Below are positions 1 through 35,105 of a DNA stretch of 35,105 bases, piece by piece. The DNA comes from a virus, in IMG/VR virus record IMGVR_UViG_3300037234_000433, positions 1 through 35,105 of that record, one strand, 5' to 3'. The position numbers were made by a program, and so were the translations under genes. Every line of letters starts with the position of its first letter. The first letter of the stretch is position 1. The notes below the pieces were generated by a model that searched no databases, had not been told where the DNA came from, and saw only the letters and a list, made by a program, of their open reading frames with translations.

Positions 1-33
1 AATATGAAAAAGATAGGGGGTTTAGATGAGTAA
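1..33 (+). CDS. 3' end of an upstream gene (partial)
   Basis: The frame beginning at base 1 is open to a TAA at 31-33 and overlaps the ATG of the next gene at 26, the same kind of stop/start overlap seen throughout the window. Only ten codons are visible, so no function can be given. The frame could also be chance. Confidence 0.35.
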   Translation, partial: NMKKIGGLDE

Positions 34-322
34 ATCAAGATGGAAAGAGATATGTGACTTATTGGGTGTAACTTTGCCAGTGGAGAAAGATCCTTTGGAA
101 GGAATCAATATTCAGGCAGAGTATGACCTTATTTTTCAGAAAAAGAGCACGCTTTCTGCAAATCAAAGAGATGCAGTTGAATATCGCATGGCAAAAATTA
201 CAGAAAAAATCAGACAACAGGCTCAGGCCGACAAAATACCTGAAGAGAATTTAATAGCTTACATAGCAGAAAAAATAGAGGAGACCATTAAAAATGGCAA
301 AAAATCAGAAATTTGTAATTAA
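26..322 (+). CDS. Hypothetical protein, 98 aa, helical and charged
   Basis: The ATG follows a strong AGGGGG Shine-Dalgarno with a 5-nt gap. The 98-residue product is rich in Lys, Glu and Gln, and its C-terminal half (about 45-95) reads as helical or coiled coil. No family is recognised. The gene overlaps the start of the ParB-like gene by 29 nt, implying translational coupling. By position, two genes before a small-terminase-like gene, it could be a packaging or DNA-handling accessory, but that is inference. Confidence 0.7.
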   Translation: MSKSRWKEICDLLGVTLPVEKDPLEGINIQAEYDLIFQKKSTLSANQRDAVEYRMAKITEKIRQQAQADKIPEENLIAYIAEKIEETIKNGKKSEICN

Positions 323-1013
323 GACTTTTAAGCGTTCTGAGGTTAATCTAGCCGATTACAATCCTCGTCAAATCAAAAACAAGAATAAAGCTAACCTGAG
401 TAAAGCCCTGAAAAAGCATGGATTGGTTACTCCTCTCGTTTTGAACCTCACTACAATGAATTTATGCGGAGGCCATCAGAGAATTCAGGAGATGGATATT
501 CTTGAGGATTACCCCAAAAATGACTATGAGCTTGATTTTTCGTGCATCGAAGTGGATGAGTATGAGGAAAAAGCAATAAATCTCATGCTCAATAATAAAA
601 ACCTTCAGGGTGATTTTAGTGGAGAGCTCCTTAACGCTCTTTCAATGGATGGTTTCGACCTCTCCAAAGATGGATTCTTTCCCGATATTGAGCTCAAGGT
701 AGACTTTGGTATCATTTCAAAGCAGGAACGAGAACAACAAACCGTTGAAGAGAAAGAAATCGATTTAGAAGCCTCTGACGGCATTAAAGAGATGGAGCAG
801 GCCGTTGGATCAGCAAAAGAAACTAAACAGGCTGAGCGTGCAGAAATCAAGGCTGAAAAAGAATCTGGCACCCATAAATCAAATACTGTTGAAGATTATA
901 CTGTAACTCTCATCTTTAACTCAGCAATTGAGAGAAACAAAGTCATGGAGCAGTGTGGCCTCAAGAAGGAGGAAAAGCTCCTCTATTACTCTGATCTTAC
1001 TAATCTTAATTAA
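294..1013 (+). CDS. ParB/Srx-like domain protein
   Basis: The N-terminal about 110 residues match the ParB/Sulfiredoxin fold seen in many phage proteins. An opening strand ends in the motif YNPRQI (compare NPR in ParB), then comes a helix with a GLVTPLVLN stretch, then the box CGGHQRI, which corresponds to the GG-H-R nucleotide-binding motif, and a later region with LMLNNKNLQG. Phage ParB-like proteins of this kind are CTPase, nuclease or modification-linked proteins often placed next to terminase genes. The C-terminal half (about 140-200) is a charged Glu/Lys-rich, probably coiled-coil segment. GAGGAG lies about 10 nt before the ATG. The exact activity cannot be told from sequence. Confidence 0.75.
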   Translation: MAKNQKFVIKTFKRSEVNLADYNPRQIKNKNKANLSKALKKHGLVTPLVLNLTTMNLCGGHQRIQEMDILEDYPKNDYELDFSCIEVDEYEEKAINLMLNNKNLQGDFSGELLNALSMDGFDLSKDGFFPDIELKVDFGIISKQEREQQTVEEKEIDLEASDGIKEMEQAVGSAKETKQAERAEIKAEKESGTHKSNTVEDYTVTLIFNSAIERNKVMEQCGLKKEEKLLYYSDLTNLN

Positions 1014-1031
1014 AGGTGTTATAGGTACACT

Positions 1032-1457
1032 ATGCAACAATCTAATCTTATTCCTTTCAATCAACGGACAGTGGAGGAGCAGAGGAAAATTCAGTCAGCA
1101 GGTGGAAAAGCCAGTGGTGAGTCCAGAAGGCGAAAAAAGCAGATTCGGGAGTTATTCAGCGATATAATCAATTCTCCATTGAGTGACATAGATAAAGAGA
1201 TTTGCCGCCAAATGGACTTAGACCCCGATAAAGTCCAGAACAAAGGCACTATGGCTACTGCCGCCTGCTTCTACATGGCTACTAAACGAGGTGATACCAA
1301 TGCCTTAAAGCAATTATTCGATCTTGCAGGGGAGCCTATGGGTGAATTTAATGAGGAAGAGCTTGACGGTGGAGGCGGTCGCACTGTTGTTACTATGTCC
1401 GAAAAGGTAAAAGATACTCCTGAATCTGACAATATTGTGGACGGTGAGATAGTTTAA
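1032..1457 (+). CDS. Small terminase subunit-like / DNA-packaging accessory protein
   Basis: This 141-aa protein opens with NLIPFNQRTVEEQRKIQSAG and a basic GGKASGESRRRKKQIREL segment, typical of a phage family usually found beside terminase or ParB-like genes and often annotated as small terminase. The middle (about 70-110), with KGTMATAACFYMATKRGDTNAL, resembles the conserved helix in these proteins that describes repeated 'kinds of tasks by amount of data' type helices in DNA-binding packaging factors; the tail is acidic. A small terminase recognises phage DNA and passes it to the large subunit. Here the large terminase lies about 14.8 kb downstream, which is unusual. The role is inferred from resemblance and context; a different DNA-binding role is possible. 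Confidence 0.5.
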   Translation: MQQSNLIPFNQRTVEEQRKIQSAGGKASGESRRRKKQIRELFSDIINSPLSDIDKEICRQMDLDPDKVQNKGTMATAACFYMATKRGDTNALKQLFDLAGEPMGEFNEEELDGGGGRTVVTMSEKVKDTPESDNIVDGEIV

Positions 1458-1612
1458 TGTGTGAAGAGGTAGATTTAGATGTATGTACATCTTGTGGTGC
1501 AGAAGTTGATGCTGATAATTTGGTTTATTGTGACAACTGCTCAGAGCTTGTGTGTCCTGATTGCGAATTTTCTAAAGATTCTTTGGTTTTATGCTATGAC
1601 TGCACTGACTGA
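1457..1612 (+). CDS. Tiny zinc-ribbon protein, 51 aa
   Basis: The ATG shares its A with the preceding TAA (TAATG), implying translational coupling. The 51-residue acidic product has four CxxC pairs at residues 10/13, 25/28, 33/36 and 46/49 (CTSC, CDNC, CPDC, CYDC), enough ligands for two zinc ions. The spacing is that of a double zinc ribbon or RING-like knuckle. No specific partner can be named. It is the last gene before a non-coding stretch with a hairpin and a promoter-like block. Confidence 0.72.
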   Translation: MCEEVDLDVCTSCGAEVDADNLVYCDNCSELVCPDCEFSKDSLVLCYDCTD

Positions 1613-1626
1613 TGTATGATTATATT

Positions 1627-1662
1627 GCTGTGAATTACTGTATATTACCGTATATTCACGGC
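1627..1662 (+). repeat. Hairpin with two 10-bp-phased direct repeats
   Basis: GCTGTGAAT (1627-1635) pairs with ATTCACGGC (1654-1662) as a 9-bp stem with one T-G pair. The loop holds two near-identical 11-mers, TACTGTATATT at 1636 and TACCGTATATT at 1646, exactly 10 bp apart, so on the same helix face. It lies between a gene end and promoter-like block A. It could be an operator or a weak transcription stop; there is no T-tract directly after the stem. Confidence 0.45.
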
Positions 1663-1736
1663 AAAGTAAACCATAGTATATGAAAATATTGCTATTTCTC
1701 GTTAAATTAAATAAATCCTCCTTTCCGGATGTATTT

Positions 1737-1755
1737 TATTATATTTTTATAAAAC
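1737..1755 (+). promoter_or_regulatory. Promoter-like AT block A
   Basis: TATTATATTTTTATAAAAC is one of five copies of a block close to TATTATAATTTTATTAAA found ahead of gene groups in this window. It lies 23 nt before the ATG at 1778. No good -35 is visible 15-17 nt upstream; a short inverted ATCC/GGAT repeat occupies that region (1715-1730). Confidence 0.45.
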
Positions 1756-1762
1756 AAACAAG

Positions 1763-1777
1763 AAAAGCGAGAACATA
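1763..1777 (+). promoter_or_regulatory. Non-canonical initiation cassette (AAAAGCGAG) for gene 1778
   Basis: AAAAGCGAGAACATA directly precedes the ATG. GCGAG sits where a Shine-Dalgarno should be, with a 6-nt gap, although it matches GGAGG poorly. The same cassette recurs at 2775, 3045 and 5471. Confidence 0.55.
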
Positions 1778-1978
1778 ATGAAAATATCTAAAAAGCAAAA
1801 CATTATTACTAATCGTGGCAATAAGTATAAGTTTTCCGAAAATACAGGCATGCTCGCAACGTGCATTGGTTGTGCATTTTTACGTAATAGTGTTAAATTT
1901 TGTACGAATGTACCATGCAGTGTATCGTGTAACAGGTTAGATGGTAAAATTGGTCACTTTGTTAAGGTGGTTAAATAA
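1778..1978 (+). CDS. Cys-rich small protein, first of a tandem pair
   Basis: A 66-aa protein with CIGCAF, a spaced cysteine, NVPCS and a closing GHFVKVVK. The arrangement (CxxCAF ... C ... PCS ... GHFVK) is that of a common small phage family of unknown role, probably binding one metal ion through its cysteines. It is clearly paralogous to the next gene, sharing the N-terminal KISKKQNIIT / NISDDQNTIT pattern and the C-terminal GHFVK. It is the first gene after promoter-like block A and is joined to its neighbour by a TAATG overlap. Confidence 0.75.
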   Translation: MKISKKQNIITNRGNKYKFSENTGMLATCIGCAFLRNSVKFCTNVPCSVSCNRLDGKIGHFVKVVK

Positions 1979-2172
1979 TGAATATATCAGACGATCAAAA
2001 CACCATAACTTTAAAGAACGGACTCAAGTTGAAATTTGTTGAAGGTAGCTCGTGTGTGCCTTGTGCATTCGGAAATTGTTCTGCTTCAATGTGTGCTGAT
2101 GTTCCGTGTAGTAGTTCACAGCGTGACGATATTAAAAAAGGTCACTTTGTTAAGGCGGTTAAAAGTGAGTAA
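1978..2172 (+). CDS. Cys-rich small protein, second of a tandem pair
   Basis: A 64-aa paralogue of the preceding protein. It has the same order of motifs: an NTITLKNGLKLKF strand pair, CVPCAF, a central cysteine, DVPCS and KKGHFVKAVK. Its ATG overlaps the previous stop as TAATG, and its own end overlaps the GTG of the next gene by 8 nt. Probably metal-binding; function unknown. The pair most simply reflects a tandem duplication followed by divergence. Confidence 0.75.
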   Translation: MNISDDQNTITLKNGLKLKFVEGSSCVPCAFGNCSASMCADVPCSSSQRDDIKKGHFVKAVKSE

Positions 2173-2608
2173 ACAAACAATTCTTATTTTGGAAGGTCAA
2201 GACACAGAGGATTACGCAGACCTTGACCTGCACCTGCCAGATGAAAAATATTCCATAAAAATGTTATCTAATCTGTATGAGTATCCTGATCAGATATTAA
2301 CTCTTGGACTTATTGACCCTGATTATATATTAATACAGACTACAGGAATGTATCATGAGAAGATTAAGCATTTAATAGAATTGTTTGAGCAATCTAAGTA
2401 CAAGCCTAAAAACATCATTTTCGGCTCGAGAATGTCATTTGATATAATGTGTACTTTTGCCTATGAATGTATTGATAATTTTGGTACTAGAATTTACGAA
2501 TCAAATGATGATATTTTGATAGAGTATGAATGGATGTATGAAAATTGCGATGTTCACCCGAATGATTTCAACGAGAAGACCGAAACAACCAAAAAAGTGA
2601 GTGAGTAA
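2165..2608 (+). CDS. Hypothetical protein, 147 aa, possible Rossmann-like fold
   Basis: I place the start at GTG 2165, inside AGTGAGTAA, because this gives the same 8-nt overlap with the preceding stop used at 7766. Further upstream the frame overlaps the previous gene fully. The N-terminal QTILILEGQD and the middle PDYILIQTTG followed by a long helix and KPKNIIFGSRM suggest alternating strands and helices as in a receiver- or Rossmann-like fold, but no catalytic motif is evident. The C-terminus is acidic. Function unknown. The stop overlaps the next ATG (TAATG). Confidence 0.65.
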   Translation: MSKQTILILEGQDTEDYADLDLHLPDEKYSIKMLSNLYEYPDQILTLGLIDPDYILIQTTGMYHEKIKHLIELFEQSKYKPKNIIFGSRMSFDIMCTFAYECIDNFGTRIYESNDDILIEYEWMYENCDVHPNDFNEKTETTKKVSE

Positions 2609-2790
2609 TGACTGGTAGAGAAACTTGCGAAATGATAATAGATAATGATGGATGTAAGGGTAATAGGCCGTTATGCAAATCATGTCCACATGATGTCAAA
2701 AAGAGTGGGTGCGGTGGCTATACACGTTCGGTGATGCTCTCTAAACAATGGCTAGAAGATAATAAAAACCAACCAAAAGCGAGTTCATAA
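2608..2790 (+). CDS. Cys-rich small protein, 60 aa
   Basis: Sixty residues with cysteines in the pattern C-x8-C-x6-C-x2-C-x8-C (the last before GGYTRSV), compatible with a small zinc- or disulfide-stabilised fold. Both ends are TAATG junctions. Its last codons (KNQPKASS) are encoded by the AAAAGCGAG cassette that forms the initiation region of the next gene, so coding and translational signal overlap. Confidence 0.68.
   Translation: MTGRETCEMIIDNDGCKGNRPLCKSCPHDVKKSGCGGYTRSVMLSKQWLEDNKNQPKASS
2775..2789 (+). promoter_or_regulatory. Initiation cassette (AAAAGCGAG) for gene 2790
   Basis: AAAAGCGAGTTCATA directly before ATG 2790, GCGAG with a 6-nt gap. It overlaps the last codons of the upstream gene. 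Confidence 0.55.
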
Positions 2791-3554
2791 TGATTACAAG
2801 TAAAGAGCAATTGATTAAAGAGAAAGGTACTGCAATAAAAGTTCAAAATACTGATGCGGTTTTGAGAAAGCTGAATAAGCTCGGCTATGTGTGGAATATC
2901 ACTGAAGGCGATATTGAAAACGGGAGTGCAGACGGGAGCACAACGATACATATTTATGATAAGTATATATGCCATAGCTCTGATAGTTATGACATAAAAG
3001 CAGAAACATTCTTTTCATGGTTCGCCACAGAAGAAACCAAAACCAAAAGCGAGGACGTAATGTCAATTACTAAAGAAGAACTAATCAAGCGACTGGACGA
3101 CAGTGTTGTTCATTGTGATAGTGTAGAATTATCAGATAAAGTTTTAAATTATTTTAGCAGTTTATTTATTAAGGTCGATATTGTGCCATTTTATTTTGGA
3201 GTCAATACTTGCTATAGTATTCATTGCGGTGATGTTGTGTTTGGCGATTTGGATGGATATAAGGTGGCAAAAAAAGAAATAGTAACTGCTAAAGAGTTCC
3301 TTTCATGGTTCGACGTGGAAAAAGAAGAGCTTGCCGCTCCTGATAAAAAGCCGCTCAATAAGCGTGAGCAGATATTAAAGAATAAAGATGATATTGAAAA
3401 ATGGTATGATAATGCCACAACGTGCTTTGATAAAGGTAATCAAATTGCAAAGTATAGTAAACAACTTGGTTACGATGTTAAAGAGGAAATGACTCCTGAG
3501 GAGGCCTTAAAGGTTGCTAACTGGATTATTAACCTTGAGAAGGTGGTGAAGTAA
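2790..3554 (+). CDS. Duplicated-domain hypothetical protein, 254 aa
   Basis: Residues 1-78 and 91-174 look like two divergent copies of one domain: MITSKEQLIK / MSITKEELIK at the start, a central strand with Y-I-CHSS / YSIHCGD, and AETFFSWF / AKEFLSWF at the end. Residues 185-254 form a helical tail. The linker between the copies (EETKTKSEDV) is encoded by a further copy of the AAAAGCGAG initiation cassette followed by an in-frame ATG at 3060. The gene therefore looks like two tandem paralogues joined in frame, and a 164-aa product could also start at 3060. Domain function is not recognised. Confidence 0.7.
   Translation: MITSKEQLIKEKGTAIKVQNTDAVLRKLNKLGYVWNITEGDIENGSADGSTTIHIYDKYICHSSDSYDIKAETFFSWFATEETKTKSEDVMSITKEELIKRLDDSVVHCDSVELSDKVLNYFSSLFIKVDIVPFYFGVNTCYSIHCGDVVFGDLDGYKVAKKEIVTAKEFLSWFDVEKEELAAPDKKPLNKREQILKNKDDIEKWYDNATTCFDKGNQIAKYSKQLGYDVKEEMTPEEALKVANWIINLEKVVK
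3045..3059 (+). promoter_or_regulatory. In-frame internal initiation cassette
   Basis: AAAAGCGAGGACGTA followed by ATG 3060 lies inside gene 2790..3554 and in its frame. It closely matches the cassette at 2775, including the preceding ACC. It is either the relic of a former gene start or an active internal start. Confidence 0.5.
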
Positions 3555-3892
3555 TGGCACGGACAGTATTAACTCGTAAAGATTTACAAATGAAGAGATG
3601 TAGCACAACATTTCAAAAAGATATAGTGGCTATTGATATTTTTGAAAAGATAAAAGCCTCTGGTGGTTGGCCTGATGAATATAATCATATTGGATATGAG
3701 CACACAGATGAAAGAAATTGCTTCTTTTCTAAAAGAGAAATGCGTGATGGTATGCATACCTCAGTATTCAGCAAGGATGAATATTACTGGCACTGTCTGT
3801 CTGAAGACTTTAAGGCTACAAAGATAAAAAAAGCTGTTGTAAAATTCGCAAACTCAATGATGAATCTTGCGTATTCACACGGAGATGAGTAA
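3554..3892 (+). CDS. Hypothetical protein, 112 aa
   Basis: A TAATG junction links it to the gene before, and GAAGGTGGTGAAG upstream supplies a Shine-Dalgarno. The product is mixed-charge, rich in Lys, Phe and His, without transmembrane segments or a recognisable motif. Its end overlaps the next ATG as TAATG. Function unknown. Confidence 0.68.
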   Translation: MARTVLTRKDLQMKRCSTTFQKDIVAIDIFEKIKASGGWPDEYNHIGYEHTDERNCFFSKREMRDGMHTSVFSKDEYYWHCLSEDFKATKIKKAVVKFANSMMNLAYSHGDE

Positions 3893-4095
3893 TGGATAAG
3901 TATCTATTCAGAGTATCACTAGACTTTAGTGAGTGCTACAATATGCCTGCGTGTACTATGCCAGTGTATGTTGTTTCTACAGATAAAGAAAACGCTCGCA
4001 CGTATGCTGAAAAGCACTTAAGGCAAGGCGTAAAAGTTAAATCCGTTTCTAAGCTAGGAAGGCAGTTAGGAAATCATTTTTTCAGAGGTAAGTAA
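3892..4095 (+). CDS. Small basic hypothetical protein, 67 aa
   Basis: A compact basic protein with an alternating hydrophobic opening (YLFRVSLDF), MPVYVVST, a helix with ARTYAEKHL, then VKVKSVSKLGRQLGNHFF. This is a strand-strand-helix-strand pattern typical of small ferredoxin-like phage proteins of unknown role. CGGAGATG upstream provides a Shine-Dalgarno. Both ends are TAATG junctions. Confidence 0.7.
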   Translation: MDKYLFRVSLDFSECYNMPACTMPVYVVSTDKENARTYAEKHLRQGVKVKSVSKLGRQLGNHFFRGK

Positions 4096-4439
4096 TGAGT
4101 AGAGGCAAAGCAGGAAAGCGCAACAGGAAAAAAGTAATCTATCGCCTACAGGAGCTTAATAGCTTAGATCCAAAGTATTACGGCACTTTGTGCGATAAGG
4201 TAGTAGAGTACAATACAAGCCGTGCACAGGCTAAGTTTAAAACTCCTCTATGGATTTCAATAGAGAATGAAGACCTGTTACCAGATAACTTTAAAGAAGT
4301 AGAGTTCCTAAGTGAAAACGGTTGGTTAACTGTAATAGGCTCTATAGACGGTTATTATGAAATATGGGATGATGCAGGTAATTGTATAACAGACGTTGTG
4401 ACTCATTGGAGACATGTTCAGGAGGTAGAGGGTGAGTGA
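4095..4439 (+). CDS. DUF551-like protein with basic N-terminus
   Basis: The first 15 residues are strongly basic (SRGKAGKRNRKK). Residues about 50-112 resemble the small phage DUF551 domain: an opening WISIENEDLLPD, a central strand pair and a VTHWRHVQE close, matching the usual W-I-S ... V-x-H/G-W pattern. The function of DUF551 is not known. It overlaps the next gene by 8 nt. A second DUF551 protein lies at 7078. Confidence 0.65.
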   Translation: MSRGKAGKRNRKKVIYRLQELNSLDPKYYGTLCDKVVEYNTSRAQAKFKTPLWISIENEDLLPDNFKEVEFLSENGWLTVIGSIDGYYEIWDDAGNCITDVVTHWRHVQEVEGE

Positions 4440-4641
4440 TTGTGATGTATCAAGAATGGATGATTTTATGAGTCAACCAGACAACAGAGTATTGTGTGAC
4501 GTGTGCGGAGTAGAGGTGAAGGATTATAATCCTCAAATATGTTGTAGCTCATTTGATTGTGGATGTGGTGGTAGACCGCTTGAGCCACCAATATGCTCAA
4601 ATGAATGTTGGGATAGTTTAATGTCTTCTAAGGAGGAGTAA
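4432..4641 (+). CDS. Zinc-finger-like small protein, 69 aa
   Basis: GTG start 6 nt after GGAGG; in-frame ATGs at 4456 and 4468 are possible but less well placed. The protein carries CDVCG, a CCSS-x-DCGCGG cluster, EPP and a terminal CSNEC. This order (CxxC, CC ... CGC, EPP, C-x3-C) matches a widespread small phage zinc-binding family of unknown function. The gene ends in AGGAGGAG directly before the next ATG, which serves as Shine-Dalgarno for it. Confidence 0.72.
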   Translation: MSDCDVSRMDDFMSQPDNRVLCDVCGVEVKDYNPQICCSSFDCGCGGRPLEPPICSNECWDSLMSSKEE

Positions 4642-4808
4642 TGAGTGCACTATCAGAAGTATTAAATGAGTTTGCTGATAAAGCAATAGAGCAAGACTTC
4701 ACCTGCAGAGATAGCATTCCTTTTAGAAATGCCAGAATGACCGGCATCATGGCAGTAGAGATTTGGGAGCTTCGTGCTAAGGTTGAGAGATTGGAGAGTA
4801 AGTCATGA
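4641..4808 (+). CDS. Small helical hypothetical protein, 55 aa
   Basis: Starts at a TAATG junction after a perfect AGGAGG. The product is 55 residues, mostly helical, with a terminal heptad-like stretch IWELRAKVERLESKS. Function unknown. It overlaps the next gene by four bases (ATGA). Confidence 0.65.
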   Translation: MSALSEVLNEFADKAIEQDFTCRDSIPFRNARMTGIMAVEIWELRAKVERLESKS

Positions 4809-4975
4809 GTAAGAATTTAAAAATGGCATTGGCGTGTTTCTTTGCATGCCTTTCTTTAGTGCTGATGGCGCTTGTGATAGGTGATGTGCAGGAGAATATC
4901 AAAGAATTTATCTTTATTGTAGCGGCAGTTATGTCTACTATCGTCCTAGCATTTTTTAGAAAGGATGAGGTTTAG
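4805..4975 (+). CDS. Small membrane protein with two transmembrane segments
   Basis: A 56-aa protein with a basic start (MSKNLK), a first hydrophobic helix at about 7-26, a short polar turn (GDVQENIKEF), a second helix at about 36-51 and a basic-acidic tail RKDEV. Both termini are expected in the cytoplasm. A two-helix hairpin of this size is compatible with a class II holin, but no endolysin or spanin is nearby, so a holin call is not supported. It could be a membrane-acting accessory or exclusion factor. The start is an ATGA overlap. Confidence 0.62.
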   Translation: MSKNLKMALACFFACLSLVLMALVIGDVQENIKEFIFIVAAVMSTIVLAFFRKDEV

Positions 4976-4977
4976 TC

Positions 4978-5316
4978 ATGGTAGTATCAAAAGAGCAAGT
5001 ATTTAATGAGTATAGCTTGAAGTATGATTCATTAAAGCCACAGATACTTTTAGCTATGGCTACTGAGATAGCATCACTGAGGAGCGGTGTAGAGCCTGAT
5101 GTAAATGTATTTTCTCCTAAGCGAGTTGACCACATGCTTAGAAGAGCAGGCCTGTATGTGTCTAGTCAGAGAATAGCATTGTTTCAATGTATTAAACAAT
5201 ATCCCCAACATTCCTTCCAAGAGCTACACTCAGAATTAAGAAAGGATATTCCTGCATTATCATTAACAACAGTGTACAGTACAGTTAAACTTTTTAAAAA
5301 GAATGGAATTTTATGA
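4978..5316 (+). CDS. Fur-type winged-helix protein lacking the metal/dimerisation domain
   Basis: Residues 48-112 read like the DNA-binding half of the ferric uptake regulator family: a first helix RVDHMLRRAGLYVSSQR (compare Fur 'LRRAGLKVTLPRLKIL'), then ALFQCIKQYPQHSFQELHSEL, and the recognition helix LSLTTVYSTVKLFKKNGIL (compare 'IGLATVYRVLNQFDDAGIV'). The protein ends exactly where the Fur winged helix would continue into the His/Cys metal-binding dimerisation domain, which is absent. The first 45 residues form a separate helical segment. It may bind DNA as a phage regulator or compete with host Fur; both are inference. Next gene overlaps by 4 nt. Confidence 0.65.
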   Translation: MVVSKEQVFNEYSLKYDSLKPQILLAMATEIASLRSGVEPDVNVFSPKRVDHMLRRAGLYVSSQRIALFQCIKQYPQHSFQELHSELRKDIPALSLTTVYSTVKLFKKNGIL

Positions 5317-5423
5317 GAAAGTCAAAGGAGCCTAACTTCATTTACCGTGCCATGCTGAAAAAACAATTCAGTGAGCACCAACCAGATCCAGTGTATACCC
5401 CTAAAAGGAAATTCAGGAAGTAA
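5313..5423 (+). CDS. Tiny basic hypothetical protein, 36 aa
   Basis: The ATG overlaps the preceding TGA (ATGA). The 36-residue product is highly basic (MRKSKEPN ... KRKFRK) and could bind nucleic acid. It is the last gene before promoter-like block B. It is short, so the call is tentative and rests on the coupled start and on leaving no gap. Confidence 0.45.
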   Translation: MRKSKEPNFIYRAMLKKQFSEHQPDPVYTPKRKFRK

Positions 5424-5431
5424 ATAGCACC

Positions 5432-5467
5432 TTGACAGGCTCACAAATATATTATAAATTTATTAAA
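5432..5467 (+). promoter_or_regulatory. Promoter B (TTGACA - 15 nt - TATAAA, then ATTTATTAAA-type block)
   Basis: A consensus -35 TTGACA (5432-5437) lies 15 nt before TATAAA (5453-5458) within TATTATAAATTTATTAAAA (5450-5468). The 15-nt gap is shorter than the usual 17 but identical to that at 11450, so the block may be read as a unit. It sits directly before the initiation cassette of the HTH gene at 5486, which argues that the longer frame from 5432 is not used. Confidence 0.65.
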
Positions 5468-5470
5468 AAC

Positions 5471-5485
5471 AAAAGCGAGAACTCA
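5471..5485 (+). promoter_or_regulatory. Initiation cassette (AAAAGCGAG) for gene 5486
   Basis: AAAAGCGAGAACTCA directly before the ATG, GCGAG with a 6-nt gap. It is nearly identical to the cassette at 1763 and decides the start at 5486. Confidence 0.55.
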
Positions 5486-5791
5486 ATGAGTAAACCTACA
5501 AAAGAAGAGCAGGCCGAAATCCTGAGAGCTAAAACAGAATGTATTACGGACGACCCTATAAAATGGTTCGAAATGGGGTACTTTGATCAGTACGTTGGTT
5601 TATTCTCTAAAGAGTTGAAAATCTCAAACACTAGGCTTGGTGAGATTTTAGGCTGTAGCTACACATTTATTTATCACATCAGTTCATTTCAAAGAAACAT
5701 GAGTATGAAGCAGTTGGTAAAATTCGCAAAGCTACTACAGATGAGCGATGCTGAAAAAATTAAATTGTATGAAAAAGTTGGAGGTGTTTAA
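5486..5791 (+). CDS. XRE-type helix-turn-helix protein, 101 aa
   Basis: The start at 5486 is chosen because promoter B and the initiation cassette precede it directly. Residues about 35-95 form a lambda-repressor-like five-helix pattern: LFSKELKISNTRLGEILGCSYTFIY is the helix-turn-helix, followed by MSMKQLVKFAKLLQMSDAEKIKLYE, the typical helices 4-5. There is no C-terminal peptidase or oligomerisation domain. It is the first gene of a promoter-led group of Cys-rich genes and may autoregulate block B; this is inference. An anti-repressor, a toxin-antitoxin antitoxin or a general regulator are all possible. Confidence 0.65.
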   Translation: MSKPTKEEQAEILRAKTECITDDPIKWFEMGYFDQYVGLFSKELKISNTRLGEILGCSYTFIYHISSFQRNMSMKQLVKFAKLLQMSDAEKIKLYEKVGGV

Positions 5792-5793
5792 TC

Positions 5794-6360
5794 ATGAGTA
5801 AAATTACCGAAGAACGAATGCGAGAGATAATTGAGAAATCATTTGAAAAACACACTTGTCAGCTTGATGATAACGGATATCACACAGCAGTTGATGAAGA
5901 TGAATTTCCGGAAATGCTAGACGATATAGTCGGCCACCCCGAAATAAAAGGGCTGTTTGAGGGTGGTGATGAACTTCATGAATGTGATATGTGTAGAAGA
6001 GATTTTATACATGGATCAGATGAGCCTTATTCCGCTATATTCCCTAATGGTGATGATAAGATATATCTATGCTCAAAAAACTGTGTAGAAATACATCTTG
6101 GCGCTCTTGATAATACTGAATCCAGTTGTAAAGAAATTGTTGACAACTCGATAGAGCCTGAGTATGAGGTGATTGAGTATAGCTTAACTGGTTTTGGAAA
6201 TTTAAGTATGAGTTGTAAAAGATACAATGGAGTGAAAGTGTGTTCTGCAACATGTACTGAGCATTGCAAAACCAACGGAAAACAAAACTTCAAAGGCCAT
6301 GAGGTAGAGGGTAAATCGGTTAGGTGTGCGCATAGGTTTAATGGTGGGGGTGAGGGGTGA
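5794..6360 (+). CDS. Cys-rich, probably zinc-binding protein, 188 aa
   Basis: The middle of the protein has HECDMCRRDF (about 62-71) and about 30 residues on YLCSKNCVEIH, the spacing of a treble-clef or MYM-like zinc finger. The C-terminal third has a second cluster with CSATCTEHC and a final VRCAHRF. The acidic N-terminus is helical. The gene starts 2 nt after the previous stop and ends overlapping a GTG. No specific activity is recognised. Confidence 0.68.
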   Translation: MSKITEERMREIIEKSFEKHTCQLDDNGYHTAVDEDEFPEMLDDIVGHPEIKGLFEGGDELHECDMCRRDFIHGSDEPYSAIFPNGDDKIYLCSKNCVEIHLGALDNTESSCKEIVDNSIEPEYEVIEYSLTGFGNLSMSCKRYNGVKVCSATCTEHCKTNGKQNFKGHEVEGKSVRCAHRFNGGGEG

Positions 6361-7085
6361 GTGATATTTTAAATAAGTATATTAGGGTTGCCGGTGAAAG
6401 ATGGGATCAATTAAGCAATGTATGGATGTTGGTTGTTGAGCCGAAAGAAATTGGAAATATATCTGATCTGGCCCAAGATATAGAAATGAGTGAGAGAGCA
6501 CATAATAGGCTCATTAGAAAATTTGTACAGTGCCACGGCTGGACTAAAAACAAAAATTACAAACCTGAGCCTATTGATGTAATTTTACAGGTAGCCGCAA
6601 AGCACCAGGGTAACTATAGAGAAAAAGCAATTAGCCTAGGTTGTGATGTGTATGTTCAAGAATCTGGTGGTTATTGCCATGCACCTGGTGACGATAGTGA
6701 TTTTAGAATAATAGATGAATGCTATGGTTACGATTACCCAATAAAAGGTGAAATAGGTGATATTGTTATTGTTGAAAACGATATTTTGTGCGAATATAAG
6801 TGGCGTAATTACCTTGCGACCAGGTTCCCAGGTAAGGAAATTAGTGTATTAAATTGCTTTGACACTAGGTGTGTTGAATTCGTAAAAGAGTATATTAAAG
6901 ATGCTGAATATGTCACATTTAGCACAACATTCACTAATTTTGACTGGTTTGATACCCTTAATAAGTCTGTAACGAATCAAAAAATTATAGGCTACTCACA
7001 TGATTCTGAAAAATGGGGGGAGGCTGTGTCTTTATTTGATCACGAAATCGAGATAGTTAAAACTTTAAGGAGCGACCATGAATAA
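6357..7085 (+). CDS. Hypothetical protein, 242 aa
   Basis: GTG start at 6357 overlaps the preceding TGA, with a G-rich upstream region (GGGGGTGAGG). The protein has no clear motif. Residues about 30-65 include helices with ISDLAQDIEMSERAHNRLIRKF, possibly a helix-turn-helix. The rest alternates strands and helices. It overlaps the next gene by 8 nt. Function unknown. Confidence 0.66.
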   Translation: MSDILNKYIRVAGERWDQLSNVWMLVVEPKEIGNISDLAQDIEMSERAHNRLIRKFVQCHGWTKNKNYKPEPIDVILQVAAKHQGNYREKAISLGCDVYVQESGGYCHAPGDDSDFRIIDECYGYDYPIKGEIGDIVIVENDILCEYKWRNYLATRFPGKEISVLNCFDTRCVEFVKEYIKDAEYVTFSTTFTNFDWFDTLNKSVTNQKIIGYSHDSEKWGEAVSLFDHEIEIVKTLRSDHE

Positions 7086-7566
7086 AGAATTGAAAGATAA
7101 GCTTATAGTTGAAACTTATAATTACATAACAAATATACTGAAAGGTATAGGTGCTGAGCTTCCGCCTCAAATGTGTAAGATTGGCGCTTATGGTTCAGCA
7201 GATTGGCATATAAAGTCTACCGCTGAAAAGATCGTTACAAACATACTCTCCCAGACTGAGAGCAAGGGAGAGGGTTGGGTGAGTGTGGATAAAGCCATTA
7301 CTGGTAAGACTGTAATCGCTTGGTATAAAAATTCACTTGGAAAGAAAAGAGTTGTCAGAGCTACTTACTATGAGAAATATCATTTGCAGGTTGAAGATTG
7401 GGATGATATCGATGAAGAGTGGTGTGATTATGCTAATGGAGTACATTACATACCTGAAGGTTGGTATGAAACAAATGAGTCTGATGAGAAGTGTATTAAA
7501 ATAGAATATGATGTTCTAGGATGGCAACCACTTCCAAAGGCACCACATCAAAAGGACGGTAAATAG
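7078..7566 (+). CDS. DUF551 protein, 162 aa
   Basis: Residues about 67-155 match the DUF551 pattern common in phages and prophages: GWVSVDKAITGKTVIAWYKN, RVVRATYYEKYHLQVEDWDD, GVHYIPEGWYETNE and a closing LGWQPLPKAP. The N-terminal helical part (1-60) often accompanies this domain. No biochemical function is established for DUF551. GGAG (7069-7072) precedes the ATG. Confidence 0.75.
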   Translation: MNKELKDKLIVETYNYITNILKGIGAELPPQMCKIGAYGSADWHIKSTAEKIVTNILSQTESKGEGWVSVDKAITGKTVIAWYKNSLGKKRVVRATYYEKYHLQVEDWDDIDEEWCDYANGVHYIPEGWYETNESDEKCIKIEYDVLGWQPLPKAPHQKDGK

Positions 7567-7773
7567 ATGGTAAGAGCTAACTTACATGTAATATGTGGTA
7601 ACTGTGGTTGCAACGATGAAATGTCCTATAAGATCGAAAAAGACGGTCATGATTTCGGGGATAGAATGGAGGACGCTGTTCATATATTCTGTAAGAATTG
7701 TTGCACACTGCATGATTTGAGTGATACGGTTAAGGTTGATGAGCCAAAGGAAAAGGTAGTTGACAGTGAGTAA
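7567..7773 (+). CDS. Zinc-ribbon-like small protein, 68 aa
   Basis: A 68-aa protein with CGNCGC at the N-terminus and CKNCC after about 28 residues, a classic two-knuckle zinc ribbon, followed by an acidic-basic tail. Starts one base after the previous TAG. Its end overlaps the GTG start of the next gene by 8 nt in the sequence AGTGAGTAA, identical to the junction at 2164-2172. Function unknown. Confidence 0.7.
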   Translation: MVRANLHVICGNCGCNDEMSYKIEKDGHDFGDRMEDAVHIFCKNCCTLHDLSDTVKVDEPKEKVVDSE

Positions 7774-7918
7774 AATGAATAGCAACGGTTGTAATGACGA
7801 AAGATGTTCTAAAGGCTGTGTTTGTCCTTCATGCGGTAGGTCGTTAGGAAATGGTAAAGTTTGTTGTGCTATATGGCATGGCTTTAATCCACCAAAGAAA
7901 TCAGGAAGAGGTAAGTAG
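7766..7918 (+). CDS. Tiny Cys-rich protein, 50 aa
   Basis: GTG 7766 gives MSKMNSNGCNDE; an ATG at 7775 is an alternative start. The product has eight cysteines (C-x4-C, C-x1-C-x2-C, CC) around CPSCGRSLGNGKVCC, so it probably binds one or two zinc ions. Its stop overlaps the next GTG (TAGTG). Function unknown. Confidence 0.6.
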   Translation: MSKMNSNGCNDERCSKGCVCPSCGRSLGNGKVCCAIWHGFNPPKKSGRGK

Positions 7919-8457
7919 TGAGTAAAGAGATAGATGAAGTAAAAGCCCTAATCTTGGATGAGTGCGAAAACATCACAGAGGATGAGGCTCATGTAATATC
8001 TAGAAATATTGTGTTTTGGCATGATAAGCAAATTAAAGACCTCCTGACCTCAACAGAGAGTGAACAAACTAAATGCACCGGAAAATGCACAAAGTGTAAG
8101 CTTACTGCTGATGAATGTAATGAAGAGGATTGGCCTGAGTATGATCTTAGATCAATAGATAGTGATCAAGCGAGTGGAGATTCTGTAATATGTCCTCAAC
8201 AATTCCTTACGGTTGGTATAGGGTGGTGTAAAAATGAATGCGGCCGACACTTAGGTATTAAAGATGATAAAGTAATGTGCCGTAAGGGAGAATGCAATTG
8301 TTACGACTGCATTGGAGATAGAGAGGCGGAAGGGGTAGTCTTTAGAACCATGTGCACCTGCACCACCTGTGGAAATAAGCGCTGTCCTAAAGCTACAGAC
8401 CATAACTTAGAGTGTTCAGGTAGTAATGAGCCTAATCAAGAGGGGAGCATTTACTAA
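7918..8457 (+). CDS. Multi-zinc-knuckle protein, 179 aa
   Basis: GTG start within TAGTGAG. After a helical N-terminus the protein carries several cysteine clusters: CTGKCTKCKLTADEC, WCKNECGRHLG, CRKGECNCYDC and CTCTTCGNKRCPKATDH. The C-terminal segment with CGNKRCPKATDH, LECSGSNEPNQEGS and Y is a motif repeatedly seen at the C-terminus of small phage and prophage proteins. Likely a multi-zinc protein; target unknown. The TAA is part of an 18-bp palindrome that leads into promoter-like block C, so the gene closes its group. Confidence 0.7.
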   Translation: MSKEIDEVKALILDECENITEDEAHVISRNIVFWHDKQIKDLLTSTESEQTKCTGKCTKCKLTADECNEEDWPEYDLRSIDSDQASGDSVICPQQFLTVGIGWCKNECGRHLGIKDDKVMCRKGECNCYDCIGDREAEGVVFRTMCTCTTCGNKRCPKATDHNLECSGSNEPNQEGSIY

Positions 8458-8466
8458 TTAGTAAAT
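8449..8466 (+). promoter_or_regulatory. Perfect 18-bp palindrome, candidate operator
   Basis: ATTTACTAATTAGTAAAT is perfectly self-complementary, includes the stop codon of the preceding gene and lies in the -35 region of promoter-like block C. With no loop and no T-tract it is better explained as a protein-binding site than as a terminator. Confidence 0.45.
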
Positions 8467-8479
8467 AAACCACCCTTTT

Positions 8480-8499
8480 TATTATAATTTTATTATATT
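8480..8499 (+). promoter_or_regulatory. Promoter-like AT block C
   Basis: TATTATAATTTTATTATATT, one of the five blocks. No TTGACA upstream; the palindrome at 8449-8466 occupies the -35 region. A 28-nt leader separates it from the ATG at 8528. Confidence 0.5.
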
Positions 8500-8512
8500 G
8501 TAATCATATTAA

Positions 8513-8527
8513 TTATGCGAGAATGTT
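8513..8527 (+). promoter_or_regulatory. Initiation cassette variant (TATGCGAG) for gene 8528
   Basis: GCGAG at 8517-8521, 6 nt before the ATG, with no GGAG alternative. It is the same element as at 1763, with different flanking bases. Confidence 0.5.
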
Positions 8528-8884
8528 ATGAATCAAAAATATTTAGATAGAGTGTTGCCCTTTTTTCCTGATGCCATCATACACAACGTCAATGAAATGA
8601 TTATTGAACCAAAGAAAAACATTTCGTTTCGGTTGGACAATATATTTAGCATGGTTGAATTCGATTGTAAGATGATTGAGTATCTTTCAAGAGCTTCATG
8701 TAAAGGAATGCCTCTGTATTGGGAAAGATACTTCAGGAGGGGTCTAAACTCCTATTTCAGAAAGAACTGGTCTGTAGTGGAAATGGAGCTGATATACACT
8801 CGTTTAGGTGGTGGTGTTAATCGCTCTCTATGTATGAAGTTTATAAGAGGCGGCTTTGACCTTTCATTATTGGAGCGTGCATAG
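8528..8884 (+). CDS. Conserved-looking phage hypothetical protein, 118 aa
   Basis: Residues 30-118 resemble a phage family I recall only as hypothetical. It has an opening helix with MVEFDCKMIEYLSRASCKGM, an aromatic-basic segment YWERYFRRGLNSYFRKNW, and a closing MELIYTRLGGGVNRSL ... FIRGGFDLSLL. It is mainly helical and basic, possibly nucleic-acid binding. It is the first gene after promoter-like block C; the next gene starts one base after its stop, coupled through GGAG in its last codons. Confidence 0.66.
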   Translation: MNQKYLDRVLPFFPDAIIHNVNEMIIEPKKNISFRLDNIFSMVEFDCKMIEYLSRASCKGMPLYWERYFRRGLNSYFRKNWSVVEMELIYTRLGGGVNRSLCMKFIRGGFDLSLLERA

Positions 8885-9145
8885 ATGAATAGTACACGAG
8901 TAGGATTGTCAGAGCAGGCAATAGGCCACCAACAACTTGAAGCGGTTAAGATTGCTAAAGGCTTTGATGTGAAGGAAGATCTTGAGTGGTTGCGTAATTC
9001 ATTGCTTCATAGGAAGATGATTGCTGATCAATCAGAAAAACTGACAGGACAAGCTTTGGTCAATGCTACAAACGTATTTAACCACACTAACAAGCTGATA
9101 GCAAGAGCCTTAGGCCTTGAGTACCTTATCAATCAGGACATATAG
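8885..9145 (+). CDS. Hypothetical helical protein, 86 aa
   Basis: GGAG (8872-8875) lies 9 nt before the ATG. The product is almost wholly helical (LSEQAIGHQQLEAVKIAK, VKEDLEWLRNSLLHRKMIA) without transmembrane segments or cysteines. Function unknown. Two bases separate it from the next gene. Confidence 0.65.
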   Translation: MNSTRVGLSEQAIGHQQLEAVKIAKGFDVKEDLEWLRNSLLHRKMIADQSEKLTGQALVNATNVFNHTNKLIARALGLEYLINQDI

Positions 9146-9147
9146 AT

Positions 9148-9411
9148 ATGAGCGCACATTTTATGAAAATGGTTTGTCCTCGTATTTTAAATGCTGAGTG
9201 CATGAAAAAGTTTGTTGAGTTGCACCCTGAAAAAGTAGTTCCAAAGTTCGATTGTTGCTTTGAAGATTTCTCAATCAACGTAAAGATAGATCGAGAAATT
9301 TTCGATAAAGATGAGTTTGAAATGATATTGACTGAGCACCTAACAAAGAAGTTTGCACGGTATAAGATGCTATCAGATGAGGCTTTTGATCAATTTAATA
9401 GGAGGGTATAG
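9148..9411 (+). CDS. Hypothetical protein, 87 aa
   Basis: An acidic-basic protein with four cysteines that are not arranged as a zinc knuckle (CPRILNAEC, CC) and helices in the C-terminal half. The last codons contain GGAGG (9400-9404), which serves as Shine-Dalgarno for the gene at 9416. Function unknown. Confidence 0.63.
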   Translation: MSAHFMKMVCPRILNAECMKKFVELHPEKVVPKFDCCFEDFSINVKIDREIFDKDEFEMILTEHLTKKFARYKMLSDEAFDQFNRRV

Positions 9412-9415
9412 AGAT

Positions 9416-10039
9416 ATGAGTTACGAAATTCAGGGTGATGCCATAAGGCCATTAAACGAAATCAAAGTAGGTAAGACTGAAATTATTATTAATGTGTATA
9501 GGTTTGAAGCTACAGTTTTACTTACTGAGAGAAGAGAGACTAGAGTGATTAATCATCTCCCTACTGAAGTAATAGTTAAATATATTGATGTCACTATTGA
9601 TGAAGCCATTGCCGTTAAAATAAGAGATGAGCTTAATTATTTGTGTGTGAAATTCAAGCATAATAATATGGAGTATTTCGGAGAGCTTGAATATTCTTCT
9701 CATGACGTATTGTATGCGTTCTCAAATAATAATTTTATAATCCCATTTAAATTGACCTTTGTTAATCCTTATGAGGAAATTGAATTAATTAAATTTCTAG
9801 TTGTAGCAGATAACGGAGCAAGCAAAACCTATAGGCATGCTACAGTGATAGAATGCGAACGATCGGAGATACGCAATAAGGCTTTTGAGTTCTCAGAGTC
9901 TCACGTCAAACATATTAACGGTAGAGGCCTGTCTATGGATTACGAAAAGATCGTAACCACAGTGCAGGAGACAGGCCTCTATAAGGTGCTGAGTGATAAA
10001 GGGGTTAAAATGTTGAGTGATGGGGGATTCATTGAATAA
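9416..10039 (+). CDS. Hypothetical protein, 207 aa, carrying an internal long hairpin
   Basis: The ATG at 9416 follows GGAGG with an 11-nt gap; the frame is open further upstream but overlaps the previous gene. The protein is strand-rich in its first 140 residues (IIINVYRFEATVLL, VIVKYIDVTI, YLCVKFKHNNMEYFGEL) and helical later. No family is recognised. The segment encoding GRGLSMDYEKIVTTVQETGL contains a perfect 13-bp inverted repeat (9922-9981), so codon choice here seems bound to a nucleic-acid structure. Confidence 0.64.
   Translation: MSYEIQGDAIRPLNEIKVGKTEIIINVYRFEATVLLTERRETRVINHLPTEVIVKYIDVTIDEAIAVKIRDELNYLCVKFKHNNMEYFGELEYSSHDVLYAFSNNNFIIPFKLTFVNPYEEIELIKFLVVADNGASKTYRHATVIECERSEIRNKAFEFSESHVKHINGRGLSMDYEKIVTTVQETGLYKVLSDKGVKMLSDGGFIE
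9922..9981 (+). repeat. Long nested inverted repeat inside a coding region
   Basis: TAGAGGCCTGTCT (9922-9934) and AGACAGGCCTCTA (9969-9981) are perfect 13-bp complements. Within the 34-nt spacer a second stem forms: TTACGA (9940-9945) with TCGTAA (9951-9956), loop AAAGA, extended by TGG/CCA across a bulged A. Together this gives about 22 base pairs in 60 nt. It could be an RNA processing or regulatory hairpin, or a DNA recognition site. Confidence 0.7.
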
Positions 10040-10592
10040 TATAGATTGGATTGAAGAAGCTGAAAGTAAAATGATAGATGGCATGGTGGAAGGTCTCACT
10101 AAACATATTAACAATGAGGTTATGCTCAGTTACAGAGCGACTTTAAATGATAAAAATCCTTCTGTTATAGAAAATGTTGAGCTTGACAGAGTAACACCTT
10201 TGAGCGGTGGTAGATCTTCTCATGTTACACAAGATATGTTAAATGAATTGCACAAACTTATAATAGAAGATAATACCCCGATTAGGCGCATTGTTGTAAT
10301 GGATAGAGTCGGCCAAAGCTTTGAACTATTAAATCAAATTAAAGGAGCAGGCAGAACTATTGTAATGCCTTTGCATAGTTATTTACAGCTACGCAGAGAG
10401 GCAGGGGAAGGTGATTCTGTTGATGATGTATTCGACTCTTTTAATGGCGCTAGAATGCCTGTGAATAGAATAGGCGATGAACTGCGATCAATTCCTCTTG
10501 AATGCATTAAATATGATGAACCCGTATATTTTGAGAAAGAAAGCAAGCCTAAGTACACTGCAGGTGGAAGATTAAAAAGGAGAAAGTTTTGA
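10032..10592 (+). CDS. Hypothetical protein, about 186 aa
   Basis: I favour TTG 10032, which has GGGGG at 10022-10026 and overlaps the previous stop by 8 nt as elsewhere in the window. ATG 10020 and GTG 10017 in the same frame are alternatives with poorer ribosome sites. The protein has an acidic helical N-terminus, a central segment with IRRIVVMDRVGQSFELLNQ and GRTIVMPLHSYLQL suggesting alternating strand and helix, and a strongly basic C-terminus (GGRLKRRKF). Function unknown. Its last codons provide AGGAG for the next gene. Confidence 0.6.
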   Translation: MNNIDWIEEAESKMIDGMVEGLTKHINNEVMLSYRATLNDKNPSVIENVELDRVTPLSGGRSSHVTQDMLNELHKLIIEDNTPIRRIVVMDRVGQSFELLNQIKGAGRTIVMPLHSYLQLRREAGEGDSVDDVFDSFNGARMPVNRIGDELRSIPLECIKYDEPVYFEKESKPKYTAGGRLKRRKF

Positions 10593-10864
10593 AAAGTTTT
10601 AAATCACATATAATTTGTATGGTATTGATAGCTGTTACAGGTGTTGTTTGCTCATGCATTAAAGTTGAAAAAAATAGCGATAGCGGAAGGCCTGAGAGTA
10701 GATCTTATGAGGTCTATTGCAATGGTCGTGAAAAAATAGAGTTTAAATATTGCAGAGTACAATCAAGCCAGCTACTTATATGTAGCAATAGAGAAGACAA
10801 CGATATAGACTTGTGGTGCAGTGTGAGTTTTGTAGTAGATATTAAGCATTTAAAAGGATTTTAA
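10589..10864 (+). CDS. Probable lipoprotein or exported Cys-rich protein, 91 aa
   Basis: TTG start at 10589, 6 nt after AGGAG and overlapping the previous TGA. The N-terminus has a basic start (KSFKSH), a hydrophobic core IICMVLIAVTGVV and cysteines at the end (VVCSC). A signal-peptidase II lipobox or a single membrane anchor is likely. The remaining about 65 residues are polar with four more cysteines, compatible with disulfides outside the cytoplasm. Proline is scarce, so an Rz1-type spanin is not supported. A surface-exclusion or envelope role is only inference. Confidence 0.6.
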   Translation: MKSFKSHIICMVLIAVTGVVCSCIKVEKNSDSGRPESRSYEVYCNGREKIEFKYCRVQSSQLLICSNREDNDIDLWCSVSFVVDIKHLKGF

Positions 10865-10867
10865 ATC

Positions 10868-11461
10868 ATGATTAAGATTTTCACAGAAGAAGGAATATTT
10901 TGGGGTCTCCAAATAAATGACAATTGGCCTGAGCTAAAAGCGTTTGTAAAAGCCAAAGGCAGAGAGTCACTGTCTGACTTGTCAAAAAATGACGATGATA
11001 AATTATACTTCTCACTTGCTATGAGTAATCGTGATGCCGAGGAGGAGTACCCCGAAAATGGACAATACTATGTTGCTCATCCTGATCATCATTTGGTGCT
11101 TTATACAAGAGGTGAGTTTATAGCCAAGTTTAAGGTGATTGAGCACGTTAACTTTGATCCTGAGGAGTTCTCACTAACTATTGAAGAAATAAAGCTTGAT
11201 GAGGTTAAAAAGGACAATAAACTGATAGGTACGTGCGCTTATTGCGGAGAGAATGTATTTGAATCAGATGATTACTTTGACCCTTCTTTCTCAATAGATC
11301 CAGTTGACGATTCAAAAGAGGCAAAAGAGGCTGTAAAATGTCTCGAAGCGTACAATGTGAGAGTCCCTTCAAAAGCAAATCACGTTAAATGTAGAGATAG
11401 ATTTATTGAAAGCTATATCCATGTAGAAAGAATGATTAGTAAAAAAATATTGACACTTTAA
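10868..11461 (+). CDS. Hypothetical protein with a zinc-finger-like segment, 197 aa
   Basis: AAAGGA lies 11 nt before the ATG. The first 115 residues are unassigned, with a strand-rich part HLVLYTRGEFIAKFKVIEHV. Residues about 121-180 contain CAYCGENVF and later HVKCRDRF, giving a C-x2-C ... H-x2-C set that could hold one zinc. The last codons overlap the TTGACA of promoter D (11450-11455). Function unknown. Confidence 0.65.
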   Translation: MIKIFTEEGIFWGLQINDNWPELKAFVKAKGRESLSDLSKNDDDKLYFSLAMSNRDAEEEYPENGQYYVAHPDHHLVLYTRGEFIAKFKVIEHVNFDPEEFSLTIEEIKLDEVKKDNKLIGTCAYCGENVFESDDYFDPSFSIDPVDDSKEAKEAVKCLEAYNVRVPSKANHVKCRDRFIESYIHVERMISKKILTL

Positions 11462-11486
11462 TATAATTATTATAATTTTATTAAAC
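11450..11486 (+). promoter_or_regulatory. Promoter D driving the tRNA-like RNAs
   Basis: TTGACA (11450-11455), a 15-nt gap, TATAAT (11471-11476) inside TATTATAATTTTATTAAAC (11468-11486). This is the best of the five blocks. A start point about 7-10 nt after TATAAT would lie just before the first tRNA-like element at 11496. Confidence 0.72.
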
Positions 11487-11495
11487 AATAAGAAT

Positions 11496-11576
11496 TTGCA
11501 TTGTGCGAAAAGAACCTGCGCTGTGAACGAGATTAATCACCTCGGGTGTGGGAGCGGTTGATTACCATCAATGTAA
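11496..11576 (+). ncRNA. tRNA-sized structured RNA (degenerate tRNA-like)
   Basis: TTGCATTG (11496-11503) pairs with CAATGTAA (11569-11576), an 8-bp closing stem of acceptor type around 65 nt. GCG (11505-11507) and CGC (11519-11521) around an 11-nt loop resemble a D-arm. CTC...GAG (11541-11554) could be a long variable arm. A T-arm is only weakly formed (GG-TTGATTA-CC). It lies between promoter D and the clearer tRNA at 11582, only 5 nt apart. No anticodon can be assigned. It could instead be an unrelated leader structure. Confidence 0.35.
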
Positions 11577-11581
11577 TTGTA

Positions 11582-11671
11582 TGCGGTGTAGCTCAGTTGG
11601 TAGAGCGTGTGCGTATAGTTGGCTGAAAGGTCGAAGGCACAAGGTCGGGGGTTCAAGTCCCTCCACTGCAT
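11582..11671 (+). tRNA. tRNA with an expanded (24-nt) anticodon loop; identity undetermined
   Basis: Acceptor TGCGGTG (11582-11588) pairs with CACTGCA (11664-11670). The D-arm is canonical (GCTC-AGTTGGTA-GAGC, 11591-11606). A 5-bp anticodon stem, TGTGC/GCACA (11608-11612, 11637-11641), is followed by a 5-nt variable region and a canonical T-arm with loop TTCAAGT (11647-11663). Between the anticodon stem strands there are 24 nt instead of 7, with a small GAAA-capped hairpin inside. No CCA is encoded. Either a short insertion must be removed, or this is a tRNA-derived RNA that does not decode. The protein frame running through it is an artefact. Confidence 0.6.
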
Positions 11672-11693
11672 TTATTTTAAAAAGGAATATATA

Positions 11694-12080
11694 ATGTCAG
11701 AACAAAAAGTAAAGCCTGTTGCAGGATTCATAAGAGTAACAGGTAAAAAAAGAGGCAATATATATAAACTATCTGTTGATAATATATCAGGATTTATATA
11801 TTACGATGATTGCACTGAAATTTATAGCAAGTCAAACAGCGAAAGTATTGTAACTGTCAAAGAGTTAGAGACTGAAATAGATGAAAAGCTAATTGAATCT
11901 TTTAATACTACTATAGATTACTCTCTTATGTTGCCTGCTGTAAAGACTCATACGGTTGAGTGTCATAATTGCAATAGCGTTGGATGGGTTGAATTGTTTG
12001 ATAGCGCGCACGCAAGAGTTGAGGCGTGCAGTGAGTGTAATAGCGAAGGTTCACTGCCTTACACCATTAAGGCTGAATAA
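11694..12080 (+). CDS. Zinc-knuckle hypothetical protein, 128 aa
   Basis: The ATG at 11694 follows AAAAAGGAA and lies just after the tRNA; the longer frame upstream would translate the tRNA T-arm and is rejected. Residues about 89-120 have CHNCNSVGWVELFDSAHARV then ACSECNSEG, that is CxxC-x2-G ... CxxC-x2-G, the spacing of a DnaJ-type zinc knuckle. The N-terminal 80 residues are a strand-rich domain of unknown kind. It is the first protein gene downstream of promoter D. Confidence 0.68.
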   Translation: MSEQKVKPVAGFIRVTGKKRGNIYKLSVDNISGFIYYDDCTEIYSKSNSESIVTVKELETEIDEKLIESFNTTIDYSLMLPAVKTHTVECHNCNSVGWVELFDSAHARVEACSECNSEGSLPYTIKAE

Positions 12081-12101
12081 AAAAAAGAGTGCTCTTAATT
12101 A

Positions 12102-12189
12102 AGTAGGTAAAAGCGATTCATGTACACCTCTAAGCTATGTGCACCAGACATGAGGGAACCGATATCAGACGTGGTATCACCTGCTTTTT
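12102..12189 (+). ncRNA. Structured RNA or leader with terminal T-run (tRNA-like outline)
   Basis: AGTAGGT (12102-12108) pairs with ACCTGCT (12179-12185), followed at once by a T-tract. Directly inside the 3' strand is GATATC/GGTATC (12161-12166, 12173-12178) with a 6-nt loop, and in the middle TCATGT/ACATGA (12118-12123, 12148-12153) around a 24-nt loop. The closing stem with an adjoining hairpin gives an acceptor-plus-T-arm outline, but the loop lacks TTC. The T-tract and the nearby start at 12215 also suit an attenuator or riboswitch-like leader. It also contains the repeat TGTACACC / TGTGCACC (12121, 12138). Confidence 0.42.
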
Positions 12190-12214
12190 AACTTTAACAA
12201 AAGGAAACGAAACA

Positions 12215-12394
12215 ATGAAAGTCAAAGATTTAAAAGAAGAATGTGGATCTGGTAAAGGTATGGACGTTCATCTTGACAACGATACAACAACAGTCTATAA
12301 AAATGGAGTTGAAGTATTCAAAGGAAACGGGTATAGCGATATGAAAGATTTATGGCAGGCATTGTTTCCAGACGCAGAAGTAGATTGGGTTTAA
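12215..12394 (+). CDS. Hypothetical protein, 59 aa
   Basis: The ATG at 12215 follows AAAAGGAAACG. The longer frame from 12137 would run through the structured RNA and is rejected. The product is small and acidic with a GSGKGMDVHLDNDTTTVYKNG strand region and a C-terminal helix (SDMKDLWQALFP). Function unknown. It may be controlled by the structured leader before it. Confidence 0.62.
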   Translation: MKVKDLKEECGSGKGMDVHLDNDTTTVYKNGVEVFKGNGYSDMKDLWQALFPDAEVDWV

Positions 12395-12411
12395 ATAATA
12401 AAAGGAATAGT

Positions 12412-13056
12412 ATGAAATACAGAAAGAAACCAGTAGTAGTTGAGGCAGTTCAGTATACAGGTAAAAATCAGGATGAAATTATTGCTTTTACAAATGGCAA
12501 CGCTGTCATGGCTGAGGTTGGCCTCATACAAAAAGCAATGACCATAAAAACTTCAGGCCAAAGATGTATTGTTTATGAAGGTGACTTTGTAGCTAAAGGA
12601 GCTGAAGGAAAATTAGAAGTATGGCCTCCTAACGCTTTCGGGTGTGCTCACGATAAAGAGCCTGAAGATAAGCCTCACTTCGAGCAGTTGGATGATATAG
12701 ATAATATTATCAAGGAAGGTGAACAGAGCCAAGTTACAAAGAAAGTAATTGATCCAATGGTACTACGATCTGAAGGTTATTTGCAAGAAGCGAACAGAAG
12801 ATTTTTTCACCCTCTTGGTTTGTGTCTATGTGTTTCTATTGATGATGAAGGTGTGTATAGGCAGGTTAACCTTGAAGTGCTTGATGCTCGAAAAGACCCT
12901 GAAGGTTATTATTTTGATTTCAAAAATAGAGATTCTGAATATCTTCAAGATTCAATAACAAAAATGAACAACGTTGCTGATTGTGAAGATTCCAAAAGAC
13001 AAAACCGTCTTAACTTATTCGGTTCAAAAATAGAGAACATACCACTCTTTAAATAA
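12412..13056 (+). CDS. Two-domain phage protein: KYRKKP-type domain plus FFHPLGL-type domain
   Basis: The start at 12412 (AAAAGGAATAGT before ATG) yields MKYRKKPVVVEAVQYTG, the hallmark opening of a common small phage protein whose core (about 1-80) ends in an EGDFVAKGAEGKLEVWPP strand pair. Residues about 118-175 match a different common phage element with YLQEANRRFFHPLGLCLCV followed by a short acidic turn and strands. The two usually occur as separate small genes, so this is a fusion through a charged linker (81-115). Neither domain has an established function. Confidence 0.7.
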   Translation: MKYRKKPVVVEAVQYTGKNQDEIIAFTNGNAVMAEVGLIQKAMTIKTSGQRCIVYEGDFVAKGAEGKLEVWPPNAFGCAHDKEPEDKPHFEQLDDIDNIIKEGEQSQVTKKVIDPMVLRSEGYLQEANRRFFHPLGLCLCVSIDDEGVYRQVNLEVLDARKDPEGYYFDFKNRDSEYLQDSITKMNNVADCEDSKRQNRLNLFGSKIENIPLFK

Positions 13057-13078
13057 CAGTAAACCAAAAAGGAAAAAT

Positions 13079-13525
13079 ATGGTACGTGAATTAAGTAAAT
13101 ATGTAAATGTAAGCAATGATAAATTTGTTGACGCTTGCCCAATGTCAAAAGAACAGTTTGCAAGATACAAGGATTTACCGCAAAAGGTTGGTGAGGTTGA
13201 CAATTCGGCAGGATTCCATTGTGTTCATGGTGACGGTAAAGATGAATGGATTGGCGTTAACTCTTTTGAAGAGCTTTATTCTCCTCTACAAAATTGCCAC
13301 ATTAAGACAACATCTTTAAACTTTGGAACAGCTTTCGAGTTGGCTAAAAAAGGCTTATCAATGCGATTGCCTGCATGGTCTCCTGACGTGCTGATTAGAG
13401 TTCAGTTTCCCGATGATGGCAGTAAAATGACTGCTCCTTACCTATACGTGGCTAGTAGATTCGGTATGGTTCCTTGGAAAGAGACTAACATTGAGTTATT
13501 TTCAGAAGAGTGGGAGATTGTATAA
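13079..13525 (+). CDS. DUF2829 (Tad2-like) anti-Thoeris candidate with an extra N-terminal domain
   Basis: Residues 80-148 fit DUF2829, the family of Thoeris anti-defence protein Tad2: LNFGTAFELAKKGLSMRLPAW (compare MNFGEALEALKxGKKVAR.GW), a central strand, APYLYVASRFGMVPW and the terminal ELFSEEWEIV (compare LLAEDWEVV). Characterised Tad2 proteins bind and sequester the cyclic ADP-ribose isomer made by Thoeris TIR proteins, so that the effector is not triggered. Residues 1-75 carry a separate small domain, ending GDGKDEWIGVNSFEELYSPL, resembling another common phage accessory element. AAAAAGGAAAAAT precedes the ATG. Activity is inferred from family membership only. Confidence 0.72.
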   Translation: MVRELSKYVNVSNDKFVDACPMSKEQFARYKDLPQKVGEVDNSAGFHCVHGDGKDEWIGVNSFEELYSPLQNCHIKTTSLNFGTAFELAKKGLSMRLPAWSPDVLIRVQFPDDGSKMTAPYLYVASRFGMVPWKETNIELFSEEWEIV

Positions 13526-13825
13526 ATGCAGATTAACGACAAAGTAACATATAAAGGTAAAGACTACGTTGTCTACAATGAAGTAGGTGAAGACAAAAAG
13601 ACGTGGCTCTTGGCTCCTACGCCTGATTCAAATGAGACTGATTTTATTGAGGTTGGTAAGGTTGAGTTAGAAAGCTATCTATTTGAAGAGGCGGCACGGC
13701 CTTTAATGAAATACATGTGTGATCATCACCACCCACATGTAAGCGTGATTGTAACACCTGTCTCTGCTGAATTATTAGAAGGCATGAGATCAACAGGTAA
13801 GATAATGGATTACGTTAGAGATTAA
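13526..13825 (+). CDS. Phage accessory protein with C-terminal HHPH segment, 99 aa
   Basis: Starts directly after the previous TAA. Residues 1-50 are a small strand-rich domain (INDKVTYKGKDYVVYNEV), SH3- or KOW-like. Residues 55-99 (EEAARPLMKYMCDHHHPHVS and VIVTPVSAELLEG) match a short segment found in many phage proteins that begins 'ARPLIKWL...HPH..VIVT'. Function unknown. It is the third consecutive gene with two small phage domains fused. Confidence 0.68.
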   Translation: MQINDKVTYKGKDYVVYNEVGEDKKTWLLAPTPDSNETDFIEVGKVELESYLFEEAARPLMKYMCDHHHPHVSVIVTPVSAELLEGMRSTGKIMDYVRD

Positions 13826-13835
13826 TAAAATTGGT

Positions 13836-13954
13836 TGCACTGTGACGGAATATCTATCTATTAGGCAGACGTTGAAAGTCGAAAGGCAAAGCTAGACGCA
13901 GATGATAGTAGCGGAGGACTAGCGTAAATGTGGGTTCAAACCCCACCAGTGCAT
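13836..13954 (+). tRNA. tRNA-like locus with canonical acceptor and T-arm, enlarged interior
   Basis: Acceptor TGCACTG (13836-13842) pairs with CAGTGCA (13947-13953), and the T-arm is perfect (GTGGG-TTCAAAC-CCCAC, 13930-13946). ACG/CGT around GAAT...GGCAGA resembles a class II (Leu/Ser) D-arm with an enlarged loop. GCTAG/CTAGC forms a 5-bp stem with a 23-nt loop. A segment TGAAAGTCGAAAGGCA resembles TGAAAGGTCGAAGGCA in the tRNA at 11582. At 119 nt it is too long for a normal tRNA, and no anticodon can be assigned. It may be an interrupted or decayed tRNA or a tRNA-mimicking RNA. Confidence 0.45.
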
Positions 13955-13960
13955 TTTTAA

Positions 13961-13974
13961 ACAAGCGAGGACAA
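13961..13974 (+). promoter_or_regulatory. Initiation cassette (ACAAGCGAG) for gene 13975
   Basis: ACAAGCGAGGACAA before GTG 13975; GCGAG 5 nt upstream (GAGGA overlaps it). It decides the start after the tRNA-like locus. Confidence 0.5.
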
Positions 13975-14445
13975 GTGAATAAGAAAGAGTTTGAAGAAAC
14001 GGCAATAGTAAAAGGCATGAAGATAAGTTGTGAAAATCAGAATGGTTTCATACGTGCTCTTTGTGAGGAGTTATTGCCTGATGAAGAGATAAAGCATGCT
14101 CATGTAGAATATGAGATAGCGTCAATATGTTACCCTGATAGATGCTTTATGATAGAAAATCATGGTGGTGTTTACTTTGAAAATTGTGAGTTCGTAAAGG
14201 ATGATGCATACTATAAGTTTAATGGTGATCCATGGCCTAGACCGTTATCTAGCAATGTAAAAGTTATAAACCAGAGTATAAAAGCAATGTCATTAGCAGA
14301 TGGTTGTGCGTATGAAGCTCCTGAAGATGATCAGTTGCTTATCAATGCTGATGGTAGTAATCTCCACAAAGAAGGTGATTTTTCAAAAGCAGTTAAGCAG
14401 TTGAAAAAATTAGGTATTAATATGTTTGAAAAGGTGTGGCAATGA
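13975..14445 (+). CDS. Hypothetical protein, 156 aa
   Basis: GTG 13975 follows the GCGAG cassette; the longer frame would translate the tRNA-like T-arm. The protein has several cysteines not arranged in knuckles, a middle strand region (CFMIENHGGVYFENCEFV) and a C-terminal helix with SKAVKQLKKLGINMFEKVW. Function unknown. It overlaps the next ATG (ATGA). Confidence 0.62.
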   Translation: MNKKEFEETAIVKGMKISCENQNGFIRALCEELLPDEEIKHAHVEYEIASICYPDRCFMIENHGGVYFENCEFVKDDAYYKFNGDPWPRPLSSNVKVINQSIKAMSLADGCAYEAPEDDQLLINADGSNLHKEGDFSKAVKQLKKLGINMFEKVWQ

Positions 14446-14933
14446 GTAGTAGATTCCCTGTTCTTGTATTTTGTGAAGGCAGTCAACAGTTTAGTAGTTG
14501 GTGCCATGAGAATCAAGTAAATCGTAACGATAGAGCAAAAGTAGTGTATTTGCATAGTGTAGAGCAGTTGCGTGGATCTATCAACCCACAGGTTGTTTAT
14601 TTCGGTACTCCTCAGAATAGGCGTGATTATCAAGAAGTAAAAAACATGATAATTAGAAATACACGTCCAATAGATTCAAAAGAGTCAAACTACGAATTAA
14701 AAAAGCGTGAGATTTTTGAGAGAATAGAAAATGCTGTTCGTAACTTTTGTATAGAGAATAAAGCCGAGCCTAAAACATTGAAAGTAAGTAGCTTCAATTA
14801 TATGCTTTTAAAAAATGTTTATCTTTCAGATTTCAATAGAGCTGTTGAAAAGAAAGATACTTTCAAAATATACGGCATGGAAATTGTATTGACTTATGGA
14901 TTAACAGATGAACAAATAAAGGCGTATGAATGA
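14442..14933 (+). CDS. Hypothetical protein, 163 aa, Rossmann-like opening
   Basis: ATG 14442 makes an ATGA overlap with the previous stop; GTG 14436 is possible but less likely. The N-terminus RFPVLVFCEGSQQFSSWCHE and the following AKVVYLHSVEQLRG and PQVVYFGTPQNRRDYQEVKN read as a strand-helix series. The second half is helical with no motif. Function unknown. It overlaps the next gene by 4 nt. Confidence 0.62.
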   Translation: MSSRFPVLVFCEGSQQFSSWCHENQVNRNDRAKVVYLHSVEQLRGSINPQVVYFGTPQNRRDYQEVKNMIIRNTRPIDSKESNYELKKREIFERIENAVRNFCIENKAEPKTLKVSSFNYMLLKNVYLSDFNRAVEKKDTFKIYGMEIVLTYGLTDEQIKAYE

Positions 14934-15247
14934 AAGATTATTTAGGTGAAAGTGTTGTTGATAAATCAGAAACAGAGTATAAAGATTATACTCCTTCTGA
15001 CTTTGCAGTTCTTTACATTAATATGTATGGATATATTGACGGAGAGCATCATAAGACGTGGGTACTTGATCAGGTGGCACGTATCTTAAAAGGAACTCCT
15101 GTTATTATTAAATTAGCGAAATGGAGAAACGGCCATACTGAGTACAGGCTCGATACTGGTAAGGTATCGGAAAAATATATCGAATACTGTATTGAATTAA
15201 TTGGAGAGTATTTTGAAGGTAACGATCATATGGGGATTGCACCATGA
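14930..15247 (+). CDS. Phage hypothetical protein with HHKTWVLDQVAR motif, 105 aa
   Basis: Coupled to its neighbours by ATGA overlaps at both ends. The central block YIDGEHHKTWVLDQVARILK, then KLAKWRNGHTEYRLDTG and SEKYIEYCIEL match a small phage family that I remember as conserved but uncharacterised. The conserved HH, W, R and NGH-EYR residues suggest a specific binding site. Function unknown. Confidence 0.66.
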   Translation: MKDYLGESVVDKSETEYKDYTPSDFAVLYINMYGYIDGEHHKTWVLDQVARILKGTPVIIKLAKWRNGHTEYRLDTGKVSEKYIEYCIELIGEYFEGNDHMGIAP

Positions 15248-15750
15248 GAAAAGTTAAAGTAGAAATGAGTCTTAAAGAGGCTATCATAGTTAAATACTAT
15301 CTTGATAATAGAGATATGAACTCAGTTGAAATAGCGGCCTCAGAGTTAGGAACAAAAAAAGATACTGTATTTTGGGCTCTTGAGAGTCTATCTGCAAAGA
15401 TTCAAAAGGAGAAAAAGTATACTCGCTCTAATCCTTTTATGAGGTTCTTGCTTGGCTTTTTAAGGGCAATTTTAATTCCTGTAATTATTATGCTTTCGAT
15501 AAGCAATGTTTACCATAACTACATAGGTGAGTATTCAGGACATTGCAGAGCCGTTGATGATAAGTTTGAAGGCAGATGCAATACAGTCTTTACACAATTA
15601 ACAACTTCATTAAACATTTTTGATTCTATGAGTAATATACTTAGTATGACGTATCGCTTTGAACGTGAGATTGTTATTATCCCTGAGTCATACGATGATA
15701 TAACTGAGTTGTGGAGTGTTGAGTCAATATTATTAAAGTATGAGGACTAA
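15244..15750 (+). CDS. Membrane-tethered helix-turn-helix protein, 168 aa
   Basis: Residues about 8-55 look like a LuxR/sigma-region-4 type helix-turn-helix (LKEAIIVKYYLDN, then MNSVEIAASELGTKKDTVFWALESL). A basic stretch (KIQKEKKYTR) precedes one transmembrane helix at about 66-87 (FLLGFLRAILIPVIIMLSIS). The remaining about 80 residues should then be outside the cytoplasm by the positive-inside rule, and contain two cysteines (HCRAVDDKFEGRC) that could form a disulfide. The layout resembles ToxR/CadC-type membrane regulators. Whether it binds DNA is unknown. It is the last gene before a small hairpin and promoter-like block E. Confidence 0.62.
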   Translation: MRKVKVEMSLKEAIIVKYYLDNRDMNSVEIAASELGTKKDTVFWALESLSAKIQKEKKYTRSNPFMRFLLGFLRAILIPVIIMLSISNVYHNYIGEYSGHCRAVDDKFEGRCNTVFTQLTTSLNIFDSMSNILSMTYRFEREIVIIPESYDDITELWSVESILLKYED

Positions 15751-15756
15751 TTCCTC
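15742..15756 (+). promoter_or_regulatory. Short inverted repeat at the -35 region of block E
   Basis: GAGGA-CTAAT-TCCTC spans the stop codon of the preceding gene and is followed by TTTA. It is either a weak terminator or an operator for block E. Like the palindrome at 8449 it contains ACTAATT. Confidence 0.35.
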
Positions 15757-15767
15757 TTTACAAAAGA

Positions 15768-15787
15768 TATTATAATTTTATATTAAA
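15768..15787 (+). promoter_or_regulatory. Promoter-like AT block E
   Basis: TATTATAATTTTATATTAAA, matching the other blocks over the first 14 bases. No TTGACA 15-17 nt upstream. It is 28 nt before the ATG at 15816. Confidence 0.5.
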
Positions 15788-15815
15788 TACTAACCAATAA
15801 CCAAATCGAGGGAAT

Positions 15816-16124
15816 ATGAAAAACCTTATTATATTACTACTGCTCTCTGTAATGTCGTGCTTTGCACTGGCGATGCAGAACAGCGGTGGAAAGATAGAGG
15901 TTGGTCAATATATAAAGCTTTTGGAACAACAAGATTTCTCATCTGTTCAGGAAACAGTTGAGTATAACGTTGTTGCTCAAGACTCTATTGCCCAACACAA
16001 GACGATTAACTTTATAGCCTATAGGTATAAGCCTCTGACGATTAGCTTAAGCTTAATCTCTTATAGGATATCTATGGCTGACTCGCTATATCTAGCGCCT
16101 TTCGAGGTTGGTTGGCAATCTTAA
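15816..16124 (+). CDS. Exported small protein, moron-like, 102 aa
   Basis: ATG 5 nt after TCGAGG. The N-terminus is a classic signal peptide: KN, a hydrophobic core LIILLLLSVMSCF, and ALA-M as a signal peptidase I site at about 19/20. MSC could alternatively serve as a poor lipobox. The mature part (about 80 residues) is polar with amphipathic strands and one further hydrophobic stretch near LTISLSLISY. It stands alone between promoter-like block E and a strong terminator, just before the late packaging genes, the typical arrangement of a moron. A surface or superinfection-exclusion role is plausible but not shown. Confidence 0.65.
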   Translation: MKNLIILLLLSVMSCFALAMQNSGGKIEVGQYIKLLEQQDFSSVQETVEYNVVAQDSIAQHKTINFIAYRYKPLTISLSLISYRISMADSLYLAPFEVGWQS

Positions 16125-16146
16125 TAAATAAATCAATTTAAACTCG

Positions 16147-16182
16147 AAGGCCACACTTTACATAAGTGTGGCCTTTTTTATT
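16147..16182 (+). terminator. Strong intrinsic terminator
   Basis: AAGGCCACACTT (16147-16158) pairs perfectly with AAGTGTGGCCTT (16164-16175) across the loop TACAT, followed by a T-rich tract. A 12-bp GC-containing stem with a U-run is a textbook rho-independent terminator. It closes the 15816 transcription unit and insulates the structural genes from the accessory island. Confidence 0.92.
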
Positions 16183-16225
16183 GTAATTCGATGTTAATTC
16201 AAACAAAATTATGTAACTTATATTT

Positions 16226-17731
16226 ATGACACCAACCTATGACCTAAAATACATACCGAAACTTGAGTTCTTGTATACCTTATTTGGGTTTGCAGGCACC
16301 GTAGATAGACCTCAAACGGATCTTACCTATGGTTATGATCATTTGATACTTAAAGGCGGTAGAGGTGGCGGTAAGTCGGAATCGGTAGCGCAGGCATTAA
16401 TATTAATATCAAGAGTAGTCAGGACAAGGATTCTGTGTACTCGTGAGATTCAAAACTCAATGGCAGATTCGGTGTTTATGATGCTCACTGAATGGATCGA
16501 TACTATGGGTATGCGGTCTGAGTTCCATATCACAAAAACACAGATAATAAATAAAGCTACAGGAACAGACTTCATTTTTATGGGAATGGAATACGCTGTT
16601 CGTTCTGACTCATTGAAGTCACTGAAAGGCGTTGGCCTTGTATGGTATGAGGAAGCTCAAACAGCTACTACAGCATCTCTTGAAAAGCTTGATCCGACCA
16701 TACGTATTAATGGGCGTAAAATAATCTACACGATGAATCCGAGGACGGACAACGATGCCGTTCTCACTTTCTTTAAAGGTAAAAAGAAGGTTAAATGGGT
16801 TGATATCAATTATCCTGATAATCCTTTTTGTCCTGATGTACTACTCGATCAGGCCGAAGAGATGAAAGTTCTCGATTACGATCGATGGCTACATATTTGG
16901 ATGGGTCAACCAATACCTGAAGATTCAAGCAGAATTATATTACCTTACTCATGGCTTACTCAGATCGTTAACCTACATGAGCGGTTGCCTGATGAGAATA
17001 AAATCGTTGAGATCGATCAGTATAAGCTCTATGGTGGGTTTGACGTTGCGGACGGTACCACTGAAGCGCATGATAAAAACGCTCTTACTACTCGCAGGAG
17101 TTCAGTTATAGAAAGCTGTGAAGAGTGGCAGATAGATCAGGTCTACAAATCAGTTAAGAGAATTAATAAAAGACATAGCGAGCTTGGGTTCAATACTCTT
17201 TATTATGATGCAACAGCCATAGGTGTTGCCGCAAAGAGTGAATTTGCACGTATCGAGGAGCAGGTAGGAAAGCTACCTTATGAGGTTTATGCCTTCCAAG
17301 GAGCTAAGAGTCCATACGGTAAGAATGTAGTCTATAGTGGTGAAGGTGTTAACAAAATCACCAATGGAGCGCAGTTTTTAAATGCTAAATCCCAAGGATG
17401 GTGGAATTTAAGACTGAGATTAGAAAATTCAATGAGATTGATTAGAGGAGAAAAAATAGACCGCAACGACTACTATTTGAGTTTTTCCCCCGAAATAGAT
17501 GATTTAGATAGTATCTTTTTAGAAATGTCACAGGCTACATTTGAAGAAGACAACTCTGGTAAGATAAAAGTTGACAAAGATCCTGCGTTAAAAGAGATTG
17601 AAGTAGATGGGAAAAAGAAATTCCGCAAGAGTCCAAACAAAGCGGATTCAATAAAGTATGCGTTTGCAAGCGATCTGCATAATGGTATTCAAGCTCACAG
17701 ACCAAAAGTAAAAAAGGCCGAGGTTTTTTAA
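16226..17731 (+). CDS. Terminase large subunit
   Basis: A 501-aa ATPase/nuclease that pumps DNA into the prohead and cuts it. Walker A is LKGGRGGGKSES (about 42-53, Lys50). Walker B with the catalytic acid is GVGLVWYEEAQ (about 135-145). TMNPRTDND (about 170) is the usual coupling motif. The RNase H-like nuclease half has FDVADG and LYYDATAIG as acidic motifs and NKADSIKYAFA near the C-terminus as the last one. The pattern is closest to PBSX-type large terminases. No Shine-Dalgarno precedes the ATG (TATATTT directly upstream), so weak or leaderless initiation is possible. The stop overlaps the portal ATG as TAATG. Confidence 0.93.
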   Translation: MTPTYDLKYIPKLEFLYTLFGFAGTVDRPQTDLTYGYDHLILKGGRGGGKSESVAQALILISRVVRTRILCTREIQNSMADSVFMMLTEWIDTMGMRSEFHITKTQIINKATGTDFIFMGMEYAVRSDSLKSLKGVGLVWYEEAQTATTASLEKLDPTIRINGRKIIYTMNPRTDNDAVLTFFKGKKKVKWVDINYPDNPFCPDVLLDQAEEMKVLDYDRWLHIWMGQPIPEDSSRIILPYSWLTQIVNLHERLPDENKIVEIDQYKLYGGFDVADGTTEAHDKNALTTRRSSVIESCEEWQIDQVYKSVKRINKRHSELGFNTLYYDATAIGVAAKSEFARIEEQVGKLPYEVYAFQGAKSPYGKNVVYSGEGVNKITNGAQFLNAKSQGWWNLRLRLENSMRLIRGEKIDRNDYYLSFSPEIDDLDSIFLEMSQATFEEDNSGKIKVDKDPALKEIEVDGKKKFRKSPNKADSIKYAFASDLHNGIQAHRPKVKKAEVF

Positions 17732-19098
17732 TGAGTATATTTGATTTTGTTTTCAAAAAAGACAAGCAGGAAGTTGTAGAAGAAAAAAGCAGTGGTAACG
17801 ACTTTGGCTTAGGTCAATTCTCATCTTATGTTTTCTCACAATTTGGGTATAGCATTGGACATATATATCTGAGTCCTCAATTAGCGTATACATTTTACAA
17901 TAAAATAAGTCCTCTCAAAGGAGCTATACAGAAGGTAGCTCTTGCCATAGGTGACCTACCAATGGTAATGCGTAGTGAGAGTGAGCCCGATATAATCACA
18001 AAAGATGGGAAGATAATAGAGCTCTTAAAGAATCCTTCTCCTCTCACAACTAAAAAACAATTCCTTATGCAGTCGGCAATAAGCGTAATGCTTACGAATG
18101 AACTATTCATAGTAGCTCGTGGCGGCCGCAATGCGCCTCCTGTTGAACTTGTCTTTGTGCACCCGTATAACATTCAAATTACTGAAGACGCAAACTCTAT
18201 TTTTCCTGTTCAAATCTATGTCAACCTCAATGGAGACCGTAGATATTATTATCGCGAACTCTATAAAGGCCGTTACAGATACTTTGATAGATCAGGTTTA
18301 AATGAGATCTACCCGTATATTTCAGAAAGAAGCTCATCGAATGAGTCAGGATTTTTTCGCGGTATAAGTCCTCTTACTTCATTGAAAGATGAAATGATTG
18401 GGTACTCTGCCAGTGTTATATCAAACAAAGAGGCCGTAGAGAACTCAGGAAAGCCTAGCGGTGTTATCTCTCTTGATGATGATACCTTGACAGAAGAGCA
18501 GAGGAAAGATTTAAAACAGAGTATTATAGAGGCAGGATCAGGAATTCAAAACTCTGGTAATGTTTTAATGATACCTGCTAAAGTATCGGCTGTGTTTCCC
18601 CAGTGGTCACCTCGTGATATGGATTATGAAGTGATGCAGAAGAATATGAAACATAATCTTTGGAGACTGTATTCAATACCTCTTCCTATTGTTTCTGAAG
18701 ACGGTCAAACCTATTCAAACTTTGCAGAGGCTCAAACTGCTTTCTATGATGAGGCAGTGAATCAGGTATGGTCTTTACTTGCTGATGCATTTGGGTGGAT
18801 TCTTGAAACTCGCTTTGATATGAAAGATCAGTTTGTGAGCTATAACCAGTTTGAAGTACCTGCTCTGAGAGCCAGACAGATACAGCGAATGGCCGACATG
18901 ATGAAAACAGAGGTAATAGAGCTCAACGAGATTAGATCAAGTGGTGGGTATGAAGATGTTAAAGATGGCGATAATATTTTGATAAGCTCAAACAAATCAA
19001 CTCTTGACTCTGTAATAAACTCTGCAGACTATTCAGCCGCAGTAAGAACGAACCCGAACGTTCCTAAGCCAAATGCAAAAAAACCACCTAAAGAGTAA
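17731..19098 (+). CDS. Portal protein (HK97-like)
   Basis: A 455-aa portal forming the dodecameric ring through which DNA enters. Family marks are LSPQLAYTFYNKISPLKGAI with VALAIGDLPMVM (about 50-80), GISPLTSLKDEMIGYSASV and NKEAVENSGKPSGVISL (about 210-250), and the stem/crown part NMKHNLWRLYSIPLPIVSEDGQTYSNFAEAQTAFYDEAVNQVW (positions about 305-350; the key residues are the IP and YSN-EA-FY groups). Length and order fit HK97-type portals. It overlaps the terminase stop by one base and the following gene by 26 nt. Confidence 0.92.
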   Translation: MSIFDFVFKKDKQEVVEEKSSGNDFGLGQFSSYVFSQFGYSIGHIYLSPQLAYTFYNKISPLKGAIQKVALAIGDLPMVMRSESEPDIITKDGKIIELLKNPSPLTTKKQFLMQSAISVMLTNELFIVARGGRNAPPVELVFVHPYNIQITEDANSIFPVQIYVNLNGDRRYYYRELYKGRYRYFDRSGLNEIYPYISERSSSNESGFFRGISPLTSLKDEMIGYSASVISNKEAVENSGKPSGVISLDDDTLTEEQRKDLKQSIIEAGSGIQNSGNVLMIPAKVSAVFPQWSPRDMDYEVMQKNMKHNLWRLYSIPLPIVSEDGQTYSNFAEAQTAFYDEAVNQVWSLLADAFGWILETRFDMKDQFVSYNQFEVPALRARQIQRMADMMKTEVIELNEIRSSGGYEDVKDGDNILISSNKSTLDSVINSADYSAAVRTNPNVPKPNAKKPPKE

Positions 19099-20044
19099 TT
19101 TCCTCAGGAAATGGACAGAATTTAAAAAAGCCTCGATGCTACAGTCGAGGCGTGACTATGCTGAGTCTATCGATGTAATTAAAGATCGTCGTGAAAAAAT
19201 CCTCAAGTCAAATTTTCGTAAGTGGCAGATAGATGTACTAAAAGAGTTCAACACTCAGTACGAGGATCTATCTCCTGTAATTACCTTAAGCCATGAGTTA
19301 AAGGATGATCTCGCTGTACTACTGTTAGACCACTATTGGAGGACTTCAGAGTCTTTAATACATGGTATTGACTTCGGTGAAGTGAAGCAAGTTGTTGAAA
19401 TTCCTTTTGATGGTTCGAATGAAGACAATGATTATATCGATTTCCTTATACCTCAGATTCTAAGAGATATTGAGAACTCAATCAATGATCACATATCAGT
19501 ACAGTCTCCAATACACTATGAGAGTATTGTCGAGACGACAGAGAAAATGGGAAATGAAGCGAAGAGTATCGCCAATAAAAGCCTAGAAGCTGTATTTTCT
19601 GTAGTATTGGGAAGGAAGCTTGCAGGTAGAGAAACCACTGTTTCGGTCACTGAAACTAACTGGATAGCAGAGAGTTCTCAAGCTATTGCACTCGAAGTCA
19701 CTACACCAGTTATTGGGATTGCCGATAAAGAACAATTAAAAGAGTTGCAAAAAATTTCTCCTAATACTACATTAAAGAATACAGACATAGATGAATTATT
19801 CTTTTCTGAATCGAGTTTGGGAATTTCAAAGTTTAAAGATGAAATTTCTCACCCGATGAAAGAGTGGCTTACAATGGGTGACAAGAGAGTTCGTGAAACT
19901 CACAAGGTCATGGACGCAGTGCAGATAAAGGCTGAGTTGCCATTCAAGCTTAAAGGTGGACTAATGATGTTCCCATCTGATGCAAGTTTAGGAGTTTCAT
20001 TCTTGGAAATTATTGGCTGTAGATGTATGGCAGTTTATTATTAG
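19073..20044 (+). CDS. SPP1 gp7 / Mu gpF-like head morphogenesis protein
   Basis: The C-terminal about 60 residues carry the conserved end of this family: HPMKEWLTMGDKRVRETHKV, then FKLKGGLMMFPSDASLG and the final CRC-containing IIGCRCMA. These minor head proteins sit beside the portal and act in head assembly or DNA delivery. The N-terminal part is helical and basic. The ATG at 19073 overlaps the portal gene by 26 nt and has no clear Shine-Dalgarno; ATG 19136 is an alternative. A perfect inverted repeat with an A-run (19124-19151) lies in the first codons. Confidence 0.85.
   Translation: MQKNHLKSNFLRKWTEFKKASMLQSRRDYAESIDVIKDRREKILKSNFRKWQIDVLKEFNTQYEDLSPVITLSHELKDDLAVLLLDHYWRTSESLIHGIDFGEVKQVVEIPFDGSNEDNDYIDFLIPQILRDIENSINDHISVQSPIHYESIVETTEKMGNEAKSIANKSLEAVFSVVLGRKLAGRETTVSVTETNWIAESSQAIALEVTTPVIGIADKEQLKELQKISPNTTLKNTDIDELFFSESSLGISKFKDEISHPMKEWLTMGDKRVRETHKVMDAVQIKAELPFKLKGGLMMFPSDASLGVSFLEIIGCRCMAVYY
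19124..19151 (-). terminator. Intrinsic-terminator-like structure reading on the minus strand
   Basis: GCCTCGA (19130-19136) pairs with TCGAGGC (19145-19151), 7 perfect base pairs with an 8-nt loop, and six A's (19124-19129) precede the stem. Read on the minus strand this is a stem followed by T6. It lies inside the start of the gpF-like gene. It could stop antisense transcription; on the + strand it would be only a hairpin near the ribosome entry region. Confidence 0.55.
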
Positions 20045-20051
20045 AGGTAAT

Positions 20052-21035
20052 ATGAGTACTAGAGTAAAAAAAGAATTAGAGCGTAAATCGGGATTAGTAC
20101 CTGAAGCTGAACAGAAAATTACTCAGCACATTAAATATTCTTTCGAAGTAAAAAGCATCGAAGAAGTTAAAATCGGTGAAGATACATATTATGATGTTTC
20201 AGGTTATGCGTCAGAATTTAACAGTGAAGATACTTATGGTGACACTGTTTTGCCGGGGGCATACAAAGATACTATAGATAAAAACCCTACTGGATTCCCT
20301 GCATTTATCATGCATAAATCAAGAGAAGTTCCTGTAGGCTTATGGTATGAATTGAAAGAGGATGCAAAAGGATTATTTGTCCGTTGCAGGCTTCCGAAAT
20401 CAGATACTTTTGTTTCTGGAAGACTTATACCTCAACTTAAAACAAAATCTATTGACGCTCTATCTATCGGTTGGTTTCCAGTTGAAGTAGAGTGGGATGG
20501 TGATATTCGTAAGCTCGTTAAAGTTGGCTTACGAGAAATTTCTTTTATTAATAAAGGTTATCAAGCCGATTCAGGCGCTCTCATTACCGAAATAAAAGGT
20601 AAAGACGGTCAAGATAACAATTCAACAATGTATAACGCTATGGTAGACGTTCACCGTAAAGGTGGGTCTGCTGAAGTGAAAACCGATATTTCAGATTTTT
20701 ATCATGAGAAAGGTAAGATAGATCCTTTTTCTGATGAAGCAGTTATATCTATTGAAGAACTTAAGAGTCTCAGCAAATGTAATTGTGCATATGCTATAAG
20801 AGAACTTAAGCTATCTGCAAATGCTAGCAGTCATTTAGCAGGGTTGTTGGGCATTACTCCGGTGAGTGATGGTGATAGTAACCCCGATGTTAAAAAAGAC
20901 GCTGAAGGCAATGAAATTCCTAAATCAAAAGATGATGAAATTGAACAGCCAAGTGCAGAAGTCAAAACTAAAAGCGCTGAGCTTTTAGCAAAAATGCAAA
21001 ATCTATCACAATCACTCAAAAATGGAGAATCCTAA
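20052..21035 (+). CDS. Prohead (head maturation) protease, HK97 family
   Basis: ATG 20052 is chosen for its Shine-Dalgarno AGAGGT; the frame upstream overlaps the previous gene. The protease core (about 30-170) shows GYASEFNSEDTYGDTVLPGA, FIMHKSREVPVG with the likely catalytic His88, GLFVRCRLP, and IDALSIGW with the likely nucleophile Ser138, then LREISFINKGYQ. Herpes-type serine proteases of this family clear scaffold peptides from the prohead. Residues about 180-327 are an extra polar tail with a terminal helix (AELLAKMQNLSQSL), which may act in scaffolding. It overlaps the capsid gene by one base. Confidence 0.9.
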   Translation: MSTRVKKELERKSGLVPEAEQKITQHIKYSFEVKSIEEVKIGEDTYYDVSGYASEFNSEDTYGDTVLPGAYKDTIDKNPTGFPAFIMHKSREVPVGLWYELKEDAKGLFVRCRLPKSDTFVSGRLIPQLKTKSIDALSIGWFPVEVEWDGDIRKLVKVGLREISFINKGYQADSGALITEIKGKDGQDNNSTMYNAMVDVHRKGGSAEVKTDISDFYHEKGKIDPFSDEAVISIEELKSLSKCNCAYAIRELKLSANASSHLAGLLGITPVSDGDSNPDVKKDAEGNEIPKSKDDEIEQPSAEVKTKSAELLAKMQNLSQSLKNGES

Positions 21036-22375
21036 TGGCTGAAAAAACATTAGAAGAAAACATGGAAGCAACTGTAAAAATTGCAGTTGATCTTCAATCG
21101 GAGTTTGAGTCAAAATCCGAAGGCTACGATAAGCATGTTGTAGACACAGACGTTGCTATTAAAGCAATGGAAACTAAATTTGGCGAAATGTCAGAGCAGA
21201 TTCAGACTCAAACTGATGAAAAGACTGCCCTGAAAAAAGAAGTTGACGAATTAACTATGCTTGTTGCTCGTGGTATTGGTCAGGTTGGCGAAGATAAAGC
21301 TCAGGACTTCATGAGCGATCAAGTCAAAGAAGCTTTTTCTCAGGCTATGTCTGTTGAGCGTACAACTTTCAAAAAAGAAGATGCCGCAATCGTTGAGATC
21401 GTAACCGAGCAGGTTAAAGGCGCATGGGGACACAAAACTACTGAACAACAGGAAGCTCTCATAAAGTCTATTCTGTCTGAAGGTTCTGCAGTTGCAGGCG
21501 GCATGTGGTGTCCTACCCCAATTGATGCACGTATCCGTAAGAGAATGTTTGAAACATCTCCTTTGCGTTCACTTGCTGAAGTTATCAATGTAAATACTAA
21601 AGGTATGGAATTTGCACTTGATGATGAAGATTTTATCGTAAAGAAAGTTGGTGAAGTTGATGGGCGCCCAGATACAGATACTCCTGAATTTGGCAAAGTT
21701 GATATTAATGTTCATGAACAGTATGCACGTCCTAAAGCGACAAATGCTGTTATTGAAGATTCAACTTTAAATCTTGCTTCTTTTATTGCGGATAAGGCTT
21801 CTCGTAAGTTTGCTCGTGATCAGAACAAAGCTTTTATCCTTGGTGATGGTATCAAAGAAGCTCGTGGTATTCTTAACTATGCTGATGCAGACGTAGAAGT
21901 TTATGAGCGTAATAAAATCGGTACAAAACAGAGCTCAACAGCATTAACTCTTTTGGGTGACGACTTTATCGACATTCAGTCTCATTTACTTGAAGAGTAT
22001 CAAGCAAATGCAGTGTGGATGATGCACCGTTTAATATGGGCTAAAACAATAAAACTTAAAGATGAAGAAGGCCGTTACCTTCTCGATCCTTTGATGCTTT
22101 TCAACGGAGCTACACCTCGTCTTTTGGGTGCTAATGTACGCATGGCAGGAGATATGCCTAAGCCTACTAGCGCAGGAGCTCTCGAAGGTGGAGTAAACTA
22201 TGTTGCATATGGTGACATGCGTGAAGGCTATACAATCCTTGATCGTCTTGGTATCAATGTTATCATGGATCAAATCACTGATGTAGGGTACATCAAATGG
22301 AACTTCCGTACAAGATACGGTGGAGGTGTTACAAACTTTCAGGCATTCAAACGCCTACAAGCGAAGGGGTCTTAA
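21035..22375 (+). CDS. Major capsid protein (HK97 fold)
   Basis: A 446-aa protein. Residues 1-75 are a coiled coil (LEENMEATVKIAVDLQSEFE, ALKKEVDELTMLV) typical of the N-terminal delta scaffold domain removed by the protease. The HK97 core begins near 150 with AVAGGMWCPTPIDARIRKRMFETSPLR, followed by VIEDSTLNLASFIADKASRKFARDQN (N- to P-domain helix region), FILGDGIKEARGIL and the C-terminal VNYVAYGDMREGYTILDRLGINVIMDQ. Order and length match HK97-type capsids. The regular codon use and strong ribosome site suit high expression. Confidence 0.93.
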   Translation: MAEKTLEENMEATVKIAVDLQSEFESKSEGYDKHVVDTDVAIKAMETKFGEMSEQIQTQTDEKTALKKEVDELTMLVARGIGQVGEDKAQDFMSDQVKEAFSQAMSVERTTFKKEDAAIVEIVTEQVKGAWGHKTTEQQEALIKSILSEGSAVAGGMWCPTPIDARIRKRMFETSPLRSLAEVINVNTKGMEFALDDEDFIVKKVGEVDGRPDTDTPEFGKVDINVHEQYARPKATNAVIEDSTLNLASFIADKASRKFARDQNKAFILGDGIKEARGILNYADADVEVYERNKIGTKQSSTALTLLGDDFIDIQSHLLEEYQANAVWMMHRLIWAKTIKLKDEEGRYLLDPLMLFNGATPRLLGANVRMAGDMPKPTSAGALEGGVNYVAYGDMREGYTILDRLGINVIMDQITDVGYIKWNFRTRYGGGVTNFQAFKRLQAKGS

Positions 22376-22377
22376 TA

Positions 22378-22836
22378 ATGAGCTTAGTTAGAGATATTCA
22401 ATCCAAATTACCTATTAAAGTTCTTGCAGGCATGACTATTGCCTCAGGAGCTAATGCGGCTGTTAATTCAGTCGCCATTAATACTGAAGAGTATGAGGCT
22501 ATCAGTGTTGGGATTCAAACGTCTATTGCTCTCACAGCAGGAGATATTTTAACCTATAAATTTCAACAGTCCGATGATGGCTCTACAGGATGGACAGATG
22601 TACCTATTAATGGTCACCTTCCAAATCGTAAGAACCCTGAGAGAACTCTTGAGATTGCTCAGAATAGCGAACTACAACGAGTTGGGTGTTTTTCATCTGA
22701 CAAATTTGTACGCCTTGTTATTGCAGGCACAGGAGAAACAGGTTTTACTCTTACTCCTATTGTTGTACTCGAAGCAATGTTAATGGAAAGCGCAGATTAT
22801 TCTACTGTGAAACTTCCTAGCGATGGTTTGCCTTAA
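22378..22836 (+). CDS. Putative capsid decoration or head accessory protein, 152 aa
   Basis: ATG 22378 follows AAGGGG directly after the capsid gene. The longer frame from 22297 overlaps the capsid and is rejected. The protein is strand-rich with small residues (VLAGMTIASGANAAVNSVAI, FQQSDDGSTGWTDVP, FVRLVIAGTGETGFTLTPIV), resembling the compact beta-proteins found just after phage capsid genes. A decoration or head-stabilising role is inferred from position and composition; I do not recognise the family with certainty. Confidence 0.6.
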   Translation: MSLVRDIQSKLPIKVLAGMTIASGANAAVNSVAINTEEYEAISVGIQTSIALTAGDILTYKFQQSDDGSTGWTDVPINGHLPNRKNPERTLEIAQNSELQRVGCFSSDKFVRLVIAGTGETGFTLTPIVVLEAMLMESADYSTVKLPSDGLP

Positions 22837-22851
22837 CAGGAGTTGTGAAGT

Positions 22852-23307
22852 ATGGATGTTAAATTATTAAAAACACTCCGATACTCCATTGATGGAATAA
22901 AAGCAACATCGTTCACTAAGGGCGATGTTGTTTCTATCAAAGATGATGCTGTATCGAGAAAAATGATCGATCAAGGAATTGCTACCAGTGATCTTAAGGC
23001 AGAGCTCCCAAAAGATGCTCCTCCTATTGTACCTCCTAAAGTAATGAGTGATGAAGACTTGGCTCTAATGGCTGAATTAAAAATTACTCCTGAAGAGTTT
23101 AATGAATTGAGCGAATCAGACATTGAAGAGTACAGAGATATTAGCAATGTGAGTAAGTCAAACAATCCTGTGGATCCAAACGAAAGTTTGGACGAGGATT
23201 TGGGTGATGATGAAAAAATTTCTGGCGGCTCAGAAGGCGATAAAACTAACGAAACGATCGTAACTCCTGACAAAGCAGAAACTAAAAAAGGTAACGATAA
23301 GAAATAA
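22852..23307 (+). CDS. Hypothetical head-region protein with acidic tail, 151 aa
   Basis: Residues 1-50 resemble a small phage domain that reads 'VKFLKNI.Y.G..YKKGDVVEI....A..LI..GIA', here LLKTLRYSIDGIKATSFTKG and VSRKMIDQGIATSDL. It is followed by a Pro-rich linker and a long acidic disordered tail (SDIEEYRD, ESLDEDLGDDE) ending in Lys. Such proteins lie between capsid and connector genes in many phages. Exact role unknown. AACAGGAGTTG supplies a Shine-Dalgarno. Confidence 0.65.
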   Translation: MDVKLLKTLRYSIDGIKATSFTKGDVVSIKDDAVSRKMIDQGIATSDLKAELPKDAPPIVPPKVMSDEDLALMAELKITPEEFNELSESDIEEYRDISNVSKSNNPVDPNESLDEDLGDDEKISGGSEGDKTNETIVTPDKAETKKGNDKK

Positions 23308-24161
23308 TGAGTATCGAGGCAAATAGAACAGATATTCTTAATCACTCTCTAAAGGCTGTGTCGTTGGAGAGGGTTAAAGAACACATTAAGGTTCTTGAGG
23401 ATGATGAGGATTTCCTTATCCAGACTTACATACAGTCTGCTACCTCAATGATTGAAAAGTGGACAGGATATCTCCTTATGCCTGCGGATGCCGAATCTTA
23501 TTATACTGAAGGATGTGGGTGTTGCCGCAACGGATTTCTAATCTGTTTGCGGCCATTCATCTCTATTGAAATGGTTGAAGTCATGCAAGATGGCTCTTAT
23601 GTTGAAGTTGATTCTGCTAATTATACAGTAAGTCAAATGACATGGGAAACAGTAGTTTGCATAAGTAGTTCAATTTCAGTAGATTCAACAGTAGATTGTG
23701 CTGTTGATCAAGTTAAAATATCTTACAAATTGGGAAAGACCACTGAAGTATCAGTTGCAGGAATAACTACAACTACCTTGGCAGGTGCATCTCCTCAATT
23801 AGCAACGGTTACCACAACGGTACCCCATTTACTAACTACCTACGATCAGGTCAGTTTAAGCGCTACAGGCGTATTGATGTATGATGGTGTTTTTACGGTT
23901 ACCGTTCTTAATTCAACACAATTCACGATAGAGTATGAAGGCTCTCCTGCAGGTGATGCAGTGACAGGCCTATGTACTATCCCACAAATTCCACCTGAGC
24001 TACAATTGGCGATCATGAAAATGGTTGGCATGATGTATTCAAATAGAGGAGATTGTTCTGATGATTGCGGTAGTATTCCGTGTGTCGCTCAATCCTTAGC
24101 AAGTTCATTCCGTAGATATAATATCATGGGTGCAGGAGCTTCTAATGTCTGCTATTGCTAG
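23307..24161 (+). CDS. Head-tail connector (gp6-like) with an inserted beta domain
   Basis: Residues 10-135 fit gp6-like head-tail connectors: SLERVKEHIKVLEDDEDFLIQTYIQSATSMIEKWTG (about 18-53; key pattern L..VK.HL...-DDFL...I.AA...IE..TG), then RPFISIEMVEVMQDG, and VDQVKISYKLG. The family's C-terminal helix IPPELQLAIMKMVGMMYSNR is at about 228-250. Between them (about 145-225) sits an extra beta domain, LATVTTTVPHLLTT ... MYDGVFTVTVLNSTQFTI, resembling the FCCH-like beta-barrel found inserted in phage structural proteins. It forms part of the ring under the portal. It overlaps the next gene by 17 nt. Confidence 0.8.
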   Translation: MSIEANRTDILNHSLKAVSLERVKEHIKVLEDDEDFLIQTYIQSATSMIEKWTGYLLMPADAESYYTEGCGCCRNGFLICLRPFISIEMVEVMQDGSYVEVDSANYTVSQMTWETVVCISSSISVDSTVDCAVDQVKISYKLGKTTEVSVAGITTTTLAGASPQLATVTTTVPHLLTTYDQVSLSATGVLMYDGVFTVTVLNSTQFTIEYEGSPAGDAVTGLCTIPQIPPELQLAIMKMVGMMYSNRGDCSDDCGSIPCVAQSLASSFRRYNIMGAGASNVCYC

Positions 24162-24573
24162 TCGTGGAATACAAACAAATTGCCTTAAGATTTGTACAGG
24201 TGATTTAAATAGAAAAGTCTCTCTTGAGGTAAGAACTCTTCAAGAAGCAGGTATGGGTGAAACCAAGGCCACCATGAGGTTTGATGTAATAACTCGAATG
24301 TGGTGTAAGGTTGATGTATACAGAGACTCTAGGCGCTTCGCAGGCGTTGTAACTGATGATAGAATTACTCACATGTTTACTGCTCGTTGGACTGATAAAA
24401 TTGATAAGCTCGATGGGAACGGTGAAAACTTTATTCGAATGACAAATCGAAGAAATAGTAAAAGTACTCTTTATAAGATTGAAGGCATTGCAGATCATAA
24501 TGAGCAAAACAAATGGGTTGCTTTTATGTGCAGTGAAAGAGGTCTCGACGGTAACGAGGAGACAAATGCTTGA
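24145..24573 (+). CDS. Head closure / head-tail adaptor protein
   Basis: ATG 24145 is 6 nt after AGGAG and preferred over GTG 24130. The 142-aa protein fits the head-tail joining (SPP1 gp16-like) type: RKVSLEVRTLQEAGMGETKAT, MWCKVDVYRDSRRFAG, then TDDRITHMFTARWTDKID, FIRMTNRR and LYKIEGIADHNEQNKWVAFM, the last matching the family's typical '.Y.I..I...D.....L.L.C.E'. It seals the connector after packaging. The order connector, closure, gp10-like, terminator-like supports this. Confidence 0.8.
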   Translation: MSAIASRGIQTNCLKICTGDLNRKVSLEVRTLQEAGMGETKATMRFDVITRMWCKVDVYRDSRRFAGVVTDDRITHMFTARWTDKIDKLDGNGENFIRMTNRRNSKSTLYKIEGIADHNEQNKWVAFMCSERGLDGNEETNA

Positions 24574-24988
24574 TATATCTATTACCGAATCCGCGGATCT
24601 TGCAGAAAAAAAACTAAATAATGCTCTCGATACTTTTCAAACAGCAATTGTTGACGGCTCAAAGCTTGCAGGTCGTTCAGCACAGAAAAGAATAACAACA
24701 ATGCTATCTACTGGACAAAGAACAGGTAGAAAGTATAGGGGGTTAAGGCACAGAAGTTCAAAACTAGGTGAAGTTCCAAGGTCACAAAGTGGACGCACCA
24801 TGAGAAGCATTTATTATAAAGCAGGCAGTCCTTATCAATTCAGCGTTGGGACAACTTCTTCATATGCTGAACATTTGGCTAAACTACGCCAAATAAAAGG
24901 TGAGGATTGGATTAAGCACATTTTAAACCTTGAGAGCCAAATAACAGAAAGTTATTTAAGAGACACTGTAGCAAAGGCACTTAAATGA
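24566..24988 (+). CDS. HK97 gp10-like neck / tail completion protein
   Basis: ATG 24566 after GAGGAGACAA; the longer frame lies inside the previous gene. The 140-aa protein has an N-terminal helix, then TGQRTGRKYRGLRHRSSKLG and EVPRSQSGRTMRSIYYKAG and FSVGTTSSYAEHL, the pattern of the HK97 gp10-like family (Y-hydrophobic-E-hydrophobic after a glycine-rich strand, with 'P....G.L..SI' before it). These proteins complete the neck or tail interface. The next gene overlaps by 4 nt (ATGA). Confidence 0.78.
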   Translation: MLDISITESADLAEKKLNNALDTFQTAIVDGSKLAGRSAQKRITTMLSTGQRTGRKYRGLRHRSSKLGEVPRSQSGRTMRSIYYKAGSPYQFSVGTTSSYAEHLAKLRQIKGEDWIKHILNLESQITESYLRDTVAKALK

Positions 24989-26052
24989 TCACTCCCACCG
25001 AAATAGTTTTACAACTACAAGCGAACTTACCGCTATTGACTGACAGATTTCACGATTCGAGACACATCACAAGTGCTTCAGTCTCTAGCGGTATTCTTAC
25101 TTTAAATCTCGAAGCAGGCCATAACATAGCTATCGGGTCAACAATCTATATCAACGAGGGTATTATTCCTAATGAGTTGATAGATTCTTATGTAACAGTA
25201 GATAACACGGTAAGATATACAACTGCAGTAGAGCATGATTTAACCGCTTATGCTGAAGAGAGACCTAATAGGAACTATCCTCAGGGAAAATCTGTAGTAA
25301 TCGATGATAACGGAACAGAAAGAGAATTGAAGCTTGACCCAACATCGGCAGGAGTTCCATCGAGAACAATGTTTGAGACTGATGTTGACGTTCCAATAAT
25401 TCCAATTACAGGAAATGAGTATCTTCTTGAGGATAGAGATATCGGGTTAAAAGGATTCAAAAAGGTTCTTGCGTCTAATCCAACCTCTATAACAGTTGAC
25501 TTATCAGATGTTCCACCTATTCCTGATGGACAGGTATTTATTAATAACATATTGACAAATATACGGGTATCTATTGTTTCTGATCTTGAGAGAGCTGAGG
25601 AAATTTATACTTCACAATCAGAAGATAAAGCATACCTGTTTGTTATAATGCTAGATAGAGAGCCTTCCCAGAATAGAGCTAATACAGATGATTTTACATC
25701 TCTTGCAGGCAGTGGTTTAAAGATGTTGAACTTAATGCAAGACTTTAGTACCTTAGTTATTATACCTTCTGAGAATGATTTAGGCGCAGGAATAGAAAAA
25801 GATTGGGTATATACAGATCTTTTTGTTATCTTAAATAAGTGCCTTTATGGTTGGCAAGATACTGCATATAATGGAGATGGACAGGCTGTTAGCAATACCT
25901 CCTATTATGGACATTCATTTGATTGGCAGTCAAGACAGAGATTAGACTATGAAGACGGATTTATTAACAATAAAACGGTAGCGTTTAGAGATTTAGATTT
26001 CACGCAAACTGTTGGAGACAAAGGGAGCTCAGATGGAAGTATCGAATATTAA
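24985..26052 (+). CDS. Tail terminator-like protein with inserted beta domains, 355 aa
   Basis: The C-terminal half (about 190-300), with NIRVSIVSDLERAEEIYTSQ, KAYLFVIMLDREPSQNR, DFSTLVIIPSENDLGAGIEK and DLFVILNKCLYGWQ, resembles the alpha/beta fold of Mu-type and other tail terminator proteins, which cap the tail tube. Residues about 28-85 (ITSASVSSGILTLNLEAGHN and IGSTIYINEG ... YVTVDNTVRYTTAVEHDL) look like an FCCH-like beta domain, as in the connector at 23307. Position before the sheath gene agrees with a terminator. Length is greater than usual because of the inserts. Confidence 0.62.
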   Translation: MITPTEIVLQLQANLPLLTDRFHDSRHITSASVSSGILTLNLEAGHNIAIGSTIYINEGIIPNELIDSYVTVDNTVRYTTAVEHDLTAYAEERPNRNYPQGKSVVIDDNGTERELKLDPTSAGVPSRTMFETDVDVPIIPITGNEYLLEDRDIGLKGFKKVLASNPTSITVDLSDVPPIPDGQVFINNILTNIRVSIVSDLERAEEIYTSQSEDKAYLFVIMLDREPSQNRANTDDFTSLAGSGLKMLNLMQDFSTLVIIPSENDLGAGIEKDWVYTDLFVILNKCLYGWQDTAYNGDGQAVSNTSYYGHSFDWQSRQRLDYEDGFINNKTVAFRDLDFTQTVGDKGSSDGSIEY

Positions 26053-26311
26053 AAATTTAAATGCCGAAACTAAACTCAAGTTTAATATTGGCATGCATGG
26101 TATTCTTAAAGATCAAGTTGTGATCTATGGGGCATGCGATAAAAAATTACAGAAACTTATTCGTAGACGTTTTGCGGATAAGAACAGTGGCCTTGAGATC
26201 GTGAAAGAAGAATCAAAAGATGTAGTTGCTCCTAAAGTAGTTACACCTGAAGCAACCAACCCTGAGAGCTCTGTCGATGTGAAGAACTCCAAAACAAATA
26301 GAAGGAGCTAG
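26033..26311 (+). CDS. Hypothetical tail-region protein, 92 aa
   Basis: ATG 26033 follows GGGAG and overlaps the end of the preceding gene by 20 nt. The first 60 residues form a small domain (KLKFNIGMHGILKDQVVIYG, LQKLIRRRFADKN); the rest is a polar tail rich in Val, Pro and Glu. Such small proteins often precede the sheath gene in Mu-like myophages. Function unknown. Confidence 0.64.
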   Translation: MEVSNIKNLNAETKLKFNIGMHGILKDQVVIYGACDKKLQKLIRRRFADKNSGLEIVKEESKDVVAPKVVTPEATNPESSVDVKNSKTNRRS

Positions 26312-26314
26312 CAT

Positions 26315-27880
26315 ATGTCTACAACTGGCAATCCCCAAACCACGATTCAACTGTTGGCGGCAAAACTTGCTCAAACAGTTAAAGGTCGAAATGATTTATT
26401 GTGCGGCACACTCCCTGTAGGAGCTACAGCAGTAGATGGGCAACTTTATACTGACGTTGTTAAAAAAACAAAAACAGAACTTGATAGCCTTTTCCTTATT
26501 AACTCTGATCTTCGTAATAGAATTGATCAGTTTATAGCATCGAACGGTGGCTACTCTCAGCTTGACGTTAAAGCGGTTGCAGAGAACGGTGCAGGAACAG
26601 CCGCAGTCGGTACGCTAACATTCGGTACGGGCGCAGGTACGGCTACAGAAGACGGTGATTATACAATCTCTTTGGTTGATAATAGACAGTTTTCCGCAAA
26701 AGTTTCTGTTAAAACTGGCGATACAGACCTCGCAGTTGCAACAAAGTTTGCGGCCGCATTAAGCTCACTACTTTATCCTACAATGCCTATGGCTGTTGCA
26801 GTTGACGGTGTTGATGCTTTCAAAGTTAATTTTACTTCAGTCGATAAGAGTGAAACTGGTAACAGTTACAAAATCGAATTGCTGGGAACCGTTGAAGGTG
26901 TTGGTACTCCTGTACTTGTTCAGCCTATTGGTGGATCAAACAATCCTGTAGTTGCTACATTTTTCGATAACCTTGAGAGTACACGCTTTACAGGTATTAA
27001 CTGGCCTACAGCTTGGCTTGACTCGATCGATGTTATTAAAGACTTTCTTGACGACAGATTCAATGCCGCAAATACAATACTTGATGGTGTTGGATTTATT
27101 GGTAAATTGGGAGACTTCGCAACAGTTAAAGCTATTGTAGATGCTCAAAATTCTGCATCAATTGTTATCGGTGGAAACACTGTAGCAATGTTTCAGCCTG
27201 CCGATTGGACTCTTTCAAACGTCCAAGGTGTCAGATCAAGACGCATGACTCTAAATGCCCCATTGGGTGCATATGTTACGACTACTGCAGGAACTTTAGA
27301 CTTGATCGGTGGTGTTTCATTGGCTTCATTGCCGTATTTTAATACTCCTCTTAATCAGCTTTCAGTTGTTGATCCTAACGCCCTATACAGCAATCAAGAA
27401 CAGGGTGAGCTCGAAGAAGCTGGATTCTCAACCTATGGTGTTAATGATGCACAGAACGGAATGATCACAGGAGTGTTCGTAACAACTTACACAACTGATA
27501 ATGCAGGAAACCCAAATGAATCTTTTCATTATCTCAACTATGTAGATACAGCATCTATTTGTAGAGAGTATTTCTTTGCTAATTTGAGATCACGTTTTTC
27601 TCAGTCTAGATTGACTAATGGCACTTTGGTGGCAGGTCGCTCAATTGAGAATGAACAAAGTATCAGAATGGAGTTTGCAAAACTCTATAAAGAGCTTTCA
27701 CTATTGGTATTAACAGTTGCAGGAGAAGAGGCTCAGAAGTTTTTCCTTGAAAATCTTACAGTTACTATTGACCTTGCATCTCGTAGCGTAACAGCAATAT
27801 ATCAATTACCTATTGTTACACAGATGGGTAGAATTGATGCTGTTTCACAACTCAACTTTAACTTCAAAGAAGGAGTGTAA
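26315..27880 (+). CDS. Tail sheath protein
   Basis: A 521-aa sheath subunit whose ring stack contracts to drive the tube. The C-terminal third shows the family hallmarks: SLASLPYFNTPLNQLSVVDP, NGMITGVFVTTYTTDNAGNP, HYLNYVDTASICREYFFANL with RSRFSQSRLTNGTLVAGRS, and a C-terminal strand VTIDLASRSVTAIYQLPIV and MGRIDAVSQLNFNF typical of the arm that links neighbours. The N-terminal half carries insertion domains rich in Gly, Thr and Asp. Its presence defines a contractile tail. AGAAGGAGCTAGCAT provides a strong ribosome site. Confidence 0.9.
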   Translation: MSTTGNPQTTIQLLAAKLAQTVKGRNDLLCGTLPVGATAVDGQLYTDVVKKTKTELDSLFLINSDLRNRIDQFIASNGGYSQLDVKAVAENGAGTAAVGTLTFGTGAGTATEDGDYTISLVDNRQFSAKVSVKTGDTDLAVATKFAAALSSLLYPTMPMAVAVDGVDAFKVNFTSVDKSETGNSYKIELLGTVEGVGTPVLVQPIGGSNNPVVATFFDNLESTRFTGINWPTAWLDSIDVIKDFLDDRFNAANTILDGVGFIGKLGDFATVKAIVDAQNSASIVIGGNTVAMFQPADWTLSNVQGVRSRRMTLNAPLGAYVTTTAGTLDLIGGVSLASLPYFNTPLNQLSVVDPNALYSNQEQGELEEAGFSTYGVNDAQNGMITGVFVTTYTTDNAGNPNESFHYLNYVDTASICREYFFANLRSRFSQSRLTNGTLVAGRSIENEQSIRMEFAKLYKELSLLVLTVAGEEAQKFFLENLTVTIDLASRSVTAIYQLPIVTQMGRIDAVSQLNFNFKEGV

Positions 27881-27883
27881 CTC

Positions 27884-28267
27884 ATGGGTGTTCAAATTGT
27901 TGCGAATCCATATCTCGAAATTAATAACGAGAAACAGGCCACTTATGGGAATTCAATTTCCTATAAGAAAGGCTTGCCAGATATTAATGTGTCTGCTCTT
28001 TCATCAGGTGGTGGTGGCGTTGTCACTGCTCACGGAGTAGATATATCAACAGCAATCAGTATGATTAAATTCAAACTGCCTGCAAATAAAGCAACTGATG
28101 ATATACTTTCTGTGTGGAACTCAAAAGTTGGGTCTAATAACATTAAGTTCTATGAAGGAGACTTTGAGAAAACAATGTTCAATGCCTCTATGTCAGAATG
28201 TAGTGATATTGACTTGAACGCCTCTGAAGGTGGTGTTGAAGTCACTTTCAAAGGTGACCCATTATAA
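27884..28267 (+). CDS. Tail tube protein
   Basis: A 127-aa protein directly after the sheath, as in Mu- and P2-like phages. It opens with VQIVANPYLEINNEKQATYG and continues KKGLPDINVSALSSGGGGVVTAHGVDIS (about 28-55), DISTAISMIKFKLP and a C-terminal strand pair SECSDIDLNASEGGVEVTFK. This small beta-barrel pattern is that of myophage inner tail tube subunits. AGGAG lies before the ATG with a usual gap. Assignment rests on order, size and strand pattern. Confidence 0.82.
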   Translation: MGVQIVANPYLEINNEKQATYGNSISYKKGLPDINVSALSSGGGGVVTAHGVDISTAISMIKFKLPANKATDDILSVWNSKVGSNNIKFYEGDFEKTMFNASMSECSDIDLNASEGGVEVTFKGDPL

Positions 28268-28288
28268 ACAAATAAAAAGGAATGAATC

Positions 28289-28891
28289 GTGGAAATTAAT
28301 ATAAAAGCTTGTGAAATTGAATTTGAATTGGATACGTCTGTTAATATCGCTGTAGGTGGCGGTCGTGCAGATGTTGTTTCAGTTCTTTTCAAAAAACCTA
28401 ATATGGTGAAAGCACCATTTTTTGAAAATCTTTGCTCTATGTTTCATAGGGCAATGACAAAAAATATTCTTATGATGCAGGAGCTAGCTACTGACGACCA
28501 GTTAGAAGAGGCTGAGGCAATAAACAATAAAAAATTAGAGGCTGAGGCAAATATACCTGCTATCAAATCTTTGGAAAATATCACTGTTGAAGATATTGAA
28601 GAAGAGGTTGAAGGTTTTTTGGGTATGCTAACGACAATGGATTTTGATTATGAAAGAGGGTATAAACTATTATTCAAAATACTTATCAGTAACGATAAGC
28701 GATATACTCCTTGCTTAATTGGTGGTCAAAAAGCAACTGAGCAAATACTCGAACAATTGGATTATCAGGACGCTAAACGAATGTTGGTTACCTATATTTC
28801 TTTTTTCGGAAAGCCTGCGAAGTCAGGCACGCCGAAAGACTCAGAACTGCACTCAGGATCGGATGTTCAAGTCACGGATGTGTCGGATTAA
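28289..28891 (+). CDS. Tail assembly chaperone, zero-frame product
   Basis: GTG start after AAAAAGGAATGAATC. The 200-aa acidic, largely helical protein (EEAEAINNKKLEAEANI, VEDIEEEVEGFLGMLTT) lies between tube and tape measure genes, the fixed place of the tail assembly chaperone pair that coats the tape measure during tail assembly. The frame contains a T TTT TTC slippery heptamer at 28801 and ends at 28891, while the -1 frame continues to 28974. The product without frameshift corresponds to lambda gpG-type proteins. Confidence 0.82.
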   Translation: MEINIKACEIEFELDTSVNIAVGGGRADVVSVLFKKPNMVKAPFFENLCSMFHRAMTKNILMMQELATDDQLEEAEAINNKKLEAEANIPAIKSLENITVEDIEEEVEGFLGMLTTMDFDYERGYKLLFKILISNDKRYTPCLIGGQKATEQILEQLDYQDAKRMLVTYISFFGKPAKSGTPKDSELHSGSDVQVTDVSD

Positions 28892-28974
28892 AAGAAGCTT
28901 ACGATATGGGTTACTATGAAACTAATATCGTATTGCAGGAATTGCATGAAATAAATAAAACACCAAAAGGGTAA
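28289..28974 (+). CDS. Tail assembly chaperone, -1 frameshift product (about 228 aa)
   Basis: Slipping by one base at T TTT TTC (28801-28807) joins the first 173 residues to 55 residues of the -1 frame, running from CGG 28807 to the TAA at 28972-28974. The extension reads RKACEVRHAERLRTALRIGC and continues to GLKEAYDMGYYETN, IVLQELHEINKTPKG. The -1 frame has no own start and fills the otherwise empty gap before the tape measure gene. In lambda and many other tailed phages the G-T fusion made this way is essential for tail length control. Confidence 0.8.
28801..28828 (+). other. Programmed -1 ribosomal frameshift signal
   Basis: The heptamer T TTT TTC is in the correct zero-frame phase (codons TCT TTT TTC). 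After a 5-nt spacer comes a perfect hairpin, GCCTG-CGAAGT-CAGGC (28813-28828). Heptamer, spacer and stem fit the classical X XXY YYZ plus stimulatory structure. Confidence 0.85.
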
Positions 28975-28980
28975 AATGTA

Positions 28981-31227
28981 ATGGCAACTAACCTCGATTA
29001 TGTATACAGGTTAAAAGATCAGTATTCTCGAAAGTTGGCTACCATTACAAAGAAGCAGGTAGCATTTACTGAGCAGTACAAAAAAAGTATGGGCAAAGTA
29101 AATGCAACTGCTGTTGCTCATCAAAGAATACTCAAAAAAAATAATCAGTACTATAAAAATTCTAAGCATACAATAGATAGAGTTTCGAAGTCTCTCGAAC
29201 GTATGACTATGCATCAAAAATCTTATGCTAAGATCGCTACTGATAACATCAGAAAACTTAATGATAACATGCGGATGCATGATAAATTAAATAATAAAAG
29301 AGCTAGTAAGGGCAAAGGCCAAGGCCAACAAATGGGGCTCAGTGGTGTTGTAGGTGGTGCAGGAGCAGGAATGTTCCTGAAGTCTGCGTTCGATACCTCT
29401 GTTAAGTTCGAAGGTCAACTGAATGCAATAATTGCATTGAATAGTACCTTTGATAGAGACTTGATGAAGTCAAAGGCATTGCAGTGGGGTGCTACAACAC
29501 AGCATTCAGCTTTAGCAGTTGCCACAGCTATGCGTTCTGCTACTCAAATGGGTATGAAGCAAAAAGATGTTATAGCGGCAATGCCGGGGGTTATGGCTCT
29601 TGCGGCCGCAGGGCAAATGGATTTAAATAGCGCGATGATGTTGTCGAGCGCTGTACTTGCACAGTACACTTTGAAACAGAGTAAAAGTTTAAACGTTGCC
29701 AATATGCTTGCGGTGGCCGCTAACAGATCTAAAAACTCAGTTACTGGTATTGGAGCCGCATTAAGAAATGTGGGTGCACAGGCGTCTCAGGCCGATCTAT
29801 CAGTTAAACAAACTCTTATTGGCCTAATGGCTATGGCTGAAACAGGCATTAAGGATGAAGCGGCAGGTACTTACTTTACTCGAATGCTCGTTAACCTGAA
29901 GATCGGTGGTAAAAAAATAAAGAAAGCTTTTGGTACCTTCCTTCAAGGAACTGGTAAACAAATGGGTGACTTTGTTGATATGGATTCACGACAGTTCAAA
30001 AACTTTGAAGGATTCATGGATATACTGAGAGAGAGCGGTAAAGCAAAAGTGGGTACTTTTGCGACTGCTTTCGGTATTCAAGGTATGAAAGCGATTACTG
30101 CATTAAGTAAAGTCGGCAAAGAAAAACTTACAGAATTCAGAAGACAAATGGATATTACTGACGGTAAAGCTATGGAAATGGCAACGGGTTTAATGAAGGG
30201 GTTGCCCGGGGGATTAATCCTTTTTCAGAGTGCTCTTGAGACTACAAAGCTTGTAATGATGGATAGTTTCGTATCTCCTTTATCTATTATTCTAAGAGGT
30301 ATGGCAACATTTTTAGCTTTCCTATCAGGTAGTGCTCCGTGGTTACTGGCGTTCATCGGTGGTTCATTAGGTATACTAACAGCGATTACCGCTTTAGGTA
30401 TAGCATCTTGGGTTACTATTGGTGCGTTGACAAATTTAAAAATAGCGTTTATGTTCCTTACAAAAGAAACATGGCGCAGTACTGTTGCTACAAAAGCAAA
30501 AGTTGTTTGGGATAAAATAGGTTTAGTATGGACTAAAATATCTTCAACGTGGAGCGCTATAAGAACAGCACAAACAAAGAAAGAGGCTATTGCTACCGCA
30601 TGGGGTACTGGTAAAAAGCTTGTAGATATAGTTGCTACAAAAGCTTTGACAGTAGCTACAAAAGCTTCAATAGTCGGTACAAAAGCCCTTACAGCCGCTA
30701 AATGGTTGCTTAACGCCTCACTTAGTGCAGGTAAGATGGTTGCTTTTACTACTATATTAGCATCAGTATTTACGCTTTCAACTTCTGCCGCTATTGGCAT
30801 TAAAGCAATGACTTCCGCTCAATGGTTATTCAATGCGGCCGCATATGCAAATCCTTATGTACTTGTAGCTATGGGTATTGCGGCAATTGCCGCTCAAGCA
30901 GGATATGCCGCTTATAAGACACAGCACTTAGCAAAAGAAATAAGCGATCTTAATAGTATGTCTAACCAGCAATTAGCTGAAGAAGGCCGAACGTCAGAAG
31001 TTGCAAACAGAGTAAGAATGCTTGGAATGTTGAGAGGTATGGGTGTTAGTAATACCTCAGAGGCAACAAGAGAGAGCTCAATTGAAGCAACACAGAACTC
31101 TAGTAGAAACGATAAGCAGACTGTAGTAGTTCAAGGTGATATTGTTGTGAGTGCAGGCGGTGGTGCAAAGGTTGATAAAAGTGATATAAGCTTTAATGTC
31201 GGTAATAACATGAATTTGGGTTACTAA
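28981..31227 (+). CDS. Tape measure protein
   Basis: A 748-aa tape measure that sets tail length and travels ahead of DNA. Residues 1-105 are basic coiled coil. From about 115 the family core appears: GLSGVVGGAGAGMFLKSAFD, KFEGQLNAIIALNS, MRSATQMGMKQKDVIAAMPG, AAAGQMDLNSAMMLSSAVL and MAETGIKDEAAGTYFTRMLV. Hydrophobic segments at about 445-490 (APWLLAFIGGSLGILTAITA) and 580-640 are probable membrane-inserting parts, separated by repeats of the TKALTVATKASIVGTKAL kind. It follows the chaperone frameshift gene. Confidence 0.92.
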   Translation: MATNLDYVYRLKDQYSRKLATITKKQVAFTEQYKKSMGKVNATAVAHQRILKKNNQYYKNSKHTIDRVSKSLERMTMHQKSYAKIATDNIRKLNDNMRMHDKLNNKRASKGKGQGQQMGLSGVVGGAGAGMFLKSAFDTSVKFEGQLNAIIALNSTFDRDLMKSKALQWGATTQHSALAVATAMRSATQMGMKQKDVIAAMPGVMALAAAGQMDLNSAMMLSSAVLAQYTLKQSKSLNVANMLAVAANRSKNSVTGIGAALRNVGAQASQADLSVKQTLIGLMAMAETGIKDEAAGTYFTRMLVNLKIGGKKIKKAFGTFLQGTGKQMGDFVDMDSRQFKNFEGFMDILRESGKAKVGTFATAFGIQGMKAITALSKVGKEKLTEFRRQMDITDGKAMEMATGLMKGLPGGLILFQSALETTKLVMMDSFVSPLSIILRGMATFLAFLSGSAPWLLAFIGGSLGILTAITALGIASWVTIGALTNLKIAFMFLTKETWRSTVATKAKVVWDKIGLVWTKISSTWSAIRTAQTKKEAIATAWGTGKKLVDIVATKALTVATKASIVGTKALTAAKWLLNASLSAGKMVAFTTILASVFTLSTSAAIGIKAMTSAQWLFNAAAYANPYVLVAMGIAAIAAQAGYAAYKTQHLAKEISDLNSMSNQQLAEEGRTSEVANRVRMLGMLRGMGVSNTSEATRESSIEATQNSSRNDKQTVVVQGDIVVSAGGGAKVDKSDISFNVGNNMNLGY

Positions 31228-31228
31228 A

Positions 31229-32542
31229 ATGGATTTAAGAACACAGCAATTAAATAAAGCATCTTTTTCTATCGGCAGTAACTCAATTGAATTTCTCGTT
31301 GAGGCTGAATCATCTTCTAATGAAGGCAGAAAAGTTGCCATTATTGATTACCCAAATAGTAATAAAAGAAATGTTCAGGACTTAGGAAAAGCGGTACCTG
31401 ATCATGAAGTTACAGCTATAGTTCACGGTGATGATTTTCTCGAACAAGAGAAAGAGTTCAGAAGGATTTTAGATATAGGTGGAGAGGGCAAATTAGTATT
31501 GCCTCACAGAGGAACTTTAGATGTAGTAGCTTTACCGTACAGTGTAGATTATAGCCATAAGAGAGTAGGTGTTGTAAAATTCAAACTTAAATTTACGCGT
31601 AAGAATGCCGATGAAGTCCCTGCACAAGCCGCTGTTTCATTAGAGGATTTATACAACGCAACGTTTGAAGCAAGAATAAAAAATGAAGAAGTTATTACTG
31701 ATAACTATACAATTCCTGAAGATGAATTCAGTATAATAAAAGCAGGTAATGATTTAAGAGAATCTGTTTTAAATACCGTAAGTAGTGCCTCTTCAGATGT
31801 TAATACTTTTAATTCAAAAGTCCAGAACGTTGTAAGGGAGGTACAAAGCGATTTAATTGCAATAGTTCTCGATCCGCAAAAATTAGCTAAAAAATTAATA
31901 TACGGTAACATTGCTAACGCAAATGGGTTGTTTGCTACAATCTCATCACTGTATAGTGAAACTTCAAATAATGTTAAATTAGTTAATAGCTCTCTTTCCC
32001 AAACAGTATTTGGTATCGATTTTTCTGATAATGGGGCTTCAAAAGGTGAAATGGGAGTGGTTTATTGGCCTAATGATACTGAGGAAAGGCAAACAAAAAA
32101 TACAAATAGAGCTCTAATTGTTGAAACTACACGCATAAATTCTTTATTACTTGGGTTTGAGTCTGCGGCAAGATATAATTATAAAACAACATTAGAGATT
32201 GATCAAGCCATCGAAAGTTTAGAAACTGCGTATACATCTGTAATGCTAACTACAGATGAGAATAGTATAGCGGCTCAGGATAATGATTTTAAATTATTAA
32301 TAGATAATTGTAAATCTATTTGCTATGATGTTCTTAATGATAAAGCTCAACAAGTATTTTCTATTTCTACATACGAATCAAGAAGCGTTCAATCAATAAT
32401 GAATTTTACGTATAAATTGTACGCTGAAAGACTTAAAGACCCTTCTGATCTAGAGGAGATATCTGAAACAATGGTCTCTATAAACCCATCTCAAAACCCA
32501 TGTACTTTAAAAGGCGACATAACAGTCTTTGAGGTCACTTAA
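31229..32542 (+). CDS. Mu gp43-like DNA circularisation (N-terminal) family / baseplate protein
   Basis: The first about 120 residues match the 'DNA circularisation protein N-terminus' family found in Mu-like myophages: KASFSIGSNSIEFLVEAESS, EGRKVAIIDYPNSNKRNVQDLG (adjacent), VTAIVHGDDFLEQEKEFRRI, and LVLPHRGTLDVVALPYSV. Despite the family name, its members lie in the baseplate module and are regarded as tail or baseplate components. The rest (about 140-437) is helical with no special motif. The stop overlaps the next ATG (TAATG). Confidence 0.82.
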   Translation: MDLRTQQLNKASFSIGSNSIEFLVEAESSSNEGRKVAIIDYPNSNKRNVQDLGKAVPDHEVTAIVHGDDFLEQEKEFRRILDIGGEGKLVLPHRGTLDVVALPYSVDYSHKRVGVVKFKLKFTRKNADEVPAQAAVSLEDLYNATFEARIKNEEVITDNYTIPEDEFSIIKAGNDLRESVLNTVSSASSDVNTFNSKVQNVVREVQSDLIAIVLDPQKLAKKLIYGNIANANGLFATISSLYSETSNNVKLVNSSLSQTVFGIDFSDNGASKGEMGVVYWPNDTEERQTKNTNRALIVETTRINSLLLGFESAARYNYKTTLEIDQAIESLETAYTSVMLTTDENSIAAQDNDFKLLIDNCKSICYDVLNDKAQQVFSISTYESRSVQSIMNFTYKLYAERLKDPSDLEEISETMVSINPSQNPCTLKGDITVFEVT

Positions 32543-33717
32543 TGCTTAGTGTAATACATAAGGGTAAAGAGTATATTTTATTGCAGGATCTTACTGTAAA
32601 CACTTCTCTTGATAATTTGTGCGGTAGTTTCGGTTTTAAGACAACATTAAATAAAAAAATACCATTCGGCCAAAGAAGTTTTATTTCTATGAAAGCCGAT
32701 AATAAAATAGTTTGCTCTGGTTATATTGAAAAATTAAACGGAAATATCACTGATAGCGCTCAGGAAATATCATATAGCGGAAGAGATCTTTTAGGCGATT
32801 TAGTAGATAGCTCTGTTTTGGGATCTGCTAGCATGGTTGAAGGCGCAATAACACTGCCTGACTTGTGTAAAAGATATATTGATTCTTTGGGTATAAAAGC
32901 TGATGTAATTAATTTAGCAGGTGACATAAAGGCTTTTGATAAAAATGATATCACGGCGGTTGAATTTGGCGCAAAGGCCGGAGAAACATTGCAGGCTTTT
33001 GCAAGGAAAAGACAATTATTTCTGACAACATTTGGTGACGGGAATCTAGTTATATTTAAGCCTCCTACTTCGCCATCATATAAAAAGCTAGTAGTTGATA
33101 GCTTAATGGAAAGAAGCTTTTCATTTGATGATACGAATAGGTTTTATAAAATTGATATTGGATCAGAGGATAATGCGTCTGCTCAAGATGTTGGCATAGC
33201 TGAAACAATTGCAAATTTGGCTAATTCCATATCAGGTGATTCAACAGAGAGTAACCCTGTTTCAAGAATCTCAACTGTAATTGATGAAGATATTAGGAAA
33301 ACGAGATACCTTCAGGTTCAGGCTGAAGAGTCTATGAATGACGCAGAGCTTCAGAAAAAGGCATTTGAAGAAAGCGATGTGCGTAGAATGAGAGGCTTTA
33401 ATTATAAAGTAAAAGTCCCTTCTCATGAATATAGAATAGGTAAAATAATACCTATCGAGGATGATCTCGCAGGCGTGTCAGGAAATTTTCTAATTAAAGA
33501 CTGCTCTTATACTACTGGTAATAGTGGGAATTATAGCCAACTTACTGTCTGCTATCCAGAATCATACCAAGCAGTAGAGGAAAGAATTAGTAGACAACGG
33601 TCTAAAATTGGAGACGCTAAAGACGTTGAATTAGTTAAATTAAATGAAATACTTCCTGATCTGAAGTTTGATATAGAGGACTTTAGTCGTGATATTCAAA
33701 AGAAGGTATTAAGTTGA
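32542..33717 (+). CDS. Baseplate hub protein (Mu gp44-like, T4 gp27-type fold)
   Basis: A 391-aa protein with the hub order of barrels: an N-terminal barrel (LDNLCGSFGFKTTLNKKIPF, ISMKADNKIVCSGYIEKLNG), SYSGRDLLGDLVDSSV, then TLQAFARKRQLFLTTFGDGN with LVIFKPP, and a C-terminal part with YKVKVPSHEYRIGKIIPIED and FLIKDCSYTTGNSG. This matches Mu gp44 and related hub proteins that link tube and spike. Position between gp43- and gp45-like genes supports it. Confidence 0.85.
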   Translation: MLSVIHKGKEYILLQDLTVNTSLDNLCGSFGFKTTLNKKIPFGQRSFISMKADNKIVCSGYIEKLNGNITDSAQEISYSGRDLLGDLVDSSVLGSASMVEGAITLPDLCKRYIDSLGIKADVINLAGDIKAFDKNDITAVEFGAKAGETLQAFARKRQLFLTTFGDGNLVIFKPPTSPSYKKLVVDSLMERSFSFDDTNRFYKIDIGSEDNASAQDVGIAETIANLANSISGDSTESNPVSRISTVIDEDIRKTRYLQVQAEESMNDAELQKKAFEESDVRRMRGFNYKVKVPSHEYRIGKIIPIEDDLAGVSGNFLIKDCSYTTGNSGNYSQLTVCYPESYQAVEERISRQRSKIGDAKDVELVKLNEILPDLKFDIEDFSRDIQKKVLS

Positions 33718-34253
33718 GTTTAAATAAATTAAAGAGTTTATTGAGGACTGGGCATATTGAAGAAGTAGACGACAGTAAAGATATCCAAAGATCGTCTAGT
33801 AGTTGGCTTCATTCATTTGGTCAGACCATACAGAACATTGTTCCGTATGGAACTTTTGGAAAAGCTCCTTCAAAAACATTTCAGTTATTATTGATGCTTA
33901 AAGGTCAAGAGAGTAATGTGGCAGGAATCCCCCTTTCTCGTGCAAATAGAATTAAAAAAGATTGCAAAGATGGTGAGTACGGAATCGGTAATGAAATTGA
34001 GAAGTCATATATCTATTTTAAAGATGGTGGAGACGTAGAAACTAAAACTGGTGATATGACAGTTACTCTATCAAAAGATGGGAAAATAAAAATAGAAGGT
34101 GCGAGCGGTGAGGTAATTACTATTATTTCAGAGTGGATGGATAATATGATTAATGCAAAAGTAGTTACGGGTATCGGTGTAATGCCATTTGATCCTGCTA
34201 CAATTGCAAATCTAACAGCCACTAAAGAAAAGTTCGACGAATTTAAGGTGTAA
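33714..34253 (+). CDS. Baseplate spike / assembly protein (Mu gp45-like)
   Basis: TTG start overlapping the previous TGA, with AGAAGG 7 nt upstream. The 179-aa protein resembles Mu gp45: an OB-like N-terminal half (MLKGQESNVAGIPLSRANRI, KDGEYGIGNEIEKSYIYFKDGG), followed by the beta-helix stretch DVETKTGDMTVTLSKDGKIK and IEGASGEVITI, which forms the piercing spike. The tail of the protein (DNMINAKVVTGIGVMPFDPATIANLTATKEKF, read in parts) is a short extension. It pierces the host envelope on contraction. Confidence 0.82.
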   Translation: MSLNKLKSLLRTGHIEEVDDSKDIQRSSSSWLHSFGQTIQNIVPYGTFGKAPSKTFQLLLMLKGQESNVAGIPLSRANRIKKDCKDGEYGIGNEIEKSYIYFKDGGDVETKTGDMTVTLSKDGKIKIEGASGEVITIISEWMDNMINAKVVTGIGVMPFDPATIANLTATKEKFDEFKV

Positions 34254-34255
34254 TT

Positions 34256-34582
34256 ATGGGAATGACTGGCGAAGGAATGAGGGATGCGGTATTTGACGCT
34301 CTATTTATCGCAGGATCTTTTGGTGAAATGTCAGAGAGTGAGCTATCAGATGTTAAAGATAGCATGCTAATAGCAGAGCAAGCTCGGGTTGAGTATATTA
34401 TTGAAAACATGGAAATTAGCGGTATAGAAATATCAGACCCCTCTGAAACAGTGGAAGTTTATACTGCAGGATCAGGTAGTAATGGTGGAGCGTTGACTGG
34501 TCAGGTTCCCATTGTTGGTAGTGTAGTGCAGGCAGGAAAGACAAGGTCTCAAAGCAACGATGGTACGGGGAGGGTTTCTTAA
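34256..34582 (+). CDS. Hypothetical baseplate-region protein, 108 aa
   Basis: Lies between the gp45- and gp46-like genes, a place where no extra gene is found in Mu itself. The first 60 residues are helical (EGMRDAVFDALFIAGSFGEM, VKDSMLIAEQARVEYIIENM); the C-terminal half is Gly/Ser/Thr-rich and probably flexible. A baseplate accessory role is inferred from position only. The stop overlaps the next ATG (TAATG). Confidence 0.65.
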   Translation: MGMTGEGMRDAVFDALFIAGSFGEMSESELSDVKDSMLIAEQARVEYIIENMEISGIEISDPSETVEVYTAGSGSNGGALTGQVPIVGSVVQAGKTRSQSNDGTGRVS

Positions 34583-35040
34583 TGGCTCAAGATGTTAAAT
34601 TAGCAAAAAATGACGATGGAATATTTGATATTCCTTTGACTGCAGATGGAAAAGACATTGCTACTGTTGACGGTATAGAAACTGCACTTATGGTTAGCCT
34701 GTACACGAATGCAAGAACTTCAGGCTCAAAAGTTCCTGATTCATTTAATCGCCAAGGATGGGCAGGGAATTTATTAACTTTAAAAGATGGTTTTGAACTT
34801 GGAAGTGAGTTGTGGACTTTAAAACAAGCAAGGTTAGTACAGAACACACTTAATGCAGGTCAAGATCTTGTCAGAAGATCTTTGCAGTGGATGATTGATG
34901 ATGGGGTAGCGGATGTTATAAACGTCACCATGACATCTAAAACAGATAGAGCAGGCGAAATAAAGATTTTACTATATAAAGATTTAGATTTGATTGCTAG
35001 ATATATAACAATATGGACGAGCACTCAGCCAATAGGATAA
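34582..35040 (+). CDS. Baseplate protein (Mu gp46-like)
   Basis: A 152-aa protein with the marks of the Mu gp46 family: an acidic N-terminal part (GKDIATVDGIETALMVSLYT), NRQGWAGNL, FELGSELWTLKQARLVQNTL, and LQWMIDDGVADVINVTMTSK followed by a strand pair. These are wedge-associated baseplate proteins. Location before a gp47-like start agrees. Shine-Dalgarno GGGAGGG lies 10-16 nt upstream of the ATG. Confidence 0.85.
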   Translation: MAQDVKLAKNDDGIFDIPLTADGKDIATVDGIETALMVSLYTNARTSGSKVPDSFNRQGWAGNLLTLKDGFELGSELWTLKQARLVQNTLNAGQDLVRRSLQWMIDDGVADVINVTMTSKTDRAGEIKILLYKDLDLIARYITIWTSTQPIG

Positions 35041-35046
35041 AACATT

Positions 35047-35105
35047 ATGGATTTCCCAAATATTGAAAGTTTATTTAACGCTTTTGCATCTAAGTTTAAA
35101 GATCA
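35047..35105 (+). CDS. Start of a baseplate J-like (Mu gp47-like) gene, truncated by the window end
   Basis: Only 19 codons are visible (MDFPNIESLFNAFASKFKD). The next gene after gp46 in Mu-like phages is the gp47 / baseplate J-like wedge protein, and an opening of the FP-hydrophobic type fits, but the identity is inferred almost wholly from gene order. The ATG is 6 nt after the gp46-like stop. Confidence 0.5.
   Translation, partial: MDFPNIESLFNAFASKFKD

What the first reader, a model, noticed from the sequence alone, without database searches (positions are those of the whole stretch)
11582..11671. tRNA with a 24-nt anticodon loop: possible mini-intron or non-decoding tRNA mimic
Acceptor, D-arm, 5-bp anticodon stem (TGTGC/GCACA), variable region and T-arm are all in place, but 24 nt instead of 7 lie in the anticodon loop, including a GAAA-capped hairpin. 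Known bacterial or phage tRNA introns are large group I/II introns; a 17-nt insertion would be unusual. It could be spliced, tolerated, or part of a tRNA-derived regulatory or decoy RNA, for instance against anticodon nucleases.
Basis: partly seen in the sequence, partly recalled or inferred. Interest (0 to 1): 0.68.

Follow-up and report, generated by a model that had tools for sequence, protein, structure and literature searches.

The report
Phage tRNA-like RNA without an anticodon
This phage carries an otherwise intact transfer-RNA shape in which the seven-base reading loop is replaced by 24 bases with no usable anticodon; similar loop-replaced tRNAs turn up in many unrelated phages but almost never in the bacterial genomes sampled, so it looks like a used phage RNA design rather than a broken gene.

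Summary
Window 11582-11671 (+) is a tRNA scaffold (Rfam tRNA 53.4 bits, E 6e-9) with all stems paired, core bases U8 and C48 present, and 24 nt in the anticodon loop. No way of cutting out 17 nt leaves a plausible anticodon. No near relative of this phage was found, so the element cannot be tested in its own lineage. Among 92 distinct scaffolds U8 (91), C48 (88) and acceptor pairing are kept, while loop positions 32 and 33 carry no information; archaeal intron-tRNAs found with the same pattern keep C32, U33 and A38. In related members the insert is often better conserved than the acceptor stem. Longer inserts form another group: decoding tRNAs with a structured, covarying insert in the anticodon stem. 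Introns in phage tRNAs were reported in Lak phages and called enigmatic. Best reading: a non-decoding tRNA-scaffolded RNA whose loop is the working part. Function and partner are not shown. A short intron, decay and a nuclease decoy remain possible.

The parts
11582..11671 (+). tRNA-like RNA with a 24-nt anticodon loop (element E2)
   Evidence: Rfam RF00005 53.4 bits, E 6.2e-9; ARAGORN with introns
11608..11612 (+). 5' strand of anticodon stem TGTGC
   Evidence: pairs fully with 11637-11641
11613..11636 (+). 24-nt loop GTATAGTTGGCTGAAAGGTCGAAG replacing the 7-nt anticodon loop; weak hairpin TTGGCT-GAAA-GGTCGA inside
11637..11641 (+). 3' strand of anticodon stem GCACA
13836..13954 (+). second tRNA-like element (E3): acceptor TGCACTG/CAGTGCA, T arm GTGGG-TTCAAAC-CCCAC, possible arm GCTAG/CTAGC with a 23-nt loop, D domain replaced
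   Evidence: 0 in 60 simulated genomes. The GCTAG/CTAGC arm rests on the predicted fold and reading by eye only
11694..12080 (+). ORF (128 aa) starting 23 nt after E2; weak similarity to PHROG 2855 and DUF7222, function unknown
13975..14445 (+). ORF whose likely GTG start lies 21 nt after E3 (listed from 13930)
   Evidence: no Pfam match

Best explanation
E2 is a non-decoding tRNA-scaffolded RNA. The phage keeps the acceptor, D arm, T arm and tertiary core of a tRNA and replaces the anticodon loop with a sequence of its own. Most likely working (inferred): it is transcribed in the leader of the downstream gene, cut out by the host's tRNA maturation enzymes (RNase P at the acceptor, 3' processing nucleases), stays stable because of the L-shape, and shows its 24-nt loop to a partner (a protein or an RNA, not identified), for example a host defence or regulatory factor. 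It does not decode. Shown: the intact scaffold, the absence of a plausible anticodon, and the recurrence of this architecture in phages under constraint on the core and, in some related groups, on the insert. Inferred: processing, stability, partner and benefit.
For: Intact scaffold with an Rfam score far above cut-off. No 17-nt excision gives a plausible anticodon. A second tRNA-like element lies in the same genome at the same place relative to the next gene. In 92 distinct scaffolds, positions not fixed by the search are conserved (U8 91/92, C48 88/92, acceptor pairs of all types), while positions 32/33 carry 0.02 and 0.00 bits; 54 archaeal intron-tRNAs found with the same pattern show 1.73 and 1.51 bits and A38 in all. 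In several homologous pairs the insert is more conserved than the acceptor stem: 96 vs 64%, 94 vs 71%, 82 vs 36%, 74 vs 21%. Absent from 397 and 394 other genomes of two bacterial phyla.
Against: No relative carries this insert, so constraint on this particular loop is not shown. The E2 loop is not a member of the one insert family modelled. U33 is present in every reading of the loop, which a spliced tRNA would also show; 16 of 93 scaffolds of this group have some decoding-like reading, E2 among them by the bare test of U33 and a purine at 37. In some closely related pairs the acceptor is more conserved than the insert (L027/L037/L099, L049/L094, L056/L104). No transcript data.
Confidence: 0.5

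Rival explanations
1. A decoding tRNA with a 17-nt intron that is removed, as proposed for Lak phage tRNAs.
For: Phage tRNA introns were reported in Lak phages (PMC6784885). In the viral set with longer inserts, 46 of 63 restore a full anticodon stem across the insert (5.9 in shuffles), 33 of these with U33 and 44 with a purine at 37, so intron-like inserts in decoding phage tRNAs look real. ARAGORN calls E2 Tyr(ata) with a 17-nt intron.
Against: No excision of 17 nt leaves a plausible anticodon: CGA or AGA (Ser) without a long variable arm, or AUA. Position 32 would be G and position 38 G or U in every reading, where archaeal intron-tRNAs keep C32 and A38. The conserved motifs of the longer inserts (ACAGCAA, GUUAYC) are absent, and the insert is in the loop, not in the stem.
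Confidence: 0.2
2. A decayed tRNA or recombination remnant without function.
For: No encoded CCA, U73, unusual U1:A72 pair; no homologue with this insert; no relatives to show selection.
Against: All stems and the tertiary core bases are intact; decay would not spare every helix and hit only the loop. The same pattern recurs in at least dozens of unrelated viral contigs with the core conserved.
Confidence: 0.13
3. A decoy or inhibitor for a host tRNA-targeting defence such as an anticodon nuclease.
For: Phage tRNAs do counter tRNA-cleaving defences (PMC10264068; PMC11555353). A Tad2-like anti-Thoeris gene lies next to E3.
Against: Known anticodon nucleases read the anticodon loop, and this loop holds no anticodon; no direct test.
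Confidence: 0.09
4. A processing signal: the tRNA shape lets RNase P and 3' nucleases cut the transcript and set the 5' end of the downstream mRNA; the loop itself is irrelevant.
For: E2 ends 23 nt and E3 21 nt before the next start codon.
Against: Inserts are better conserved than acceptor stems in several related pairs; across the viral set the distance to the next gene varies widely.
Confidence: 0.08

Closest known systems
tRNA introns of Lak megaphages (Devoto et al. 2019, PMC6784885)
   Same: Phage tRNA genes with short intervening sequences of unknown origin, called enigmatic by the authors; several per genome
   Different: The Lak tRNAs are assigned an anticodon (e.g. Tyr GTA, Thr TGT); E2 has no plausible anticodon.
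Archaeal and eukaryotic tRNA introns removed by the splicing endonuclease
   Same: Short insert in the anticodon loop
   Different: Archaeal examples found with the same search keep C32, U33 and A38; the viral set does not and E2 keeps only U33. The window is a tailed-phage contig
Phage tRNAs with mutated anticodon loops that evade nucleases (PMC10264068)
   Same: Phage tRNA, change limited to the anticodon loop
   Different: There base changes in a working 7-nt loop; here the loop is replaced
Engineered tRNA scaffold for recombinant RNA (e.g. PMC3753655)
   Same: RNA of choice placed in the anticodon arm of an otherwise intact tRNA, for stability (from general knowledge and the search result)
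   Different: That is a laboratory design; here natural
tmRNA and the stable RNAs of the T4 tRNA cluster
   Same: tRNA-like end domain, non-decoding (T4 RNAs from general knowledge)
   Different: No tmRNA match over E2; E3 matches only the T arm (9.4 bits)

Membership tests
Decoding tRNA (Rfam RF00005) | Acceptor, D and T arms with core bases | tested here: met
   53.4 bits, all stems paired
Decoding tRNA (Rfam RF00005) | 7-nt loop with an anticodon | tested here: not met
   24-nt loop
Intron-bearing decoding tRNA | Removal of the insert restores U33, a plausible anticodon and a purine at 37 | tested here: inconclusive
   U33 and a purine at 37 can be restored, but the anticodons are CGA, AGA or AUA, none plausible on this scaffold
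Intron-bearing decoding tRNA | The insert is spliced out | not testable with these tools
   needs RNA from infected cells
Archaeal-type tRNA intron | C32, U33 and A38 kept around the intron | tested here: not met
   G32 and G or U at 38 in all readings, U33 only is met; archaeal control 54/54 A38
Group I or II intron | Large catalytic core | tested here: not met
   17 extra nt; no Rfam match
Conserved long-insert family F7 in phage tRNAs | Insert in the 5' strand of the anticodon stem, hairpin then ACAGCAA | tested here: not met
   E2 has an unbroken stem and no such motif
Insert family F1 in phage tRNA scaffolds | Match to a covariance model of the F1 insert | tested here: not met
   no match at E2 or E3
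tRNA-scaffolded phage RNAs without anticodon (group described here) | Intact acceptor/D/T and core, 5-bp anticodon stem, long loop without anticodon | tested here: met
tmRNA | Tag reading frame and pseudoknots with a tRNA-like domain | tested here: not met
   no match at gathering score; T arm only for E3

The most novel reading that the evidence does not exclude
Phages use the tRNA body as a standard carrier for many different RNA modules: the tRNA core is kept and the decoding loop is swapped for inserts that evolve as separate functional families, with E2 and E3 as two such RNAs in one small myovirus.
Probability: 0.42. Interest if true: 0.82.

Novelty: new variant of a known kind. Interest (0 to 1): 0.6.

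Why it matters
If many phage 'tRNAs' are carriers for other RNA modules, or hold a new kind of short intron, then counts of phage tRNAs and ideas about codon compensation need revision, and a set of small RNAs of unknown targets becomes testable. The conserved inserts found on the way (F1, F7, F8) give concrete candidates, F1 and F7 with covariation support.

Tried and rejected
Canonical 37/38 intron: gives AUA, rejected as implausible. Group I/II intron: too short, no Rfam match. Antisense to the phage's own genes: best duplex -20.5 kcal/mol upstream of ORF 8885, 5 of 200 shuffles as good over start regions, but genome-wide not better than shuffles. Membership in F1: covariance model gives no match at E2 or E3. 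Exact searches for the E2 core in viral contigs: none. Relatives through terminase, capsid protein and the downstream protein: only a 4-kb contig with a 59% identical capsid protein, which does not reach the locus. Phage isolates: no match for the region or for 35 inserts of other contigs. Common neighbour gene: none; no PHROG or Pfam family in more than 3 of 107 flanking proteins. A sigma-70 promoter just upstream, read by eye: the scan finds no more sites than shuffles. Extended anticodon arm with a normal loop at its tip: only one 7-nt apical loop among 60 inserts. Other intergenic stretches (11494-11578, 12100-12190) fold no better than shuffles.

Full report
OBSERVATION. The window is an IMG/VR virus record of 35,105 bases with terminase, portal, capsid, tail sheath, tape measure and baseplate genes, i.e. 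a contractile-tailed phage. At 11582-11671 (+) Rfam finds a tRNA with 53.4 bits, E 6.2e-9, aligned over the whole model with 24 nt in place of the 7-nt anticodon loop. ARAGORN finds nothing by default and 'Tyr(ata), 17-nt intron' when introns are allowed. Acceptor, D, anticodon and T stems are fully paired, and U8, A14, G18, G19, A21, G26 and C48 are present. The GAAA hairpin exists in the predicted fold but is weak.

A SECOND ELEMENT. A scan for a paired acceptor plus a T arm finds exactly two places in the genome: E2 and 13836-13953; 60 simulated genomes with the same dinucleotide statistics gave none. E3 has a perfect 7-bp acceptor and a canonical T arm. Between them lie 87 nt with no canonical D arm; a 5-bp arm GCTAG/CTAGC with a 23-nt loop is possible but was read by eye and from the minimum-energy fold, so I hold it as tentative. 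E2 ends 23 nt and E3 21 nt before the next start codon. A Tad2-like (anti-Thoeris) gene lies at 13079-13525.

CAN IT DECODE? Taking any contiguous 17 nt out of the loop leaves one of GUCGAAG, GUAGAAG, GUAUAAG, GUAUAGG, GUAUAGU. The anticodons would be CGA or AGA (Ser, but the scaffold has the short variable region of class I) or AUA (A34, Tyr). All keep U33, so an intron is not formally excluded, but none of these is a plausible tRNA. For E3 no excision of its tentative loop gives U33.

RELATIVES. No close relative of this phage was found: the locus has no match among phage isolates, the downstream protein has none in viral contigs, terminase relatives are about 31-34% identical, and the nearest capsid relative is a 4-kb contig at 59%. 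The E2 insert itself was not found elsewhere. So E2 cannot be judged within its own lineage, and what follows is about the architecture.

THE ARCHITECTURE IN VIRUSES. The pattern fixes the D and T motifs, so their conservation is not evidence. Unfixed positions are conserved: among 92 distinct scaffolds (kept for an acceptor of at least 6 pairs, of the 7 possible, and a full T stem) U8 is kept in 91, C48 in 88, and the acceptor pairs occur as all pair types; 60 of the 92 have an anticodon stem with at least 4 of 5 pairs (32 of them 5 of 5). In contrast, loop positions 32 and 33 carry 0.02 and 0.00 bits. The same pattern in genome contigs returned mostly archaea, whose intron-tRNAs keep C32, U33 and A38 (1.73, 1.51, 2.0 bits). 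This control shows that the method sees a decoding tRNA when there is one. In 398 and 395 genomes of two bacterial phyla only the centre genomes, chosen because they matched, had a hit.

THE INSERT IS CONSTRAINED IN SOME FAMILIES. Among homologous pairs the insert is often better conserved than the acceptor stem (96 vs 64%, 94 vs 71%, 82 vs 36%, 74 vs 21%), which is the opposite of decay. It is not universal: several closely related pairs show the reverse (L027/L037/L099, L049/L094, L056/L104). One family (F1, 13 members) has an invariant core UCA-N-GG..AAGG-NCC and a covarying hairpin pair. E2 does not belong to it.

A DIFFERENT GROUP WITH LONGER INSERTS. By a stricter joint test 36 of 63 are decoding-like (1.3 in shuffles), against 16 of 93 in the group of E2 (1.5 in shuffles), some of those being ordinary tRNAs caught by the pattern. 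The long insert lies mostly in the 5' strand of the anticodon stem after nucleotide 28 or 29. A family (F7) has a 7-bp covarying hairpin followed by ACAGCAA, with several copies in different tRNAs of one phage. These look like a new family of short tRNA introns or inserts. The boundary between the two groups rests on my search windows and was found after looking, so it should be retested on an independent sample.

LITERATURE. Introns in phage tRNAs were reported in Lak megaphages and called enigmatic (PMC6784885). I found no report of anticodon-less phage tRNAs in the open-access library; most subscription papers are not covered, so absence of a report is weak evidence.

VERDICT. The feature is real. 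E2 most likely is a non-decoding tRNA-scaffolded RNA (0.5); a removed intron (0.2), decay (0.13), a nuclease decoy (0.09) and a processing signal (0.08) remain. What the loop does is not shown.

Noticed in passing
L255, L258, L261, L263, L273, L277, L281, L284, L285, L289, L290, L294, L310, L314, L342, L349, L358, L362 and others: Family F7: 35-65-nt insert in the anticodon stem (after nt 28/29) of decoding phage tRNAs of many identities; 7-bp covarying hairpin followed by ACAGCAA; several copies per phage. Not covered by Rfam.
   Followed up: partly
L250, L256, L267, L276, L308, L331, L343, L360: Family F8: another insert in decoding phage tRNAs that ends in GUUAUC or GUUACUU directly before the 3' exon.
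   Followed up: partly
L023, L049, L058, L061, L066, L071, L086, L090, L094, L096, L105, L113, L118: Family F1: anticodon-less tRNA scaffold, often inside phage tRNA clusters, with invariant core UCA-N-GG..AAGG-NCC; a pseudoknot between CUUC and GAAG is possible. L346 and L361 carry the core with an extra hairpin.
   Followed up: partly
L303 4623-4908: Permuted tmRNA (RF04321, 56.8 bits) in a viral contig with many tRNAs and an F7 insert.
   Followed up: no
L261 14095-14337: HEARO RNA (RF02033) in a viral contig with F7 tRNAs.
   Followed up: no
L178 6577-6673, L196 7481-7577, L201 2590-2686: Chryseobacterium chromosomes: tRNA with a 32-nt insert containing GTTCCTAT, a unit that recurs just downstream; conserved in three species.
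   Followed up: partly
L125 2130-2208 and 2497-2575: Tenacibaculum phage pT24 (isolate): two nearly identical 'tRNA-Undet' genes with an extended anticodon arm GTTCG-CGGGTATATTACCCT-CGAA.
   Followed up: partly
L158 4272: A bacterial tRNA 'insert' that looks like sequencing adapter (GACGCTCTTCCGATCT), probably an assembly artefact in a public genome.
   Followed up: no
window 13079-13525: Tad2-like (anti-Thoeris) domain protein next to E3.
   Followed up: no
window 294-1013: ParB-like / PHROG 9353 protein near the start of the contig.
   Followed up: no
window 16124-16226: Hairpin GGCCACACTT/AAGTGTGGCC followed by a run of T between two ORFs, looks like a terminator before the terminase gene.
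   Followed up: no
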